Assembly: GCF_022678645.1 (NCBI RefSeq)
Contig: NZ_JALBWV010000003.1
Coordinates: forward strand, 124,001-188,000
DNA length: 64,000 nt
Direction: 5' to 3'
From: Saccharopolyspora soli
Lineage (GTDB): Bacteria; Actinomycetota; Actinomycetes; Mycobacteriales; Pseudonocardiaceae
Both the position numbers and the translations under genes were made by a program. The notes under the pieces were generated by a model. It did not search any database, was not told the origin of the DNA, and was given only the letters and a program-made list of their open reading frames with translations. Positions 1 through 64,000 of the stretch are shown piece by piece. How positions within the stretch are numbered: the first letter of the stretch is position 1; the number at the start of each line of letters is the position of its first letter.

Positions 1-791
1 GCATCCTGATCGTCACGGTGATCACCAACGTCTGGTCGGAGCAGGTGCTGCGGGACTGGGCGTGGCGGCTGCCGTTCGTGATCGCGCTGGTGCTGGGCGT
101 GGTCGGCTTCTACATCAGGTTCCGGATGGAGGACACGCCGCACTTCCAGAAACTGCAGAAGCAGGACATCGTCGCCGCCGCACCGACCCGCGAATCGCTG
201 CGCACCCAGCGCCGCGCGATGGCCGCGGCGTTCCTGTTCGTGGCGCTGCCCAATGTCGGCTTCTACACGTTCCTGACCTACATGCCGACCTTCCTGAACC
301 AGGAGGGCGGACTGGCGCTGTCCGACGCCTACGCGGTCAACCTGGTGGGCATGGCGATCTACGCGGTGCTGACGCCGGTGGTCGGCAGGCTGTCGGACCG
401 GTACGGACGGCGCCCGATGCTGATCGCCCACGCGATCGGCTTCCTGGTGCTGGCCTATCCGATCTACCTGCTGCTGGCCCAGGGCTCGTTCACGCTCGCA
501 CTGGCGATGCAGCTGCCCGCGCTGCTGCTGATGTCGCTGTACGCGGGGCCGGGCACCGCGGCGATCACCGAGATGTTCCCGACCAGGTTGCGGTACTCGT
601 CGCTGGCGCTGCCGTACAACCTCAGCTCGGCCCTGTTCGGCGGTACCGCACCGTTCGTGTCCACCTGGCTGATCGCGACCTTCCACAGCCCGTTGGCCCC
701 GGCCTTCTACACGATGGTCGTCGCGGTGCCGACACTGCTGGTGTACCTGAAGTTGCGGGAAACGGCGCACGAACCGCTGCGCGATGCCTGA
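1..791 (+). CDS. MFS metabolite:H+ symporter, C-terminal part
   Basis: The gene is cut by the window start; its frame begins at base 3 and about 262 residues are visible. Several hydrophobic helices are present. The N-terminal visible part (WAWRLPFVIALVLG) and the following charged loop resemble transmembrane segment 6 and the central loop of metabolite:H+ symporters of the ProP/ShiA/CitA type. GRLSDRYGRRPM is the loop motif typical of the second half of MFS carriers. It is followed after 38 bases by a hydrolase, amidase and dehydrogenase on the same strand, so it probably imports the substrate, perhaps an organic acid, of that operon. The substrate cannot be read from sequence. Confidence 0.85.
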   Translation, partial: ILIVTVITNVWSEQVLRDWAWRLPFVIALVLGVVGFYIRFRMEDTPHFQKLQKQDIVAAAPTRESLRTQRRAMAAAFLFVALPNVGFYTFLTYMPTFLNQEGGLALSDAYAVNLVGMAIYAVLTPVVGRLSDRYGRRPMLIAHAIGFLVLAYPIYLLLAQGSFTLALAMQLPALLLMSLYAGPGTAAITEMFPTRLRYSSLALPYNLSSALFGGTAPFVSTWLIATFHSPLAPAFYTMVVAVPTLLVYLKLRETAHEPLRDA

Positions 792-829
792 AACCTTCGA
801 CGCGGCCCACCTACCCGGAAAGGCGAATC

Positions 830-1636
830 GTGGCTGAGCACATCGACGTCGTCCTGTCCTTCGACGTGGACGCCGAAACGCTTTGGGAGGCCAGGGATCC
901 GGACAGCGCCACGAAGCCGGTGTGGCTGTCGCAGGGCCGCTACGGGCCGACGGTCGGGCTGCCGCGGATCATGCGGCTGCTGTCCGAGCACGACATCCCC
1001 GCGTCGTTCTTCGTGCCGGGCGTCGTGATCGAGCGGTATCCGGCCGAGATCGGCATGATCGTCGAGGCCGGTTTCGACATCGGCCACCACAGCCACACCC
1101 ACACCTGGGCGCAGAACCTGGGCAAGGAGCAGGAGCGCGAGGAGTTCGAGCGCGCGTACCGGGTGATCGAGGAGTTCACCGGCCGCGCGCCGCGCGGTTA
1201 CCGCTCGCCCGCCGCCGAGTTCACGCCGAACACCCTGGACCTGATGGTCGAGTTCGGGTTCGAGTACTCCAGCAACTTCTTCGACGGCGACTCGCCGTAC
1301 CTGCTCGGCGACACCGACATCCTGGAGTTCCCGTTCTCCTGGCACCTCGATGACGCGCCGTTCTTCTTGTACAGCAACAAGTTGCCCGGTCGCGTGATGT
1401 CGGCGCCCAGCGATGTGCTCGAGACCTGGACGTTGGAGTTCGACCAGCTTCGCCAGGAGCCCGCCCGATGCCTGGTGGTGGCGATGCACCCGCAGGTCAT
1501 CGGACGACCGTCCCGGATGTGGGTGCTGCAGAAGTTCGTCGAGCACGTGCTGGCGGCCAGCGATGCCAGGTTCACCACCTTCGGCGCGCTGACCGACGAA
1601 TTGCGGCCGCGCCTGCTGGCCGAGCGCGCGAAGTGA
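830..1636 (+). CDS. Polysaccharide deacetylase/imidase-type (PuuE, HpPgdA-like) hydrolase
   Basis: The 268-residue protein has a NodB-type fold. Metal-binding signatures are visible: SFDVD (Asp12/Asp14), HSHTH (His87/His91) and YRSPAAE around residue 125. The GTG start at 830 follows GGAAAGG at the right distance. There is no signal peptide, so the enzyme is cytosolic and is unlikely to act on cell wall. The cytosolic members closest in architecture are allantoinase PuuE and bacterial cyclic imidases, which open cyclic amides. The next gene is an amidase, which fits imide ring opening followed by half-amide hydrolysis. Function as an imidase is inferred from context; family membership is well supported. 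Confidence 0.8.
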   Translation: MAEHIDVVLSFDVDAETLWEARDPDSATKPVWLSQGRYGPTVGLPRIMRLLSEHDIPASFFVPGVVIERYPAEIGMIVEAGFDIGHHSHTHTWAQNLGKEQEREEFERAYRVIEEFTGRAPRGYRSPAAEFTPNTLDLMVEFGFEYSSNFFDGDSPYLLGDTDILEFPFSWHLDDAPFFLYSNKLPGRVMSAPSDVLETWTLEFDQLRQEPARCLVVAMHPQVIGRPSRMWVLQKFVEHVLAASDARFTTFGALTDELRPRLLAERAK

Positions 1637-1647
1637 GGGGAGCAGCA

Positions 1648-3060
1648 GTGGATCTGGCAGCCGTGCTCGACGGGCCCGCGTGGGCGATGCGGCGCAGGCT
1701 CGTCGAGCGCGAGTTCAGCGTCGTCGAAGTCGTGCGGGCGACGCTGGACCGGATCGCCGAACGGGACCGCGTCGTGCACTCGTTCCTCACCATCGACACC
1801 GAAGGCGCGCTGGCGCGGGCCGAGGAGCTGGACGAGAAGCTCGCGCGCGGCGACCTGCTCGGCCCGCTGTTCGGGATCCCGGTGTCGCTGAAGGACCTCT
1901 TCGAAACAGCCGGGCTGCGCACCACCTCGGGTTCGCGGGCGCTCGCCGATTACGTGCCCGACTGGGACTCGGTCCACGCGCAGCGGTTGCGCGAGGCGGA
2001 CGCGGTGATCGTCGGCAAGACGAACACCCCGGAGTTCGCGGTGTTCACCCGGACCACCAACGACCTGATGCCGGAGACGGTCAACCCCTGGGACCACGGG
2101 CGCAGCCCCGGCGGGTCCAGCGGCGGCGCGGCGGCCAGCGTCGCCGCCGGGCTCACCCAGATCGCGATCGGCAGCGACGGCGGTGGCTCGACCCGCATCC
2201 CGGCGGCGCTGTGCGGGCTGTTCGGCCTGCAGCCCAGCCAGGGCCTGGTTCCGCACGTGGGCGGGTTGGTGGGCACGCTGCTGTTCTCCTCGGCCGGGCC
2301 GATCACCCGCGACGTCCGGGACGCGGCGCTGACCCTGCAGGTGCTGGCCGGTCCCGACGCCCGCGACCCGATGAGCCTGCGCGACGCGCCGGGGGACTAC
2401 CTGTCCAACCTCGACGACCAGGTGGGCGATCTGCGGTTCGCCTGGCTGGAGCGCTCCGGGCTGATCGACGCCTCGGCCGAGGTCGCGCAGCAGTGCCGCG
2501 ACGCGGCGCGAGAACTGGTCGCGTTGGGCGCGACGGTCCGGGCAGCGTCCGGGAGCATGCAGGCCGATCGCTGGCGGGACGGTTTCTACCAGATGATGAT
2601 GTCCGACCGGTACGCCTCCGGAGGTGCCCGGTTCTACGAGGACGTCGACACGCGGGCGCTGCTGACCGATTACGCGCGCACGCACTTCGAACGCGCGGCG
2701 AAGATCACCGGCGCGCAGTACTCGCACGCGTTGGAGGAGCGCTTCCACGCGATCCGCGCGTTGGAGGCTCTCTTCGAGGGCGCCGACTTGCTGCTGACCC
2801 CGACGGTCGGCATGGTCGCGCCGGAACTCGCGGCGGATCGCAACCGCATCCCGGACGAGGCCCGGCTGCCGTACGTCGCCTACACCTACCTGATCAACTA
2901 CACCGGATTCACCGCGGCGACCGTGCCCTGCGGGACCGTCGCCGGTTTGCCGGTGGGCTTGCAGGTGATCGGCCGACCGGGCAGCGAAGCCACCGTGCTG
3001 CGAGCGTGCCGCACCCTGGAACGGGTGCTACCGCCGATCGTGCCCGCGGCAGCGATGTGA
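1648..3060 (+). CDS. Amidase (amidase-signature family)
   Basis: The 470-residue protein carries the full amidase signature. Catalytic Lys82 sits in VSLKDLF, the cis-serine Ser158 in GGSSGG, and the nucleophile Ser181 in SDGGGSTRIP. The GTG start at 1648 follows GAGGGG, and the gene begins 11 bases after the NodB-type hydrolase, so the two are co-transcribed. Members hydrolyse small amides or half-amides to carboxylate and ammonia. Residue 181 onward matches catalytic amidases rather than GatA of the tRNA amidotransferase, since no gatB or gatC is adjacent. Substrate is unknown; a half-amide made by the upstream enzyme is the simplest proposal. Confidence 0.88.
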   Translation: MDLAAVLDGPAWAMRRRLVEREFSVVEVVRATLDRIAERDRVVHSFLTIDTEGALARAEELDEKLARGDLLGPLFGIPVSLKDLFETAGLRTTSGSRALADYVPDWDSVHAQRLREADAVIVGKTNTPEFAVFTRTTNDLMPETVNPWDHGRSPGGSSGGAAASVAAGLTQIAIGSDGGGSTRIPAALCGLFGLQPSQGLVPHVGGLVGTLLFSSAGPITRDVRDAALTLQVLAGPDARDPMSLRDAPGDYLSNLDDQVGDLRFAWLERSGLIDASAEVAQQCRDAARELVALGATVRAASGSMQADRWRDGFYQMMMSDRYASGGARFYEDVDTRALLTDYARTHFERAAKITGAQYSHALEERFHAIRALEALFEGADLLLTPTVGMVAPELAADRNRIPDEARLPYVAYTYLINYTGFTAATVPCGTVAGLPVGLQVIGRPGSEATVLRACRTLERVLPPIVPAAAM

Positions 3061-3081
3061 ACGACCGAGCAGGAGTGCACA

Positions 3082-4188
3082 GTGGACAGTTATGACGTGG
3101 CAGTGCTCGCCGGTGACGGAGTCGGCCCGGAAGTCACCGGCGAGGCGCTGAAAGTCGTGGCGGCCACCGCGAAGCGGTTCGGCTTCGAGTTCAACACCAC
3201 GCGGTACGACCTGGGCGCCCAGCACTACCTGGACACCGGTGTGGTGATCGACGATGCGACCATCGAGGAACTGCGTTCGCACCAAGCGATCCTGTTCGGC
3301 GCGCTGGGCGACCCGCGGGTGCCGCCGGGCGTCCTGGAACGCGGCCTGATCCTGAAGCTGCGGCGCGAATTCGCGCAGCCGGTGAACCTGCGGCCGGTCC
3401 GGCTCTACCCAGGAGTGCCGACGCCGATCCGGGACCTCACCCCGCAGCGCTGCGACCTGGTGATCATCCGGGAGAACACCGAGGGCCTCTACGTCGGCGC
3501 GGGATCCACCGTGCACGCCGGAACGCCGCACGCGGTCGCGTTGCAGGAATCGGTGAACACGGTACCGGCGATCACGCAGGTCGTGGACTACTCGTTCCGA
3601 CTCGCCCGGCAGCGCCGCAAGAAGCTGGCACTGTGCCACAAGACCAACATCCTGGTGCACGCGGGCGCGCTGTGGCAGCAGGTCATCGACGACGTGAGCC
3701 GGTCCTACCCCGAGGTGGAGTTGGACTACGTGCACGTCGACGCGATGTGCCAGCACCTGCCGATGACCCCGGAGCGCTTCGACGTGGTGGTCACCGACAA
3801 CCTCTTCGGCGACATCATCTCCGACCTCGGCGCGACCATCCAGGGCGGACTCGGGGTGGCCTGCAGCGGCAACCTGAACCTCGACGGCACGGCCCCGAGC
3901 ATGTTCGAGCCGGTGCACGGCTCGGCCCCGGACATCGCGGGCCGCGGCTGGGCGAACCCAGCAGCGGCGGTGCTGTCCGCGGCCCTGTGCCTGGCCACCC
4001 TCGGCCAAGCCGAAGCGGCGCTGGTCTGCGAACAGGCCGCGACCTCGGTCCTGGCGGAACTCCCGGCCCTGGCGGGCCCGGCGATGGGAGTGTCCACTTC
4101 GGACCTCGGCAGTCGCATGGCGGACCGCGCCACCACGCTAGAAGTCCCAACCACCCCATCGATCATGACAGCGGTCGCCAAGGTGTGA
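3082..4188 (+). CDS. Isopropylmalate/tartrate dehydrogenase-family beta-decarboxylating dehydrogenase
   Basis: The 368-residue protein belongs to the isocitrate/isopropylmalate dehydrogenase family. RENTEGLY (from residue 130), the catalytic Lys in HKTN (Lys187), metal-binding Asp220/Asp244/Asp248 and the NAD loop GSAPDIAG are all present. It uses a GTG start at 3082 and lies 21 bases behind the amidase. It could be LeuB, which converts 3-isopropylmalate to 2-oxoisocaproate. Its position at the end of a catabolic operon without leuC or leuD instead favours oxidation of another 2-hydroxy-dicarboxylate such as tartrate or a malate analogue. The exact substrate is open. Confidence 0.85.
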   Translation: MDSYDVAVLAGDGVGPEVTGEALKVVAATAKRFGFEFNTTRYDLGAQHYLDTGVVIDDATIEELRSHQAILFGALGDPRVPPGVLERGLILKLRREFAQPVNLRPVRLYPGVPTPIRDLTPQRCDLVIIRENTEGLYVGAGSTVHAGTPHAVALQESVNTVPAITQVVDYSFRLARQRRKKLALCHKTNILVHAGALWQQVIDDVSRSYPEVELDYVHVDAMCQHLPMTPERFDVVVTDNLFGDIISDLGATIQGGLGVACSGNLNLDGTAPSMFEPVHGSAPDIAGRGWANPAAAVLSAALCLATLGQAEAALVCEQAATSVLAELPALAGPAMGVSTSDLGSRMADRATTLEVPTTPSIMTAVAKV

Positions 4189-4195
4189 TTTTTCC

Positions 4196-4246
4196 GAGTG
4201 AAGGGCACCTTTTACCAACTATGCCGGTAAAAGGTGCCCTTCACTC
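4196..4246. terminator. Bidirectional intrinsic terminator, 21-bp perfect stem
   Basis: Arms at 4196-4216 and 4226-4246 pair perfectly over 21 bp around a 9-base loop, AACTATGCC. It lies between two convergent stop codons. The core GTGAAGGGCAC recurs in the hairpins at 29675 and 56027. Confidence 0.85.
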
Positions 4247-4247
4247 C

Positions 4248-5186
4248 TCACCCGACCCGGTGATCGTCGGCAGGTCGCGGCGGCCAGTTCGCCAGGCTGC
4301 GGTGGGATTCGAAGCGGCGTCGCCGCCCGCTGATCGGGTCGGTGAATTCCAATGCCTTGGCGAGCAGTTGGAGGGGCGTGGTGAAGTCGTTGGCGGCGCG
4401 GGCGCGCACGGTCGGGTAGAGGTCGTCGCCGAGGATCGGGATTCCGAGGCTGTTGAGGTGCACCCGCAGTTGGTGGGTGCGGCCGGTGCGAGGCAGCAGC
4501 CGGTAGCGGCCCAGCCTGTCGCGATGCTCGACCAACTCGATGCGGGTCTCGCTGTTCGGCTCGCCCGATTCCTCTTGGGCGGCAAGGACTCCGCGACGCT
4601 TCACGATCCGGCTGCGCACCGTGCGCGGCATCGCCAGCTGCGGGTCGAAGCGGGCGATGGCCTCGTATTCCTTGTGCACCAACCGGTCGTGGAACAGGGT
4701 TTGGTACGCGCCGCGCCGCTCGGGCTTGAGCACGAACATGACCAGTCCGGCGGTCAACCGGTCCAGCCGGTGTGCCGGACTGAGCCCCGGCAGGTCCAGC
4801 TCCCGCCGCAGCCGCACCAGCGCGGTTTCCACGACGTGCCCGCCACGCGGCGTGGTGGCCAGGAAGTGCGGCTTGTCCACGACCAGCAGGTCGTCGTCGT
4901 GGTGCACGACATCGAGCGCGAACGGCACCGGTGTTTCGTCGGGCAGGTCGCGGTGGAACCAGACGAACGCACCAGGCGCGAAGGGGGCATCGAGGCCGAG
5001 CGGGCCGTCGATCCCGACGATCTGGCCGTCGCGCAGCATGCTCTCGATGCGTTCCGGGGCGAGCTTCGGCAACCGGTCGACGAGGTAGTCCCGGACGATG
5101 GCCCAGTGGCCGTCGACGGGCAGTCGCAACCGGACGGGGTCCAGGCCGTGCCGCTGCGGCAGCGGCGAAGTGAGCTTGCGTCGCAT
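4248..5186 (-). CDS. RluA-family RNA pseudouridine synthase
   Basis: The 312-residue protein converts specific uridines in rRNA or tRNA to pseudouridine. The catalytic motif HRLDRLTAG contains Asp142. Downstream RTGRTHQLRVHL and the conserved GDDLY segment are typical of the RluA/RluC/RluD family. The N-terminus (residues 1-90) is a short divergent region rather than a clear S4 domain. The gene is convergent with the dehydrogenase operon and shares its terminator. Which uridine it modifies cannot be told. Confidence 0.9.
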   Translation of the reverse strand: MRRKLTSPLPQRHGLDPVRLRLPVDGHWAIVRDYLVDRLPKLAPERIESMLRDGQIVGIDGPLGLDAPFAPGAFVWFHRDLPDETPVPFALDVVHHDDDLLVVDKPHFLATTPRGGHVVETALVRLRRELDLPGLSPAHRLDRLTAGLVMFVLKPERRGAYQTLFHDRLVHKEYEAIARFDPQLAMPRTVRSRIVKRRGVLAAQEESGEPNSETRIELVEHRDRLGRYRLLPRTGRTHQLRVHLNSLGIPILGDDLYPTVRARAANDFTTPLQLLAKALEFTDPISGRRRRFESHRSLANWPPRPADDHRVG

Positions 5187-5225
5187 CGCCCCACCAGCCT
5201 ATAGGTCGTTCCAACAGTGGTTCGC

Positions 5226-5240
5226 GTGGCGGAACCTCAG
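5226..5240 (+). repeat. Short copy of a repeat flank also at 14696-14710
   Basis: The 15 bases GTGGCGGAACCTCAG are identical to the reverse complement of 14696-14710, which is the outer flank of the structured repeat there. A looser version (GTGGCGGAAC) occurs near 20323. It may be a remnant of a dispersed intergenic element. Confidence 0.4.
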
Positions 5241-5252
5241 TCGGACCAGCGC

Positions 5253-5738
5253 TCAGAGGTGCAGTTTGAAGCCCTCGTGCGAGGCCGCGAAGCCGAGCCG
5301 CTGGTAGAAGCGGTGCGCGTCGCTTCGCTGTTTGTCGGAGGTCAGCTGCACGAGCGCGCAGCCACGCCGACGAGCCTCGGCGATCGCCCATTCGCACATC
5401 TCGCGGCCCAGGCCGTGGCTGCGGTGCTGCTCGTGGACCCGGACCGCCTCGATCTGCGCTCGCAGCGCGCCGCGCCGCGCCAGTCCGGGGATGAACGTGA
5501 GCTGCATGGTCGCGACGATCTCGCCGCCGCTGGTGGTCGCGACGACCAGCAACTGCGCCGGATCGGCGTCGATCGCCGCGAACGCCTGCCGGTAGGGCTG
5601 GAGCTCGGCTGCGGACTCCCGCGTCGCGCCCAGCTGATCGGCCGCCAGCAGCTCGACGATCCGCGCGACGTCGGCATCGGTGGCCCGACGCAGCACATAG
5701 GTCTCGTCCCCGGCGGACAGCGTCGCCAACGTGCTCAC
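5253..5738 (-). CDS. GNAT-family N-acetyltransferase
   Basis: The 161-residue protein has a complete GNAT fold. YVLRRATDADVARIVELL is strand 1/helix 1. The acetyl-CoA motif A, IEAVRVHEQHRSHGLG, is followed by the C-terminal HRFYQRLGFAASHEGFKL. The GTG start at 5738 is chosen because GGAGG lies 5 bases upstream; the open frame continues further upstream but without a ribosome site. The substrate is unknown; the small size and architecture resemble enzymes acting on free amino compounds. It is divergent from the MFS gene at 5851. Confidence 0.85.
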   Translation of the reverse strand: MSTLATLSAGDETYVLRRATDADVARIVELLAADQLGATRESAAELQPYRQAFAAIDADPAQLLVVATTSGGEIVATMQLTFIPGLARRGALRAQIEAVRVHEQHRSHGLGREMCEWAIAEARRRGCALVQLTSDKQRSDAHRFYQRLGFAASHEGFKLHL

Positions 5739-5850
5739 AAATCCTCCACTGTGGAATCCCAGCGCGAACGCATCCGGTAGCCGCACCGCGTGCGGTCGTG
5801 CGCTCCGGTTCTTGACATCATCGGCGGGACCCGAGCGGAAGGGAACCCGG

Positions 5851-7020
5851 ATGTCGGAGATCGCGGCTGTCGGCAAGCCGGTGGCGGCGCGGTTGGCGGT
5901 GGCCGCGCTGTTCCTGGTCAACGGCGCGAGCTTCGCCAGCGTCGTGCCGCGTTACCCGGAGCTGAAGGACGCGCTGGCCCTGTCCAACGCGGCGCTGGGC
6001 ACCGCTCTCGCGGCCTTCCCGCTGGGTGCCTTGCTCGCCGGTCTGCTGGCCGGGCCGATCTTGGTCCGGTGGCGTTCGGCGGCGGTCGCGGTGTGGTGTT
6101 CCGTGCTGCTGGCCGCGGATCTCGTCGCGATCGCGTCGGCGGGGCAGTGGTGGCAGCTGGCGGGAGCGCTGTTCGTCGCAGGCGCGCTTGACGCGATCGT
6201 CGATGTGGCGATGAACGCGCACGGACTGCGGGTGCAACGGCGCTACGGGCGTTCGATCGTGAACTCCTTCCACGGTTTGTGGAGCGTGGGTGCGATCGTC
6301 GGTGGCCTGGCCGGGTCGCTTGCCGCCGGAGCCGCGCTGCCGCTGCCGCTGCACCTCGGCGCTGCTGCGGTGGTACTGGCTGCGGTTGCCATCACCACCA
6401 GCTGGTTCCTGCTGCCCGGACACGACAGCACCGAACGGGAGGAAAGCCACGGGCCGCGAGCCCGACCGCGAGGTGCGCTGCTGCTCGCACTGCTGGCAGT
6501 TGGCGTGTTGTGCGCGGCAAGTGCACTGGTCGAAGACACCGCCGCGTCGTGGGGCGCGGTCTACCTCCGCGACTCGCTGGGGGCAGCTCCGGTGCTGGCT
6601 GGTCTGGTGTTCGTCGCGCTGCAAGCAGCGCAGACAGTCGGTCGTCTCACCGGCGATCGGATCGTCAACCGATTCGGCAGCCGGGCGGTGGCTCGCCTCG
6701 GCGGAATCTTGGTCGTGGTGGCGGTGGGTGCGGCGCTGCTGTGGCCGTCGATCCCCACCACGGTCATCGGATTCGCGGTGGCGGGCTGGGGCATCGCCAC
6801 GATCATCCCGGCCGGTTTCCACGCCGCCGACGAGTTGCCCGGCCTGCCCTCCGGCACCGCTCTCGCCGTCGTCGGCTGGATCTACCGGTTCGGTGTGCTG
6901 ATGGTTCCGCCCGTCGTCGGGTTGCTGGCCGACGCGTTCAGCCTGCGAGCGGGCCTGGTGGTGGTGCCGGTCGCTGGGGTGCTGATCGTGCTGCTGTCGG
7001 CACGACTGCCGGGGAAGTGA
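5851..7020 (+). CDS. MFS transporter (YbjJ/fucose-permease-like)
   Basis: The 389-residue protein has twelve hydrophobic segments and N- and C-terminal MFS halves. FPLGALLAGLLAGP and the histidine-containing HGLWSVGAIVGG are typical of the YbjJ-like subgroup of putative exporters. The ATG at 5851 is preceded by GCGGAAGGGA. It stands alone on its strand, with a TTGACA-like hexamer at 5812-5817 but no good -10. Substrate and direction of transport are not evident. Confidence 0.85.
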   Translation: MSEIAAVGKPVAARLAVAALFLVNGASFASVVPRYPELKDALALSNAALGTALAAFPLGALLAGLLAGPILVRWRSAAVAVWCSVLLAADLVAIASAGQWWQLAGALFVAGALDAIVDVAMNAHGLRVQRRYGRSIVNSFHGLWSVGAIVGGLAGSLAAGAALPLPLHLGAAAVVLAAVAITTSWFLLPGHDSTEREESHGPRARPRGALLLALLAVGVLCAASALVEDTAASWGAVYLRDSLGAAPVLAGLVFVALQAAQTVGRLTGDRIVNRFGSRAVARLGGILVVVAVGAALLWPSIPTTVIGFAVAGWGIATIIPAGFHAADELPGLPSGTALAVVGWIYRFGVLMVPPVVGLLADAFSLRAGLVVVPVAGVLIVLLSARLPGK

Positions 7021-7088
7021 GCGGCGCGATGCCGTCCAGATCTCGCCAGATCCTGCTCGGCGTTGGACGTGATTCGAACCGGGACCTA

Positions 7089-7290
7089 ATGTCGTTCCCC
7101 GTGACCCAGTTCCGGGCCGACCAGCATCGACGAGTCCGCCTACCGGGAGAACATCGGTTGGTTGAGCCGGTTCGGCGCGGCCGGTCTGTCCACCCCAGGC
7201 GGCACGGGCGAGTCCTGCTCGCTGACCCCGGCGAAGGTCGAGTCAGTCGACCTCGACGACGCCGATCTGGTCGAGCAGCTTCCCGAATGA
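7089..7290 (+). pseudogene. Remnant of 5-dehydro-4-deoxyglucarate dehydratase (kdgD)
   Basis: Two frames read as the N-terminus of KdgD. From 7089 the frame gives [12 protein letters not shown], matching the conserved SFPVT start of the family. From 7129, shifted by one base, it gives [20 protein letters not shown] followed by [14 protein letters not shown], the loop that is GGTGEFFSLT in intact enzymes. The frame ends at TGA 7288-7290 after about 53 codons, with the rest of the roughly 300-residue dehydratase missing. It lies directly upstream of glucarate dehydratase, whose product is the KdgD substrate, so the pair was probably once functional. This gene cannot make active enzyme. Confidence 0.75.
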
Positions 7291-7333
7291 CCGTCCGGCA
7301 ACGGCGCACCGACCACGAAGGATGCCAACCAGC

Positions 7334-8680
7334 ATGACCGCGCAGCAGTGCCCGGTGGTGACCGACATGCGGGTCGTGCCCGTCGCCGGGCAGGACAGCA
7401 TGTTGCTCAACCTCAGCGGAGCGCACGCCCCGTACTTCACCCGCAACCTGGTGATCCTCACCGACTCGGCAGGCCGCACGGGAATCGGTGAGGTGCCCGG
7501 CGGGGAACCGATCCGCACCACTGTCGAAGAGTCGCGGGACCTCGTCGTCGGCCGATCGATCGCCCAGTACCGCTCGGTGCTGGGCGCCGTGCGCAACCGC
7601 TACGGCGACCGGGATTCCGGCGGGCGCGGCGTGCAGACCTTCGACCTGCGGGTCGCGGTGCACGCCGTCACGGCCCTGGAAGCCGCGCTGCTCGACCTGC
7701 TCGGCAAACACCTCGAAGTCCCGGTCGCCGACCTGCTCGGGGAGGGCAGGCAGCGCGACCACGTCCCGGTGCTGGGCTACCTGTTCTTCGTCGGTGATCG
7801 CACCAGGACCGACCTGGCGTACCGATCACCAGCGGACGAACCGGTCAACGCCGACGACTGGATGCGGCTGCGCCACGAGGCAGCGCTCACGCCCGAGTCC
7901 GTGGTGCGGCTGGCCGAAGCGGCCCGCGACCGCTACGGGTTCCGCGACTTCAAGCTCAAGGGCGGCGTGCTGCCCGGACCGGCCGAGATCGAGGCCGTCA
8001 CCGCGCTGGCCGAACGGTTCCCGGATGCGCGCATCACCATCGATCCCAACGGTGCGTGGCGGCTGACCGAGGCGATCGAGTTGTGCCGGGGACTGCGCGA
8101 CGTGCTGGCCTACGCCGAGGATCCGTGCGGTGCGGAGCAGGGCTTCTCCGGGCGGGAGACGATGGCGGAGTTCCGCCGCGCGACGGGACTGCCCACCGCC
8201 ACCAACATGATCGCCACCGATTGGCGTGAGCTGGGCCACGCGATCCGCGCGGACGCGGTCGACATCCCGCTGGCCGACCCGCACTTCTGGACGATGAGCG
8301 GTTCGGTGCGCGTCGCGCAGCTCTGCGACGCGTGGGGCCTGACCTGGGGCTCGCACTCGAACAACCACTTCGATGTGTCGCTGGCGATGTTCACCCACGT
8401 CGCAGCCGCCGCGCCCGGCGAGATCACGGCCATCGACACGCACTGGATCTGGCAAGACGGGCAGCGGCTGACCCGCGAACCGCTGGTCATCGCCGATGGC
8501 AGGCTGCCGGTGCCCACCGCACCGGGGCTCGGCGTCGAACTGGACATGGACCGCGTGGCGGCGGCGCACGAGCGCTACCAACGGGAAGGGCTCGGTGCTC
8601 GCGACGACGCGATGGCCATGCAGTACCTCATTCCGGGCTGGACCTTCGACAGCAAGCGGCCCGCACTGGACCGCAGCTGA
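7334..8680 (+). CDS. gudD: Glucarate dehydratase
   Basis: The 448-residue enolase-superfamily enzyme dehydrates D-glucarate to 5-dehydro-4-deoxyglucarate. The KLK motif (Lys207/Lys209 in FKLKGG), metal ligands Asp237 (DPNGAW), Glu262 (EDPCG) and Asn291 (NMIATD), and catalytic His341 (GSHSNNHFD) are all visible. ATG at 7334 is preferred because GAAGGA ends about 12 bases before it; ATG 7322 would overlap that site. The immediately upstream kdgD is broken, so the product must be handled by a copy elsewhere or the pathway is dead. No gudP or gar genes are adjacent. Confidence 0.9.
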
Positions 8681-8685
8681 CGGCG

Positions 8686-8853
8686 TCAGCCGAGCAGCTT
8701 GGCGAGGAACCAACCGATCCGGCTCACCTTGCGGATCCGCGGGTTCCCGGCCACGCCGTGGATCTCCCACAGCTGGCCGCAGACGTCGCAGCGCCACAGG
8801 CCGATCTGGTTGATGTCGGGTTCGCAGGGATGGCCTCGGCGCCCTCGTCTCAT
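8686..8853 (-). CDS. Small CxxC-containing hypothetical protein, 55 aa
   Basis: This short minus-strand frame begins at ATG 8853 and ends with TGA at 8686. It encodes a basic protein with HPCEPD, WRCDVCGQLWEIH and a hydrophobic basic tail, RIGWFLAKLLG. The CxxC with a further Cys and His resembles a small zinc ribbon that ends in an amphipathic helix. Similar short proteins with a WxCxxCGxxW pattern occur in actinomycetes without known function. It converges with gudD; the stops are 5 bases apart. Confidence 0.55.
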   Translation of the reverse strand: MRRGRRGHPCEPDINQIGLWRCDVCGQLWEIHGVAGNPRIRKVSRIGWFLAKLLG

Positions 8854-9001
8854 GCACCGAATAACACCACAACCGACCTGTGCGGTGGTCCGCTTCGGTT
8901 CCAGCGGATCGGGTGAAAGCCGTGACTTTCGGCCTTACCCCGCGTGTGCGGGTGCCACGTACCGTCAACGGCGGTTTGTGCGAACGGGGGAGGGAACACG
9001 G

Positions 9002-9169
9002 GTGACGCTGCGCGAATTGGTCGAGCAGATGGAACGGCGTTGGGACGAGCTGATCGTCCTGCGCGCGAGCCCTGACATGTACGGCAGCGAAAGCCTGGAC
9101 GGCCAGCTCTCCGAGTTGGAACTGTGGCTGCTGCGAATGCACCGGCTGACCGCCGGGACGGCCGCATGA
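9002..9169 (+). CDS. Small hypothetical protein, 55 aa
   Basis: A GTG at 9002 follows a strong purine run GGGGGAGGGA with 8-base spacing, which supports translation. The product is helical and charged (LRELVEQMERRWDEL, ESLDGQLSELELWLLRMHRL) with no membrane segment and no recognised domain. The next frame, starting in an ATGA overlap at 9166, codes for only 15 residues and looks like the start of a lost gene. Confidence 0.5.
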   Translation: MTLRELVEQMERRWDELIVLRASPDMYGSESLDGQLSELELWLLRMHRLTAGTAA

Positions 9170-9213
9170 CGCACACGTTGATCACCAACGGGGTCCGGAT
9201 CAGCTACTTCTAG
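9166..9213 (+). pseudogene. 15-codon stub, probable remnant of a deleted gene
   Basis: Starting in an ATGA overlap with the preceding small gene, the frame reads MTHTLITNGVRISYF and stops at TAG 9211. The sequence resembles the first strand of many alpha/beta hydrolases, but nothing follows. It runs into the 3' end of the marR gene on the other strand. Identification is weak. Confidence 0.25.
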
Positions 9214-9631
9214 CGCATGATCCGTCGGCGGGCACGAGTTTGCTGAGCAGCCGGTGCAATTCGCTGCGTTCGGCAGGGCTGAGCCGATCGAGCAGGTCGA
9301 CGTCCACCGCGTCGGCGATCGGAGCCACGGCGCGCAGCTCGGCATTGCCGCGGTCGGTGAGTCGCAGCAGACGGCGGCGCCGGTCGGCGTCATCGACGCT
9401 GCGCTGGACCAGCCCGCGTTGCTCCATGCGCAGCAGCACGGATGCGAGGGTCGCCTTGTCGATGGCCGCGCGCTGACCCAGCTGGGCCTGCTCGATACCG
9501 GGGTTCGCCCGGATCGCGGTCAGCACCGCGTACTGCGGTTTGGTCAGGTGCGGCAGGCGTGCCTGCCAGTTCGCGGTGTGCTCCTGCATGGCGCGGCGCA
9601 TGAGGTGGAAAACGGCTTGGTCCAACTCCAC
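9200..9631 (-). CDS. MarR-family transcriptional regulator
   Basis: The 143-residue protein has the winged-helix core LTKPQYAVLTAIRANPGIEQAQLG, recognition helix DKATLASVLLRMEQRGLV and wing DDADRRRRLLRLTDRG. A GTG at 9631 is the only plausible start, since a stop lies 24 codons upstream. It is not in an operon. Two direct copies of CTAGTGCRA (9677 and 9691, 14 bases apart) lie in front of it and could be its own operator. The 14-helix MFS pump downstream is a possible target. Confidence 0.85.
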   Translation of the reverse strand: MELDQAVFHLMRRAMQEHTANWQARLPHLTKPQYAVLTAIRANPGIEQAQLGQRAAIDKATLASVLLRMEQRGLVQRSVDDADRRRRLLRLTDRGNAELRAVAPIADAVDVDLLDRLSPAERSELHRLLSKLVPADGSCARSS

Positions 9632-9676
9632 GGCGGCGTCACATCCATCGAGATCGGCAACTGTGGTGCTGGCATC

Positions 9677-9699
9677 CTAGTGCAACCGGACTAGTGCGA
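9677..9699. promoter_or_regulatory. Paired CTAGTGCRA direct repeats upstream of marR
   Basis: CTAGTGCAA at 9677-9685 and CTAGTGCGA at 9691-9699 sit 14 bases apart just before marR. Paired sites of this spacing suit a dimeric regulator bound on one helix face, but no palindrome is clear. Confidence 0.3.
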
Positions 9700-9767
9700 T
9701 AGGGCTAAATCCGGCGCCCGGATAGCGCGGAACGCACACCGACCGAGGGCCTGTCGTCCGACGGGCC

Positions 9768-11225
9768 TCATTTGCCCTTTTGGTCCACGCAGGTGCAGGG
9801 GTCCTGGCAGGCGTGGTTGAGGCCGGGTAGCGGGTAGGTGGCGACCTTCCTCGCGCGGTCGATCGTGAACCAGGCCAGCGCCCCGCCAATCGCGCACACC
9901 ACGGCCGAGACCAGCATCGCCTGGCCGAAGCCGGGGCCGAGCGGCGCACCCGCGCCGGTGTTGGACAGCCCGGCGAGCACCGGGAGCACCGCGACCGACA
10001 CAAGCCCCGCCAAGCGGGACACCGCGTTGTTCACGCCGGAGGCGAGTCCGCCGTTGTCGACGCTGACCGAGGCGAGCACGGCCGAGGTCAACGGCGCCAC
10101 AGTGATCGCCAGGCCGAGCCCGAACACCAGTACGCCGGGCAGCACACCGGTCACGTAGGTGCTGCCCGGCACTGCCCACGTCAGCAAGGTCAGCCCGACC
10201 GCGCAGACGATCGGTCCGATCGTCATCGGCAGGCGCGGACCGGTGCGTTGCGCGATCGCACCCATGCGGCCGGACAACAGCAGCATGACGATCGTGATGG
10301 GCAGCGTCGCGATGCCCGTGGTGAGGGCGTCGTAGCCCAACGACTGCTGCAACTGCAACGACAACAGGAACAACGCCCCGCCCAGCGCCGCGTACACCGT
10401 GAAGGTCGTCAGGTTCGCGCCGGTGAACTGCGCGGAGCGGAACAGCGACAACGGCAGCAACGGGTTCGGGTGGCGCAGCTCGATCAGCGGGAAGGCCACC
10501 AGCGCCGCGGCGCCTACCACGGCCGCCGCCACGGTGAGCGCGGTCCACCCCTTCGTCGGAGCTTCGATCAGGGCGAACACCGCCCCGGCCAGGCCGACGG
10601 TCACGGCGACCGCGCCGGGAATGTCCAATCGTCCGGTGGCGGTCGGGTTGCGGGTTTCCGGCACGTGCCGCAGCGCGAACAGAGCCCCCGCGGCGATGGG
10701 CAAATTGATGAAGAAGACCCAGCGCCAGGACGCCGCGTCCACCAGCCACCCACCGACGAACGGTCCGACCGCCGAACACACACCGGTCAACCCGGCCCAG
10801 CGGCCGACCGCCTCGCCGCGGTCCTCGTGCTCGATGGCCGAGTTGATCAACGCCAGGCTGCCGGGCACCAGCAATGCCCCACCGACGCCCTGCAACAGGC
10901 GCGCGACGATCAGCGCCTCACCGGTGGGTGCGAGGCCGCAACCCAGCGATGCCACGGTGAACAGCACCAGGCCGATCGTGTACACCCGGCGGCGGCCGTA
11001 GCGGTCCCCGAGCGCACCGCCGAGCAGCAGCAGCGCGCTGAGCGTGAGCAGGTAGGCGTCCAGCACCCACTGCAGGATGCTCAGGTCTCCGCCGACCTCG
11101 CGGCCGATGGCGGGCAGCGCAACGTTGACGACCGAACCGTCGAGGAACGCCACTCCGGAACCGAGGATGGTGGCGACGAGGATCCAGCGCCCCGAATCCG
11201 AACGCAGTGCGACAGCAACGGCCAT
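9768..11225 (-). CDS. DHA2-family (EmrB/QacA) MFS efflux transporter, 14 TM
   Basis: The 485-residue protein has about fourteen hydrophobic helices. It carries the DHA2 signatures FLDGSVVNVALPAIGRE in helix 1, GALGDRYGRRRVY as motif A, and SAVGPFVGGWLVD as motif C, marking it as a proton-driven exporter of hydrophobic compounds. The C-terminus ends in an unusual cysteine-rich CQDPCTC. It follows the P450 gene after 33 bases, so P450 and pump form an operon that may oxidise and expel the same compound. Drug substrate unknown. Confidence 0.9.
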   Translation of the reverse strand: MAVAVALRSDSGRWILVATILGSGVAFLDGSVVNVALPAIGREVGGDLSILQWVLDAYLLTLSALLLLGGALGDRYGRRRVYTIGLVLFTVASLGCGLAPTGEALIVARLLQGVGGALLVPGSLALINSAIEHEDRGEAVGRWAGLTGVCSAVGPFVGGWLVDAASWRWVFFINLPIAAGALFALRHVPETRNPTATGRLDIPGAVAVTVGLAGAVFALIEAPTKGWTALTVAAAVVGAAALVAFPLIELRHPNPLLPLSLFRSAQFTGANLTTFTVYAALGGALFLLSLQLQQSLGYDALTTGIATLPITIVMLLLSGRMGAIAQRTGPRLPMTIGPIVCAVGLTLLTWAVPGSTYVTGVLPGVLVFGLGLAITVAPLTSAVLASVSVDNGGLASGVNNAVSRLAGLVSVAVLPVLAGLSNTGAGAPLGPGFGQAMLVSAVVCAIGGALAWFTIDRARKVATYPLPGLNHACQDPCTCVDQKGK

Positions 11226-11258
11226 CGTCCGACCATAGATCGGGCGTTGCGACCCCGC

Positions 11259-12533
11259 CTACGGTTCCCCCAGCCGCGGGCCCGGCGCGAATTCCACCGG
11301 CAAGTGCTTGATCCCATTGATGAAGTTCGACACCAGGTGCTCGACCGGACCGGCCACCCGCAGGTCGCGCATCCGCCAGAGCGCCTCGCGGTAGAACGCC
11401 CGCAATTGCAGCCGGGCGAAATGCGCGCCCAGGCAGACGTGCGGGCCGTTGCCGAACGCGATGTGGTCGTTGGGCGCTCGCCGGATGTCGAAGCGGTGCG
11501 GCTCGGGGAACTGCCGTTCGTCGAAGTGCGCTGAGCAGTGGAACACCACGACCTTGTCCCCGGCGCTGATGCGCTGTCCGCGCAGTTCGGTGTCGGTGGT
11601 CGCGGTGCGCCGGAAGCTGAGCACCGGCGGGTGCAAGCGCAGTGCTTCCTCCACGGCCCGGTCCAGCAGATCCGGATGGTCCAGCAGCAGCCGCAGTTGG
11701 CCGGGATGTTCGGCGAACGCGAGCATCCCGCCTGGCAGCGCGCTGCGCACCGTGTCGTTGCCCGCCACCGAAAGCAGGAAGAAGAACATCTCCAGTTCGG
11801 CGTCGGCGAGCCCGCGCCCGTCCAGTTCGGCGGTGGCCAGCGCGGTCATCACGTCGTCGGCCGGATTGCGGCGCTTGAACGCGGCGAGGTCCTGGGCGAA
11901 GGCGAACATGTCGGCCAGCATCGCCGGGGAGCGCGGGTTGACCGGCTTGCCGTCCGGTCCCATGGTGACCGCGGCGTGCTCCGGATCCTGGTAGCCGATC
12001 ACCCGGTTCGTCCACTCCAGCAGCATCCGGCGATCCGACTCCGGCACGCCGAGCAGATCGGCGAGGTTGCGCAGCGGGTAGTCGTCGGTGACCTCGACCG
12101 GCAGGTCGCACGCCCCGCGCTCGATGACCTCGTCGACCAGCAGCCGGGCCCGCTCGGCCACTGCGGCTCGGAACCGGTCGACGCGCCGGGGTGTGAAGGC
12201 GCGGCTGACGAGGCGGCGCAACCGCCCGTGCTCCGGCGGGTCGAGGTTGAGCATCATGCTGCGGATGAACGGCAGATCAGCCGGGTCGGGATCGCGGATC
12301 TGGGTCGCGCCCAGCCAGGACGAGTAGACCTCGGCGGACTTCAGCACCGCGACGACGTCGGAATACCTGGTGACGGCCCAGAAGCCCGGTCCGGCTGGCC
12401 AGTCGCCGATCTGGCGCTCCCGCTGTCGGCTCACCGGTGCGTGCCGCCGCAACCAGGCGAAGTCCTCGTGCGGTACGCCAGCGGCGTACCTGCGCGGGTC
12501 GAAGACGTCCGGGACGTGGGCGGGCGCTGCCAT
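11259..12533 (-). CDS. Cytochrome P450
   Basis: The 424-residue soluble bacterial P450 has oxygen-activating I-helix AGNDT (257-261), ExxR at 296-299 and the heme loop FGNGPHVCLGAHFAR with proximal Cys367. The Asn in AGNDT replaces the more usual Glu or Asp before Thr, seen in several sterol- and terpenoid-type CYPs. ATG 12533 is chosen because GAGGAG lies 5 bases upstream. Neither ferredoxin nor reductase is nearby, so electrons must come from elsewhere. It sits between a U32-like gene and an efflux pump. Substrate is not predictable. Confidence 0.92.
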   Translation of the reverse strand: MAAPAHVPDVFDPRRYAAGVPHEDFAWLRRHAPVSRQRERQIGDWPAGPGFWAVTRYSDVVAVLKSAEVYSSWLGATQIRDPDPADLPFIRSMMLNLDPPEHGRLRRLVSRAFTPRRVDRFRAAVAERARLLVDEVIERGACDLPVEVTDDYPLRNLADLLGVPESDRRMLLEWTNRVIGYQDPEHAAVTMGPDGKPVNPRSPAMLADMFAFAQDLAAFKRRNPADDVMTALATAELDGRGLADAELEMFFFLLSVAGNDTVRSALPGGMLAFAEHPGQLRLLLDHPDLLDRAVEEALRLHPPVLSFRRTATTDTELRGQRISAGDKVVVFHCSAHFDERQFPEPHRFDIRRAPNDHIAFGNGPHVCLGAHFARLQLRAFYREALWRMRDLRVAGPVEHLVSNFINGIKHLPVEFAPGPRLGEP

Positions 12534-12618
12534 CGCGACTCCTCTACCGGTGCCGGTGCGGATCCACTCTGGCCGGGTCACCGATCCCCGTCAACGCCCA
12601 CACCATGTCCACAGTGGA

Positions 12619-13545
12619 TTATCCGGCGGCGGGCACGGCGAGTCCTTCGGCGGGCAGGTCGGAGGCCGTGGCGTCCGGGGCGTAGCGGCGCAGCATGTCC
12701 AGGCCGAGCTGGGCGCGGCGCACCCGTTCGCGGCCCAGCGCCACCGCGGTCGGGGTCAGGTGGCTGCCGCTGGGGTAGATGTTCGGGGCGTTGCGCAGCC
12801 CGAACTTGACGTACACCGGGGCGGCGACTCGCACGATGTCGGCGATTTCGAAGTGCCGGACGAAACCGCCCATGTCGTCGGGGGCTTCAACGTAGATGTC
12901 CAGCGGCAGGTCGGTCGCGGCGCGGATGGCGGCCAGCTGTCCGATGCTCAGGTCGGTGGGCACGTTGTAGGTGTCGGCGCCGAGTTCCTCGGCGATGCGC
13001 ACCGAGGCGGGGTTCGCCAGTCCCATTTGGACACTGATCTTGAACTGCATGTCCGGCGGCAGATCACCGGCAGTCCGCATCGCCGAGGCGACCTTGAGCA
13101 CGCCCAGATCGGTGACCAGCACGCTGCGGATGCCCGCGTCGGCGGTGCGGCGGATGTCTTCCAGCACGTGCACCAGTTGTTCGGCGCCGCGCGCCTGGGC
13201 GGCCACCGCGCCCCCGGCCGAGGCGGTGGCCATCGGGCTGGTGTCCCACCCGGCCAGCGGTCGGGCGAACAGGCTCAGCTCGATCGAGCGCCCAGCCGCC
13301 GTGCTCGCCATGGCGTCCAACTCGTCGTCGGTGAGCAGCATGCCGCCGCTGCCCTGGGAAATGCGGTGCACGAGCACCTGCCGCGCGTCCGCCTCGGCGA
13401 GCACCGCATCGAGCACCTCGGGTCCTTCGGTGCTGGGGATCTCCACCCGGTACTGCGCGCCGTCGGGGAACCGCTTGGTGCTGGTGATCGGGGCGTCCTC
13501 GGCGGGCAATCCTTGGGACCGCAGGAATTCACGTGTCTGGCGCAC
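12619..13545 (-). CDS. U32-peptidase-like TIM-barrel protein
   Basis: The 308-residue protein resembles U32 (collagenase-like) family barrels: repeated ADAGIRSVLVTDLGVLK, FKISVQMGLANPAS, LGADTYNVPTDLSIGQLA and YVKFGLRNAPNIYPSG. The Cys-containing signature of classical U32 proteins (E-x-F-x-x-G-[SA]-x-C) is not seen, so peptidase activity is doubtful and a biosynthetic or aldolase-like role is possible. The GTG start at 13545 has GGAG 6 bases upstream. It is the first gene of the U32-P450-MFS operon and is divergent from the IclR gene with shared operator-like sites. Confidence 0.55.
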   Translation of the reverse strand: MRQTREFLRSQGLPAEDAPITSTKRFPDGAQYRVEIPSTEGPEVLDAVLAEADARQVLVHRISQGSGGMLLTDDELDAMASTAAGRSIELSLFARPLAGWDTSPMATASAGGAVAAQARGAEQLVHVLEDIRRTADAGIRSVLVTDLGVLKVASAMRTAGDLPPDMQFKISVQMGLANPASVRIAEELGADTYNVPTDLSIGQLAAIRAATDLPLDIYVEAPDDMGGFVRHFEIADIVRVAAPVYVKFGLRNAPNIYPSGSHLTPTAVALGRERVRRAQLGLDMLRRYAPDATASDLPAEGLAVPAAG

Positions 13546-13558
13546 CAATCGCTCCGTT

Positions 13559-13662
13559 CGATATTCCGAACAATGTTCGTTCGATCGTATGGCGAGCTGG
13601 ATCGAGTGGTCAAGCGGCCAGTTCCGAGATGGCCGGTATCGGATACGATGTTCGAAATATCG
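13559..13662. promoter_or_regulatory. Two inverted CGATATTYCGAACA operator-like sites
   Basis: CGATATTCCGAACA at 13559-13572 on the plus strand and CGATATTTCGAACA at 13662-13649 on the minus strand differ by one base and face each other, 76 bases apart. The first extends into CGAACAATGTTCG, a perfect dyad. The sites lie between the divergent U32-like and IclR genes, so IclR is the obvious ligand. They would allow repression of both promoters or looping. Confidence 0.6.
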
Positions 13663-13704
13663 GTCAAACAACGGACCTCCGATGTGTGACAGGGGAGGAG
13701 CGCG

Positions 13705-14469
13705 GTGGCACGAGCGGTACCTGCCGTGGAACGGGCCTTCGACGTCCTGGAGCTGTTCCTGGACAGCCACGAGCTCAGCGCGCCGGAGATCACCGCGCAG
13801 CTGGGCCTGCCGCGCACCACGGTGCACGAACTGGTCGGCACGCTGAGCGAGCGCGGCTACCTGATGCCCGCCGGTCGGGGCAGCAACCGGTTCCGGTTGG
13901 GAGTGCGCGGCTTCCAGCTCGGCGCGGCGTACGCCGAACGGCTCGACCTCGCCCGCGAGGGGCAGCTGGTGGCCGAGGAAATCGCCGAGCGCTGCCAGGA
14001 AACGGTGCACGTCGGGGTCCGCGACGGCGCCGACGTGCTTTACGTGGCCAAGGTCGACAGCAGCCACCCGGTGCGAATGGTCTCGGCAGTGGGACGGCGG
14101 TTGCCCGCGCACTGCACCGCGCTGGGCAAGGCACTGCTGGCGGCGCTGCCGCGCGCCGAGGTCGACGAGCTCTACAGCAACCTCCGCCTGGACGCGATGA
14201 CCGAGCAGAGCATCACCAGCCGGAAGGCGTTGCGCCGCGAACTCGACGCGATCGCCAAGGACGGGGTGGCTCGCGAGTACTGCGAGTCCAACGAATCGGT
14301 GGCCTGCGTGGCCGCTCCAGTGCGCGACCAGTCCGGCCAGGTAGTCGCGGCGATGAGCATCTCGGTGCCGATCCTGCGCTGGAACGACGAGACCGAGACC
14401 GCGCTGCGCGAACTCGTCCGGGAGGGCGCGGCCACCCTGTCGGAACGGCTGGGCCACCCGCGGTCCTGA
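13705..14469 (+). CDS. IclR-family transcriptional regulator
   Basis: The 254-residue protein has an N-terminal winged helix (VERAFDVLELFLD through SERGYLMPAG, residues 7-57) and a C-terminal GAF-like ligand domain. The latter has LPAHCTALGKALLA and an SVACVAAPVRDQSGQVVAAMSIS core, both diagnostic of IclR. The GTG at 13705 follows GGGGAGGAG. It is divergent from the U32-P450-MFS operon, which it probably represses or activates through the sites at 13559 and 13649. The inducer is unknown. Confidence 0.92.
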   Translation: MARAVPAVERAFDVLELFLDSHELSAPEITAQLGLPRTTVHELVGTLSERGYLMPAGRGSNRFRLGVRGFQLGAAYAERLDLAREGQLVAEEIAERCQETVHVGVRDGADVLYVAKVDSSHPVRMVSAVGRRLPAHCTALGKALLAALPRAEVDELYSNLRLDAMTEQSITSRKALRRELDAIAKDGVAREYCESNESVACVAAPVRDQSGQVVAAMSISVPILRWNDETETALRELVREGAATLSERLGHPRS

Positions 14470-14748
14470 CGCCGACGGTGATCGGCGGACGGCAACGCCC
14501 GCAGGGGGCGGCTACGCGAGCCAATCCGCACCCTTTCAGCGCCTGCCTTCGATCTTGTTTTTGAAGTGGCGCAGCCGCTTGGCCCACCTACGCAGCTGGC
14601 ACCGCTGCGGGTTCTCAGAGGTCGTCTCGCGAGGACAACCCCGACGTGGTGAATTGGACATTCATGATGTCGGGGATCCCACAGCGAGACGGCGTCTGAG
14701 GTTCCGCCACCCGCACCGCAGCGCAAAACGAGTTTGGAAACAGGTTCG
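14470..14748. other. 279-bp intergenic stretch with a structured repeat
   Basis: No gene is seen. The right half holds a long nested hairpin described separately; the left half shows nothing recognisable. Confidence 0.6.
14614..14710. repeat. Nested long hairpin, MITE-like or structured intergenic element
   Basis: Outer arms 14614-14630 and 14684-14700 pair over 17 bases with one mismatch and one G-T. Inside them, 14639-14647 and 14667-14675 form a second 9-bp stem around a 19-base AT-richer loop. The right flank (14696-14710) recurs at 5226-5240. The nested symmetry without a reading frame suggests a dispersed non-autonomous element rather than a simple terminator. It lies between the stop codons of convergent genes. 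Confidence 0.5.
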
Positions 14749-15183
14749 TCAGTGGCGGACGATCACCACCGGGCAGTTGGCGTGCTGCGCGCACCGCTGG
14801 CTCACCGAGCCCAGCAACGCGCCGTAGAAGCTGCCGTGCCCGCGGCTGCCGACCACCAGCAGGTCCGCGTCCGCGGCGGCGTCCAGCAATGCCTGGGCCG
14901 CGTGCGCGTGCGTGAGCTCGCGCTGGATCGGCACGGCCGGACCCGGCTCCAGCTCGATCTCGTCGACGGTGTCGTCGAGGCTCTTCTGCGCGGCCTGCTC
15001 GAAGTCGTCCGGCGGCATCGGACCGCCTTCCCAGCTGTAGAACGCGGGGAACTCCCAGGACGTGACCGCCTGCACCACAGCACCGGTCAGCGCGGCCTGC
15101 TTGAGCGCCCACCGCAGCGCGCACTTGGACGATTCCGAACCGTCCACCCCGACGACGATCTTCTTCTGGGTACCGCTGTTCAT
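14749..15183 (-). CDS. Universal stress protein (UspA family)
   Basis: The 144-residue single-domain USP binds ATP. KIVVGVDGSESSKCALRWALKQA is the N-terminal strand and first helix, and GSRGHGSFYGALLGSVS is the G-x2-G-x9-G-S phosphate loop, followed by CPVVIV. ATG 15183 is the family-typical start; the frame continues upstream without matching homologous sequence. It lies 37 bases downstream of an SDR gene and is probably co-transcribed. Such proteins help survival in stress and hypoxia in actinobacteria. Confidence 0.92.
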   Translation of the reverse strand: MNSGTQKKIVVGVDGSESSKCALRWALKQAALTGAVVQAVTSWEFPAFYSWEGGPMPPDDFEQAAQKSLDDTVDEIELEPGPAVPIQRELTHAHAAQALLDAAADADLLVVGSRGHGSFYGALLGSVSQRCAQHANCPVVIVRH

Positions 15184-15220
15184 GGCGCCAGCCTCCGATT
15201 CCGCGTCCGCTGCGGCGCGG

Positions 15221-16054
15221 TCAGCCGCGGGCCTGTTCGACGAGCTTGTCGGACAGTTCGCGCAGCTGGGCCCTCGCCTGCTCGTCGTAGGTCTGCTCAA
15301 GTGCCCGGCATGCGCGGATTCCATGGAAGTACTCACCGGTGACCTCGTCCAGTCCCGGATCCGCGACCAAGTGCATCGTCGCCTCGACGCCCTCGGCCAC
15401 CGTGCCGACCGGGGTCACACCGGCCTCGCGGACCATCGCCGTGTTCATGTACGTCGCCGGGTGCAGCGCGTTCACCGTCACCCCGCCGCCGCGCAGCCGC
15501 GCGGCGAGGTCGAAGGTGAACATGATCTGCGCGAGCTTGCTCTGCGCGTACGCCCGGCTACCGATGTAGTTCCTGGTCAGCATCGGATCGTCGAAGTCGA
15601 TCGGGTGCTGACCGGCCGAGGCGACGTTGACCACCCGCGCCGGGGCCGAGGCGATCAGCAGCGATTGCAGCAGTCGGGTGAGGTGGTAACCGGCCAGGTA
15701 GTTCACCGCGAACCGCAGCTCGATGCCGTCCCGGCTCTCGGCGCGGCCGCTGCCCGGCGGCCCGGAGCCGATACCGGCGTTGTTCACCAGCACGTCGAGC
15801 CGGTCGCAGCGCAACCGGACGTCGTTGGCCAACTGCTCGACCTGCCGCAGTTCGGCGAGGTCCGCGATCAGCACGTCGAGCCGGTCCGAGCCGGTGGCTG
15901 CCGCGATCTCCGTCCGCGCGCGCTCCGCGCGCTCCGCATCGCGCCCGTGGATCAGGACTCGAAAGCCGGACCGCGCGAGGCGCCCGGCCAGGGCCCGGCC
16001 GAGCCCGCTGGTCGCGCCGGTGACGAGAACGGTTCGCTCGTTGGGTGTGCGCAC
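15221..16054 (-). CDS. Short-chain dehydrogenase/reductase
   Basis: The 277-residue SDR has the NAD(P) motif TGATSGLG (residues 12-19), NNAG, catalytic Ser in VNVASAG and YAQSK. Arg residues after the second strand (IHGRDAERAERAR) favour NADP. The GTG start at 16054 has GGAG about 6 bases upstream. It resembles retinol-dehydrogenase/protochlorophyllide-reductase-like SDRs common in actinomycetes, whose substrates are unknown. Confidence 0.88.
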   Translation of the reverse strand: MRTPNERTVLVTGATSGLGRALAGRLARSGFRVLIHGRDAERAERARTEIAAATGSDRLDVLIADLAELRQVEQLANDVRLRCDRLDVLVNNAGIGSGPPGSGRAESRDGIELRFAVNYLAGYHLTRLLQSLLIASAPARVVNVASAGQHPIDFDDPMLTRNYIGSRAYAQSKLAQIMFTFDLAARLRGGGVTVNALHPATYMNTAMVREAGVTPVGTVAEGVEATMHLVADPGLDEVTGEYFHGIRACRALEQTYDEQARAQLRELSDKLVEQARG

Positions 16055-16323
16055 GGCTGGCTCCGAATCTTCGGGTGGTGGTCACGTCCAGTGTGCGGAC
16101 GGGCGTCGGAAGTTGTCATCCGCGCGTCCGCGTCGTGGGTGGCTAGCCCGACCTGGGTACCACGAAAGCGTTGTGCCGCAGGCAATCCATTGAGGACAGC
16201 GGGACGATTGGCACTGAACGTGCAGTCCTTACCCAGGTGGGTGCTTGTAACTCAGCGTAACGCGCGCTACACCTGGGGATGGTGTGGTCAACCACCACAT
16301 CGAAACCCGCCGAGGGAGCGACC

Positions 16324-17490
16324 ATGACGACCAACGAGGAGAGCTCCACCGGACGCTATCTGGTGCTGCTGGAAGACGATTCGACCATCATCGGGACCCG
16401 CGAGTTGACCCGGCTCACGGGCATCCACTGCGCGAACACCGCTGATGCCGCAGGCGCGGCGCCGGGGGAGTTGTTCCGCACAGCTGGTGGAATCGTGCTG
16501 AACGAACTGGGCATCGCGTTGATAAACGCCGGGCCCGACCAGGCGTCCGCCCTGGAACGCGCGGCGCGGGAAACCGGTCCGATCGCGGCGTTCGAACCGG
16601 AGCGGCGGGTGTTCGCCATCGGTGCGGCACCGACCGCGGCCGACGGCGAATTCACCTGGGGTCTGCAGGCGGTGCGCGCCGACCAGACCCAACCAACCGG
16701 CCGAGGTGTCCGGGTGGCCGTGCTGGACACCGGCGTCGACCTCAAACACCCCGACCTCGCCGACCGCGACATCGTCACCGGTTCCTTCGTGGATGGCCAG
16801 GAGGTGCAGGACGGCCACGGGCACGGCACGCACGTGATCGGTACCTCCTGCGGACCGCGCAGCTCCCAGGCCGGTCCCGGCTACGGCATCGCCTCGGAAG
16901 CCAGCATCTACGCGGGCAAGGTGCTCGATGACGAAGGCGCCGGAACCGACAGCGGCATCCTTTCGGGCATCCAGTGGGCCATCTCCAACAACTGCGCCGT
17001 CGTGTCGATGTCGCTGGGTGCGCCCGCGCAGGCAGGCGAGCCGTTCTCGGCGGCCTTCGAGCGGGTCGCGCAGCGCGCGATGGAGCGCGGCACGCTGATC
17101 ATCGCGGCGGCCGGTAACGAGAGCCAGCGCTCCAGCGGGGTGATCGCGCCGGTCGGGCACCCGGCGAACTGCCCGTCCATCATGGCCGTCGGCGCGGTCG
17201 ACCCGCAGATCCAGGTCGCCGACTTCTCCAGCGGGACGGTGGACGAAATCGGCCAGGTGGACTTCGTGGGTCCAGGCGTCGACGTCTACTCCAGCTGGCC
17301 GGGCGCGGAGCGCTACCGCAAGCTCAGCGGCACCAGCATGGCCACGCCGCACGTCTCCGGTGTCGCGGCGCTGTACGCCCAGCAGCACGCGGAGCGCGCC
17401 TGGGGGCTGTGGGCCCGGATGTCGTCGGCCGCGCGCCGTTTGACCCTGCCAGCCACCGATGTCGGCGCGGGTCTGGTTCAGGCGCCGTAG
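16324..17490 (+). CDS. Subtilisin-like serine protease (S8) without signal peptide
   Basis: The 388-residue protein carries an intact triad: Asp135 in VLDTGVD, His167 in GHGHGTH and Ser338 in SGTSMATPH, with oxyanion Asn265 in AAAGNES. Residues 1-115 precede the catalytic domain and may act as an inhibitory prodomain. ATG 16324 follows GAGGGAG with 5-base spacing. The N-terminus is polar (MTTNEESSTGRYLVLLEDD) with no export signal, so it would stay inside the cell or be processed in an unusual way. Intracellular subtilases of this kind occur in bacilli and as maturation proteases for peptides. No precursor peptide gene is seen beside it. Confidence 0.88.
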   Translation: MTTNEESSTGRYLVLLEDDSTIIGTRELTRLTGIHCANTADAAGAAPGELFRTAGGIVLNELGIALINAGPDQASALERAARETGPIAAFEPERRVFAIGAAPTAADGEFTWGLQAVRADQTQPTGRGVRVAVLDTGVDLKHPDLADRDIVTGSFVDGQEVQDGHGHGTHVIGTSCGPRSSQAGPGYGIASEASIYAGKVLDDEGAGTDSGILSGIQWAISNNCAVVSMSLGAPAQAGEPFSAAFERVAQRAMERGTLIIAAAGNESQRSSGVIAPVGHPANCPSIMAVGAVDPQIQVADFSSGTVDEIGQVDFVGPGVDVYSSWPGAERYRKLSGTSMATPHVSGVAALYAQQHAERAWGLWARMSSAARRLTLPATDVGAGLVQAP

Positions 17491-17512
17491 CCCTTCGAAG
17501 GTCGCCGCGCGG

Positions 17513-17839
17513 TCACTCGTGGTCCTCGATGGCTTGCGCGGCGACCTTCGCGCTCCTGCCGAGATCTTCGGCAGCGGCGGCGGCCTGGTCGAGTGCGATC
17601 TGCACCTCCGACGGCTCGGCCACGTCCGGTGACGCGTAGGCGCTGGCCAGGATGTCCAGTTGCCGGGCGAGTCGAGCGCCAGCAGCGGTGACGATCAGCA
17701 ACGCCTCCCGTGCCGCGCTGATTTCGGCAGGCGAAATCGACAGGCTGCGTGCGCTGCTCTCCAGCTTCCGCCCCGCCCGCGCGATCGCCTCGGCACTCGC
17801 GTTGACGTCCTGCCAGCGCGAGGGCGTTCCGCTTTCCAT
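17513..17839 (-). CDS. Hypothetical alpha-helical protein, 108 aa
   Basis: The protein is alanine-rich and predicted almost entirely helical. It has no membrane segment, no cysteine and no recognised domain. ATG 17839 starts it, and it converges with the protease gene, the stops lying about 20 bases apart. Function unknown. Confidence 0.6.
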   Translation of the reverse strand: MESGTPSRWQDVNASAEAIARAGRKLESSARSLSISPAEISAAREALLIVTAAGARLARQLDILASAYASPDVAEPSEVQIALDQAAAAAEDLGRSAKVAAQAIEDHE

Positions 17840-17904
17840 CTAGTCGCCCCCCACAAGCGCCGGGCTTCGGCGCTCTCCGCAGTTTCCGCCCCGACCGGCC
17901 GTAT

Positions 17905-17929
17905 GTGAAACCCGGACCGCGGGTTTCAC
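17905..17929. terminator. Hairpin terminator downstream of the Rho-N-like gene
   Basis: GTGAAACCCG at 17905-17914 pairs perfectly with CGGGTTTCAC at 17920-17929 around GACCG. It lies downstream of the minus-strand gene ending at 17992. Confidence 0.65.
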
Positions 17930-17991
17930 CCGCCGAACGGGCGCACTGCGTTCGTTGGCTACCCAGAACGAGGACGCGGTATTCGTCGCGG

Positions 17992-18327
17992 TCAGATCCG
18001 CTTCAGGACGCGCTCCAGTTCTGCTTTCGTCATCTTCGAGCGGCCCTTGATGTCGGCGCGCTGCGCATCCGCGTAGAGCTGGCGCTTGGTGCGACCGCCA
18101 GAGCCCGACCGCCTGCCGGAGCGCAGTCCGCCGCGGCGCTGCGGTGGGATGTCCTGGGTGGCAGTGCGGCTGCGCTGCCGTGATTCACCGCGCTGTGCGC
18201 GGTTCTTGTTGACCGTCCGAGCGGCGATCTCCGCGGCGCGCTCCAAGCTGCTACCGTGCTCCAACGCCTGGTTCTTGATGTGCTCGTACTGCCGTTCCTC
18301 CTGCTCCGTCCAGCTCTGCTGCGGCAC
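17992..18327 (-). CDS. Small basic protein with C-terminal Rho-N/SAP-like motif
   Basis: The 111-residue basic protein starts PQQSWTEQEERQYEHIK, followed by AAEIAARTVNKNRAQRGE. It ends RTKRQLYADAQRADIKGR, then SKMTKAELERVL, a helix-extended-loop-helix motif like those in Rho N-termini and SAP domains. GTG 18327 is chosen because GAGGTGATC, an extended match to the 16S 3' end, lies just before it; GTG 18336 is the alternative. Homologues are often called plasmid-stabilisation or Rho-N-domain proteins. The C-terminus shares DIKGRSKM with the tail of Ku (29741-30703) in this window, which hints at nucleic-acid or nucleoid binding. Confidence 0.7.
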   Translation of the reverse strand: MPQQSWTEQEERQYEHIKNQALEHGSSLERAAEIAARTVNKNRAQRGESRQRSRTATQDIPPQRRGGLRSGRRSGSGGRTKRQLYADAQRADIKGRSKMTKAELERVLKRI

Positions 18328-18392
18328 CTCGATCACCTCGCTCCCTGGACATGAGGCCACGACGTGCACCGCGTACCCGATGCGCATGGCTG

Positions 18393-19355
18393 TCACACGT
18401 GGGTGCGGAGGCGGGCGGCGATCACCGCGCCGACCGCTGCGATCGCGACGCCCAGGCGGCGCGAGCTGGGAACCGCGAGCCGCTGCCGGAACACGTCGTA
18501 GCCAGACTCGACGATGCGGTCCAAGATCTCGCCGTACAGCGTGAACGCGGTGGCCACGCACGGGCGCGACCAGGGAGCGAGCAGCGCGATGCCGGGCTGC
18601 GCGGCCCGGTAGCTCGCGCGGGTGCGCGCGACCTGGTCGGCCAGCGCTTGGCGCACCCGGCGGTCCGGGCGGCCGGTGCGCCTGCACCAGATCAGCCGGT
18701 CCCGGTCGACGCCGAACACGGCCAACTCCTCCATCGGCAGGTAGACCCGGCCGCGATCGAGGTCTTCGCCGACATCGCGCAGGAAGTTCGTCAACTGGAA
18801 CGCGCCGCCCAGGGCCGCTGCGTAGGGCTCGGCCTCGGCGGTCGGGCACACCGTGCCGAGCACCGGGAGCAGTTGGAGTCCGATCACGGCCGCCGATCCG
18901 TGGATATAGGCATCCAGTGCCGCGCGGGTCGGGTAGTCGTGGACGGTCAGGTCCATTCGCATCGAGGCCATGAAATCGGTGAACAACGCGGGATCGATGC
19001 GGTGCCGCGCGACCGTGTCGACGAGGGCGGCCAGGATCGGGTGATCGCTGTGCCCGGCGCGCAGGCCCGCGCGGAGCTTGCGGTCCAGTTGGTCCACCGC
19101 CTGCTGCCGGTCCCGCACCGTGCACTGCTGGTCGGTGTCGTCGACGATGTCGTCGACCCAGCGTGCGAAGCCGTACAGGGCGTGCACCGAAGGCCGCTGC
19201 GCCGCGGTCAGCAGGCGGGTCGCCAGGAAGTAGGTGCGCCCGTGCGCGGCGTTCAGCGCTCGGCACCGCTGGTATGCGGCGCGCAGGTGCGGCTGGACGC
19301 CCGCGGCGTCGAGCTCGCGGCGCGACGTCGCCTGCGACCTGGGGCCCGTGTGCAT
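18393..19355 (-). CDS. Phytoene/squalene synthase family protein
   Basis: The 320-residue trans-prenyl head-to-head synthase has both Asp-rich motifs: DDIVDD near residue 67 and [18 protein letters not shown] near 190. It condenses two prenyl diphosphates, with phytoene from geranylgeranyl diphosphate most likely. No crtE, crtI or hopanoid genes surround it, so it is a solitary copy; the partners must be elsewhere. Start ATG 19355 has only a weak ribosome site. The upstream gene at 19450 may be co-transcribed. Confidence 0.85.
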
Positions 19356-19449
19356 ACCAGGAATCTCAGCACACGGAGTGCGCGAGCGTGCGCACGGTAG
19401 TGGCCCGCGGTGAACCCGGTCACTGCCTGCGGAGTCCTATTAGGACGGT

Positions 19450-20079
19450 TCAGCTCAGGCCGCTCTCGGTGAGGGCCTCGTCGAGGCCGTCCAGCAACAC
19501 GACGCCGAGGGTGTTGGCCACCGAGCCGGTGGCCAGTTCGCTGCGCAGGCGGTAGGCGAGCAGGCGCACCCGCCGCCGGTCCGGGCGGTCCTGCCGGGCC
19601 GCTTCGCACAGCCGCCGGGCGGTCAGTTCGATCTCGACGGTGTCGCCGTAGCGGGCGTGCACCGTGGGCAGCGCGAGCAGCACCACTTTCGCCACGCGCG
19701 TCAACCCGCTCAAATCCAGCACCTCAGCCGGTCCGGGCTGGGCGGGCACCACCGGTTCCGGTGGCTGCTCGTCGAGCACCGCGACCGCTTGCGCACGCGA
19801 CCAGGAGCCGAGGTCGCCGTCGTGTCGGCCAGCGCAGATCAAGCCGGACCCGGTCAGCCCGGCGCGGGCGGGCGTGCCCTGCTGGCCGATGCCGCTGGTG
19901 GCGATCAGTTCGTGCTCGCGCAGCGTCTGCAGCACGCTGGCGAGTTCGGCCCACGAGGGCTGCAGCGCGGTGGCCTCGACCGCTGGGCTGTCGAAGAAGT
20001 CCGCCACCTCCGGGCGGAAGCGGTTGTCCTCGTAGAGGTACCGGAGAAAGGCGCGAGCTATCGACTCAAGCCTTGGCAC
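19450..20079 (-). CDS. Conserved hypothetical protein, 209 aa
   Basis: No known domain is recognised. Residues 40-75 (WAELASVLQTLREHELIATS then TPARAGLTGSGLICAGRH) could form a winged-helix-like unit. The C-terminal half is helical with RRLCEAARQDRPDRRRVR. GTG 20079 follows GGAGG at 5 bases, so translation is credible. It precedes the phytoene synthase by about 95 bases on the same strand. Confidence 0.6.
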   Translation of the reverse strand: MPRLESIARAFLRYLYEDNRFRPEVADFFDSPAVEATALQPSWAELASVLQTLREHELIATSGIGQQGTPARAGLTGSGLICAGRHDGDLGSWSRAQAVAVLDEQPPEPVVPAQPGPAEVLDLSGLTRVAKVVLLALPTVHARYGDTVEIELTARRLCEAARQDRPDRRRVRLLAYRLRSELATGSVANTLGVVLLDGLDEALTESGLS

Positions 20080-20553
20080 AGTCGCCTCCAGAATGCTCGT
20101 CCACGGTTCAGGGCGAGAGGGAGGGCGGACCTTGGATTCTGCTGAAGACCGCAGAACTAACCGGCGCGACGGCCGGTGCCTGATGTGCTACCGCTGTCCC
20201 CAGTTCAGCGGATCCGCCTTGCGGCCGCCGGGTCCCGGGCGGCCACATCGCAGCAGCGTAAGCGCAGTGCTGGTGAGATCGCAGGGGTCTTTTGTCACCC
20301 ACAAGCTGAGGATTTCTCAGTTGTGGCGGAACAGTCCACTGTGCTCAGGCGCAAGGGTCCGGCTCGCTGTGCGCCACGCCACGCGGGCGGTGGCTGACGG
20401 GACCGTCGGCCGCGACCCACATCCCTGGTCGCCGGCCGACGGTCTGCCGCACGTGGAACCCCCGCTGTTTTCCGCGCGCGTCGCGGGCGCTCCAGAACAC
20501 CCGCCTCAACCGAGACCTGGATGGGCGGTGGATATGACGGAAGATCCGGAGAA
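20080..20553. other. 474-bp region without a recognisable gene
   Basis: Open frames here show no family match and no good ribosome sites. A small hairpin CTGAG-GATTT-CTCAG lies at 20306-20320, followed by GTGGCGGAAC near 20323, which resembles the repeat flank at 5226 and 14696. It may hold degraded mobile or repeat sequence. Confidence 0.5.
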
Positions 20554-21177
20554 TCAACCGGTCTGATTGCCGCGGGTGGTGCGCAGTCCGTCGAAAGCGA
20601 TCTTGGTCACCGCGTCGGCGATCTCCGCGGCCCGCAAGCCGCGGCTCGGCTTGTACCACTCGATGATCGAGTTGACCATGCCGAACAGCAGCCTGCTGGT
20701 CAGCGCCGGATCGACGTCCGGCCGGATGCTGCCTTCCCCTTCGGCCTGCTTGACCAGTTCGCTGACCACCTGGTCGAACTCGCGCCGCCGGGCCAGCGCC
20801 TGCCGCTCGACCTTGGTGTTGCCCCGCACCCGCAGCAACAGCGTGACGAACGGCAATTCGGCCACCAGCACTTCGATGCTGCGCCGGACCACGTGTTCGA
20901 GCCGGTCGATGGCCCGGCCGGTGGTCGACGCCTCTTCCTCGGTGACGGCGAACAGCGCGTCCAGCGCGCGGTTGACGCTCAACCGCAGCAGTTCGTCCTT
21001 GCTGGCGACGTGGTAGTAGATCGCCGACTTGGTGATGCCCAGCCGCTGGGCGAGGTCCTCCATGCTGGTGCCCTCGTAGCCGCGCTCGTTGAACACCCGG
21101 ACGGTGACGTCCAGCAGTCGGCCGAGGTCGTACCCCGGCCGACCTCGGCGGTTCGAGCGTCCAACGTTCGCAGCCAT
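20554..21177 (-). CDS. TetR-family regulator of the paa genes
   Basis: The 207-residue protein has a TetR helix-turn-helix: VTVRVFNERGYEGTSMEDLA, GITKSAIYYHVASKDELL (residues 25-65). The C-terminal domain includes LLFGMVNSIIEWYKP, a common TetR segment. It starts 13 bases downstream of paaK and so is the third gene of paaI-paaK-tetR. By position it should be the phenylacetyl-CoA-responsive repressor PaaR; the half-site at 23111 in front of paaZ resembles known PaaR half-sites. Confidence 0.85.
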   Translation of the reverse strand: MAANVGRSNRRGRPGYDLGRLLDVTVRVFNERGYEGTSMEDLAQRLGITKSAIYYHVASKDELLRLSVNRALDALFAVTEEEASTTGRAIDRLEHVVRRSIEVLVAELPFVTLLLRVRGNTKVERQALARRREFDQVVSELVKQAEGEGSIRPDVDPALTSRLLFGMVNSIIEWYKPSRGLRAAEIADAVTKIAFDGLRTTRGNQTG

Positions 21178-21190
21178 GGCCTGCAGTATT

Positions 21191-22531
21191 TCAGCCGTGC
21201 GGGCTGGGATCGCGTTGGTCGTCGATTCGGCGCAGCTTGCCGACGGAGCGTTCCAGGGTGTCCGGGTCCAGCACGCTCACCTCCGCGCTGATGCCGACGC
21301 CTTCCTTGATCGCGCGCACCAGTTCGGCTTCGGCCGGGTCGCGGCGGTCGCTGGGGCAGTCGGTGCGGGCCTCCACTCGCACGGTCATCTCGTCCAACCG
21401 GCCGTTCCTGGTGAGCAGTAGTTGGAAGTGCGGCGACAGCCCTTCGGTGCGCAGCACCAGCTCCTCGATCTGGGTGGGGTAGACGTTGACGCCGCGCAGG
21501 ATGATCATGTCGTCGGTGCGCCCGGTGATCCTGGTCATCCGCCGCATCGGCCGGGCGGTACCGGGCAGCAGCCGGGTCAGGTCTCGGGTGCGGTAGCGGA
21601 TGACCGGCATCGCCTGCTTGGTCAGCGAGGTCAACACCAGCTCGCCTTCGACGCCGTCGGGCAGCACCTCCCCGGTGCCCGGCTCGATCACCTCGGGGTA
21701 GAAGTGGTCCTCCCAGATGTGCAGTCCGTCCTTGGTCTCCGCGCACTCGTTGGCCACTCCGGGACCCATCACCTCGGACAGGCCGTAGATGTCGACCGCG
21801 TCGATGTCCAACCGCTGCTCGATCTCCTGGCGCATCTGCTCGGTCCACGGTTCGGCGCCGAGGATGCCGATGCGCAGCGAGGTGGTGCGCGGGTCGACGC
21901 CCTGGCGTTCGAACTCGTCGATCAGGGTGAGCAGGTAGGACGGGGTGACCATGATGATCTCGGGGCGGAAGTCCTGGATGATCTGCACCTGCCGGGCGGT
22001 CATGCCGCCGGAGGCGGGGATGACGGTGCAGCCCAGCCGCTCGGCCCCGTAGTGCGCGCCGAGCCCGCCGGTGAACAGCCCGTAGCCGTAGGAGACGTGC
22101 ACCTTGTGGCCCGGCCGCCCGCCCGCGGCGCGGATGGAACGCGCCATCAGGTCGGCCCAGGCGTCCAGGTCCCGCTCGGTGTAGCCGACCACGGTCGGCT
22201 TGCCGGTGGTGCCGCTGGAGGCGTGCAGGCGGCGAACCTGCTCCATCGGCACCGCGAACGTGCCGAACGGGTAGTTCTCCCGGAGGTCCTGCTTGGTGGT
22301 GTGCGGGAACTTCGCCAGGTCGGCCAGGCTCCGGCAGTCCTCGGGTCGCACACCCGCCGCATCGAACTTGTGGCGGTACAGCGGCACGTGGTCGTAGGCG
22401 TGGTGCAGGGTCCACCGCAGGCGTTCCAGTTGCACGGCGGCGAGCTCGTCGGCGGAGTACCGCTCGGCGGGGTCGAGTTCGGCCGGATCCGGCGCCGCTG
22501 CGAGCCGACGCGGCGAGGTCACCCCTGTCAT
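21191..22531 (-). CDS. paaK: Phenylacetate-CoA ligase
   Basis: The 446-residue AMP-forming ligase activates phenylacetate to phenylacetyl-CoA. The P-loop HASSGTTGKPT, the YGLSEVMGPGVA adenylation segment, GRTDDMIILRGVNVYPTQIE and the C-terminal KLRRIDD are typical of PaaK. The ATG overlaps the paaI stop in ATGA, indicating translational coupling. It feeds the PaaABCE epoxidase encoded on the other strand. Confidence 0.95.
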   Translation of the reverse strand: MTGVTSPRRLAAAPDPAELDPAERYSADELAAVQLERLRWTLHHAYDHVPLYRHKFDAAGVRPEDCRSLADLAKFPHTTKQDLRENYPFGTFAVPMEQVRRLHASSGTTGKPTVVGYTERDLDAWADLMARSIRAAGGRPGHKVHVSYGYGLFTGGLGAHYGAERLGCTVIPASGGMTARQVQIIQDFRPEIIMVTPSYLLTLIDEFERQGVDPRTTSLRIGILGAEPWTEQMRQEIEQRLDIDAVDIYGLSEVMGPGVANECAETKDGLHIWEDHFYPEVIEPGTGEVLPDGVEGELVLTSLTKQAMPVIRYRTRDLTRLLPGTARPMRRMTRITGRTDDMIILRGVNVYPTQIEELVLRTEGLSPHFQLLLTRNGRLDEMTVRVEARTDCPSDRRDPAEAELVRAIKEGVGISAEVSVLDPDTLERSVGKLRRIDDQRDPSPHG

Positions 22532-22953
22532 GGTTTGGCTCCCTCGGTGTTGAGCGATCGGCTGTGGCCCCGGAACTCGGCGATCAATTGGTCGCCGCAG
22601 TGCACCGAGACGTCGTAGATCCCGCTGCGGCCGAACTGGGACCGCTGCTCGGCGCGCGCGATGAGCAGGTCGCCGCGCCGGGCGGGGCGGATGAAGGTGA
22701 TGTCCGCGCGGGCCGCGACGGTCGTCGGGCCGTGGCTGTTGCAGGCGCAGGCGAAGGCCGTGTCGGCCAGCAGGAAGAGGTAGCCGCCGTGGGCGATCCC
22801 GTGACCGTTGACCATCGCCTCGGTGATCCGCATCCGGGCGCTGGCGTGCCCGCTGCCGGTCTCGACGAGCTCGATGCCCAGTGCCTGGGAAGCGCGGTCG
22901 TCGTCGAACATGGCCTGGGCCGGGTTGCGCGTCGTCGCGCCGGGCTCCTGCAC
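22528..22953 (-). CDS. paaI: PaaI hotdog thioesterase
   Basis: The 141-residue hotdog-fold thioesterase has VNGHGIAHGGYLFLLADTAFA, the catalytic helix region, and SQFGRSGIYDVSV. It releases CoA from stalled phenylacetyl-CoA intermediates. GTG 22953 is preferred because GAGGCGG lies 8 bases upstream; the frame extends further into the promoter region. It is first in paaI-paaK-tetR and divergent from paaZ. Confidence 0.9.
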   Translation of the reverse strand: MQEPGATTRNPAQAMFDDDRASQALGIELVETGSGHASARMRITEAMVNGHGIAHGGYLFLLADTAFACACNSHGPTTVAARADITFIRPARRGDLLIARAEQRSQFGRSGIYDVSVHCGDQLIAEFRGHSRSLNTEGAKP

Positions 22954-22991
22954 TTGGTCCACCGCCTCGAAACTGAACGAGTAGTCGGTAA

Positions 22992-23019
22992 TCAATACCG
23001 CGCCGCCGGGTGCTGTCAA
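22992..23019 (-). promoter_or_regulatory. Candidate promoter of paaI-paaK-tetR
   Basis: Reading on the minus strand, TTGACA (23019-23014) is followed after 16 bases by TATTGA (22997-22992). The -35 is perfect; the -10 is weak. The position suits a 30-base leader before paaI. Confidence 0.35.
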
Positions 23020-23110
23020 GGGTCTCCAGCAGGGCGTTCGAACTGGCTCGGTACAGCCGAATTTTGCCGCATCGGGTGGTGTTCGGAACTCCTCGCGAGT
23101 GCTACATTTT

Positions 23111-23124
23111 CGAACGAATGGTCA
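23111..23124 (+). promoter_or_regulatory. Candidate PaaR operator half-site before paaZ
   Basis: CGAACGAATGGTCA contains the half-site CGAACG, which fits the CNAACG half of the operator described for PaaR of Thermus. The second half is degenerate. It lies 34 bases before the paaZ start in the divergent promoter region. Confidence 0.35.
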
Positions 23125-23157
23125 GTTAAAGAATCCGGTCGGAGGAGGTCGGGTTGG

Positions 23158-25200
23158 ATGGTGGCCCTGCGGAGCTACGTCAACGGTGACTGGCACGCGC
23201 CATCGGACGACGGGGTCCCGCTGCACGATGCGGTGACCGGTGCGGAGGTCGCGCGGATTTCCTCGGCCGGGATCGACATGGCTGCGGTGCTGGCGCACGG
23301 GCGCGACCGGGGCGGCCCCGCGTTGGCGGAGCTGACCTTCCACCAGCGGGCCGCGCTGTTGAAGAGCCTCGCGTCGTACCTGCGGGAGCACCGCGGGGAG
23401 CTGTACGCGCTGTCCGCGCGGACCGGCGCGACGCTCGCCGATTCCAAGTTCGACATCGACGGCGGCATCGGAGTGCTGTTCGGCTACTCCAGCAAGGGAC
23501 GGCGGGAGCTGCCCGACGGCACCGTGTACATCGACGGTGGGGTCGAGCCGTTGAGCAAGGGCGGCACGTTCGTCGGCCAGCACGTCTGCACGCCGCTGCA
23601 GGGCGTCGCGGTGCAGATCAACGCGTTCAACTTCCCGGTCTGGGGGCCGCTGGAGAAGTTCGCGCCCGCTTTCCTGGCCGGGGTGCCCAGCCTGATCAAA
23701 CCGGCCAGCCAGACCGCGTACCTCACACACCGGTTGGTCGAGCTGGTGGTTTCCTCCGGCTTGCTGCCGCCGGGCTCGCTCCAGCTGATCTGCGGTGGCG
23801 TGGGTGATCTGTTCGAGCACCTGACCGACCAGGACCTGGTGTCGTTCACCGGCTCGGCGTCCACCGGCCAGCGGCTGCGCAACCACCCCGTGGTGGCGGC
23901 GAATTCGGTCCGGTTCAACGCCGAGGCCGATTCGCTGAACTGCTCGATCCTGGGGCCGGATGCCGCGCCGGGCACCGACGAGTTCGACCTGTTCGTCAAG
24001 CAGTTGGTCACCGAGATGACGGTCAAGGCCGGGCAGAAGTGCACCGCGATCCGGCGCGCGCTGGTACCGGCGAACCGGATCGACGACGTGGTCGCGGCGA
24101 CCGGGGCGCGGCTGGCCGAGGTGGTCGTCGGCAACCCGGCTTCGGCGGAGGTGCGGATGGGTGCGCTGGCCAGCGTGGAGCAGCGCGAAGAGGTCCGACG
24201 GTCGCTGAAAGCGCTGCTGGAGGCCGGGCGGCTGGTGCACGGCGATCCCGACCGGGTCGAGGTCGTCGACGCCGATCCGGAGCGCGGAGCCTTCCTGTCG
24301 CCGCTGCTGGTGCGCTGCGACGACCCGGACCAGCCGCAGCCGCACGAGGTCGAGGCATTCGGTCCGGTCAGCACCGTGCTGCCGTACGAAACCACGGCAC
24401 AGGCCGTCGAGTTGGCGCGACGTGGCAAGGGCAGCTTGGTCGGTTCCGTGGTGACCGCAGACGCGACGTTCGCGCGCGAGGTGGTGCTGGGCGCGGCGTC
24501 GCGGCACGGCCGGATGCTGGTGCTCAACGGGGACAACGCGGCGGAGAACACCGGGCACGGCTCGCCGTTGCCCGCGCTGGTCCACGGTGGACCGGGACGA
24601 GCCGGTGGCGGCGAGGAGATGGGTGGCGTGCGCGGGGTGCTGCACCACATGCAGCGGACCGCGGTGCAGGCCGACCCCGCGACGCTGACCGCGATCACCG
24701 GCCAGTGGGTGGCCGGAACTCCGCGCAACATCACCGAAGCGCACCCGTTCCGCAAGTACCTGGACGAACTGCGCGTGGGCGACACGGTCGTCGCCGGGCC
24801 CCGCACGGTGACGTTGGCGGACGTCGAGCACTTCGGCGAGTTCACCGGCGACACCTTCTACGCGCACACCGACGAGGAAGCGGCGAAGGCGAACCCGTTC
24901 TTCGACGGCCGCGTCGCGCACGGCTACCTGGTGGTGTCGTTCGCCGCCGGGCTGTTCGTCGATCCGGATCCGGGCCCGGTGCTGGCCAACTACGGGTTGG
25001 AGAACCTCCGGTTCCTCACCCCCACCTATCCCGGCGACGAGATCACCGTGACGATGACCGCGAAGCAGATCACGCCGCGGGTGGGCGCCGAGCACGGTGA
25101 GGTGCGCTGGGACGTCGACGTGACCAACCAGGACGGCGCCTCGGTGGCCAAGTACGACGTGCTCACGCTGGTGGCCAAGCGGCTGGAGACGCGGGGGTGA
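23158..25200 (+). CDS. paaZ: PaaZ bifunctional oxepin-CoA hydrolase/aldehyde dehydrogenase
   Basis: The 680-residue fusion opens oxepin-CoA (C-terminal MaoC domain, about 530-680) and oxidises the resulting aldehyde (N-terminal ALDH domain, 1-520). Catalytic Glu256 (FNAEADSLN) and Cys295 (GQKCTA) fall at the same numbers as in E. coli PaaZ. The hydratase pair is Asp565 and His570 in [16 protein letters not shown] 23158 follows GGAGGAGGT by 8 bases. It heads the paaZABCDE operon; paaA begins at its stop codon. Confidence 0.95.
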
Positions 25201-25202
25201 CG

Positions 25203-26168
25203 ATGACGACCACGGCTGGCCGGTTGGACGACGCCGAGTTGCAGCGGCACTTCGACGACCGGATCACCCACGACCAGCGCATCGAACCGCGGGACTGGAT
25301 GCCCGAGGGCTACCGCCGGACGCTGGTCCGGCAGATCGCCCAGCACGCGCACTCCGAGATCATCGGCATGCAGCCGGAGGGCAACTGGCTGGGCCGGGCC
25401 CCGAGCCTGCGGCGCAAGGCGATCCTGCTGGCCAAGGTGCAGGACGAGGCCGGGCATGGGCTCTACCTGTACTCGGCGGCCGAAACGCTCGGCGCGGACC
25501 GCGCCGAGTTGACCGACAAGCTCATCACCCGGCAGCAGAAGTACTCGTCGATCTTCAACTACCCGACGCTGACCTTCGCCGACATCGGCGTCATCGGATG
25601 GTTGGTGGACGGGGCGGCGATCTGCAACCAGGTGCCGTTGTGCCGCAGTTCGTTCGGGCCCTACGCGCGGGCCATGGTGCGGATCTGCAAGGAGGAGTCG
25701 TTCCACCAGCGGCAGGGCTACGAGCTGCTGATGACGATGGTGCGCGGGACCGCCGAACAGCGGGAAATGGTGCAGGACGCGACGAACCGCTGGTGGTGGC
25801 CGTCGCTGATGATGTTCGGCCCGCCGGATGGCGATTCGCCCAACACCCAGCAGTCCATGGCGTGGCGGATCAAGCGGCACACCAACGACGAGCTGCGGCA
25901 GCGGTTCGTCGACATGACCGTGCCGCAGGCCGAAGCGCTCGGTGTCACGCTGCCCGACCCGGCGCTGCGCTGGAACCAGGAGCGCGAGCACTACGACTTC
26001 GGCGAGCCCGACTGGTCGGAGCTGAAGCGGGTCATCTCCGGCGACGGGCCGTGCAACGCCGAGCGGTTGGCCCGTCGGCGCGCCGCGCACGAGGAGGGCC
26101 AGTGGGTGCGCGACGCGGCCGCTGCCCACGCCGCCAAGCGGGCCGCACGCGAGGAGGTCATGCGATGA
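25203..26168 (+). CDS. paaA: Phenylacetyl-CoA 1,2-epoxidase catalytic subunit PaaA
   Basis: The 321-residue diiron subunit epoxidises the phenylacetyl-CoA ring. Ligand motifs [13 protein letters not shown] and [17 protein letters not shown] are both visible, each giving ExxH. ATG 25203 or the overlapping GTG 25197 may be the start; GCGGGGG lies close to the ATG. It overlaps paaB by four bases. Works with PaaC as scaffold and PaaB, with electrons from PaaE. Confidence 0.95.
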
Positions 26169-26476
26169 GTTCGGACAACGGTGCGGGCGCACCGCGGTCC
26201 TCGTGGCCGCTGTTCGAGGTTTTCATCCGCGGCAAGCGGGGATTGAACCACGTGCACGTGGGCTCGCTGCACGCGGCCGACGAGCGGATGGCGCTGCACA
26301 ACGCGCGCAACCTCTACACCCGGCGCAACGAGGGCGTGAGCATCTGGGTGGTGCGGGCGGACGCGATCACCGCGTCCAGCCCGGACGAGAAGGACCCGTT
26401 CTTCGCACCCAGCGGCGACAAGGTGTACCGGCATCCGACGTTCTACCGCATTCCCAACGACGTTCCGCACATGTGA
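26165..26476 (+). CDS. paaB: Phenylacetyl-CoA epoxidase subunit PaaB
   Basis: The 103-residue subunit reads [20 protein letters not shown], then [20 protein letters not shown], the family signature. PaaB is thought to bridge PaaAC units in the complex. ATGA overlap with paaA shows coupling; the family length is about 95 to 105. Confidence 0.95.
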
Positions 26477-26485
26477 GGTCGGCTG

Positions 26486-27376
26486 ATGTCGTTCGACAAC
26501 GCCTACGAGGCGCTGAGCGCCGCCGAACCCGACAGCGAGTCCCGCTGGGCTTTCGGCACCGGCTTCGACGATCCGATGTCCGGTGTGGACACCGCGCTGC
26601 CGGACGGTGTGGACGGTGCCGAACTCGGCCGGTACTGCCTGATGTTGGGCGATGACGCCCTGATCGCTTCGCAGCGGCTGACCGAATGGGTCACCCGCGC
26701 GCCGGAATTGGAGGACGAACTGGCGTTGGCCAACATCGCGCTGGACCTGCTGGGCCAGGCCCGGCTGCTGCTGGCCCGCGCCGGGCAGGCCGATGGCAGT
26801 GGGCGGACCGAGGACGAGCTGGCGTACTTCCGCGACGACCGGGAGTTCCGCAACGTGCGGCTGGTCGAGCTGCCCAACGGCGACTTCGCGCACACCATCG
26901 CCCGGCTGCTGGTGTTGTCGACCTGGCGGCTCGCGTTGTTCGGCCGGTTGACCGAGTCGCGCGATCCGGTGCTGGCGGCGATCGCGGCCAAGGGCGTCAA
27001 GGAGCTGACCTACCACCGCGACTACGCAGCGCAGTGGACGGTTCGGCTCGGCGATGGCACCGAGGTCTCGCACGCGCGCATGCAGCGCGGACTCGACGAG
27101 GTGTGGCCGCTGGTCGACGAGCTCTTCGCGACGAACGAGACCGACCGGCAGGTGCTCGCAGCCGGTGTCGGCGCGGATCCGGCGCAGTTGCGGGCGGAGT
27201 TCGACGAGGTGCTGGACCAGGTCGTCGAAGCCGCGACGCTGCGGCGGCCCGAGGTGTCGGCGCTGGCCGGGGTCGCCGGGCGGACCGGCCGGGACGGCAT
27301 CCACACCGAGCACTTCGGCTACTTGCTCGCCGAGTTGCAGAGCTTGGCGCGGGCACATCCGGAGGCGACATGGTGA
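26486..27376 (+). CDS. paaC: Phenylacetyl-CoA epoxidase structural subunit PaaC
   Basis: The 296-residue ferritin-like partner of PaaA has helices such as ANIALDLLGQARLLLARAGQ and KELTYHRDYAAQWTVRLGDG. Metal ligands are incomplete, as expected of the structural subunit. It starts 9 bases after paaB and overlaps paaD. Helices cover the whole length and there is no membrane segment. Confidence 0.95.
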   Translation: MSFDNAYEALSAAEPDSESRWAFGTGFDDPMSGVDTALPDGVDGAELGRYCLMLGDDALIASQRLTEWVTRAPELEDELALANIALDLLGQARLLLARAGQADGSGRTEDELAYFRDDREFRNVRLVELPNGDFAHTIARLLVLSTWRLALFGRLTESRDPVLAAIAAKGVKELTYHRDYAAQWTVRLGDGTEVSHARMQRGLDEVWPLVDELFATNETDRQVLAAGVGADPAQLRAEFDEVLDQVVEAATLRRPEVSALAGVAGRTGRDGIHTEHFGYLLAELQSLARAHPEATW

Positions 27377-27876
27377 GGAGCACCGAGCACGCACGCGCGG
27401 TCGCGGAGTCGGTCACCGACCCGGAGCTGCCGGTGTTGACGCTGGCCGACCTCGGGGTGCTGCGCGATGTCGAGATGACCCACGACGGCGTGGTGGTCGT
27501 GTCGATCACGCCCACCTACTCCGGTTGCCCGGCGATGCACGAGATGCGCACCGACCTCACCCGTCGGCTGAGTGAAGCGGGTTTCACCGACGTCGAGGTG
27601 CGCACCGTGTTGGATCCACCGTGGACCACCGACTGGATCAGTGCCGCGGGTCGGCAGAAGCTCGCCGACTACGGCATCGCACCACCAAGCGCCGCGCCGC
27701 AGCGGGCATCCGGCCCGGTGGCCTTGACGTTGACGCCGCCGCGCGCCCGAATCCGCTGCCCGCAGTGCGGTTCGCTGGACACCGAGCAGGTCTCGCGGTT
27801 CAGCTCGACCGCGTGCAAAGCGTTGTACCGGTGCCGCTCGTGCCACGAACCCTTCGAGCACATCAAGGAGATCTGA
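27370..27876 (+). CDS. paaD: PaaD, DUF59-type Fe-S maturation protein of the epoxidase
   Basis: The 168-residue protein has an N-terminal DUF59/MIP18 fold (DPELPVLTLADLGVLRDV, TPTYSGCPAMHEMR) and a C-terminal zinc ribbon, CPQCGS then CRSCHEPFEH. It is needed for metal-centre assembly in the paa complex. ATG 27370 overlaps the paaC end by 7 bases and has GGAGG just upstream. Confidence 0.95.
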   Translation: MVRSTEHARAVAESVTDPELPVLTLADLGVLRDVEMTHDGVVVVSITPTYSGCPAMHEMRTDLTRRLSEAGFTDVEVRTVLDPPWTTDWISAAGRQKLADYGIAPPSAAPQRASGPVALTLTPPRARIRCPQCGSLDTEQVSRFSSTACKALYRCRSCHEPFEHIKEI

Positions 27877-27877
27877 C

Positions 27878-28981
27878 GTGGTCCGTCCCGCTCCCGTCGC
27901 CCCGGCCCCGCCGGTCCGGCGCCGTCGCACGTCGTTCCACCCGCTGCGGGTCAGCGACGTGGAGCGGCTGTGCGAGGACGCGGTGGCGGTCAGCTTCGAC
28001 GTCCCGCCGGAACTCGCCGCGGAGTTCGCCTTCCGGCCGGGCCAGTCGTTGACGCTGCGCCGCCGGGTGGACGGCCGCGAGGAGCGCCGGTCGTACTCGA
28101 TCTGCGCGCCGCACGGGTCCGCGCCGCGGATCGGGGTGCGATACGTGCCGGGCGGGCTGTTCTCCAGTTGGCTGGTGCGGGAGGTGCGTCCCGGCGACGA
28201 GATCGAGGTGCTGCCGCCCACCGGGAGTTTCACCCCGAATCTCGCCAAGCACGAACGCCACGTGTGCATCGCGGCTGGCTCGGGGATCACTCCGGTGTTG
28301 TCCATCGTGGCGTCGGTGCTGCGGGAGACGGATGCGACCGTGACGCTGCTGTACGGGAATCGGCGCAGCGGCACGGTGATGTTCTCCGACGAGCTCGCCG
28401 ATCTGAAGGACCGCTACCCGACCCGGCTGGAACTGGTGCACGTGCTGTCGCGGGAACCGCGCGAGTCGGAGCTGTTCACCGGTCGGTTGGACGCGGCGAA
28501 GATCCGGGCGATGCTGTCCACAGTGGTCGACGCCGACGAGGTGGACCAGTGGTGGCTGTGCGGGCCGTACGGCATGGTCCGCGACGCGCAGGACGTGCTG
28601 CGGGAGGGCGGCGTGGCCAGCGAGCGGATCCACCAGGAACTGTTCTACGTCGAGGACGTGCCGCCGGAACCGGCGCGCCACGAGGAACCGGCGATCGACG
28701 GCCCCACCAGCGAGGTCACCGTGGTGCTCGACGGCCGCGTGACGTCGATGTCGCTGCCCCGGAACATCCCGGTCCTGGACGCGGCCCAACGCGTCCGGCC
28801 CGACCTGCCGTTCGCCTGCAAGGGCGGCGTCTGCGGCACCTGCCGGGCCAAGCTCACCTGCGGCGAGGTCCGCATGCGCCGCAATTTCGCCCTGGAGGAA
28901 TCCGAACTCGCCGAGGGCTTCGTCCTCACCTGCCAGTCCCTCCCGACCACCGACACCATCACGGTCGACTTCGACGCCTGA
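27878..28981 (+). CDS. paaE: Phenylacetyl-CoA epoxidase reductase PaaE
   Basis: The 367-residue reductase passes electrons from NADPH to PaaA. It has an FAD domain (RRSYSICAP, near residue 67), an NAD domain (IAAGSGITPVLSIVAS, WWLCGPYGMV) and a C-terminal plant-type [2Fe-2S] domain. Cysteines lie in CKGGVCGTC and LTCQS. It uses a GTG start one base after the paaD stop and closes the operon. paaFGHJ are absent from the window. Confidence 0.95.
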   Translation: MVRPAPVAPAPPVRRRRTSFHPLRVSDVERLCEDAVAVSFDVPPELAAEFAFRPGQSLTLRRRVDGREERRSYSICAPHGSAPRIGVRYVPGGLFSSWLVREVRPGDEIEVLPPTGSFTPNLAKHERHVCIAAGSGITPVLSIVASVLRETDATVTLLYGNRRSGTVMFSDELADLKDRYPTRLELVHVLSREPRESELFTGRLDAAKIRAMLSTVVDADEVDQWWLCGPYGMVRDAQDVLREGGVASERIHQELFYVEDVPPEPARHEEPAIDGPTSEVTVVLDGRVTSMSLPRNIPVLDAAQRVRPDLPFACKGGVCGTCRAKLTCGEVRMRRNFALEESELAEGFVLTCQSLPTTDTITVDFDA

Positions 28982-29108
28982 GCGCTTTGGCGGGGGCGCG
29001 ATTCGGGCACCTGTCCCCAGTCGGAGTTCGTGATGCGTCGATCAATCGTGTGCTGGCCCGGCGCCGCCATTTCCCATTCATCGTCAACAGACACGCTGGG
29101 TTCGTCCG

Positions 29109-29672
29109 TTGATCACCGACGTCGCGGTTGGCCGGGTCGTCGACGCGGTGTCGCACAGCCCGTACTGGAAGAACACCGCCATCTTCATCACCGAGGACGA
29201 CGCGCAGAACGGCCCCGACCACGTCGACGCCCACCGCACGACGTCGCTCGTGGTCAGTCCGTACACGCAGACCGGCGAAGTGGACTCCACCATGTACAGC
29301 ACCGTGTCGATGATGCGGACGATGGAGCTGCTTGCCGGGATCGGACCGCTCACCCAGTTCGACGCCCTGGCGACACCGATGACGGCGAGTTTCACCAGTG
29401 CGCCGAACCTGAACCCGTTTACCGCGATCACGCCGTCGCAATCGCTCGACGAGGTCAACGCCGCGAACGCCCCAATGGCCGCGGCCTCGGCGCAGATGAA
29501 CTTCACCGAGGCCGACGTAGCACCCGAACAAGAGCTCAACCAGGCGATCTGGGCGAGCGTCAAACGCGCGGACATGCCGATGCCCGCGCCGAAGCACGCG
29601 GTGTCACCGGAGGTACCCGACGAAGCCGAGGAAGGTGACGGCGACCAGCCGACCGTCCGGCTAGGAGAGTAG
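29109..29672 (+). pseudogene. C-terminal fragment of a phosphoesterase-family protein
   Basis: The 187-residue frame reads SPYWKNTAIFITEDDAQNGP, then DHVDAHRTTSLVVSPYT, the metal-binding C-terminal part of bacterial phosphoesterase/acid-phosphatase-like proteins. That family is normally more than 400 residues with a signal peptide. The N-terminal half is missing upstream, where the sequence is non-coding back to paaE. The frame opens with TTG or ATG without a clear ribosome site. It is therefore most likely a truncated relic, though secreted or cytosolic expression of the fragment cannot be excluded. Confidence 0.65.
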
Positions 29673-29674
29673 GC

Positions 29675-29716
29675 GAAGGGCACTTCTCGCCACGTTGGTT
29701 GTGAGAAGTGCCCTTC
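29675..29716. terminator. Bidirectional hairpin terminator with GAAGGGCAC core
   Basis: GAAGGGCACTTCTC at 29675-29688 pairs with GAGAAGTGCCCTTC at 29703-29716. Two inner pairs extend it to 16 bp. It separates the phosphoesterase fragment from the convergent Ku gene and belongs to the same family as 4196 and 56027. Confidence 0.8.
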
Positions 29717-29740
29717 ACCAGCTCCGGGTGTCCACTGCGG

Positions 29741-30703
29741 TCAGGAGGCTTTGCGGGAGCGGCGGCCTTCGGTGCCGGTGGGTTTGCGGGTCGCTGCCGC
29801 GATCGCTTCCTCGAGTTCCGCTCGTTTCATCTTGGAGCGGCCCTTGATGTCCAGTTGCTTGGCCCGGTCGTCGAGTTCGGCCTTGCTCAGTTCGGACAGG
29901 TCCTCGGCGCGCTTTGGCTCGCGGCCCTTGCGGGCTTCGTCGACGCTGCGCCGCAGCGCCTCGGTGAGGTCGATGACGTCCGTCGGCGTCGGCGGTGCCT
30001 CCGCCGCGGCCACCTCGCCGCCGCGCGCCTTCTCGGTCAGCAGTTCCTCGACCTTCGCGGTGTAGGTGTCCTCGTACTGCTCCGGTTCCCACGGTCCGCT
30101 CATCGACTCGATGATCGTGGTGGCCATCTGCAGTTCCTTGTCCGACGGCTTCGCCTGCTCGTCGGAGTCGCCGACCAGTTCGCCAGGATCGCGGATCTCG
30201 TCGGCGAAGTACAACGTGTTCAGCGCCAGCACCTGGTGGTCCGCGCGCACCGCCGTGAGGTACTGCTTGCCGCGCAGCACGAAGGTCGCGATCCCCGCCT
30301 GGCTGGTCTCGCGCATCGCTTCGCGCAGCAGGTTGTAGGGCCGGACGTGTTCCTTGCTGTTGGGTGCCAGCCAGTAGGTCTTCTGGAAGTGCACCGGGTC
30401 GATCTCGCCGAGGTCGACGAACGTCGTGATGTCGATGGTGCGGGAGCGGCCGGGGGCGATCTCGTCGAGTTCGGACTGCTCCACGGTGACGATCCCGCCG
30501 TCGAACTCGCGACCTTTGACGATGTCTCCGTAGCCGACCTCGTCACCGGTGCGTTCGTTGACCCGCCGGTAGCGGATCCGGTCGGTGGTTCCGCGTGCGT
30601 ACTGGTGGAACTGGATGGTGTGGTCCTCGGTCGCGGCGTAGAGCCCGACCGGAATGGTCACCAGACCGAAGTTGATCGAGCCGGTCCAGATCTTCCGCGG
30701 CAT
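29741..30703 (-). CDS. ku: Ku protein of bacterial non-homologous end joining
   Basis: The 320-residue Ku homologue binds double-strand DNA ends and recruits LigD. MPRKIWTGSINFGLVTIPVG is the canonical N-terminus and RPYNLLREAMRET lies in the bridge region. Residues 250-320 form an extended C-terminal tail with a HeH/SAP-like motif, LSELSKAELDDRAKQLDIKG, ending in a basic stretch. ATG 30703 follows GGGAGG. ligD is not next to it. The DIKGRSKM tail motif is shared with the small protein at 17992. Confidence 0.95.
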   Translation of the reverse strand: MPRKIWTGSINFGLVTIPVGLYAATEDHTIQFHQYARGTTDRIRYRRVNERTGDEVGYGDIVKGREFDGGIVTVEQSELDEIAPGRSRTIDITTFVDLGEIDPVHFQKTYWLAPNSKEHVRPYNLLREAMRETSQAGIATFVLRGKQYLTAVRADHQVLALNTLYFADEIRDPGELVGDSDEQAKPSDKELQMATTIIESMSGPWEPEQYEDTYTAKVEELLTEKARGGEVAAAEAPPTPTDVIDLTEALRRSVDEARKGREPKRAEDLSELSKAELDDRAKQLDIKGRSKMKRAELEEAIAAATRKPTGTEGRRSRKAS

Positions 30704-30766
30704 GGCTGCCTCCCATCGCCCGGTGTTCACCATGCGGTGGTGGGCGCAAGATCGCAGAACTCCCGC

Positions 30767-32554
30767 TCATCGCCGTGGCGTCGAGTTGCCTCCGGTATTT
30801 CCCGCGGCATCGGGTGCGGAAACAAGGCGGTGGGTCCCGTCGGGCAGGCGCTGCGTCGTGCCGTGGCGAGCGAGCAGTTCCAACAAGGGAACCGCAACAC
30901 GACGCGAGGTGTCCAGTGCCTGGCGGGCCTGGCTGAGGGTGAACGGCTCGGGCAGCGACGCCAGGCGCGGCACCGCCAATTGCTCGGCGTCGGGCAGCAG
31001 CACCAGGCCGGGGGCCAGGCGCAGCAGCGCTCCGATGCGTGCGGCGGCGGCGAGTTCTTTGTCGCCGAGACCGAGCGCGGCGAGCTCGTCGGCGGTGGGC
31101 GCTTGGAACGGGTGGTCGATGAATCCCCGCCTGATCTCCTCGATCGCACGGCGGACCCGCTCGGGCAGCGGTGTCGGTCCGTTGCGCAGGCGACCTGCCC
31201 GCAGCGACACGCCAGCCGCCTGTGCGATTTCGGGCAGCAGCGCGGGATCGGGCAGGTCCAGGGCTCGACGTGCGGCTTCGGCGGGCATGCCGTCGTCGAG
31301 CGGATGGGTCTGGCGGTGCTGCGCCAGCAACGCCGCGAGGCGGTCGCAGAGGTCGGCTCGGTGCGCCTCGTCCAACAGCCACGGTCCAGGGCCGGGTGGC
31401 GCGGCACCCATCGCGCGCAAGTCGGCGGCCCGGACCAGGCGTCGTCGTCGTAGTTCTGCCACACCGTCGGGTTGCCCGTCCATGGTGGTCAGTTCAGCCG
31501 CTCGCGCTCGCGCGGCACCGCGCCTGGTCAACTGGGGCGGGCGCACATCGAGCACGACCAAGCCCCCGAAGATGCGCTGGCTGCCCGGATCGCGAAGCAG
31601 CGCACGGTCGCCGATGCGCAAGGGCAGCGGCGCGCGCAGCGCGAGTCGGGCGGTGTCGTGGCCGAGCGGGCGGACGCGAGTGCTGACGGCCGCTGCGCCG
31701 ATGTGCAGCATCAGTTCGCGCGGCAGGTCGACGGCCCGGTGGATCCTGACATCGAGCACGTCCGTGCTCAGCCAGCGTTCCGGGGTCAGCAGCACGCTTC
31801 CGCGCCGCGCCCGGTCGAGGTCGACGCCGCGCAGGTTGACCGCCACTCGTGCGACAGCGCTGACCTGCTGTTCAGCTGATCCCAGCGCTTGCAAGCCGCG
31901 CACCGCCACTTCCGCGTCGGCGGGATGCAGGTGCAAGTGGTCGCCACTGCGGATGGTGCCTGCGGCCAGGGTTCCGGTGACGACCGTTCCGGCGCCGGAG
32001 ATGGTGAACGCGCGATCGACCCAGAGCCGCACGTCGGCTTCCCGGTCCGCCTCGGGAAGTCGGTGGATGAGCTCGTCGAGTTCGTGTCGCAGTTCGCCCA
32101 AACCGGCACCCGTGCGTCCGCTGACGTGCACCACGGGGATGTCGGCCAGGCCGGTGTCCCGGAGCCGGTCATGGGCCTGTTCGCTCGCCGATCCCGGATC
32201 AGCCAGGTCGCAGCGGGTGACCGCGAGCAGCCCGTGCCGCACGCCGAGGGCGTCCAAGGCGTCGAGGTGTTCGCTGGACTGCGGCATCCAGCCCTCGTCG
32301 GCCGCGACGACGAACAGCACGGCGGGCACCGGGCCGACGCCAGCCAGCATGTTCGGCACGAACCGCTCGTGGCCGGGCACGTCGACGAACGCGGCCGTGC
32401 AGCCGTCCGGCAGCCGGGCCCATGCGAACCCGAGGTCGATGGTCAGCCCCCGGCGGCGTTCCTCCGCCCAGCGGTCCGGTTCCATCCCGGTGAGCTGGCG
32501 GATGAGCGTGGACTTGCCGTGATCCACGTGCCCGGCGGTGGCGATGACGTGCAT
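30767..32554 (-). CDS. selB: Selenocysteine-specific translation elongation factor SelB
   Basis: The 595-residue GTPase delivers Sec-tRNA to the ribosome at UGA. It has G1 GHVDHGKST, G2 RGLTID and G3 DVPGHE; the G4 position reads TRCD where many have NKxD. It also has beta-barrel domains and a C-terminal set of winged helices (about residues 380-595) that bind the SECIS hairpin. The ATG shares one base with the selA stop (TGATG), so the two genes are coupled. Its client is almost certainly fdhA at 37949. Confidence 0.95.
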   Translation of the reverse strand: MHVIATAGHVDHGKSTLIRQLTGMEPDRWAEERRRGLTIDLGFAWARLPDGCTAAFVDVPGHERFVPNMLAGVGPVPAVLFVVAADEGWMPQSSEHLDALDALGVRHGLLAVTRCDLADPGSASEQAHDRLRDTGLADIPVVHVSGRTGAGLGELRHELDELIHRLPEADREADVRLWVDRAFTISGAGTVVTGTLAAGTIRSGDHLHLHPADAEVAVRGLQALGSAEQQVSAVARVAVNLRGVDLDRARRGSVLLTPERWLSTDVLDVRIHRAVDLPRELMLHIGAAAVSTRVRPLGHDTARLALRAPLPLRIGDRALLRDPGSQRIFGGLVVLDVRPPQLTRRGAARARAAELTTMDGQPDGVAELRRRRLVRAADLRAMGAAPPGPGPWLLDEAHRADLCDRLAALLAQHRQTHPLDDGMPAEAARRALDLPDPALLPEIAQAAGVSLRAGRLRNGPTPLPERVRRAIEEIRRGFIDHPFQAPTADELAALGLGDKELAAAARIGALLRLAPGLVLLPDAEQLAVPRLASLPEPFTLSQARQALDTSRRVAVPLLELLARHGTTQRLPDGTHRLVSAPDAAGNTGGNSTPRR

Positions 32555-33843
32555 CAGGATGCCGCCAGCACCGCGCGACGCAGGTCGTCGTCCTGTTCAG
32601 GGGGAAGTGCGGCCAGGTCCAGCACGCAGTGACCGTGTTCGACGCGGGCGAGAACCGCCGGGCGTCCACCGCGCAGCAACTCGGCGAAGCGCGCGGGCAG
32701 TGCGACGGCCGCGCTGGGCAGCGCGACACCAGGTGCGCCGCCGCCACCCACAGTCGCCTCGCTGAGCTGCGCAGACGCCGAAACACCGGCGGCGTTGAAC
32801 GCCTCCGCAAGCCGTTCGGCGCGGCGCATCAGCTGCACCTGATCTTGGCGCAGTGCCAACGCGGTCGGCGTGCTCGGCCCGCGCACGGTGGCCTCCAACG
32901 CGGCGAGAGTGAGCTTGTCGACGCGCATCGCGCGAGCCAACGGGTGCCGACGCAGCCGTTGCACGATGTCGGCCGCGCCCAGCAGCAATCCCGCCTGGGG
33001 GCCGCCGAGCAGCTTGTCGCCGCTGGCGATGACCAGCTCGGCTCCATCGGCGAGCGTCGTGGTCGCGTCTGGCTCCTCCGGGAGGACCGGATGCGGCCGC
33101 AGCAGACCCGAACCGATGTCGACAACCACCGGCGCGTCGAGTTCGCGCAGCTCGGCGACCGGGACCGTTGCGGTGAAGCCGCTGATCACGAAGTTCGACG
33201 GGTGCACCTTGAGGACGAAGCCGGTATCCGGCCCCAGCGCCGCCCGGTAGTCGTCGAGCCGGGCCCGGTTGGTGGTGCCGACTTCGCGTAGTCGTGCACC
33301 GGTGGCGGTGAGCAGTTCGGGAATGCGGAAGCCGTCGCCGATCTCGATCATCTCGCCGCGCGCCAACACGATCTCGCGGCCCTGCGCGAGCGCGGTCGCG
33401 GCGAGCGCGAGGGCGGCGGCGCCGTTGTTGACCACGTGCGCCGCCTCGGCACGTGGCACGGCCGCCAGCAGCGCGGCGACGGCCGCCGCACCGCGTGGGC
33501 CGCGTCGGCCGGTGCGCAGGTCGAGTTCGACATCGGTGGTTCCGGCGGCCTGTCGCAGAGCGTCGATCGCGGCGTCGGACAGCGGAGCGCGACCGAGATT
33601 GGTGTGCAGGAGAACGCCGGTCGCGTTCAGCACCGGCCGGATGCTCGATGCTGCGTCTGGCAGCGCGGCCAGTGTCGCCGCGACGACGTCCGTCGGCTCG
33701 ATCTCGCCTGCCCGAGCCCGGCCCTGCGCGGTGTGCACCGCCTGCTTGACCACCCGATGTCCCAGATGCGCCGTCGCGGCGGCCACCTCGGGTTGGGCCA
33801 GCACCCGGTCGGTGCCCGGCACTCGCTGCCGCGGGTCGGCCAT
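32554..33843 (-). CDS. selA: L-seryl-tRNA(Sec) selenium transferase SelA
   Basis: The 429-residue PLP enzyme converts Ser-tRNA(Sec) to Sec-tRNA(Sec) using selenophosphate. VLNATGVLLHTNLGRAPLSD (71-90), VVNNGAAAL and the PLP lysine Lys277 in SGDKLLGGPQAG are conserved. ATG 33843 is the family-like start; upstream codons run into the divergent promoter region. It is coupled to selB. selD, which makes selenophosphate, is absent from the window. Confidence 0.95.
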   Translation of the reverse strand: MADPRQRVPGTDRVLAQPEVAAATAHLGHRVVKQAVHTAQGRARAGEIEPTDVVAATLAALPDAASSIRPVLNATGVLLHTNLGRAPLSDAAIDALRQAAGTTDVELDLRTGRRGPRGAAAVAALLAAVPRAEAAHVVNNGAAALALAATALAQGREIVLARGEMIEIGDGFRIPELLTATGARLREVGTTNRARLDDYRAALGPDTGFVLKVHPSNFVISGFTATVPVAELRELDAPVVVDIGSGLLRPHPVLPEEPDATTTLADGAELVIASGDKLLGGPQAGLLLGAADIVQRLRRHPLARAMRVDKLTLAALEATVRGPSTPTALALRQDQVQLMRRAERLAEAFNAAGVSASAQLSEATVGGGGAPGVALPSAAVALPARFAELLRGGRPAVLARVEHGHCVLDLAALPPEQDDDLRRAVLAAS

Positions 33844-33914
33844 GGGCCGCACTATAGGTCGGCCTCCTCGAACTGGCCGGTCAAGCGGCCAGCGGCGCTG
33901 GAACAAGCCGACTG

Positions 33915-33932
33915 TGACAATGATCGTTGACA
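33915..33932. promoter_or_regulatory. Imperfect palindrome between selA and the ephD-like gene
   Basis: TGACAATGATCGTTGACA pairs at 7 of 9 positions around its centre. It sits 21 bases before the ephD-like ATG and about 72 bases upstream of selA on the other strand, and could be an operator for either. Confidence 0.35.
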
Positions 33933-33952
33933 AAATCGGTACGCTGCCGGGT

Positions 33953-35707
33953 ATGGCCCGCACCCCGCGCGACTCCGGCAGGCGGCTGGACACCTCTGAC
34001 GGCCTGGGGCTGGCTGTGCGGGAACACGGCGATCCGACCGCCCCGACAGTGCTCGCGGTGCACGGCTACCCCGACGACAGCGCGATCTGGGACGGCGTCG
34101 TGGCAGCGCTGTCCGAGAAGTACCGCGTGGTCACCTACGACGTGCGCGGGGCGGGGGAGTCCGACAAGCCCCCGCAGACCGAGGCTTACCAGCTGGAGCA
34201 GCTCGCCGACGATCTCGCCCGAGTCATCGACGCGGTCAGCCCGGACCGGCCGGTGCACCTGCTCGCCCACGACTGGGGTTCTGTGCAGTGCTGGCACGCG
34301 GTCTCCGAGCGGCGTTCGGCCGACCGGTTCGCCTCGTTCACCTCGATCTCCGGTCCATGCCTGGACCACGTTGGGCGGTGGATGCGCGCGAAGTTGCGCC
34401 GACCGACGCCGCGGGGCTTGCGCGAGCTGATCACGCAGGTGGTCTTCTCCAGCTACATCGGCTTCTTCCAACTTCCCGTGCTACCTGAACTCGCGTGGCG
34501 AACCGGCCTGCTGCCGAAGCTGATCACCACGCTGGAGCGGTTCGACCCGTACGCGGCGGCGAATCCGACGCGGCCCGCGCTGTCCGACGGCCTGCACGGC
34601 TTGCAGCTGTACCGGGCGAACACGCGGGCGCGCATGTCGAAGCCCGAGGAGCGGCGTACTGGAATCCCGGTCCAGGTGCTCGCGCCCAACGGTGATCCGT
34701 TCGTGTCGGCGCCGTTGCAGACCGAAATCGCGCCGTGGGTGCCGAACCTGCGGGTGCGTCGGCTGCCCGGCGGCCACTGGCTGCCGCGTACCCGACCCGA
34801 GCTCGTCGCGCGCTGCACCGCGGAACTGGTCGAGCACGTCGAAGGTGGTGCGGAGCCGCGTGCCCTGCGGCGCAGCCGGGTGCGGCCGGGGCGGCACCAC
34901 TTCCAGGATCAGCTCGTGGTCGTTACCGGCGCGGGCAGCGGGATCGGGCAAGCCACGGCGCTGGGTTTCGCCGCGCAGGGTGCGCATGTGGTTGCCGCCG
35001 ACATCGACGGATCCGCCGCCGAACGCACTGCCGAGAAGGCCGGTGCGAACGCTACGCCGTACTGCGTCGATGTCGCTGATCGGACGGGCATGGAGCGTTT
35101 CGCCGCGCACGTGCACGCCGAACTCGGCACCCCGGATGTGGTGGTCAACAACGCTGGGATCGGCATCGCGGGCTCCTTCGCGGGCACCTCGGTCGCCGAC
35201 TGGGAGCAGGTCATCGACGTCAACCTGTGGGGCGTCATCCACGGCTGCCGGTTGTTCGCGGAGCAGATGATCGCCCGCGGCGAAGGCGGCCGGATCGTCA
35301 ACGTCGCTTCGGCAGCGGCGTACCTGCCATCGCGCGTGCTTCCGGCCTACAGCACCACGAAAGCCGCGGTGCTGGCGCTCAGCCAGTGCCTGCGGGCGGA
35401 GTTGGCCGCCGACGGGATCAAGGTCATCGCGATCTGTCCGGGCCTGGTCAACACCGGCATCACGACCAGCGCCCGGTTCGTCGGTATCGCGGATGCCGAG
35501 CAGGACCGGCTTCGCCGGGCCGTAAAGCGGCTGTACCGGCGGCGGAACTTCTCGTCGCACCGCGCGGCGGCGGAGATCCTGCGCGCCGTGCAGCGGGACG
35601 CCGCGATCGCGCCGATCACGGCCGAAGCGCGGGTCGGGCTGGTGCTCTCCCGCCTGACCCCCGGCTTGCTGCGCGCCGCGGCCAAAGCCGACCTGACGCC
35701 GCACTGA
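33953..35707 (+). CDS. Alpha/beta hydrolase-SDR fusion protein (EphD-like)
   Basis: The 584-residue fusion joins an N-terminal epoxide-hydrolase-type domain (1-300; nucleophile Asp107 in LLAHDWGS) to a C-terminal short-chain dehydrogenase. The SDR shows TGAGSGIG near 324-331, NNAG, and Tyr466/Lys470 in YSTTK. Domain order and length match mycobacterial EphD. ATG 33953 is preferred over ATG 33920, which would fall inside the palindrome; the ribosome site is weak. Likely acts on lipid epoxides or related ketones at the membrane or cytosol. It is divergent from selA and terminated at 35744. Confidence 0.88.
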   Translation: MARTPRDSGRRLDTSDGLGLAVREHGDPTAPTVLAVHGYPDDSAIWDGVVAALSEKYRVVTYDVRGAGESDKPPQTEAYQLEQLADDLARVIDAVSPDRPVHLLAHDWGSVQCWHAVSERRSADRFASFTSISGPCLDHVGRWMRAKLRRPTPRGLRELITQVVFSSYIGFFQLPVLPELAWRTGLLPKLITTLERFDPYAAANPTRPALSDGLHGLQLYRANTRARMSKPEERRTGIPVQVLAPNGDPFVSAPLQTEIAPWVPNLRVRRLPGGHWLPRTRPELVARCTAELVEHVEGGAEPRALRRSRVRPGRHHFQDQLVVVTGAGSGIGQATALGFAAQGAHVVAADIDGSAAERTAEKAGANATPYCVDVADRTGMERFAAHVHAELGTPDVVVNNAGIGIAGSFAGTSVADWEQVIDVNLWGVIHGCRLFAEQMIARGEGGRIVNVASAAAYLPSRVLPAYSTTKAAVLALSQCLRAELAADGIKVIAICPGLVNTGITTSARFVGIADAEQDRLRRAVKRLYRRRNFSSHRAAAEILRAVQRDAAIAPITAEARVGLVLSRLTPGLLRAAAKADLTPH

Positions 35708-35743
35708 CAGACCCAGCCGCACCTCGATCCCTACTGGGTGAGA

Positions 35744-35771
35744 GTTTGCAATTTCGCGAGAAATTGCGAAC
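35744..35771. terminator. Hairpin terminator after the EphD-like gene
   Basis: GTTTGCAATTTC (35744-35755) pairs with GAAATTGCGAAC (35760-35771), one G-T pair, loop GCGA. An incomplete copy of the same motif (CGCGAAATTGC) occurs near 48845. Confidence 0.65.
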
Positions 35772-35851
35772 CGCCCCCGCGGGAAAACCCCTCACGGCTG
35801 ATGTGCCTGGTGCCGTAGGGTCGGTTGGGAGTTGATTTTCCGGGAGGGGCA

Positions 35852-36490
35852 ATGGAACGCACCGGGCTGGTGGAGATCACGTCGCTGGACGAACTGCGCG
35901 AGGTCGTCGGCGAGCCGTTGCAGCGCGTCTTGGACAAGGAGCGGACCGCGCTGCACGACCTGGATCGCCAGTGGTTGGCGGCCTCGCCGTTCTGCCTGAT
36001 CGCCACCTCCGGCGCGGACGGGTCCTGCGATGTCTCGCCCAAGGGCGATCCGGCGGGGTTCACGCTGGTGCTGGACGAGGGCACCATCGCCATTCCGGAG
36101 CGGCCGGGCAACAGACGGGCCGACGGATTTCGCAACGTACTGGCAAATCCGCACGTCGGGTTGATCTACTTCGTCCCCGGCCGGAGTGACACGTTGCGCA
36201 TCAACGGCCGGGCCCGGCTGGTGCGGGAAGCGCCGTTCTTCGACCAGATGGTGGTGCGGGGCCACCGACCGGTGGTGGCCCTGGTGGTCGAGATCGAGCA
36301 GATCTTCCACCACTGCTCCAAGGCGTTCCTGCGGTCCGGGCTGTGGGACAGCGACACCTGGAACCCCGAAGCGCTGCCCTCGCGCGCCCGGATCGCCAAG
36401 AACCTGGAACGGCCCGACGAATCGCTGGCGGACCTGGAGCGCTACTACGGCCCCGAGTACGGCAAGTCCCTTTACAACGGGAATTCCTGA
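35852..36490 (+). CDS. Pyridoxamine 5'-phosphate oxidase-family flavoprotein
   Basis: The 212-residue protein fits the split-barrel PPOX family of the MSMEG_1061 type. FCLIATSGADGSCDVSPKGD is strand 1 and the flavin phosphate region; IPERPGNRRADGFRNVLANP and VGLIYFVPGRSDTLRINGRA follow. The C-terminal CSKAFLRSGLWD is also conserved. ATG 35852 has GGGAGGGG just upstream. It binds FMN or F420 and reduces small molecules; the physiological substrate is unknown. Confidence 0.85.
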   Translation: MERTGLVEITSLDELREVVGEPLQRVLDKERTALHDLDRQWLAASPFCLIATSGADGSCDVSPKGDPAGFTLVLDEGTIAIPERPGNRRADGFRNVLANPHVGLIYFVPGRSDTLRINGRARLVREAPFFDQMVVRGHRPVVALVVEIEQIFHHCSKAFLRSGLWDSDTWNPEALPSRARIAKNLERPDESLADLERYYGPEYGKSLYNGNS

Positions 36491-36511
36491 GCAGCGTCAC
36501 GGAATCTTCGG

Positions 36512-37363
36512 CTACGCCGCGCGGTCGAACCGATCGGTGGCGGACTGGAACACTCCGGGCGTGATCCCGTAATAGCGGCGGAACCAGCGCGTGAGGTGGC
36601 TCTGGTCGGCGAAGCCGGATGCGAATGCGGCGTCGGCCGGGGTGCTGCCCTCGGACAGCAGGCGGCGCGCGTAGCGCAGCCGGAGCTGGCGTTGGTACTC
36701 GCTGGGGCTCAGCCCGTGCACCGCTCGGAATCCGCGTGTCAACGCGAATCTGCTGCGGCCGCAGACCTCGGCGAGTTGGTCGATGCCCAGGTCGTCGGCG
36801 AAGTGCGCGTGCAGCAGATCGCGCACCCGGCGCAAGCCGGGGTCGTCGGGACGCGCACCGGGCGCCCAGCCCGGTGGTGCGGCCCGAACCGCACAGCGTC
36901 GCACCATCGCGTCGACGGCCTGCCGCAGGGCTTCGTCCTGAGCCAATGAACTTTCCCGCTCCGCGAGTGCGGTGCACAGGCGGCCCAACGCCGTCGCCAA
37001 GACCGGATCGTGCAGGACGGGCTCGGCGAACAGCGGTGCGCCGACCGGCCGCTGCGCCGCATCGGCGAGCACGTCGCGGATCAGCTCCGGTCCGATGTGG
37101 ACGATCTCGTAGGTGAACCCGCCGTCGAAGGCGGCCTGGCCGTCGTGCGGGTCGTCCGGGTTGAAGGCCATCACCATGCCCGCCGAACTGGTGCGCTGCG
37201 CACCGCGGCAGCGAAACGTCTGCGCGCCGAGTTCGGTGATGCCGAAGGAGTACGCGTCGTGGCTGTGCAGGTCGTAGGCGTGGCGTTCGAAGTGCGCGCG
37301 CATCGCCTCGACCGGGAACCGGCCGGACCGCCAGTACCGCGACCATTCGGAGCTGTCGGGCAT
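36512..37363 (-). CDS. AraC-family transcriptional regulator
   Basis: The 283-residue regulator has an N-terminal cupin-type ligand domain (FERHAYDLHSHDAYSFGITE) and two C-terminal helix-turn-helix units: IDQLAEVCGRSRFALTRGFR, then PADAAFASGFADQSHLTRWF followed by RRYYGITPG. ATG 37363 is supported by the family start MPDSSEWSRYW. It is convergent with the PPOX gene and divergent from the DUF2000 gene, its probable target. Confidence 0.9.
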   Translation of the reverse strand: MPDSSEWSRYWRSGRFPVEAMRAHFERHAYDLHSHDAYSFGITELGAQTFRCRGAQRTSSAGMVMAFNPDDPHDGQAAFDGGFTYEIVHIGPELIRDVLADAAQRPVGAPLFAEPVLHDPVLATALGRLCTALAERESSLAQDEALRQAVDAMVRRCAVRAAPPGWAPGARPDDPGLRRVRDLLHAHFADDLGIDQLAEVCGRSRFALTRGFRAVHGLSPSEYQRQLRLRYARRLLSEGSTPADAAFASGFADQSHLTRWFRRYYGITPGVFQSATDRFDRAA

Positions 37364-37445
37364 GCCGCCATTGTCCCTCCGGCTCCGCCGGGCGGGTGCA
37401 CGAGCGTTCAAGACAGGCGTTCGGCCCGGCGGTGATGATTCGGGC

Positions 37446-37856
37446 ATGGCAACCCGGACGAAGATCGCCGTAGTCGTGCGCAAGGACCTGGCCGAGTGGC
37501 AGAAGCTCAACGTCACCGCGTTCCTGATCAGCGGTATCACCGCGGCGAACCCGGACCTCCTCGGCGCGGACTACCTCGATGCCGACGGAGTTCGCTACCT
37601 GCCGCTGCTGGGTCAACCGGTGCTCGTCTACGCCGCCTCCGCTGAGGAGATCGCGCGGGCCCACGCCCGAGCCGTTGAACGCGGCATGGCGTCGGCGGTC
37701 TACACCGAGGACATGTTCGGCACCGGGAACGACGTCGACAACCGGGCCGCCGTGGCGGCCAAGGCCACCGCGGAGCTGAACCTGGTGGGGTTCGCCGTCC
37801 ACGACGCCCGCAACGCGGTGGACAAGGTCTGCAAGGGGCTCATCCTGCATCCCTGA
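37446..37856 (+). CDS. DUF2000 domain protein
   Basis: The 136-residue protein matches the DUF2000 family: KIAVVVRKDLAEWQKLNVTA, then FLISGITA, and the C-terminal NLVGFAVHDARNAVDKVCKG. It resembles peptidyl-tRNA-hydrolase-like folds but has no assigned reaction. The start lies 82 bases from the divergent AraC gene, with no clear ribosome site, so it may be leaderless. fdhA begins 93 bases downstream. Confidence 0.8.
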   Translation: MATRTKIAVVVRKDLAEWQKLNVTAFLISGITAANPDLLGADYLDADGVRYLPLLGQPVLVYAASAEEIARAHARAVERGMASAVYTEDMFGTGNDVDNRAAVAAKATAELNLVGFAVHDARNAVDKVCKGLILHP

Positions 37857-37914
37857 CGGCCGAGCCGACCAGGTCGGCGGCCAAGCGCTGAGCTTGCAGC
37901 ACCGCGTCGGTGGG

Positions 37915-37944
37915 TTTCTCCTGGGGGCACGAGGTTGGGAGAAA
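37915..37944 (+). promoter_or_regulatory. Hairpin that would mask the fdhA ribosome site
   Basis: TTTCTCC (37915-37921) can pair with GGAGAAA (37938-37944), which contains the GGGAG ribosome site of fdhA; three weak inner pairs could extend it. Folding would hide the site and limit translation. Confidence 0.4.
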
Positions 37945-37948
37945 TCCG

Positions 37949-40900
37949 ATGGTCGAGTGGCTGCGGTGGCCGGTGGTGCGCCAGCTGGCCGGGGCCGATC
38001 CGCTGGGACGCGGCTCGGCGGCCCGGTCGCCGCGCACCGATGCCCGACGGGCGCGCACCGAGGAAGCCGACTCGGTGGTCCGGTCGGTGTGCCCGTACTG
38101 CGCGGTGGGCTGCGGCCAGCGGGTGTTCGTCCAGGACGGCGCGGTCACCCAGATCGAGGGTGACCCGGATTCGCCGATCAGCCGCGGCCGGTTGTGCCCG
38201 AAGGGCTCGGCCAGCCGCGAACTGGTGACGTCACCGCTGCGGCAGACCAAGGTCCGCTACCGCCGCCCGCACGGCACCGAGTGGGAGGACCTCGACCTTG
38301 ACACCGCGATGGACATGATCGCCGACCGGGTGCTGGCCACCAGGGCCGCCACCTGGCAGGACACCGACGCCGACGGCCGACCGCTGCGGCGCACGACGGG
38401 CATCGCGAGCCTCGGAGGAGCGACCCTCGACAACGAGGAGAACTACCTCATGAAGAAGCTCTACACCGCCCTCGGTGCCATCGAGGTGGAGAACCAGGCC
38501 CGCATTTGACACTCCTCCACGGTGCCCGGTCTGGGTGCCTCCTTCGGGCGCGGCGGCGCCACCACCTTCCAGCAGGACCTCGCCAACGCGGACTGCATCC
38601 TCATCCAGGGTTCGAACGCGGCCGAGGCGCACCCGGTCGGTTTCCAGTGGGTGATGGAGGCCAAGCGGCGCGGCGCCACGATCATCCACGTGGATCCGCG
38701 GTTCACCCGCACCTCGGCGCTGGCACACCGGCACGTGCCGCTGCGGGCTGGCAGCGACATCGCCTTCCTCGGCGCGCTGATCAACCACGTGCTGACCAAC
38801 AACGCCTACTTCCACGACTACGTCGCGGCCTACACCAACGCGGCGATGATCGTCAGCGAGGATTTCCGCGATACCGAGGACCTGGGCGGCGTCTTCTCTG
38901 GATTCGATGCCGAAGCCGGCAGCTATGACACCACCAGCTGGCAGTACGAACGCTGCTCCCCGGTCCCGTCGGACGGCGGCCACGGTCCGGAAGTGCCCAC
39001 CACCGCGCACGGACGGGAGCGCGACGCGAGCCGCCCCGAACGCACCGGATCGGGCGGCGCGGTCTATCGCGGCCGTCCCGAAACCGACCCGACGTTGCAG
39101 CACCCCCGCTGCGTCTTCCAACTCCTGAAGCGGCATTACGCCCGCTACACGCCGGAAATGGTTGAGCGGGTCTGCGGCGTGCCTCGGGAGGACTTCCAAT
39201 GGGTGGCCGAAAAGCTGGTGGCGAACTCGGGCCGGGAGCGCACCACTGCCATCGCCTACGCGGTCGGCTGGACGCAGCACACCGTGGGTACCCAGTACAT
39301 CCGCGCCGCGTCGATCCTGCAGTTGCTGCTGGGCAACATTGGTCGACCAGGCGGCGGAATCCTGGCTTTGCGCGGGCACGCCAGCATCCAGGGGTCGACC
39401 GACATCCCGACGCTGTTCAACCTGCTGCCCGGTTACATTCCCATGCCGCACGCGCACACCGACTTCGACCTGGATTCGTTCGTGGCCGAGGACGAGCTCG
39501 CCCGCGGCCACTGGGCGAACATCCGCGCCTACCTGATCAGCCTGCTCAAGTCCTGGTGGGGTGAGTACGCCACCGCCGACAACGACTTCTGCTTCGACCA
39601 CCTGCCGCGGCTGACCGGCGACCACGGCACCTTCCAGACGGCGATCAACCAGATCGAAGGACGCGGCAAGGGCTACTTCGTCGTCGGCGAGAACCCGGCG
39701 GCGGGCACCGCCAACGCACGGCAGCAGCGGATGGGCCTGGCCAACCTGGACTGGCTGGTGGTCCGCGACCTCAACATGATCGAGACCGCCACCTTCTGGC
39801 GGGATGGCCCCGAAATCGAGACAGGGGAGATGCGCACCGAGGACATCGGCACCGAGGTGTTCTTCCTGCCAGCCGCCGCGCACACCGAGAAGGACGGCAG
39901 CTTCACCAACACCCAGCGACTGCTGCAATGGCACCACAAAGCCACCCAGCCACAAGGAGATCAGCGCAGCGACCTGTGGTTCTTCTACCACCTGGGTCGG
40001 CGCTTGCGGGAAAAGGTCCCGGCGGGGGACGTGCGCAATCGCGCGCTGCTGGAGCTGACCTGGGACTACCCCACCGAAGGTGATCTCGACGAGCCGAGCG
40101 CGGCGGCGGTGCTGCGGGAGATCAACGGCGTCGATGCCGAGGACAACCCGCTGACGACCTACACGCAGCTGCGCGCCGACGGTTCGACCCGTTGCGGCTG
40201 CTGGATCTACTGCGGTGTCTTCGCCGACGGGATCAACCAGGCGGCTCGACGACGTCCCGGACAGCAGCAGTCGTGGGTCGCGCCCGAGTGGGGCTGGGCC
40301 TGGCCCGACGATCGGCGGCTGCTCTACAACCGGGCGTCGGCGGACCCGGACGGTCGGCCCTGGAGCGAACGCAAGGCATACGTCTGGTGGGACGAGCAGC
40401 GCGGCGAGTGGACAGGTCACGACATCCCGGACTTCGACCGCGGCAAGCGCCCGGACTACCAGCCCGCACCCGACGCCACCGGCCCGGAAGGCATCGCGGG
40501 CAGCGAACCGTTCATCATGCAGACCGACGGCCGAGGCTGGCTGTACGCCCCTGCCGGACTGGTCGACGGACCGCTGCCGACGCACTACGAGCCGCAGGAA
40601 TCACCGCTGGAGAACCGGATCCACGCCGCGCAGCAGCGAAACCCCGCGCGGCAGGTGCGTTCTCGACCGGAGAACCGGTACCAACCCAGCGGAGACGAGC
40701 CCGGCAGCGAGGTCTTTCCCTACGTGTTCACCACGTTCCGGCTCACCGAACACCACACCGCAGGGGGTATGAGCCGGTGGTTGGCGCACCTGTCGGAGCT
40801 GGCCCCGGCGATGTTCCTGGAGGTTTCACCAGAACTGGCCGCCGAACGCGGGCTGCGGCACCTGGCCTGGGCGACCGTGGTGACCGCCCGCAGTGCCATC

Positions 40901-41218
40901 GAAGGTCGGGTGCTGGTGACCGCCCGGATGCGGCCGTTGCGGTTTGGTGCGCGCACGATCCACCAGATCGGCATCCCGTGGCACTGGGGACCCAACGGCC
41001 TGACCGTCGGTGACGCGGCCAACGAACTGGTCAACGTCGCGCTGGACCCCAACGTGCACATTATGGAGACGAAGGCGGGCAGCTGCGACATCCAGCCGGG
41101 GCGCCGCCCGCGCGGTCCCGCGCTGGTCCGCTACGTCGAGGAGTACCGCAGGCGCGCGGGCATCACCGAAGACACCGGCGTGGAGCACGCCGACGATCCA
41201 CGACGGGGAGGGGAGTGA
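37949..41218 (+). CDS. fdhA: Selenocysteine formate dehydrogenase, alpha subunit (TGA 38507-38509 = Sec)
   Basis: This molybdopterin enzyme oxidises formate to CO2. Read through the TGA at 38507-38509 it gives 1,089 residues with Sec at 187. The N-terminal [4Fe-4S] ligands are Cys48, Cys51, Cys55 and Cys83 (CPYCAVGC, RLCPKG), with Lys85 after the last. Upstream of the TGA reads ENQARI and downstream HSSTVPGLGASFGRGGA, exactly the active-site context of FdnG-type enzymes, where the residue is Sec or Cys. The frame is the same on both sides. A SECIS-like hairpin follows. ATG 37949 has GGGAG and matches family N-termini. There is no twin-arginine signal, so it faces the cytoplasm. fdhB and a NrfD subunit follow. 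Confidence 0.95.
38507..38539 (+). promoter_or_regulatory. Sec codon TGA and bacterial SECIS hairpin
   Basis: GGTGCCC at 38521-38527 pairs with GGGTGCC at 38533-38539 (two G-T pairs) around loop GGTCT at 38528-38532. The loop begins at base 22 counting the U of UGA as 1, the same spacing and loop as E. coli fdhF. SelB recognises such loops and bulges; pairing here has no obvious bulged U. Confidence 0.88.
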
Positions 41219-41225
41219 GGGGTTC

Positions 41226-42086
41226 GTGACCCAGAACCGGTTGAGCGGCCCGCTGGCGGACCCGGCGGCCGAGGCGGGGTATCCGAGTGATCACCCCGAG
41301 CGCGTCGGATTCTTCACCGACACCAGCGTGTGCATCGGCTGCAAGGCATGCGAAGTCGCGTGCAAGCAGTGGAATCTGCTGCCCGAGGACGGCCTCGACC
41401 TCACCGGGATGTCCTACGACAACACCGGTGCGCTCGGCGCGACGAGCTGGCGGCACGTGGCGTTCGTCGAACAGTCGAGCTCCACTGTGGACCTCGGCAT
41501 GCCCGGCATGGGCGGGGATCAGGTGCGGTGGTTGATGTCCTCGGACGTCTGCAAGCACTGCACCCATGCGGCTTGCCTGGACGTGTGCCCGACCGGTGCG
41601 CTGATCCGCACCGAGTACGGCACCGTGCTGGTCCAGGACGACGTGTGCAACGGGTGCGGTTATTGCGTGCCCGCCTGTCCGTACGGGGTGATCGATATTC
41701 GACCCGACACCGGCGGCGCCGCCAAGTGCACGCTGTGCCAGGATCGGTTGGGGGCCGGGTTGATGCCTGCTTGCGCGACGGCGTGCCCGACGGAGTCCAT
41801 CCAGTACGGTCCGCTCGACGAACTCCGCGACCGCGCCGAACTGCGCGTCGCCGAATTGCACGAGCAGGGCGTCACCGGTGCTCGGTTGTACGGTCACGAT
41901 CCGGCCGACGGGGTCGGCGGCGATGGCGCGTTCTTCCTTTTGCTGGACGAACCCGAGGTCTACGGGCTACCGCCGGATCCGGTCGTTACGACGCGCGATC
42001 TACCGTCGATGTGGCGGCACGCGGCGGGCGCGGCGCTGACCGCGGCTGCGGTGATCGCCGGGTGCTTCCTCGGGGGCAAGCGGTGA
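41226..42086 (+). CDS. fdhB: Formate dehydrogenase beta subunit, four [4Fe-4S] ferredoxin
   Basis: The 286-residue subunit has four cysteine clusters: CIGCKACEVACKQWN, CKHCTHAACLDVC, CNGCGYCVPACPYG and CTLCQD with later CATACP. They pass electrons from FdhA. The C-terminal AAGAALTAAAVIAGCFLGG forms one membrane helix, which anchors the dimer. The GTG start lies 7 bases after fdhA and its stop overlaps the NrfD start. Confidence 0.93.
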   Translation: MTQNRLSGPLADPAAEAGYPSDHPERVGFFTDTSVCIGCKACEVACKQWNLLPEDGLDLTGMSYDNTGALGATSWRHVAFVEQSSSTVDLGMPGMGGDQVRWLMSSDVCKHCTHAACLDVCPTGALIRTEYGTVLVQDDVCNGCGYCVPACPYGVIDIRPDTGGAAKCTLCQDRLGAGLMPACATACPTESIQYGPLDELRDRAELRVAELHEQGVTGARLYGHDPADGVGGDGAFFLLLDEPEVYGLPPDPVVTTRDLPSMWRHAAGAALTAAAVIAGCFLGGKR

Positions 42087-42988
42087 AGCGCGGCGATCGG
42101 TTGATCGTGCCGGAGGCGGAGTTCCGGTCTTACTACGGGCGGCCGGTGCTAAAGCAGCCGGTGTGGAAGGTGCCGGACGTGCCCGCGTACCTCTACCTCG
42201 GCGGCATGGCCGGAGCGTCGTCGACGATGGCACTGTGCGCGGATCTCACCGGGCGTCGGGAGTTGGCCCGCGCCGGTCGGTGGGCCGCAGCGGTGGGGGC
42301 GACAGTCAGTGTCGTGGCGCTGGTCCACGATCTCGCCCGCCCGGCACGGTTCCTGAACATGTTGCGGGTGCTGAAACCGACCTCGCCGCTGAGTATCGGT
42401 TCCTGGATTTTGACGCCGTTCTCAGCGCTTTCCAGCGCGGGCGTGGCCAGCGAACTCACCGGCTGGCTGCCGACGCTCGGCCGGGCGGCCAGCACCACCG
42501 CTGGGGTGATCGCCCCGGCGATGACGACCTACACCGCCGTGCTGTTGGCCGACACTGCGGTGCCGGGCTGGCACGAAGCCCACCGCGAACTGCCGTTCCT
42601 GTTCGCCGGGAGCGCCGTGTCGAGTGCTGGGGCAGTGGGAATGCTCGCCGCGCCGCGCGAATCCGCTCCGGCCCGGCGGATGGCCATCGCCGGTGCGGCG
42701 CTGGAGTTGGCGGCAGGTCAGCGCATGCACCGGCGGATCGGTCTGGTCGGCGAGGCCTACCGGCAGGGCCGCGCGGGCGCTGTGTTGCGCACCGCCCGCG
42801 CACTGGCGTGCGTCGGCGCGGGCGCGGCGCTGTTGGCCGGACGCAGTCGCGGCGCGGAAGTCGTCTCGGGACTGTGCCTGAGCGCTGCGGCCGTCGCGAC
42901 GCGGTACGGGATCTTCGAGGCCGGACGCGCGTCGGCCCGCGATCCCCGCTACACCGTGGTGCCCCAGCACAACGGCCTGACCAGCTGA
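42083..42988 (+). CDS. NrfD/PsrC-type membrane quinone-interacting subunit
   Basis: The 301-residue protein has eight or so hydrophobic helices and the NrfD start YLYLGGMAGASSTMALCADL. It lacks the multiple heme-ligand His residues of FdnI, so quinone reduction without cytochrome b is likely. The GTG overlaps the fdhB stop. The three subunits would form a cytoplasm-facing membrane formate dehydrogenase coupled to menaquinone. Confidence 0.88.
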   Translation: MKRGDRLIVPEAEFRSYYGRPVLKQPVWKVPDVPAYLYLGGMAGASSTMALCADLTGRRELARAGRWAAAVGATVSVVALVHDLARPARFLNMLRVLKPTSPLSIGSWILTPFSALSSAGVASELTGWLPTLGRAASTTAGVIAPAMTTYTAVLLADTAVPGWHEAHRELPFLFAGSAVSSAGAVGMLAAPRESAPARRMAIAGAALELAAGQRMHRRIGLVGEAYRQGRAGAVLRTARALACVGAGAALLAGRSRGAEVVSGLCLSAAAVATRYGIFEAGRASARDPRYTVVPQHNGLTS

Positions 42989-43021
42989 TCTGACCAAATC
43001 CAGGAGACTATGCATCCGATA

Positions 43022-43040
43022 TATACATCGTGTGTATAGT
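43022..43040 (+). promoter_or_regulatory. padR promoter with overlapping TATACA-N5-TGTATA operator
   Basis: TATACA at 43022-43027 and TGTATA at 43033-43038 form a perfect dyad. TATAGT at 43035-43040 is a good -10, placing the start of transcription at or next to ATG 43048. PadR binding would block RNA polymerase. Confidence 0.65.
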
Positions 43041-43047
43041 GGCGCCT

Positions 43048-43572
43048 ATGTCGATCAGTCTCACCATGTTGGGGCTGCTGGAAAGTGGCCCCAGCTATGG
43101 ATATGACTTGAAACGGGCGTACGACGCCAGCTTCGGGCACGCGAAATCGCTCGCGTACGGGCAGGTCTACGCGACGCTGTCCAGGCTGCTGCGGGACGAA
43201 CTGGTCAAAGTACACGGTGTCGAGTCCGGTGAGGGACCCGAGCGCAAGCGCTACTCGATCACCGACGCCGGCAAGCAACGAGTCGAGAAATGGCTGTCCA
43301 CGCCGGAGAAGCCCGTCGCCGACCTGCACAACACCCTCTACGCCAAGGTCGTGCTCGCCGTTCGCTCGGGTCGCAACGCCACGGATGTTCTCGACCGGCA
43401 GCGCGCCGCCCACCTGGCTCGCATGCGCGAACTGACCCGCCGCAAGGCCGAGGCCGAACCCGGCGAGCAGTTGGTGCACGACTACGCCCTCTTCCACCTG
43501 GAGGCGGACCTGCGGTGGCTCGAACTCGCCGTCACCCGCCTCGAACCGCTGTCCCAGGAGGTTCCCCAGTGA
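43048..43572 (+). CDS. PadR-family transcriptional regulator
   Basis: The 174-residue regulator has the PadR winged helix (SLTMLGLLESGPSYGYDLKR, YGQVYATLSRLLRDELVKVH, RYSITDAGKQ) and a helical C-terminus for dimerisation. ATG 43048 has no ribosome site and lies about 7 bases after the -10, which suggests a leaderless message. The ABC exporter begins in an overlapping GTGA, so PadR probably controls its own operon. Confidence 0.9.
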   Translation: MSISLTMLGLLESGPSYGYDLKRAYDASFGHAKSLAYGQVYATLSRLLRDELVKVHGVESGEGPERKRYSITDAGKQRVEKWLSTPEKPVADLHNTLYAKVVLAVRSGRNATDVLDRQRAAHLARMRELTRRKAEAEPGEQLVHDYALFHLEADLRWLELAVTRLEPLSQEVPQ

Positions 43573-44249
43573 CCGAACCACTGCTCACCGGTGCCGATCT
43601 GCACCTCTCGTTCGGCCCGACGCCAGCGCTGCGCGGTGCGGCGCTGTCGGTCGAGGCGGGTGAGATGGTCGCGGTGATGGGCGCCTCCGGCTCCGGTAAA
43701 TCGACCCTGCTGCACTGCCTGGCCGGGATCCGGCTACCGCAGTCCGGGCAGGTCCACTACCGCGGGACGGAGCTCACCCGGCTCTCGGACGAACGGCGCA
43801 GTGCCTTGCGGCGCACCGGTTTCGGCTTCGTCTTCCAGTTTGGACAGTTGGTGCCGGAGCTGACCGTGCGGGAGAACGTCGCGCTCCCGCTGCGGCTGTC
43901 CGGGGTGCCACGCCGCGAAGCCGAGAAGAAGGCGGTGGCCTGGCTGGAAGAATTGGGAATCGCGGACGTGGCAGGTTCGCGGCCGGGTGACATCTCGGGT
44001 GGGCAGGGCCAGCGGGCGGCATTGGCCAGAGCGCTGGTGGCCGAACCGGCGGTGGTCTTCGCCGACGAGCCGACCGGCGCGCTGGACTCCACCGGCGGCG
44101 AACAGGTGATGAACCTGCTGACGCGGGCCGCGCGGGAGTCGGGTGCGGCGGTCGTGCTGGTGACCCACGAAGCGCGGGTCGCCGCGTACGCCGACCGCGA
44201 GGTCGTGCTCCGCGACGGCCGCACCCAGCTCGCCGAGGTGGCTCGATGA
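43569..44249 (+). CDS. ABC transporter ATP-binding protein (MacB/LolD type)
   Basis: The 226-residue ATPase has Walker A GASGSGKST, Q-loop FVFQFGQL, signature ISGGQGQRAALARALV (LSGGQ is modified to ISGGQ), Walker B VVFADEPTGALD and the H-loop VTHEARVA. The signature and length are those of exporters paired with FtsX-type permeases. Both neighbours overlap it. Confidence 0.93.
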   Translation: MTEPLLTGADLHLSFGPTPALRGAALSVEAGEMVAVMGASGSGKSTLLHCLAGIRLPQSGQVHYRGTELTRLSDERRSALRRTGFGFVFQFGQLVPELTVRENVALPLRLSGVPRREAEKKAVAWLEELGIADVAGSRPGDISGGQGQRAALARALVAEPAVVFADEPTGALDSTGGEQVMNLLTRAARESGAAVVLVTHEARVAAYADREVVLRDGRTQLAEVAR

Positions 44250-46594
44250 CGACTGCGCGGGATTGGTTGCGGAACCTGGTCTTCGGACTCCGGCTGGCGA
44301 TCAGCGGCCCGAAGCCCTGGGGGCGGCTGGCGGTCACCGCCGTCGGCATCGGACTCGGCGTTGCGCTGCTGTTGGCGGCGGCAGCGATACCGAACGCCTA
44401 CGAAGCGCGAATGGCGCGCGATCAAGCCAGAACCGGAAGCACGGACGGTGCCGACGCGTCGGCTGGGGTGCTCGTCGCGGAGACATGGGAGGAGTACCTG
44501 GGCCAGAGCATCACGGGGATTCTGGTGCAGGACCGACGGCCGGACGCGCCGGTGGCGCCTGGTCTGACCCGCAATCCCGGACCGGGCCAGATGGTGGTTT
44601 CCCCCGCGTTGCGGCAACTGCTCGAAAATCCCGGCGGCGGGTTGCTGCGACCGCGGTTGCCCGACCAGATCGTTGGCATCGTCGGCGAAGAGGGCCTGGT
44701 CAGTCCAAACGAGCTGTTCTACTACGTCGGAACTGACTCGCTGTCGCCCCAGGGCGACACCGTTCGGGGCGTGATCGACCACTTCGGCGAGGGCCAGGTG
44801 CGCGACCCGATGTCAACGTTCCCGACCGACGCGTGGTTCGTCCTGGCGTTGGGGCTCGCGGCGCTGCTGGTACCGGTCGTGGTCTACGTCGCGGCGACCG
44901 CCAGACTGGCTGAGACCGCACGACAACGCCGCCTGGCCGCGTTGCGTCTGGTCGGTGCGAGCGGCGAGCAGGTCCGCCGGATGGCGGCGGGGGAATCGCT
45001 GGCGGGAGCAATGCTCGGCGTCGCGCTGGGCTGGGCGTTGTTCCTCGTCGCACGGACCGTGGTGAGCAACCTGACCGTTGGCGATGTCGCCGTCTTCCAA
45101 TTCGACGTCCAGCCCGTCTGGTGGCTCGCGGCGCTCGTCACGTTGGGCATTCCGGCCGTCGCGGTGCTGGTCACGATCGCTTCCTTGCGGCACACGATCA
45201 CCGAGCCGCTGGAAGTGGCCCGTCGGACGGTCGCGCAGCCGCGACGACTCGGCTGGCGTCTGGTGCCGTTGGTGCTCGGCGCGCTCGGGCTGCTGTTGAT
45301 CGGTGTGGACGGTGCCGGGCGTTCGACCGAGCTGCCGATGTTCGTCGCCTCGGTCGTGCTGATGCTCATCGCGATCCCGGTGCTGCTGCCGTGGTGCGTT
45401 GAGCGCGCGGTCGCCCGGTTGCGGGGTGGTTCGACGGCTTGGCAGCTGGCGGTTCGGCGGCTGCAGTTGGCCAGCGGCCCAGCCGCGCGGTCGGTCAGCG
45501 CGATCGCAGTGGTCGTCACCGGGGTGATCGGACTGCAGACGGTGGTGTCGACCGTCGAGAGCGACGTAACTACCCGGACCGGGCCGGTGGGGCAGCCGCA
45601 GCAGTGGGGAGACGCGTCGATCAGCGGTGCGCTGCCAGCGAGTGCCACCGTACTCCAGCAGGCAGAACGTGAGCTGCGGGCGTTGCCCGGCCTCACCGAC
45701 GTGCGGCGCGTGATTATCGCCGATTCCGATTACCAGTACGGCCAGCAGGTCGGGTCGGTGATCATCGGGGACTGCGCTGAACTGGCGCGCCTCGTACCTG
45801 TGCCGGACTGCCGCGACGGCGACGCGTTCGTGCCGCAGTCGACCGAAGGACCGGTGCGTCCCGGTGAAATGGTCCGGTTCACGGATCCCTACTACGACAG
45901 CAATACCCGTCCCATGACCGACGGTGTGAGCTGGCAGGTTCCGGGACAACTGCGTCAGGTGGGGCCTGTGGACATGGTCAACTACCAGAGCGCGGGGCTG
46001 CTGCTGACCCCTGCGGCGGCCACCGGCATCCCGGACAGCGTCCGCAAAGTCACCGTGGAGCTCAAGATCGCCCCGGCGGCCTCGCCGGATCTGCTCGAAC
46101 ACGTCCGCAACATCGCAGCGGCGTACCTGCCTGATTCAGGCGTGTCGTACCCAGCTGACCTGGAGTCGGTAGCGGCGTCCCAAGCGCGGCCGTGGTTGGC
46201 TGCCGTCCGGGCGGCGTTGCTGGCTGGCGCGCTGCTCACGTTCGCGCTGATCGGCTGCAGCATGTTCGTATCGGCGGCCGAACAGATCCAGGAAAGGCGT
46301 CGGCCGCTAGCAGTGCTCGGCGCGGTCGGCGTGCGCCGCCGAACCCTGTGGTGGTCGCTGCTGTTGCAGAACGCGGTCCCGATGCTGGTCGCCACTGCGC
46401 TCGCCGCGGTCGTCGGTGTACTCCTCGGCGTGCTGGCCGCAGTGGCGACCGACGCCGCAGAACGGCTGGTGTTCGACATCCCCGGCATGCTCGGCCTGTT
46501 CGTCTTCGCCGCGGCTGCGGTGCTCGTCATGACCGCGCTGACGCTCCCGGCACTGGGCCGCGCCACCAACCCAACCGGCCTGCGCACCGAGTAG
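44246..46594 (+). CDS. FtsX/MacB-like ABC transporter permease
   Basis: The 782-residue permease has an N-terminal helix, a periplasmic-side domain, a central cluster of helices (residues 190-410) and a C-terminal FtsX domain (about 650-780). ARQRRLAALRLVGASGEQVR and ERRRPLAVLGAVGVRRRTLW are the FtsX coupling segments. It probably exports a peptide or antibiotic in response to the PadR ligand. Substrate not known. Confidence 0.9.
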   Translation: MTTARDWLRNLVFGLRLAISGPKPWGRLAVTAVGIGLGVALLLAAAAIPNAYEARMARDQARTGSTDGADASAGVLVAETWEEYLGQSITGILVQDRRPDAPVAPGLTRNPGPGQMVVSPALRQLLENPGGGLLRPRLPDQIVGIVGEEGLVSPNELFYYVGTDSLSPQGDTVRGVIDHFGEGQVRDPMSTFPTDAWFVLALGLAALLVPVVVYVAATARLAETARQRRLAALRLVGASGEQVRRMAAGESLAGAMLGVALGWALFLVARTVVSNLTVGDVAVFQFDVQPVWWLAALVTLGIPAVAVLVTIASLRHTITEPLEVARRTVAQPRRLGWRLVPLVLGALGLLLIGVDGAGRSTELPMFVASVVLMLIAIPVLLPWCVERAVARLRGGSTAWQLAVRRLQLASGPAARSVSAIAVVVTGVIGLQTVVSTVESDVTTRTGPVGQPQQWGDASISGALPASATVLQQAERELRALPGLTDVRRVIIADSDYQYGQQVGSVIIGDCAELARLVPVPDCRDGDAFVPQSTEGPVRPGEMVRFTDPYYDSNTRPMTDGVSWQVPGQLRQVGPVDMVNYQSAGLLLTPAAATGIPDSVRKVTVELKIAPAASPDLLEHVRNIAAAYLPDSGVSYPADLESVAASQARPWLAAVRAALLAGALLTFALIGCSMFVSAAEQIQERRRPLAVLGAVGVRRRTLWWSLLLQNAVPMLVATALAAVVGVLLGVLAAVATDAAERLVFDIPGMLGLFVFAAAAVLVMTALTLPALGRATNPTGLRTE

Positions 46595-46640
46595 ACGGCG
46601 TGTGGTGGGCACTCGGTTGACTGGGTGCCCACCACGCCGT
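46595..46640 (+). terminator. Terminator after the ABC exporter
   Basis: Arms at 46595-46612 and 46625-46640 pair with a two-base bulge, directly after the stop codon. The loop-side GTGGGCAC resembles the GGGCAC core of the other terminators. Confidence 0.75.
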
Positions 46641-46729
46641 TAGTTGTAGCTGTTGTTTCAGTTATGAACGAAATTAGTCTGCACCGAGCAGTCGAAGCCA
46701 GGTGGGGGTGCGGACTGCCGGATTGGCGG

Positions 46730-46748
46730 TTAGGTTAGCCTTCGTTAA
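46730..46748 (+). promoter_or_regulatory. IdeR/DmdR iron box
   Basis: TTAGGTTAGCCTTCGTTAA matches the 19-bp iron-box consensus TTAGGTTAGSCTAACCTAA at 15 positions and lies 51 bases before the siderophore-interacting gene. Iron-bound IdeR would repress it. Confidence 0.75.
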
Positions 46749-46799
46749 AGCGTTGATCGTTTCGCTGCGCTGACGAGTGCTGATCCGGAGTTTCACCGC

Positions 46800-47654
46800 A
46801 TGACGATCTTGACCCCGCCGCGGCCCGACCTGGTCGCCGAATCTTCGCCGTTCCGGCTGTTCCGGATCGAGGTCGCCGAGGTGCGGCGGGTGAGCCGACA
46901 CCTGGTCCGGATCACCTTCACCGGCCCCGAGTTGTCGGCGATGACCAGCGGCGGGCTCGATCAGCGGGTCAAGATGATCTTCCCGCTGTCCGGCCAACTG
47001 GAACCGGTGGTGCCTTCCGGCGCCCGGCCGTACCAAGCGCTGCGAGCGCTACCGCCGGAGATCCGGCCGAAGCTGCGCAGCTACACGGTGCGTGCGCACC
47101 GGCCCGAACTAGGCGAGTTCGACGTCGATTTCGTGCTGCACGGCGACACCGGACCGGCTTCGGCGTTCGCCGGGCGGGCCAAGCCGGGGGATCGGCTCGT
47201 CGTGTACGCGCCCAACGCCGAATGCCCGGCTGATCCGCAGCGCAGCGGCGTGGAGTTCCGCATGGATGCACTGCGGGACAGGGCGCTGCTCGTCGGCGAC
47301 GAGACCGCACTGCCCGCGATCAGCGGCATCCTGGCGGCGCTGCCGATGGGCGTGCGGGCCCAGGTGTACGTCGAGATCCCGGCTGCGGCCGACGCGCAAC
47401 ACCTCGCCAGCGCGGCGAAGGTGGAGGTGCATTGGCTGCCCCGAAGCGATCGGCGCCCCGGCGCCGCGTTGTTGTCGGCCGTTCGCGCGGCCTCGCTGTC
47501 CGGCGGCGAGTGGTACGCCTGGCTCGCCGGTGAGACCGGCATGGTCACTTCGGTGCGCCGCCACCTGCTCGACGAGCGTGGGTTCGACCGGGATGCCGTG
47601 ACGTTCATGGGCTATTGGCGCTACGGCAAATCCGAGGACGAACCGAAGGACTGA
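46800..47654 (+). CDS. Siderophore-interacting protein (ferric-siderophore reductase)
   Basis: The 284-residue flavoprotein has an N-terminal FAD domain (HLVRITFTGPEL, KLRSYTVRAHRPELGEFDVD) and a C-terminal NAD(P) half with LVGDETALPAISGIL and YWRYGKSEDE. It reduces ferric siderophores after uptake so iron is released in the cytoplasm. The iron box supports iron-regulated expression. No transporter is next to it. Confidence 0.92.
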   Translation: MTILTPPRPDLVAESSPFRLFRIEVAEVRRVSRHLVRITFTGPELSAMTSGGLDQRVKMIFPLSGQLEPVVPSGARPYQALRALPPEIRPKLRSYTVRAHRPELGEFDVDFVLHGDTGPASAFAGRAKPGDRLVVYAPNAECPADPQRSGVEFRMDALRDRALLVGDETALPAISGILAALPMGVRAQVYVEIPAAADAQHLASAAKVEVHWLPRSDRRPGAALLSAVRAASLSGGEWYAWLAGETGMVTSVRRHLLDERGFDRDAVTFMGYWRYGKSEDEPKD

Positions 47655-47744
47655 TCAAGGCCGCGGACATCGTTTCCGCGCTCTCTGTCGCGTCCGCCAG
47701 GGGACTGATCGAGTCCATTTGAATACGCTCCGCAACCACACTAA

Positions 47745-47773
47745 AGAGTGAGACGTGGCCCATGTCTCACTCT
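47745..47773 (+). terminator. Hairpin downstream of the siderophore-interacting gene
   Basis: AGAGTGAGAC (47745-47754) pairs with GTCTCACTCT (47764-47773) around a 9-base loop. Confidence 0.7.
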
Positions 47774-47965
47774 GCGTGATCGACTTTGGCGACCGACTGA
47801 TTCGTTGATCAAGATTTGAGCTGGGAAAATAGGGTAATCGCGGCGATCTTGCCGATGTTTCTGTGACGATGGCCACTCGCTCACAGTTTGGTCTCCGGAT
47901 TTCCGCTACGTAGCGTGGCCCCCCGTCGGCACCCCCGAGCCGACGAAGGCAAGACCGGAAACCCG

Positions 47966-48741
<776 letters not shown>

Positions 48742-48770
48742 CCCGCTCGGTCCACGAGACCGGGCGATAC

Positions 48771-48811
48771 GCAAGGGACCCCGCCTGCCTCTCTCCGGCG
48801 GGGTCCCTTGC
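48771..48811 (+). terminator. rpf terminator
   Basis: GCAAGGGACCCCGCC (48771-48785) pairs perfectly over 15 bases with 48797-48811, followed by ATTTCT. Confidence 0.88.
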
Positions 48812-48966
48812 ATTTCTCGGCCGAGTGCGGGCGCACAACTTCTCGCGAAATTGCAGCGGCTACGCCGAGGGAGCCTGGCTTTCTCCGTGGCAGTGTTGGT
48901 CGTCGGCTGAAAGTGGTTGCGCCGCTTGCCTGACTCGTCTTGAGCTTCGCGCCAATCCGCGTGTCG

Positions 48967-49074
48967 TTACTTCAGCTTGCGGCGGCGCAGATCGCTGCGG
49001 ATGTCCCAGGCGGTCCAGCTGATGCCCCCGAGGGCGAGGCTGGTCATCAGGATCAGCACCAGAGCTTCGGTCAC
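48967..49074 (-). CDS. 35-residue membrane protein
   Basis: A short frame starts at GTG 49074 with GGGAG 7 bases upstream. It reads VTEALVLILMTSLALGGISW, then TAWDIRSDLRRRKLK, giving one membrane helix and a basic cytoplasmic tail. Function unknown; such proteins often modulate membrane enzymes. Confidence 0.5.
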   Translation of the reverse strand: MTEALVLILMTSLALGGISWTAWDIRSDLRRRKLK

Positions 49075-49459
49075 GGCGAGCTCCCTTCGGGTGGTGCGGT
49101 ACCGATCGGGATTGGTTCTGAGCCTAGTGACGGACCCAGTGATCGCCGTGCGTATTGCGCGATTCAACCCAATTGGACGAAGTCCATGAATCGGCGTGAC
49201 GTCTTGACAGTGCTGAAATGCGTGCGCAGACGCCAAATCGGCGCACTGTTCGAATCAGCACCGACGCTTCTTCTTCTCCGCTGCGCTCACGTTCCGTGTC
49301 ATCGACTCAGCGTCGAGGGTGAATGGCTCTCGGTGGGGTGATTCGTCGGCATGTTGGGGCCGGGCTCGGTACGGGCTGCCGGGGATCATGGCCGTGATCG
49401 GGTTCCGGCCGTTTCCCAGTGCCGAGAACGATCCGAAACCGCAGAAAGGGGGCACCACG
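49075..49459. other. 385-bp stretch without a clear gene
   Basis: No family match is seen on either strand. A TTGACA at 49204-49209 has no matching -10. The 3' end is the leader of the 58-residue gene. Confidence 0.5.
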
Positions 49460-49636
49460 ATGTCCTCCGGCCAGCACTCCGCATTGGTCGAGCTGTCCTC
49501 CTTGCACGGCTGGGTGGGACCTGCGGCGATCGTCGCCGGTGTCCTGCTGTTGATCGTCGCGCTGTTTCGCCGAACCCGCGCCACACTGGCGAAGAAGCGA
49601 CGGGCGACGCGACCAAGTGCGGCCGAGTGGTGGTGA
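49460..49636 (+). CDS. 58-residue single-helix membrane protein
   Basis: ATG 49460 follows AAAGGGGG. The product has a hydrophobic segment, GPAAIVAGVLLLIVALF, flanked by a polar N-terminus and the basic RRTRATLAKKRRATRPS tail. It may belong with the murT-gatD operon that starts 62 bases later. No function is assigned. Confidence 0.5.
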   Translation: MSSGQHSALVELSSLHGWVGPAAIVAGVLLLIVALFRRTRATLAKKRRATRPSAAEWW

Positions 49637-49698
49637 TGCGCCGCCCCGAGCTGAGCTGAGCGCGCCGTGTGCGGCGTGCGCCGCGGGGGAGGGGACGC

Positions 49699-51045
49699 AT
49701 GACCGACACCACACGAGACCCCGGCGAAGTGGGGGCGGCCGGTACGTCGACCCAACAGCCACCGGCTGGACAGCGCTGGCGGGTGATCCCAGGTCCAGCT
49801 CTTCCACCGACACGCGGCGTGCACCGGTTGGACTTGCGGACCACGATCGCGGTGGATCTGGGGCGGTTGGCTTCGTCGATGTCGCGGCGGCTTGGTCTGG
49901 GCAGCGGCGGGATGATCGGCGGCAGACTGGCCCTCAGCCTACAGCCGCGGGTGTTGCAGCGATTGGCGATCGGCCGGCGTGTCGTGATGGTCACCGGTAC
50001 CAACGGCAAGACGACGACCACGCAACTGGTGGCCGAGGCGCTGCGCTCCCTGGCGCCAGCGGTCAGCAACGGCACCGGTGCGAACATGCTGGACGGACAC
50101 GTCGCGGCGCTGATGACCCGGCCGGACGCGCCGTTCGCCGCGCTGGAGGTCGACGAGTTGCACCTGGCGCAGGTGACCCGGGAGTTCGAACCCGCGACGA
50201 TCCTGCTGCTCAACCTCAGCCGGGACCAGCTCGACCGGGTCGGCGAGATCCGCACCGTCGCCGCGAGCCTGCGGCGAGCCCTGGCGCAGGCGCCCGGCAC
50301 GCACGTGATCGCCAACCGCGACGACCCCAACATCGTGTTCGCGGCGGCCGAACACCCGGCCGTCACGTGGGTGTCCGGTGGGGTGCGCTGGAAGGACGAC
50401 GCGTTGAACTGCCCGAGCTGCGGCGCGTTCATCGGCGATACCGACCGGGATTGGCGCTGCGCCTGTGGTCTCGCGCGCCCTGACGCGGACTGGACGGTCA
50501 CCGACACCGCAGCGGTGGCCGCCGACGGAACGCGCGTCGAGCTGAGCTTGTCGCTGCCCGGCCACGTCAACCGGGTCAACGCGACGTTCGCGCTGGCCGC
50601 GGCGCTGCAGCTGGGCTGCGAGCAGGAGTCCGCGCTGGCGCGCATTCGCCGGGTCTCGCAGGCCGCCGGGCGCTACGGAACCGTGCGGCTGGCGGGGCGT
50701 CCGGTGCGGCTGCTGCTGGCGAAGAACCCGGCGAGTTGGCTGGAAATGCTCGACCTGGTCTCCGGCGACGACCATCCGCTGGTGCTGGTGGTCAACAGCC
50801 GGGAGGCCGACGGCTACGACGTCTCGTGGCTGTGGGACGTCGACTTCGAGGTGCTGCGCGGCCGCCCGGTGCGGGTGGCGGGGGACCGGGCGCTGGACCT
50901 GGCGGTGCGGCTGCGCTACGCCGGGGTGCCCGGTGCGGTGGCGTCCAGTGTGGACGATGCGCTGACCGGCTCGGCCAGAGGTGTGCCGAACGTGATCGCC
51001 AACTACACGGCGTTCCGCGATCTCGTCGCCAGGAGCCGACGGTGA
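49699..51045 (+). CDS. murT: Lipid II isoglutaminyl synthase, catalytic subunit MurT
   Basis: The 448-residue Mur-ligase-like subunit works with GatD to amidate D-Glu of lipid II to D-isoglutamine. The P-loop TGTNGKTTTTQL, the central EVDELHLAQV, a zinc ribbon (CPSCG, then CACG) and the C-terminal DUF1727 domain with NPASWLEMLDL are present. ATG 49699 follows GGGGGAGGGGA. The next gene overlaps it in GTGA. Confidence 0.95.
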   Translation: MTDTTRDPGEVGAAGTSTQQPPAGQRWRVIPGPALPPTRGVHRLDLRTTIAVDLGRLASSMSRRLGLGSGGMIGGRLALSLQPRVLQRLAIGRRVVMVTGTNGKTTTTQLVAEALRSLAPAVSNGTGANMLDGHVAALMTRPDAPFAALEVDELHLAQVTREFEPATILLLNLSRDQLDRVGEIRTVAASLRRALAQAPGTHVIANRDDPNIVFAAAEHPAVTWVSGGVRWKDDALNCPSCGAFIGDTDRDWRCACGLARPDADWTVTDTAAVAADGTRVELSLSLPGHVNRVNATFALAAALQLGCEQESALARIRRVSQAAGRYGTVRLAGRPVRLLLAKNPASWLEMLDLVSGDDHPLVLVVNSREADGYDVSWLWDVDFEVLRGRPVRVAGDRALDLAVRLRYAGVPGAVASSVDDALTGSARGVPNVIANYTAFRDLVARSRR

Positions 51046-51767
51046 CGCGCGACCGGGTCCGCCTCGCCCTGGTGCTGCCCGATCTGCTGGGCACCTACGG
51101 CGATCGCGGCAACGTCATCGTGCTGGCGCAGCGGCTGAAGTGGCGCAACATCGACAGCGAAACCGTGACCGTGCTGTCGTCTTCGGACGCGGTGCCGGAA
51201 TCCTGCGACCTGTACCTGATCGGCGGTGGCGAGGACGTCGCGCAGGTCGCGGCGGTCCGGTTCCTGCACCGCGGTCCCGGACTGCGGCGCGCGGTGGACC
51301 GCGGCTGCCCGGTGTTGGGCATCTGCGGTGGGTTCCAGGTGCTCGGGACGAGTTTCGTGACCGGCGACGGAACGCGGCACGCCGGTCTCGGCCTGGTCGA
51401 TGCGGCCACCGAGCCCGGCAACGGCCGCGCGATCGGCGAAGTGACCACGCGGTCCACTGTGGGCGGTGTCGGGACGCTGACCGGTTTCGAGAACCATCTC
51501 GGCCGAACCCGGTTGGGGCGCGATTCGCAGCCGCTGGGTCGGGTGGCGCGTGGCATCGGAAACGGTCACGACGACGCCGAAGGCGCCGTCAACGGGCACG
51601 TGATGTGCACCTACCTGCACGGGCCGGTGCTCGCGCGCAACCCGAAGTTGGCGGATCTGCTGCTGGAGTGGGCGATCGGTGAGCCGCTGGAGCCGGTGCC
51701 AGATCCACCGGAGTTGCGCGCCCTGCGCGCGGAGCGCACTCGCGTGCACGTCCGCAACCGGAAGTGA
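51042..51767 (+). CDS. gatD: Lipid II isoglutaminyl synthase, glutaminase subunit GatD
   Basis: The 241-residue class I glutaminase supplies ammonia to MurT. The nucleophile Cys lies in LGICGGFQVLG, and the His in CTYLHGPVLARNP. YLIGGGEDVAQ and a characteristic GFENH segment match GatD. The GTG overlaps the murT stop. It is convergent with murJ. Confidence 0.95.
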   Translation: MTRDRVRLALVLPDLLGTYGDRGNVIVLAQRLKWRNIDSETVTVLSSSDAVPESCDLYLIGGGEDVAQVAAVRFLHRGPGLRRAVDRGCPVLGICGGFQVLGTSFVTGDGTRHAGLGLVDAATEPGNGRAIGEVTTRSTVGGVGTLTGFENHLGRTRLGRDSQPLGRVARGIGNGHDDAEGAVNGHVMCTYLHGPVLARNPKLADLLLEWAIGEPLEPVPDPPELRALRAERTRVHVRNRK

Positions 51768-51782
51768 GCGTCAGAAGAGAAC

Positions 51783-53411
51783 TCAGCGGCGCCGAGCAAT
51801 GCGGGCCAACCGGTCCAGTGCCGGTTTGAGCTCCGGGGCGCGAATCAGCGCTAGCGCACCGAAGCTCACCGCCAGCACTACGACCGTGTGTACGACCAGC
51901 GAGAGCCACGCATCGGCGACCGGCCCGACCGGTCCGAGAATGCCGCGCAGGCCGACGATCGCCAAGACCGCGCAGCCGCAGCCGAGCAGGCTGGCGGCGA
52001 GTGCGCGCAGGATTCCGCCCAGCGTGCGCCAGGTCTGCAGGCGGCCGACGCGGGAGCGCAGCCAGACCTGACCGATGATCGCGCCGACCACGAAGCTCGC
52101 CGACATCGCGCCGGTGACCGCGATGACGAGGTCGCGCGGATCCAGCAGCGCGAGCGCGGCGTAGCACAGCACGCTGCGCACCACCACCATGATCACGTTG
52201 ATCCAGGTCGGCGTGCGGGCGTCCTTCATCGCGTAGAAGGCGCGCAACTGCAACATCGTGATCGCGAACGGAACGACGCCGAGCGCGGCGGCGGCCAGCG
52301 ACCAACCGAGGCGATCGGCGGCGGCCACATCGCTGGCGCCCAACGAGAAGAAGGCGACCCCGATCGGACCACCGGCGACCACCAGTAGCGCGCTGACCGG
52401 CATCAGCAGCACCGCGCTCATCCGGGTGCCCAGGGACACGTCGGCGACGAATTCGCCGGTGTTCCTGGTCGCGGCGGCTCGGCTGATGCGGGGCATCAGC
52501 GCGGTCAGCAGCGAAACGCCGAGCACACCGTAGGGGACCTGGGACAACAGCCAGGCGTAGTTGAAGGTCGCCACGCTGCCGGTGGTGCCCTGCCCGGTGA
52601 CGCGGGTGATCACCACCATGCCCGCCTGGCTGACCAGCGTGTAGAGCACGACCCAGACGGCGAGTCCGCCGAACTCCGAAAGCCTGCGGTCCCAACCCCA
52701 CCGCCAGCGGAGCCGGAACGCGCTGCGGCGCAGCGAAACAGCCATGATCAACGTTTGCGCGGCGATGCCCAGCGCGGTGCCGATGCCGAGGATCAGCAGC
52801 TTCGGCTCGCCCATCCGCACCGGGTCGGCGGAGATCTCGCCGGGCACGAGTGCGTACACCACAACTGTGGCGATGACAACGACGTTGTTGAGTACCGGTG
52901 CCCAGGCGGGCGTGCCGAACACACCGCGAACGTTGAGGATCGCCTGCAACAGCGCGGACAGGCCGTAGCAGATGATGCCGGGTAGCAGCAGGTAGGCGAA
53001 AGCAGTGGTCAGTGCGGCGTTGGCGCGGGTGTCGGGGCCTAGGTAGAGCTCGGTGAGCAGGGGAGCGGCGGCCACCGCTGCGGTGGTGGCGGCGATCAGC
53101 AGCACCCCGCCCATGGTGATCATCCACTGGGCGTACGCCTCGCCTTGCCGGGTGCCGTCCTGCTGCGCCCGCACCAGCAGCGGTACCGCGATGCTGGTGA
53201 GCACGCCTCCGAGCAGCAGTTCGTTGACCACGGTCGGCAGCGTGTTGGCGACGGTGTAGGAGTCGTTGACCATGCCCAGCCCGAGGACGGCCACCAGCAG
53301 CACTTTCGCCAGCAGACCGCTGACCCGGCTGACCGCGGTGGCCAGCGCCATCGCTGCGCTGGCACGGGCCAGCGAGGTGTCGCGCACGCGCGATTCGGCC
53401 TGATCGACCAC
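51783..53411 (-). CDS. murJ: Lipid II flippase MurJ (MviN family)
   Basis: The 542-residue protein has fourteen hydrophobic helices and the MurJ/MviN profile: AVSRVSGLLAKVLLVAVLGL, NDSYTVANTLPTVVNELL, QRLG-type loops and RAFYAMKDARTPTWINVIM. It flips lipid II across the membrane for cell-wall synthesis. GTG 53411 follows GGGGAAC. Its 3' neighbour gatD also acts on lipid II, an unusual adjacency for a gene more often beside trxB or pknD-like genes in actinobacteria. Confidence 0.9.
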   Translation of the reverse strand: MVDQAESRVRDTSLARASAAMALATAVSRVSGLLAKVLLVAVLGLGMVNDSYTVANTLPTVVNELLLGGVLTSIAVPLLVRAQQDGTRQGEAYAQWMITMGGVLLIAATTAAVAAAPLLTELYLGPDTRANAALTTAFAYLLLPGIICYGLSALLQAILNVRGVFGTPAWAPVLNNVVVIATVVVYALVPGEISADPVRMGEPKLLILGIGTALGIAAQTLIMAVSLRRSAFRLRWRWGWDRRLSEFGGLAVWVVLYTLVSQAGMVVITRVTGQGTTGSVATFNYAWLLSQVPYGVLGVSLLTALMPRISRAAATRNTGEFVADVSLGTRMSAVLLMPVSALLVVAGGPIGVAFFSLGASDVAAADRLGWSLAAAALGVVPFAITMLQLRAFYAMKDARTPTWINVIMVVVRSVLCYAALALLDPRDLVIAVTGAMSASFVVGAIIGQVWLRSRVGRLQTWRTLGGILRALAASLLGCGCAVLAIVGLRGILGPVGPVADAWLSLVVHTVVVLAVSFGALALIRAPELKPALDRLARIARRR

Positions 53412-53523
53412 GTCGTTCCCCAGTTCTCAAAGCCTGCGCCGACCGTGCCACGAAATACCCGCCATCGCCGCGCGAGGCGCAGTCGTGGCAACCTGATCAC
53501 ACCGAAGGGGAACGGAGGCGGCC

Positions 53524-53997
53524 ATGATCGTGATCGGCGGGCTGCTGCTGGTGGCCGGGGTGATCGTGGCGGTCGTGACCGGCGGTGACGTCGCGGGCGG
53601 CTGGCTGCTACCGGTCGGACTGATCGCCGCCGGGCTCGGCATGCTCGTCGCTGGTGTCGTCGCGGCGGCGCGCCGCCGCGTCCCGCTGCGGGCGGCGATC
53701 CGCGCGCACCGGACGGCGCCGGTGGGCAGTCCGGTGCGGAGAGCGCGCGCGGTCCCGGCGATGATCGTCGCCACCGCGAGGGGGCGCAATCCCGCGTTGC
53801 CGCGCTACCAACTCCTGCTCTGGGTGGTAGCGGTGGTCTACCTGATCTCGCCGATCGATTTCATCCCGGAGTTCCTGCCGCTGCTGGGCATCGGCGACGA
53901 CATCGGCGTCGGAACCTGGCTGCTGACCAGCCTGTACGCCGAAGCGGGCAACTACCTGGCGGTCCGGGACTCCCCGCGCGAGGCGGACGCGGAGTAA
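53524..53997 (+). CDS. YkvA/DUF1232-family membrane protein
   Basis: The 157-residue protein has two N-terminal helices and the DUF1232 motif YLISPIDFIPEFLPLLGIGD. ATG 53524 follows GGAGGCGGCC. Function unknown. It is divergent from murJ and its end is four bases from the doxX-like stop. Confidence 0.85.
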   Translation: MIVIGGLLLVAGVIVAVVTGGDVAGGWLLPVGLIAAGLGMLVAGVVAAARRRVPLRAAIRAHRTAPVGSPVRRARAVPAMIVATARGRNPALPRYQLLLWVVAVVYLISPIDFIPEFLPLLGIGDDIGVGTWLLTSLYAEAGNYLAVRDSPREADAE

Positions 53998-54001
53998 ACC
54001 G

Positions 54002-54433
54002 TCACGCAGCGGCGGCGGTGGGTTCGACCGCGGTCCGGCGGCGGCCGAAGAGAGCGTGATCGATCGACCAGTTGCCGCCGTTGAAACCCAGCGCCAAGGC
54101 GGCGACGCCGATGGCCAGCGGCAGTTCGAAACCCATCGGGGAGAACAACCCGAAGGGCAGGTGCACCAGGAACACCGCGCCCGCCATTTCCGCTGCTACC
54201 AAGATGCCGACCAGTGGCAGCAGCAGCCCGATGATCAACATGGCGCCGCCGACGAGCTCTACGAGGGCGGCGTACCAGGCGGCGACCTGCGGTAGCGGGA
54301 TGCCCATGCCGGTGAAGCTCTGCGTGACCGCGCCCAGGCCGAAGTCGACGATCTTCTGCCAGCCGTGGGCGAACAGGATGACTCCGATGCCGAGTCGGCC
54401 GATGAATGCGAAGAAATCGCGAACGACGTTCAT
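54002..54433 (-). CDS. DoxX-family membrane protein
   Basis: The 143-residue four-helix protein has GRLGIGVILFAHGWQKIVDF, AALVELVGGAMLIIGLLLP and GGNWSIDHALFG, typical of DoxX. ATG 54433 follows GGGGGG. Mycobacterial homologues take part in thiol or oxidative stress complexes. It is divergent from the Nramp gene and may share its operator. Confidence 0.88.
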   Translation of the reverse strand: MNVVRDFFAFIGRLGIGVILFAHGWQKIVDFGLGAVTQSFTGMGIPLPQVAAWYAALVELVGGAMLIIGLLLPLVGILVAAEMAGAVFLVHLPFGLFSPMGFELPLAIGVAALALGFNGGNWSIDHALFGRRRTAVEPTAAAA

Positions 54434-54565
54434 GGTTTCCCCCCGTGCCGTGCGCCGACCAGCCGGAAGGGCGAAGTCGGTACCACCAGTGTGGTGGGCG
54501 ACCGAGCGGTAGTCATCTCGATGCTCCGCGACGGCGAGCAACAGGGTTTCTGCAGATCCGAGTAT

Positions 54566-54594
54566 TGGTATACCAGGATATGATACACCAGGAT
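54566..54594. promoter_or_regulatory. Palindrome and direct repeats upstream of the Nramp gene
   Basis: TGGTATACCA (54566-54575) is a perfect dyad; ACCAGGAT occurs at 54572-54579 and again at 54587-54594, 15 bases apart. TATGAT (54579-54584) between them is a good -10. The layout suggests a GntR- or metal-responsive repressor over the promoter. Confidence 0.5.
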
Positions 54595-54656
54595 CCCCAT
54601 CGATTCCGCGTTGAGCCAACGCAGTCGAACCAGCAACGCCGCTGATCGGGGGCGCG

Positions 54657-55967
54657 ATGAGCCAGCAGTTGTCCAGCGACGATTCCCACCGTCGGGCGGA
54701 GCCCGACGTGCCCAAGGGATTCTTCTCCTACCTGCGTTCCTTCGGTCCAGGCATCGTGGTCGCGATGAGCTGGGTCGGCACCGGCGACCTGATCGACAAC
54801 TCGGTGGCTGGCGGCAACTACGGGTACGCCCTGCTGTGGGTGCTGCCGCTCGCGGTGGTCCTGCGGTTCGTGTTCGTCAACGCGCTCGGCAAGTACGTGC
54901 TGTTCAACGTTCGCGATGACCCGAGCCTCATCCGCGGCCTGGCGCGGCTGCACCCGGCGATGGGGTGGCTGCTGCTGATCTCCTTCGTGCTCTACACGCA
55001 CCTGCTCATGTCGTTCAGCCTCAGTGCGGTCGGCGTGGCGATCAACGGCTTGACCGGCGGTGCGGTGTCGGCGTTCGTCGGGGCGCTGATCGGCGCCGGT
55101 TCGGTGTTCCTGGTGACCGCGCGGGGCGTCTACCAGGTGCTGGAGAACGTGCTCAAGGGCGTGCTGGCGATCAAGGTGGTGACCTTCATCGTGGCCATCG
55201 TCCTGGTCGGCGTCAGCTGGCGGGCGATGCTCGGCGGTCTGGCGTTCGACTTCCCGGAGCAAAGCGGCCCGTTCGACGCCACGCTCGTGGCGGCGAGCCT
55301 GGTGCTGGCCACCATCGGGTCGATGGCCAACTTGTTCTACCCGGAGTTCCTGCGCGAGAAGGGTTGGCTGGCACCGCGTTATCGACGGTTGCAGCAGTAC
55401 GACCTGCTGTTCGGTTCGATCGTGGTGCTGTTCCTCGGCGGCGTCGTGTGGGTGCTCGGCGCCGAGGTGCTGCACGGTGCGCAAGGCGTGTCGGAAGCCT
55501 CCGACATCGCGGACGCCCTCGCCTCGGCCATCGGTCCGGTGGGCGCGTTCATCTTCTACTTTGGATTGCTCGGCGCGGGCTGGACGGTCGTGGCGGGCTC
55601 GGTGTTCGCGCTCGGCAAGATGGTCGTCGAATCGCTGCACGTGGTGCGACCGCAGCGGGAGGGCCGTTATCCGGAACGCGGTAAGGACCCGGTCTACATC
55701 GCGGTGGTGATCTGGGGGTTGTCTGCCGTGCTGTGGTCGCTGCCCGGCGGACCGGGATTCATCCCGCTCGTGGTGATCGCGCACGTGCTCACCGCGCCGT
55801 TCCTGGTGCTGATCGTGATCGGGGTGATCACGCTGCTCAACAGCAGGCATTCGATGGGGCCGCACCGGAATTCCTGGAAGGAGAACATCGCCCTGGGACT
55901 GGTCGCGACGCTGGTCTGCATCGCCGCAGTGCAGGGCTTCGTGCAGGCATTCACGACGATGTTCTGA
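54657..55967 (+). CDS. Nramp-family transporter with altered metal-site motifs
   Basis: The 436-residue protein has eleven or so helices in Nramp order (FGPGIVVAMSWVGTGDLIDN in helix 1). Where classical Nramp proteins have DPGN in helix 1 and MPHN in helix 6, this one reads GTGDLIDN and GSMANLFYPEF. It therefore probably does not transport Mn2+ or Fe2+ by the usual route. ATG 54657 lies in GGGGGCGCG context without a strong ribosome site. Nramp-related proteins carrying Mg2+ or small organic substrates are alternatives. It is followed by the hairpin at 56027. Confidence 0.75.
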   Translation: MSQQLSSDDSHRRAEPDVPKGFFSYLRSFGPGIVVAMSWVGTGDLIDNSVAGGNYGYALLWVLPLAVVLRFVFVNALGKYVLFNVRDDPSLIRGLARLHPAMGWLLLISFVLYTHLLMSFSLSAVGVAINGLTGGAVSAFVGALIGAGSVFLVTARGVYQVLENVLKGVLAIKVVTFIVAIVLVGVSWRAMLGGLAFDFPEQSGPFDATLVAASLVLATIGSMANLFYPEFLREKGWLAPRYRRLQQYDLLFGSIVVLFLGGVVWVLGAEVLHGAQGVSEASDIADALASAIGPVGAFIFYFGLLGAGWTVVAGSVFALGKMVVESLHVVRPQREGRYPERGKDPVYIAVVIWGLSAVLWSLPGGPGFIPLVVIAHVLTAPFLVLIVIGVITLLNSRHSMGPHRNSWKENIALGLVATLVCIAAVQGFVQAFTTMF

Positions 55968-56026
55968 GCGGCCTGTCGCCGTGCTCGTTCCGCGTGGGCG
56001 GTACAGGCGATCTCCGATCGCGTGAT

Positions 56027-56077
56027 GGGTGAGGGGCACCCGTGACCAAGTAACTGGGTCACGGGTGCCCCTCACCC
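56027..56077. terminator. Intrinsic terminator, 21-bp perfect stem
   Basis: Arms 56027-56047 and 56057-56077 pair over 21 bp with a 9-base loop AAGTAACTG. The core GTGAGGGGCAC matches the terminators at 4196 and 29675. Confidence 0.85.
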
Positions 56078-56281
56078 GCACCACTGGGTCGTTCGGGTGT
56101 GTGGGCCTGGCTTCCGTGACGTGAAAGCAGTCTCGCTTGCCCGTGGTTCCGCGCGGCATCGTGAGAACTGCCGCGGGTGAGCGCGATCACCACGGTTCTG
56201 CGGCGCCTGCGAAGTCCTTTCCCGCGTCGCCCGGCCGGTCCGGACGTCGCGAACTGACCCGATCACAGGAACGGGGCCCCA

Positions 56282-57391
56282 ATGAGCATGACCACGCGTG
56301 CTGCCATCTGCCGGGAGCCCGGTCGCCCGTGGGAGATCACGGACATCGAGCTGGACGAGCCGAAGGCCAACGAGGTCCGGATCAAGTTCTTCGCGGCCGG
56401 GTTGTGCCATTCCGACGACCACATCCAGAAGGGCGACGCGCGCATGCGCTTCCCGGTGGTCGGCGGCCACGAAGGAGCCGGTGTCGTCGATGCGGTGGGC
56501 GAAGGCGTGACGCGGGTCGCGGTCGGCGACCACGTGGTTTGTTCGTTCATCCCGGCCTGCGGCTCCTGCCGCTACTGCTCGACGGCGCGGCAGAACCTCT
56601 GCGATTCCGGCAAGAACGCGTCGACCGGTGAGTTTCCCGACGGTACGTTCCGGTTCCACCTCGACGGCGAGGACCTCGGTGGTCTCTGCGTGCTCGGGAC
56701 GTTCTCGCAGTACGCGGTCGTCTCCGAGTTCTCCGTCATCCCGATGCCCGAGGACATCCCGTTCGAGATCGCCGCGCTGGTCAGCTGCGGCGTGCCGACG
56801 GGTTGGGGTTCCGCGGTGTACGCGGCGGGGGTCCGGCCCGGCCAGACCGTCGTCATCTACGGCGCTGGTGGGGTGGGCAGCAATGCGGTGCAGGGCGCGC
56901 GGTATGCCGGGGCCAAGAACGTGGTGGTGGTCGATCCCGTGGAGTTCAAGCGGGAGATGGCGAAGGTCTTCGGTGCGACGCACGCGTTCGCCGATGCCCA
57001 GTCGGCGCACGAGTTCGTCGTGGAGACCACCTGGGGCGAGCTCGCCGACCACGCGATCATCACCGTCGGCGTGCTGCACGACGAGGTCATCGACCACGCC
57101 ATCAAAGTGGTCGGCAAGAGCGGCCAGGTCACCATCACGGCAGTCGGCAACGGCTCGGTCGTCGCACCGTCGGGAATGCTCATCGGCTACCAGCGCCGCG
57201 TGCAGGGCGCGATCTTCGGCGCCTGCAACCCGCTGTTCGACGTTCCCCGGCTGCTGGGGCTGTACCGCTCCGGTGATCTCAAGCTCGACGAGCTGATCAC
57301 CCGCAAGTACCGGCTCGACGAGGTCAACCAGGGCTACCAGGACATGTTGGACGGCAACAACGTTCGCGGCATGATCATCCACGAGCACTGA
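56282..57391 (+). CDS. NDMA-dependent (nicotinoprotein) alcohol dehydrogenase, copy 1
   Basis: The 369-residue zinc alcohol dehydrogenase has catalytic Zn ligands Cys42 (GLCHSD) and GGHEGAG. The structural-Zn cluster is CGSCRYCSTARQNLC, and the Rossmann loop is YGAGGVGSNAVQGA. Family traits, such as the HIQKGDARMRFPVVGGHEGA sequence and an uncharged EVRIKFFAAG, fit the NDMA-dependent type whose NAD is tightly bound and reoxidised by a carrier such as mycofactocin. ATG 56282 follows AGGAACGGGG; it is the first gene of the operon and a paralogue of 59842. Confidence 0.85.
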   Translation: MSMTTRAAICREPGRPWEITDIELDEPKANEVRIKFFAAGLCHSDDHIQKGDARMRFPVVGGHEGAGVVDAVGEGVTRVAVGDHVVCSFIPACGSCRYCSTARQNLCDSGKNASTGEFPDGTFRFHLDGEDLGGLCVLGTFSQYAVVSEFSVIPMPEDIPFEIAALVSCGVPTGWGSAVYAAGVRPGQTVVIYGAGGVGSNAVQGARYAGAKNVVVVDPVEFKREMAKVFGATHAFADAQSAHEFVVETTWGELADHAIITVGVLHDEVIDHAIKVVGKSGQVTITAVGNGSVVAPSGMLIGYQRRVQGAIFGACNPLFDVPRLLGLYRSGDLKLDELITRKYRLDEVNQGYQDMLDGNNVRGMIIHEH

Positions 57392-57402
57392 GGAGCCAAT
57401 CC

Positions 57403-58875
57403 ATGACGATCGCCCCTGCCAACCCGCGGGCTGGTTCGCCGCCCGTCGAGAACGCCCATCTCATCGGGGGTGAATGGGTTCCGGCGGCCAGTGGCCAGAC
57501 CATCGAGGTGATCAACCCGGCTACCGGGCAGGTGCTGGCCAACGTACCTCGTGGCACTGCGGCGGACGTCGACGCCGCGGTGACGGCCGCCCAAGCGGCC
57601 TTCCCGGCGTGGCGCGACACCAATGCGACCGCACGCGGCGCGCTGATCGCCGCCTGGGCGCGGCTGATCGAGCAGCACGAGGCCGAGATCGATCAGCTTG
57701 AGTCGCAGGAGGTCGGCCGCCCGCACTGGGGTCCGCCGCCGATGGCCCGGATCCTCACGTTCATCGCCGGGCAGGCCGACAAGGTCAGCGGGCTCTCGCT
57801 GCCCACGCACAGCCCCGACGTGCTCGGGCTGACGCTGCGCGAGCCCTACGGCGTGGTCGGCAGCGTGATCCCGTGGAACGCGCCCGGACCGATGTTCGTC
57901 AACGACGTCGGTGCCGCGATCGCCGCGGGCAACACCATCGTGATCAAGCCGGCCGAAGACGCTCCGCTGACTCCTCTGATGCTGGCCAAGCTCGCGATGG
58001 AGGCCGGTATCCCGCCTGGCGTGATCAACGTCGTGACCGGTTACGGCGGGGAGGCGGGCGCGGCCATCCCGGTCCACAAAGGAATTCGCCGGATGAGCTT
58101 CACCGGATCACCGGCCACGGGTTCCGAGGTCATGCAGGCGTGCGGCAAGAACCTGGTACCGCTGCACCTGGAACTCGGCGGCAAGTCCCCGCAGGTGGTG
58201 TTCCCAGACGCCGACCTCGACGCCGCGATCCCGGCGATGGTCAACAGCATCACGCTCAACACCGGGCAGATCTGCGCCGCGGGTTCGCGGGTGGTCGTCG
58301 ACCGCTCGGTGCACGCCGAGGTGGTGCACCGCCTCGCCGAGGCCATGGGGCGGGTCAGCGTCGGACCTTGGCACGAGAAGGTGCAGATGGGCCCGCTGAT
58401 CAACGCCAAGCAGCACGCCAGAGTGCTGGACTACATGCGGGTCGGCGAGGAGGAAGGCGCCGAACTCGTCCTCGGCGGCGGCGTGCCGGACGGTGCGACC
58501 TTCGAGCAGGGCTTCTTCGTCGAACCCACCCTGTTCGACCAGGTCGACCCGAAGATGCGGATCGCTCAGGAGGAGATCTTCGGCCCCGTGCTGTCGGTGA
58601 TCCCGGTCGACGGCGAGGAGGAGGCCCTCGCGGTGGCCAACGGAACCGACTACGGCCTGGTCGCCTCGGTGTGGACCCGCGACGTGGGCGCAGCGGTGCG
58701 GATGTCGCGCGGGCTGCAGGCCGGTCAGGTGGCGGTGAACGCGGCGCTGGGATCCGGCGTGATCGGCGGTCCGTTCGGCGGCTACAAGCGCAGTGGGTTC
58801 GGTCGGACGATGGGAGCCGATGCGGTGCTGGAATACACGCAGGTGAAGACGGTGTCGCTCCGTGGCACGGCGTGA
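57403..58875 (+). CDS. NAD(P)-dependent aldehyde dehydrogenase
   Basis: The 490-residue ALDH has catalytic Glu in LELGGKSPQVV and Cys in NTGQICAAGSR. NAD-binding PWNAPGPMFV and SFTGSPATGS, and C-terminal GPFGGYKRSGFGRTMG, are typical. It starts 11 bases after the dehydrogenase and should oxidise its aldehyde product to the acid for the CoA ligase at 60988. Confidence 0.93.
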   Translation: MTIAPANPRAGSPPVENAHLIGGEWVPAASGQTIEVINPATGQVLANVPRGTAADVDAAVTAAQAAFPAWRDTNATARGALIAAWARLIEQHEAEIDQLESQEVGRPHWGPPPMARILTFIAGQADKVSGLSLPTHSPDVLGLTLREPYGVVGSVIPWNAPGPMFVNDVGAAIAAGNTIVIKPAEDAPLTPLMLAKLAMEAGIPPGVINVVTGYGGEAGAAIPVHKGIRRMSFTGSPATGSEVMQACGKNLVPLHLELGGKSPQVVFPDADLDAAIPAMVNSITLNTGQICAAGSRVVVDRSVHAEVVHRLAEAMGRVSVGPWHEKVQMGPLINAKQHARVLDYMRVGEEEGAELVLGGGVPDGATFEQGFFVEPTLFDQVDPKMRIAQEEIFGPVLSVIPVDGEEEALAVANGTDYGLVASVWTRDVGAAVRMSRGLQAGQVAVNAALGSGVIGGPFGGYKRSGFGRTMGADAVLEYTQVKTVSLRGTA

Positions 58876-58891
58876 CCGGGACGGGATCCGG

Positions 58892-59845
58892 ATGCGGGTG
58901 CTCATGGAGCCCCGGCACGGATCCCGCTACGACGAGATCCTCGCGCTCGCGTTGGCGACCGAGCAGGCGGGCTTCGAAGCGTTCTTCCGCTCCGACCACC
59001 TCTTCGGCGTCGACCCCGACGACCTGACCTACCGGCCGACCGACTGCTGGACCACGTTGGGCGGGTTGGCCCGCGACACCCAGCGAGTGCGGCTGGGTTC
59101 GCTGGTCACCGCATCGACCTTCCGTTCGCCGGGCCTGCTCGCGGCCATCGTCGCTTCCGTCGACGAGATGAGCGGTGGTCGGGTGGAACTGGGCATCGGG
59201 ACGGGGTGGTACGGCCGCGAGCACGCCGCGTACGGGTTGCCCTTCCCGACGACCGGCGAGCGGTTCGACCGGTTTGAGGAACAACTGGCGATCATCACCG
59301 GGCTCTGGCGCACGACGCCGGGGGAGGAACCGGGTTTTTCCTTCGAAGGCAAGCATTTCCGGGTGGAGGCCAACCGAACTCCGCCGCAGCCCACGCAGTC
59401 CCCGCACCCGCCGATCGTCATCGGCGGCACCGGTCCGAAGCGCACTCCGGCCATCGCGGCTCGATACGCCGATGAGTTCAACGGCGCACTGGGCGGTGAC
59501 CTGCGCGAGCGGTACGCGGTGTTCGCCAGGGCTTGCGAGGCGATCGGCCGCGATCCGGACGAGGCGCGGCGCTCCGCTGTGCTGCCGGTGGCGTGCGGGT
59601 CCGATCCTGGCGAAGTGCGGCGCCGGGCATCGATCATCGGCTCCGAGCGGATGCGCGCCGAGGCGGCGATCGGCTCCCCGGAGCTGGTCACCGAACAGGT
59701 CATCGGACTCGCCGAAGCCGGGGCCGACACCGTCTACCTGCACATCTACGACATCCACGACCTCGACCACATCGCGCTGATCGGCGCGGAGGTTCTGCCG
59801 CACGTGACCAGTGCGGCTCGGGAGGAAACGGGGGCCACCGCATGA
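58892..59845 (+). CDS. LLM-class flavin/F420-dependent oxidoreductase
   Basis: The 317-residue luciferase-like barrel has YDEILALALATEQAGFEAFF, RSDHLFG, SLVTASTFRSPGLLAAIVAS, VELGIGTGWYGREHAAYG and PIVIGGTGPKRT. GlyGlyThr before the phosphate site fits F420 or FMN. ATG 58892 gives the clean barrel start; GTG 58862 overlapping the ALDH end is the alternative. It could hydroxylate or reduce the alcohol's precursor. Confidence 0.85.
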   Translation: MRVLMEPRHGSRYDEILALALATEQAGFEAFFRSDHLFGVDPDDLTYRPTDCWTTLGGLARDTQRVRLGSLVTASTFRSPGLLAAIVASVDEMSGGRVELGIGTGWYGREHAAYGLPFPTTGERFDRFEEQLAIITGLWRTTPGEEPGFSFEGKHFRVEANRTPPQPTQSPHPPIVIGGTGPKRTPAIAARYADEFNGALGGDLRERYAVFARACEAIGRDPDEARRSAVLPVACGSDPGEVRRRASIIGSERMRAEAAIGSPELVTEQVIGLAEAGADTVYLHIYDIHDLDHIALIGAEVLPHVTSAAREETGATA

Positions 59846-60960
59846 GCACCACGACCCGTGCCGCCATCGCACGCGGACCGCACCTCGGCTGGGAGCTGGC
59901 GGATTTGCAGCTCGACGAGCCGAAGGCGCACGAGGTACGAGTGAAGTTCGCGGCGTCCGGCCTGTGCCATTCCGACCGCCACATCACCCAGGGCGACGCT
60001 CCCGTGCGGTTCCCGATGGTCGGCGGCCACGAGGGAGCCGGAGTGGTGGACGCCGTGGGGCCGGACGTCCGCCGGGTGAAACTCGGCGACCGGATCGTCT
60101 GCTCCTACATCCCGGCCTGCGGCGCCTGCCGCCCCTGTTCGACCGGCCACCAGAACATGTGCGTCAAGGGGCTCAACGCGGGCACCGGCATGTTCCTCGA
60201 CGGCACTTTCCGGTTCCACCTCGACGGCGAGGACCTCGGCGGTTTCTGCTCGCTGGGCACGTTCTCGCAGTACGCCGTGGTGTCGGAATGGGCCTGCGTC
60301 CCGCTCGCCGAGGACATCCCGTTCGAGGTCGGCGCGCTGGTGGGGTGCGGCGTGCCGACGGGCTGGGGTTCCGCGGTGCACGCGGCCGGAGTGCGGGCCG
60401 GTGACACGGTGGTGATCTACGGCGCTGGCGGGGTGGGCAGCAATGCCGTGCAGGGCGCGCGGTTCGCCGGGGCCAAGAACGTGGTCGTCGTCGATCCCGT
60501 CGAGTTCAAGCGCGACATGGCGAAGGTCTTCGGCGCGACGCACACCTTCGCCGATGCCCAGTCGGCGCACGAGTTCGTCGTGGAGACCACTTGGGGCCAG
60601 CTCGCCGACCACGCGATCTGCACCCCGGACGTGGTGACCGAGGAGATCGTGAACGCGGCCGTGCAGGTGGTCGGCAAGGGCGGCAAGGTCGTCATCACCG
60701 CCGTGAGCAAACTCGGCGAGAACGCGGTGCGCGTCCACGCCGGGCACATGATCAGCTACCAGCGGCAGGTGCGCGGCGCGTTGTTCGGCGACTGCAACCC
60801 GCTCTACGACATACCTCGACTGCTGGGACTGTACCGCTCCGGTGATCTCAAGCTCGACGAGCTGATCACCCGCAAGTACCGGCTCGACGAGGTCAACGAC
60901 GCCTACCAAGACCTGGCCGACGGCAAGAACATCCGCGGCGTCGTCGTGCACGAGCACTGA
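59842..60960 (+). CDS. NDMA-dependent (nicotinoprotein) alcohol dehydrogenase, copy 2
   Basis: The 372-residue enzyme is a close paralogue of 56282, with the same Zn motifs (GLCHSD, GGHEGAG, CGACRPCSTGHQNMC) and identical stretches VIYGAGGVGSNAVQGA and NVVVVDPVEFKR. The C-terminal DELITRKYRLDEVN is shared. The ATG overlaps the LLM stop in ATGA. Two such enzymes in one operon suggest two alcohol steps or two substrates. Confidence 0.85.
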   Translation: MSTTTRAAIARGPHLGWELADLQLDEPKAHEVRVKFAASGLCHSDRHITQGDAPVRFPMVGGHEGAGVVDAVGPDVRRVKLGDRIVCSYIPACGACRPCSTGHQNMCVKGLNAGTGMFLDGTFRFHLDGEDLGGFCSLGTFSQYAVVSEWACVPLAEDIPFEVGALVGCGVPTGWGSAVHAAGVRAGDTVVIYGAGGVGSNAVQGARFAGAKNVVVVDPVEFKRDMAKVFGATHTFADAQSAHEFVVETTWGQLADHAICTPDVVTEEIVNAAVQVVGKGGKVVITAVSKLGENAVRVHAGHMISYQRQVRGALFGDCNPLYDIPRLLGLYRSGDLKLDELITRKYRLDEVNDAYQDLADGKNIRGVVVHEH

Positions 60961-60987
60961 GCATCCCTCGCATCCCGGAGGAATCCC

Positions 60988-62277
60988 TTGGTCACACCGA
61001 GCTTCGTCGCCGTCGAGGATCAGGACGCCGTCACCGAGCTGCTCCGTGCGCAGCTCGACGGGCTGCCCGCGCGATCCCCGATCTACGCCGACCTCTTCGC
61101 TGAGCACGGGGTGACGCCGTCGACGTTCGCGTCGCTCGACGACCTTCCCAAGTTGCCGTTCACCACCAAGCAGATGCTGCGCGATTCCCAGGCAGCGGCC
61201 CCGCCGCTGGGTAGGCACGCCGCCGTGGACATGACCGAGGTCATCCGGGTGCACGCCTCCACCGGCACGACCGGGAAACCGAGCTGGGTCGGGGTCACCC
61301 GCCGGGACGCCGCGGCCTGGACCGACATGGTCACCCGCGCGTTCCGCACGATGGGCGCGAGCCGCGAGGACGTCGTGCTGCACGCGGCGGGGCTCACGCT
61401 GTTCGTCGGCGGCCTGCCGATCCGCGACGCGTTCGAACGGATCGGGGCCACCTTCCTACCGATCGGCACGGGCGCCTCGGAGAAGGCGGTGCTGGCGTTG
61501 GAGACACTGGGCGTCACGGCGCTGCACTCGACTCCTTCCTACGCCCGGTACCTGGCGGAGTACTTGCGCGCTCGGGGCCGGGACCCCAAGGAGTTCGGCC
61601 TGCGCAAGATCTTCGTGGGTGGCGAGCCCGGTGGCGGGGAACCGGCGTTCCGCCAGCTCGTGGAGCAGGAATGGGGCGCCCCGGTCACCGAAGGGCTGGG
61701 CAACGCCGACATGGCGCCGGTGCTGTTCGGCGAAGTCCCCGGCAGTCCGGGGATGCGCTTCACCGGTGGGCGGCACGTCGTGGTCGAGCTGATCGATCCG
61801 GAAAGCGGCGAGCCGGTCGCGGCCGAACCGGGCGCCACCGGTGAGCTCGTCTACACCTCGGTCGACCGCGAATGCTGCCCGCTGGTGCGGTTCCGCACCG
61901 GCGATCGGGTCGTCGTCAACGGACTCGCGGACGACGGCGCACCGCTCATCCGCTGTTACGGGCGCACCGACGACATGCTCATCGTGCTGGGCGTCAACGT
62001 CTTCCCCTCCGCGATCCGGGACGTCATCCAGGCGCTGCATCCGCGCACCACCGGAGCGATGCAGATCCTGCTCGCCGAGGACGGTCCGCGGGTCGAGCCG
62101 CCGCTGCGAGTGGAAGCCGAGTGGGGCGAACAACCCGGCGACCGGGACGAACTCGTCCGCGAGCTGGAGGGGCTGATCCGCTCCCGCCTGTCGGTGCGCG
62201 CGGCTGTCACGCTCGTGCCGCCCGGCTCCATCGAGCGTTCCGAGGCGAAGACCCGGCTCACCCGGCGCACGAGCTGA
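60988..62277 (+). CDS. PaaK-like AMP-forming acyl-CoA ligase
   Basis: The 429-residue protein resembles phenylacetate-CoA ligases: RVHASTGTTGKPSWVGVTRR, STPSYARYLAEYL, GNADMAPVLFGE and YGRTDDMLIVLGVNVFPSAI. It diverges from paaK in this window and must use another acid, presumably the product of the ALDH. The TTG start at 60988 follows CGGAGGAA by 5 bases. It begins 27 bases after the second dehydrogenase. Confidence 0.88.
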   Translation: MVTPSFVAVEDQDAVTELLRAQLDGLPARSPIYADLFAEHGVTPSTFASLDDLPKLPFTTKQMLRDSQAAAPPLGRHAAVDMTEVIRVHASTGTTGKPSWVGVTRRDAAAWTDMVTRAFRTMGASREDVVLHAAGLTLFVGGLPIRDAFERIGATFLPIGTGASEKAVLALETLGVTALHSTPSYARYLAEYLRARGRDPKEFGLRKIFVGGEPGGGEPAFRQLVEQEWGAPVTEGLGNADMAPVLFGEVPGSPGMRFTGGRHVVVELIDPESGEPVAAEPGATGELVYTSVDRECCPLVRFRTGDRVVVNGLADDGAPLIRCYGRTDDMLIVLGVNVFPSAIRDVIQALHPRTTGAMQILLAEDGPRVEPPLRVEAEWGEQPGDRDELVRELEGLIRSRLSVRAAVTLVPPGSIERSEAKTRLTRRTS

Positions 62278-62289
62278 AGGAGGTATCCA

Positions 62290-62838
62290 ATGCCCAACGC
62301 CATCCTCGACCCGACGGGGCGCGCTGCCGCGCGAACCACCTCGACGAACGCGGCTCGGGCGAGCCGCCGCGTCGACCTCACCAGCGCCCGGATCGGTTTG
62401 CTGGAGAACACCAAGCAGAACGCCGCACTGCTGCTGACCGAGCTGGGCAAGCTCCTGGTGGCCGAACACGGCGCCAGCGCAGTGGTGCTCATGCGCACCA
62501 AGACCGCGTTCGCCCAGCCCGCACCCGCTGAGCTCATCGCCGAGTACGCACGCGAATGCGACGTGGTGATCACCGGCGTCGGCGACTGCGGGTCGTGCAG
62601 CGCCTCGGCCGTGGCCGACGGAATCCTCTTCGAGCAAGCGGGATTGCCCGCCGCGGTCATCTGCAGCGATGCGTTCGTGGCGACCGCGGATGCGATGGCC
62701 GAGCTGCGCAACGCGCCGGGTTATGCGTACGTGACCACTGCGCACCCGGTCGCGATCCTGACCGAGCAGCAGGTCCGGGACCGTGCGAAGGACGTGCTGC
62801 CGGGTGTCATCGCACTGCTCACGGCGGCGGGCTCGTGA
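62290..62838 (+). CDS. UGSC-family protein, cysteine form
   Basis: The 182-residue protein has the motif GVGDCGSCSASAV with Cys100 and Cys103. The family name comes from U-G-S-C, where the first position is selenocysteine in some members; here the codon at 62587-62589 is TGC. The redox-active CxxC suggests thiol or selenol chemistry, but no reaction is known. KTAFAQPAPAELIAEYAREC precedes the motif. It overlaps the next gene in GTGA, so the two probably form a complex. Confidence 0.75.
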   Translation: MPNAILDPTGRAAARTTSTNAARASRRVDLTSARIGLLENTKQNAALLLTELGKLLVAEHGASAVVLMRTKTAFAQPAPAELIAEYARECDVVITGVGDCGSCSASAVADGILFEQAGLPAAVICSDAFVATADAMAELRNAPGYAYVTTAHPVAILTEQQVRDRAKDVLPGVIALLTAAGS

Positions 62839-63911
62839 CCGCCGAACACGACCCGGACGCCGCGCAGGCCGCCATCGAGTACTGCTACGAGCAGGACTGG
62901 TCGGACGGTCTGCCGCTGGTGCCCGCCTCCCAGCCGCTCGTGGACCGGTTCCTCGGCACGGTCGACCTACCGCGTGATGCGGTCATCGGGCGGCTACCGC
63001 AGCTGGACCGCCTCGTCACCGTCGAGCTGGCCGCGATCAACGCCGCCATGGCGGGGTGCAAACCGGAGTACTTCCCGGTGGTGCTCGCCGCCTGGGAGGC
63101 GCTGATGCGCGAGCGGGCCGCCAGCGGTGGCGGCTGGCAGTCGACGAGCGGACCGGCCCCGCTGATCATCGTCAACGGGCCGGTCCGCGAGAAGCTCGGA
63201 TTCAACTGGGCGGGTGGCGTTTTCGGACCCGGCTTCCGGGCGAACGCCACTGTCGCCAGGGCGATCGGGCTGATCGTGCGCAACGTCTTCGGCATCCACC
63301 CGCACGTGCTGGAGCAGGCCACCCAAGGGCTTCCCGGCCGGTGGTCGATCTGCGTGGCCGAGAACGAGGAGGAGAGCCCGTGGGAACCGCTGGCCGAGGA
63401 GGCCGGGCTGCCCGCGGGGACTTCGGCGGTGGCGGCGACCCTGCTGCGCACCTGCGAATTCGTCGACAACCGGCACACGAGCAGCGCCGAGCAGCTGCTC
63501 GCCGACTTCGCCGACACCATCTCCCGTGCCGGTGCGTGGATCTTCCGGCACGCCTCGGCGGGCATCGTGTTCTGCCCGGAACACGCGCAGTTGCTCGCCG
63601 GTGCCGGATTCGGCCGCGCCGAGGTGCGGGCCTGGCTGGCCGACCACTGTGGACGGACGGTGGACCAACTTGCTTCGGTGGGCAAGGACGGGCTCGGCGA
63701 CAACGGGGTCCGGCACGCCAGCGGGCAGCGCGACGCCGGGTTCGACCGCCTGCTGCCCGCCGCCGACCCCAAGAACCTGCTCATCGCTGTGTCCGGTGCG
63801 CGCAACGCCGGGATCTCGATGGTGGTCCGGCTGTTCGCCGACTGGTCCGGCACCGCCGTCGGGATCGACGACGCCGCCACGCCCAGATCCGTTGCCCAGG
63901 AAGGAAGGTAG
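62835..63911 (+). CDS. Conserved protein partner of the UGSC-family protein
   Basis: The 358-residue protein starts AAIEYCYEQDWSDGLPLVPA. It continues AINAAMAGCKPEYFPVVLAA, STSGPAPLIIVNGPVREKLG and GFRANATVARAIGLIVRNVF. No known enzyme domain is recognised; the sequence looks soluble. The GTG overlaps the UGSC stop. Pairing of these two families in one operon suggests a joint enzyme, but the reaction is unknown. Confidence 0.7.
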   Translation: MTAEHDPDAAQAAIEYCYEQDWSDGLPLVPASQPLVDRFLGTVDLPRDAVIGRLPQLDRLVTVELAAINAAMAGCKPEYFPVVLAAWEALMRERAASGGGWQSTSGPAPLIIVNGPVREKLGFNWAGGVFGPGFRANATVARAIGLIVRNVFGIHPHVLEQATQGLPGRWSICVAENEEESPWEPLAEEAGLPAGTSAVAATLLRTCEFVDNRHTSSAEQLLADFADTISRAGAWIFRHASAGIVFCPEHAQLLAGAGFGRAEVRAWLADHCGRTVDQLASVGKDGLGDNGVRHASGQRDAGFDRLLPAADPKNLLIAVSGARNAGISMVVRLFADWSGTAVGIDDAATPRSVAQEGR

Positions 63912-63917
63912 GACCCG

Positions 63918-64000
63918 ATGAGCGATATGGTCCGAGCCGCGGTCCAGGTCGGCCCCCGGCAGATCGAACTGCGCGAGTTCCCCCGCCCACGCATCGGCGC
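63918..64000 (+). CDS. Probable zinc-binding dehydrogenase, N-terminal fragment
   Basis: Only 27 residues are in the window: MSDMVRAAVQVGPRQIELRE, then FPRPRIG. The pattern fits the start of medium-chain alcohol dehydrogenases. AAGGAAGGTAGGA lies just upstream. It continues the operon past the window end. Confidence 0.55.
   Translation, partial: MSDMVRAAVQVGPRQIELREFPRPRIG

Follow-up and report, generated by a model that had tools for sequence, protein, structure and literature searches.

An in-frame TGA, very probably a selenocysteine codon, in the formate dehydrogenase alpha subunit gene of Saccharopolyspora soli

It is known that formate dehydrogenase alpha is listed first among the bacterial selenoprotein families, with 822 organisms (PMC5029168). 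For actinobacteria, published papers describe several closely related systems. Actinomycetospora chiangmaiensis DSM 45062 has three selenocysteine (Sec) formate dehydrogenases, on the genes of which bSECISearch was run, and in this bacterium the build-up of formate is relieved by selenite, the removal of formate being selenium-dependent (PMC7176365). Corynebacterium aurimucosum has a formate dehydrogenase with an internal UGA together with sel genes (PMC2830990), and Amycolatopsis mediterranei has a formate dehydrogenase with an internal UGA together with tRNA(Sec), as told in PMC4048454.

Here, we analyse a stretch of 64,000 nucleotides of Saccharopolyspora soli (hereafter the window), the source genome of which comprises 9.35 Mb in 184 contigs. 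The formate dehydrogenase gene in the window is, like those described for C. aurimucosum and A. mediterranei (PMC2830990, PMC4048454), actinobacterial and contains an internal UGA. It belongs to a well-known enzyme family, of which it is very probably an ordinary selenocysteine-containing member; an NCBIfam model exists for this protein, and selenium-dependent removal of formate has been published for another actinobacterium (PMC7176365). In the library searched, a literature search combining Saccharopolyspora, formate dehydrogenase and selenocysteine returned no account of this particular gene, the related passage concerning Amycolatopsis. The gene offers a checked case of Sec recoding from an actinobacterial lineage of high G+C, for which the Cys homologues, lacking an intact hairpin, serve as a natural control. 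It is relevant to annotation because the enzyme is divided in two by a plain ORF call. The mechanism itself is not new.

The alpha subunit gene and its neighbours

The features of the dehydrogenase locus are as follows.

37949..41218, + strand: alpha subunit of formate dehydrogenase (1089 residues, of which residue 187 is predicted to be Sec), assigned by NF041513 (formate_DH_Act)
38507..38509, + strand: in-frame TGA, codon 187, very probably the selenocysteine codon, from the frame reading and the homologous loci
41226..42086, + strand: beta subunit of formate dehydrogenase, 4Fe-4S ferredoxin type, with a single hydrophobic segment at the C-terminus, from domain matches and hydropathy
42074..42988, + strand: frame (start codon not fixed) that contains the gamma subunit, a membrane anchor of the NrfD type, with PF03916 at 39.7 bits over the cut-off of 25.8

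From ATG 37949 to TGA 41216-41218 the frame is open apart from TGA 38507-38509. In this same frame the G+C content of the third codon positions is 0.90 upstream of codon 187 and 0.87 downstream, and because it is high on either side there is no frame change at the TGA. The initial annotation had described the TGA as in-frame, with one frame on both sides and with the flanks ENQARI and HSSTVPG, all of which is borne out by the translation and, for the frame, by the third-position G+C.

With residue 187 filled, the protein scores 1940.8 bits with the NCBIfam model NF041513 'formate dehydrogenase' (cut-off 1400), the match spanning residues 5-1069, and no difference from that family is seen. Second among the NCBIfam models comes TIGR01553 (formate dehydrogenase N alpha), at 922.6 bits and likewise over its cut-off, which is 814.2. 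The expected domains are present, namely an N-terminal Fe4S4 domain, a Molybdopterin domain and a dinucleotide-binding domain, with PF04879, PF00384 and PF01568 each over its cut-off. The top PDB hits, at E 1.5e-206, are alpha chains bearing the name selenocysteine-containing formate dehydrogenase, and in the two alignments shown to chains so named, residue 187 stands against C or X with the QARI-HS context kept. The closest named relatives in the alpha gene, among the best 80 of at least 590 loci, are Saccharopolyspora elongata with 90% identity in the best segment and S. indica with 86%.

It was also claimed that gene finders split this gene into two. This holds for the plain ORF list, which gives two ORFs, 37910-38509 and 38522-41218, but it does not hold for two RefSeq plasmids, of Arthrobacter and Tsukamurella, where the homologue is a single CDS over its TGA; therefore annotation can handle the TGA form. 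In these plasmids the cluster comprises alpha, beta, nrfD, selD, selC, selA and selB genes. Two other well-covered plasmid records (H1 and H5) list no feature at the homologue, which says little because their gene table describes itself as incomplete.

The beta subunit scores 173.2 bits with TIGR01582 (FdnH-type), under the curated cut-off of 334.7, and the anchor frame 42074-42988 shows only one strong segment in a simple hydropathy scan. Elsewhere in the genome there is a single fdhD gene, both of its match rows falling at one place; it encodes a sulfurtransferase needed by such formate dehydrogenases. Between selA and the dehydrogenase gene lie an AraC-type regulator gene (36512-37540, − strand) and a DUF2000 protein gene (37362-37856, + strand), the longest frames of which overlap. 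Note also that ARAGORN calls a 94-base tRNA-Trp at 7622-7715 (− strand) of the window, inside the long open frame 7322-8680 of the opposite strand, which may be a false call.

The hairpin after the TGA and its conservation

Downstream of the TGA the following element is found.

38521..38539, + strand: putative bacterial SECIS hairpin GGUGCCC-GGUCU-GGGUGCC, with stem 38521-38527 pairing with 38533-38539 and loop GGUCU at 38528-38532

Counting the U of the UGA as base 1, the loop starts at base 22 (38528) and the stem at base 15. The loops of E. coli fdhF (GGUCU) and fdnG (AGUCU) stand at the same offset from the UGA. The initial annotation had the hairpin itself starting exactly 22 bases from the UGA as in fdhF, which is true of the loop and not of the hairpin, the stem of which begins seven bases earlier. 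The Rfam model SECIS_3 matches 38504-38562 with 34.9 bits (E 1.9e-6), under its gathering score of 63; with the same model E. coli fdhF has 35.8 bits, about as the window hairpin, and fdnG has 84.3 bits. In the isolated window stretch the folding energy is no better than that of shuffled sequence (z = 0.71, with 149 of 200 shuffles at least as stable), and the hairpin is the centroid and not the minimum-energy structure. Folding energy was consequently rejected as support, and it is comparison across relatives, not folding energy, that supports the putative hairpin, as discussed below.

Two overlapping sets of homologous loci were read. The family set came from hits in 150 family genomes and comprises 96 formate dehydrogenase loci (30 + 66), leaving out the second piece of G130 as well as G103:C606, G093:C7 and G028 (about 41% identity, C-terminal part only). 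The named-genome set comprises the best 80 of at least 590 loci. Base pairs were counted on 88 TGA loci of the family set, without the locus L088, and covariation was scored on their 55 distinct sequences.

At the Sec position the codon is TGA in 89 of the 96 family loci and TGC in the other 7 (L088, read separately, has TGA), and among the best 80 of at least 590 named-genome loci there are 74 with TGA, 3 with Cys and 3 with TAG. This bears on the possibility that the TGA is a real stop (by nonsense mutation, in a pseudogene or through a sequencing error), so that the gene is broken or in two pieces. The two ORFs of the plain list agree with that possibility, and the TGA in 89/96 family loci and in 74/80 of those best named-genome loci, the two sets overlapping, argues against it.

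The hairpin argues against a real stop as well, by covarying in the TGA loci and being broken in the TGC loci. The loop reads (G/A)GU(C/U)U in all 88 scored TGA loci, and the six inner pairs are formed in 87 of them. Pair 17-29, which lies at third codon positions, is always paired in these 88 loci, being UA in 39, UG in 23, CG in 15, GU in 6 and GC in 5. The outermost pair is formed in 71/88 only and is for that reason not a firm part of the element. By contrast, in the TGC loci the helix is broken in 7/7, and a T at loop position 23 occurs in 0/7. In the named-genome set (best 80 of at least 590) the inner six pairs are likewise formed in 72/72 scored TGA loci and in 0/3 Cys loci.

Two-sided changes occur in 22 cells across the 55 distinct sequences, and the covariation score is 0.225 against a shuffle mean of 0.101, a value reached by none of 500 shuffles. 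Sliding the partner strand brings the pairing down from 96.4% to 70.1% or less. Two pairs show a two-sided change, a count that is not unusual by shuffle (197/500) because variation is slight or absent in most of the helix. With the hairpin model the TGC loci still score 12.4 to 32 bits, because the surrounding protein sequence is shared, and the TAG loci score 57 to 58 bits (n=3).

In the three TAG loci, L196 (5538-5540), L206 and L209 (both 5550-5552), which are from Geodermatophilus sp. TF02-6, Blastococcus sp. DSM 46786 and Blastococcus sp. MG754426, respectively, TAG stands in place of TGA at the Sec codon and the same hairpin follows (57-58 bits, model R1). ARAGORN found no tRNA-SeC within these three loci. 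Decoding of UAG as Sec by a tRNA(Sec) with anticodon CUA has been published, Blastococcus saxobsidens being among the cases (PMC5330540).

The codon preceding the UGA is ATT, GTT or ATA in 88/88 scored TGA loci, whereas the 7 Cys loci have GTC or GTG there. The window alpha gene otherwise prefers ATC for Ile (38 ATC, 4 ATT). L088, the TGA locus outside the 88, has ATG before its UGA, so the form of this codon is not absolute. Part of the pattern may be due to the exchange of Ile for Val and to common ancestry, and we consider it unlikely that the codon is held in a form aiding Sec insertion, beyond the known UGA-SECIS system.

Selenocysteine machinery, co-occurrence and selection

Two genes of the machinery are in the window itself, about 4 kb before the dehydrogenase gene.

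30767..32554, − strand: selB, selenocysteine-specific elongation factor, 595 aa, profile 281.4 bits, over the curated cut-off
32554..33993, − strand: selA, L-seryl-tRNA(Sec) selenium transferase, 479 aa, profile 402.9 bits, over the curated cut-off

The other two, selD (385.2 bits, over the curated cut-off) and selC (73.3 bits; called by ARAGORN as tRNA-SeC with anticodon TCA, i.e., UCA), lie together some 135 kb away from the dehydrogenase gene, on its contig. A whole genome without selC and selD had been named beforehand as evidence that would speak against a selenocysteine codon; here both are present, in addition to selA and selB. A second Sec gene was looked for in two ways. Among the 10 Molybdopterin-family match rows of this genome only the alpha gene has an in-frame TGA, with no internal stop in the others. 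In the search with the hairpin model, which scored 150 of 10392 first-look candidates, the alpha-gene site has E 6.4e-15 and the next place 0.047, with no second strong hairpin place among those scored.

For the co-occurrence across the 150 family genomes, the selB profile was dropped as a presence test, since that model also scores other proteins (second hit 205.5 bits in this genome) and a cut at 1e-70 lay within the range of probably true cases; presence was judged by selA and selC. The selC search of the 150 genomes was made with stricter filters, with 26 candidates scored per genome in the rows shown. In this way selA is found in 103/150 genomes and selC in 102/150. The genomes with the TGA form have selA in 82/82 and a selC match in 81/82, the one miss (G138) being a draft that is 87% complete. 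Of the seven genomes with the Cys form, five are without selA and two (G031 and G115) keep selA + selC, and because of these two the machinery alone does not force the TGA form. In both, the Cys-form locus (L097 and L091, respectively) has a broken hairpin, corresponding to either a Sec-to-Cys change or a gene gained as the Cys form. In a further 19 selA genomes of the 150, no hit of the dehydrogenase was assigned to either the TGA or the Cys form.

Both upstream and downstream of the TGA, dN against four named relatives is much lower than dS, indicating purifying selection; against S. elongata, for example, the dN/dS pairs are 0.031/0.253 upstream and 0.058/0.507 downstream. Note that dN is higher downstream than upstream in 4/4 comparisons, and that the ratio dN/dS is higher downstream in only 2/4 and is always far below 1. 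Purifying selection on the part downstream of the TGA argues against a real stop, and together with the conserved TGA and the hairpin it led us to reject a premature stop or pseudogene, which we regard as extremely improbable.

The frame after the Sec position is also long in the homologues, with at least 850 open codons in 90/95 loci within the stretch covered. Of the five shorter ones, L123, L124 and L125 reach the end of the stretch, and L087 and L122 meet a stop. In L087, a hit listed with 3 TGA, the further stop is 690 codons past the Sec codon. In L122 (G129:C1:3518198-3522772), from a relative in the same genus, an interruption follows about codon 660 of the gene, and the two matching parts are separated by about 1.3 kb. 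Several family hits are listed with '2 TGA'; in the one such locus read, L047, the extra in-frame TGA was dismissed as the ordinary terminal stop, at residue 1076 of 1077.

Proposed pathway and comparison with known systems

The sel genes, the conserved UGA, the covarying hairpin, the broken hairpins of the TGC loci and the purifying selection support the proposal of the initial annotation that the TGA is a selenocysteine codon and neither a frameshift nor a premature stop. We regard it as almost certain that the alpha gene encodes a Sec molybdopterin formate dehydrogenase of the actinobacterial type, in which UGA 187 is read as Sec by means of SelA, SelB, SelC, SelD and the hairpin. By analogy with the E. 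coli system, Sec is very probably inserted at residue 187 in the following way. SelD would make selenophosphate, with which SelA would convert seryl-tRNA(Sec), the product of selC with anticodon UCA, to selenocysteyl-tRNA(Sec). SelB would carry the Sec tRNA and bind the GGUCU loop 3' of the UGA, so that the ribosome would insert Sec at residue 187 instead of terminating. Sec 187 would be a metal ligand at the active site, where the alpha subunit is predicted to oxidise formate to CO2, and the electrons would pass to the beta subunit, then to the membrane anchor and probably to menaquinone.

Alternatively, the UGA might be read as an ordinary residue (Cys, Trp or another) and not as Sec, either wholly or when selenium is scarce. 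In A. chiangmaiensis without added selenite some formate must still be removed, because the build-up reaches a molar ratio of only about 0.6 (PMC7176365), which is what such reading-through would give, but trace selenium could equally explain this removal. Moreover, selA, selB, selC and selD are all present in the genome here, selA occurs in 82/82 genomes with the TGA form, and the SECIS element is kept with UGA and broken with TGC. We consider such a reading very unlikely, and selenocysteine remains the preferred one.

The alpha subunit shares with E. coli FdnG the match to TIGR01553 over its cut-off and the offset of the (A/G)GUCU loop from the UGA. They differ at the N-terminus. FdnG starts with SRRQFFK, which we take to be a twin-arginine leader, whereas no SRRxFxK-like motif was seen by eye in the first 60 residues of the window alpha subunit. 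On a crude scale the most hydrophobic stretch within the first 80 residues lies at 43-61 (1.07), at the Fe4S4 domain, compared with 8-26 (1.35) in FdnG. As no twin-arginine leader like that of FdnG is seen on the alpha subunit, the active site and the complex are probably on the cytoplasmic side, as judged from the sequence. The complex differs from E. coli FdnGHI also in its NrfD-type anchor, FdnI being a cytochrome b, and in its beta subunit, which is under the cut-off of the FdnH-type model TIGR01582.

As a side observation, plasmid pYA7-1a of Arthrobacter sp. YA7-1 (L215) carries the formate dehydrogenase genes, selD, selC, selA and selB in one cluster. This plasmid is typed as conjugative, and the Sec cluster is located between an integrase gene and a Tn3-family transposase gene, so that it is possibly a mobile selenocysteine package.

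Finally, we compare the locus with A. chiangmaiensis, by its published description (PMC7176365). A. chiangmaiensis has three Sec enzymes, whereas here there is one gene with an in-frame TGA among the 10 Molybdopterin-family match rows, and here, in difference from that system, selC + selD are about 135 kb away from the dehydrogenase gene. The window alpha subunit is, on the other hand, like the alpha subunits of A. chiangmaiensis FDH1 and FDH2, which contain Sec and have 1078 and 1089 aa, and the FDH1 cluster also has beta, gamma, selA and selB genes, as in the window.
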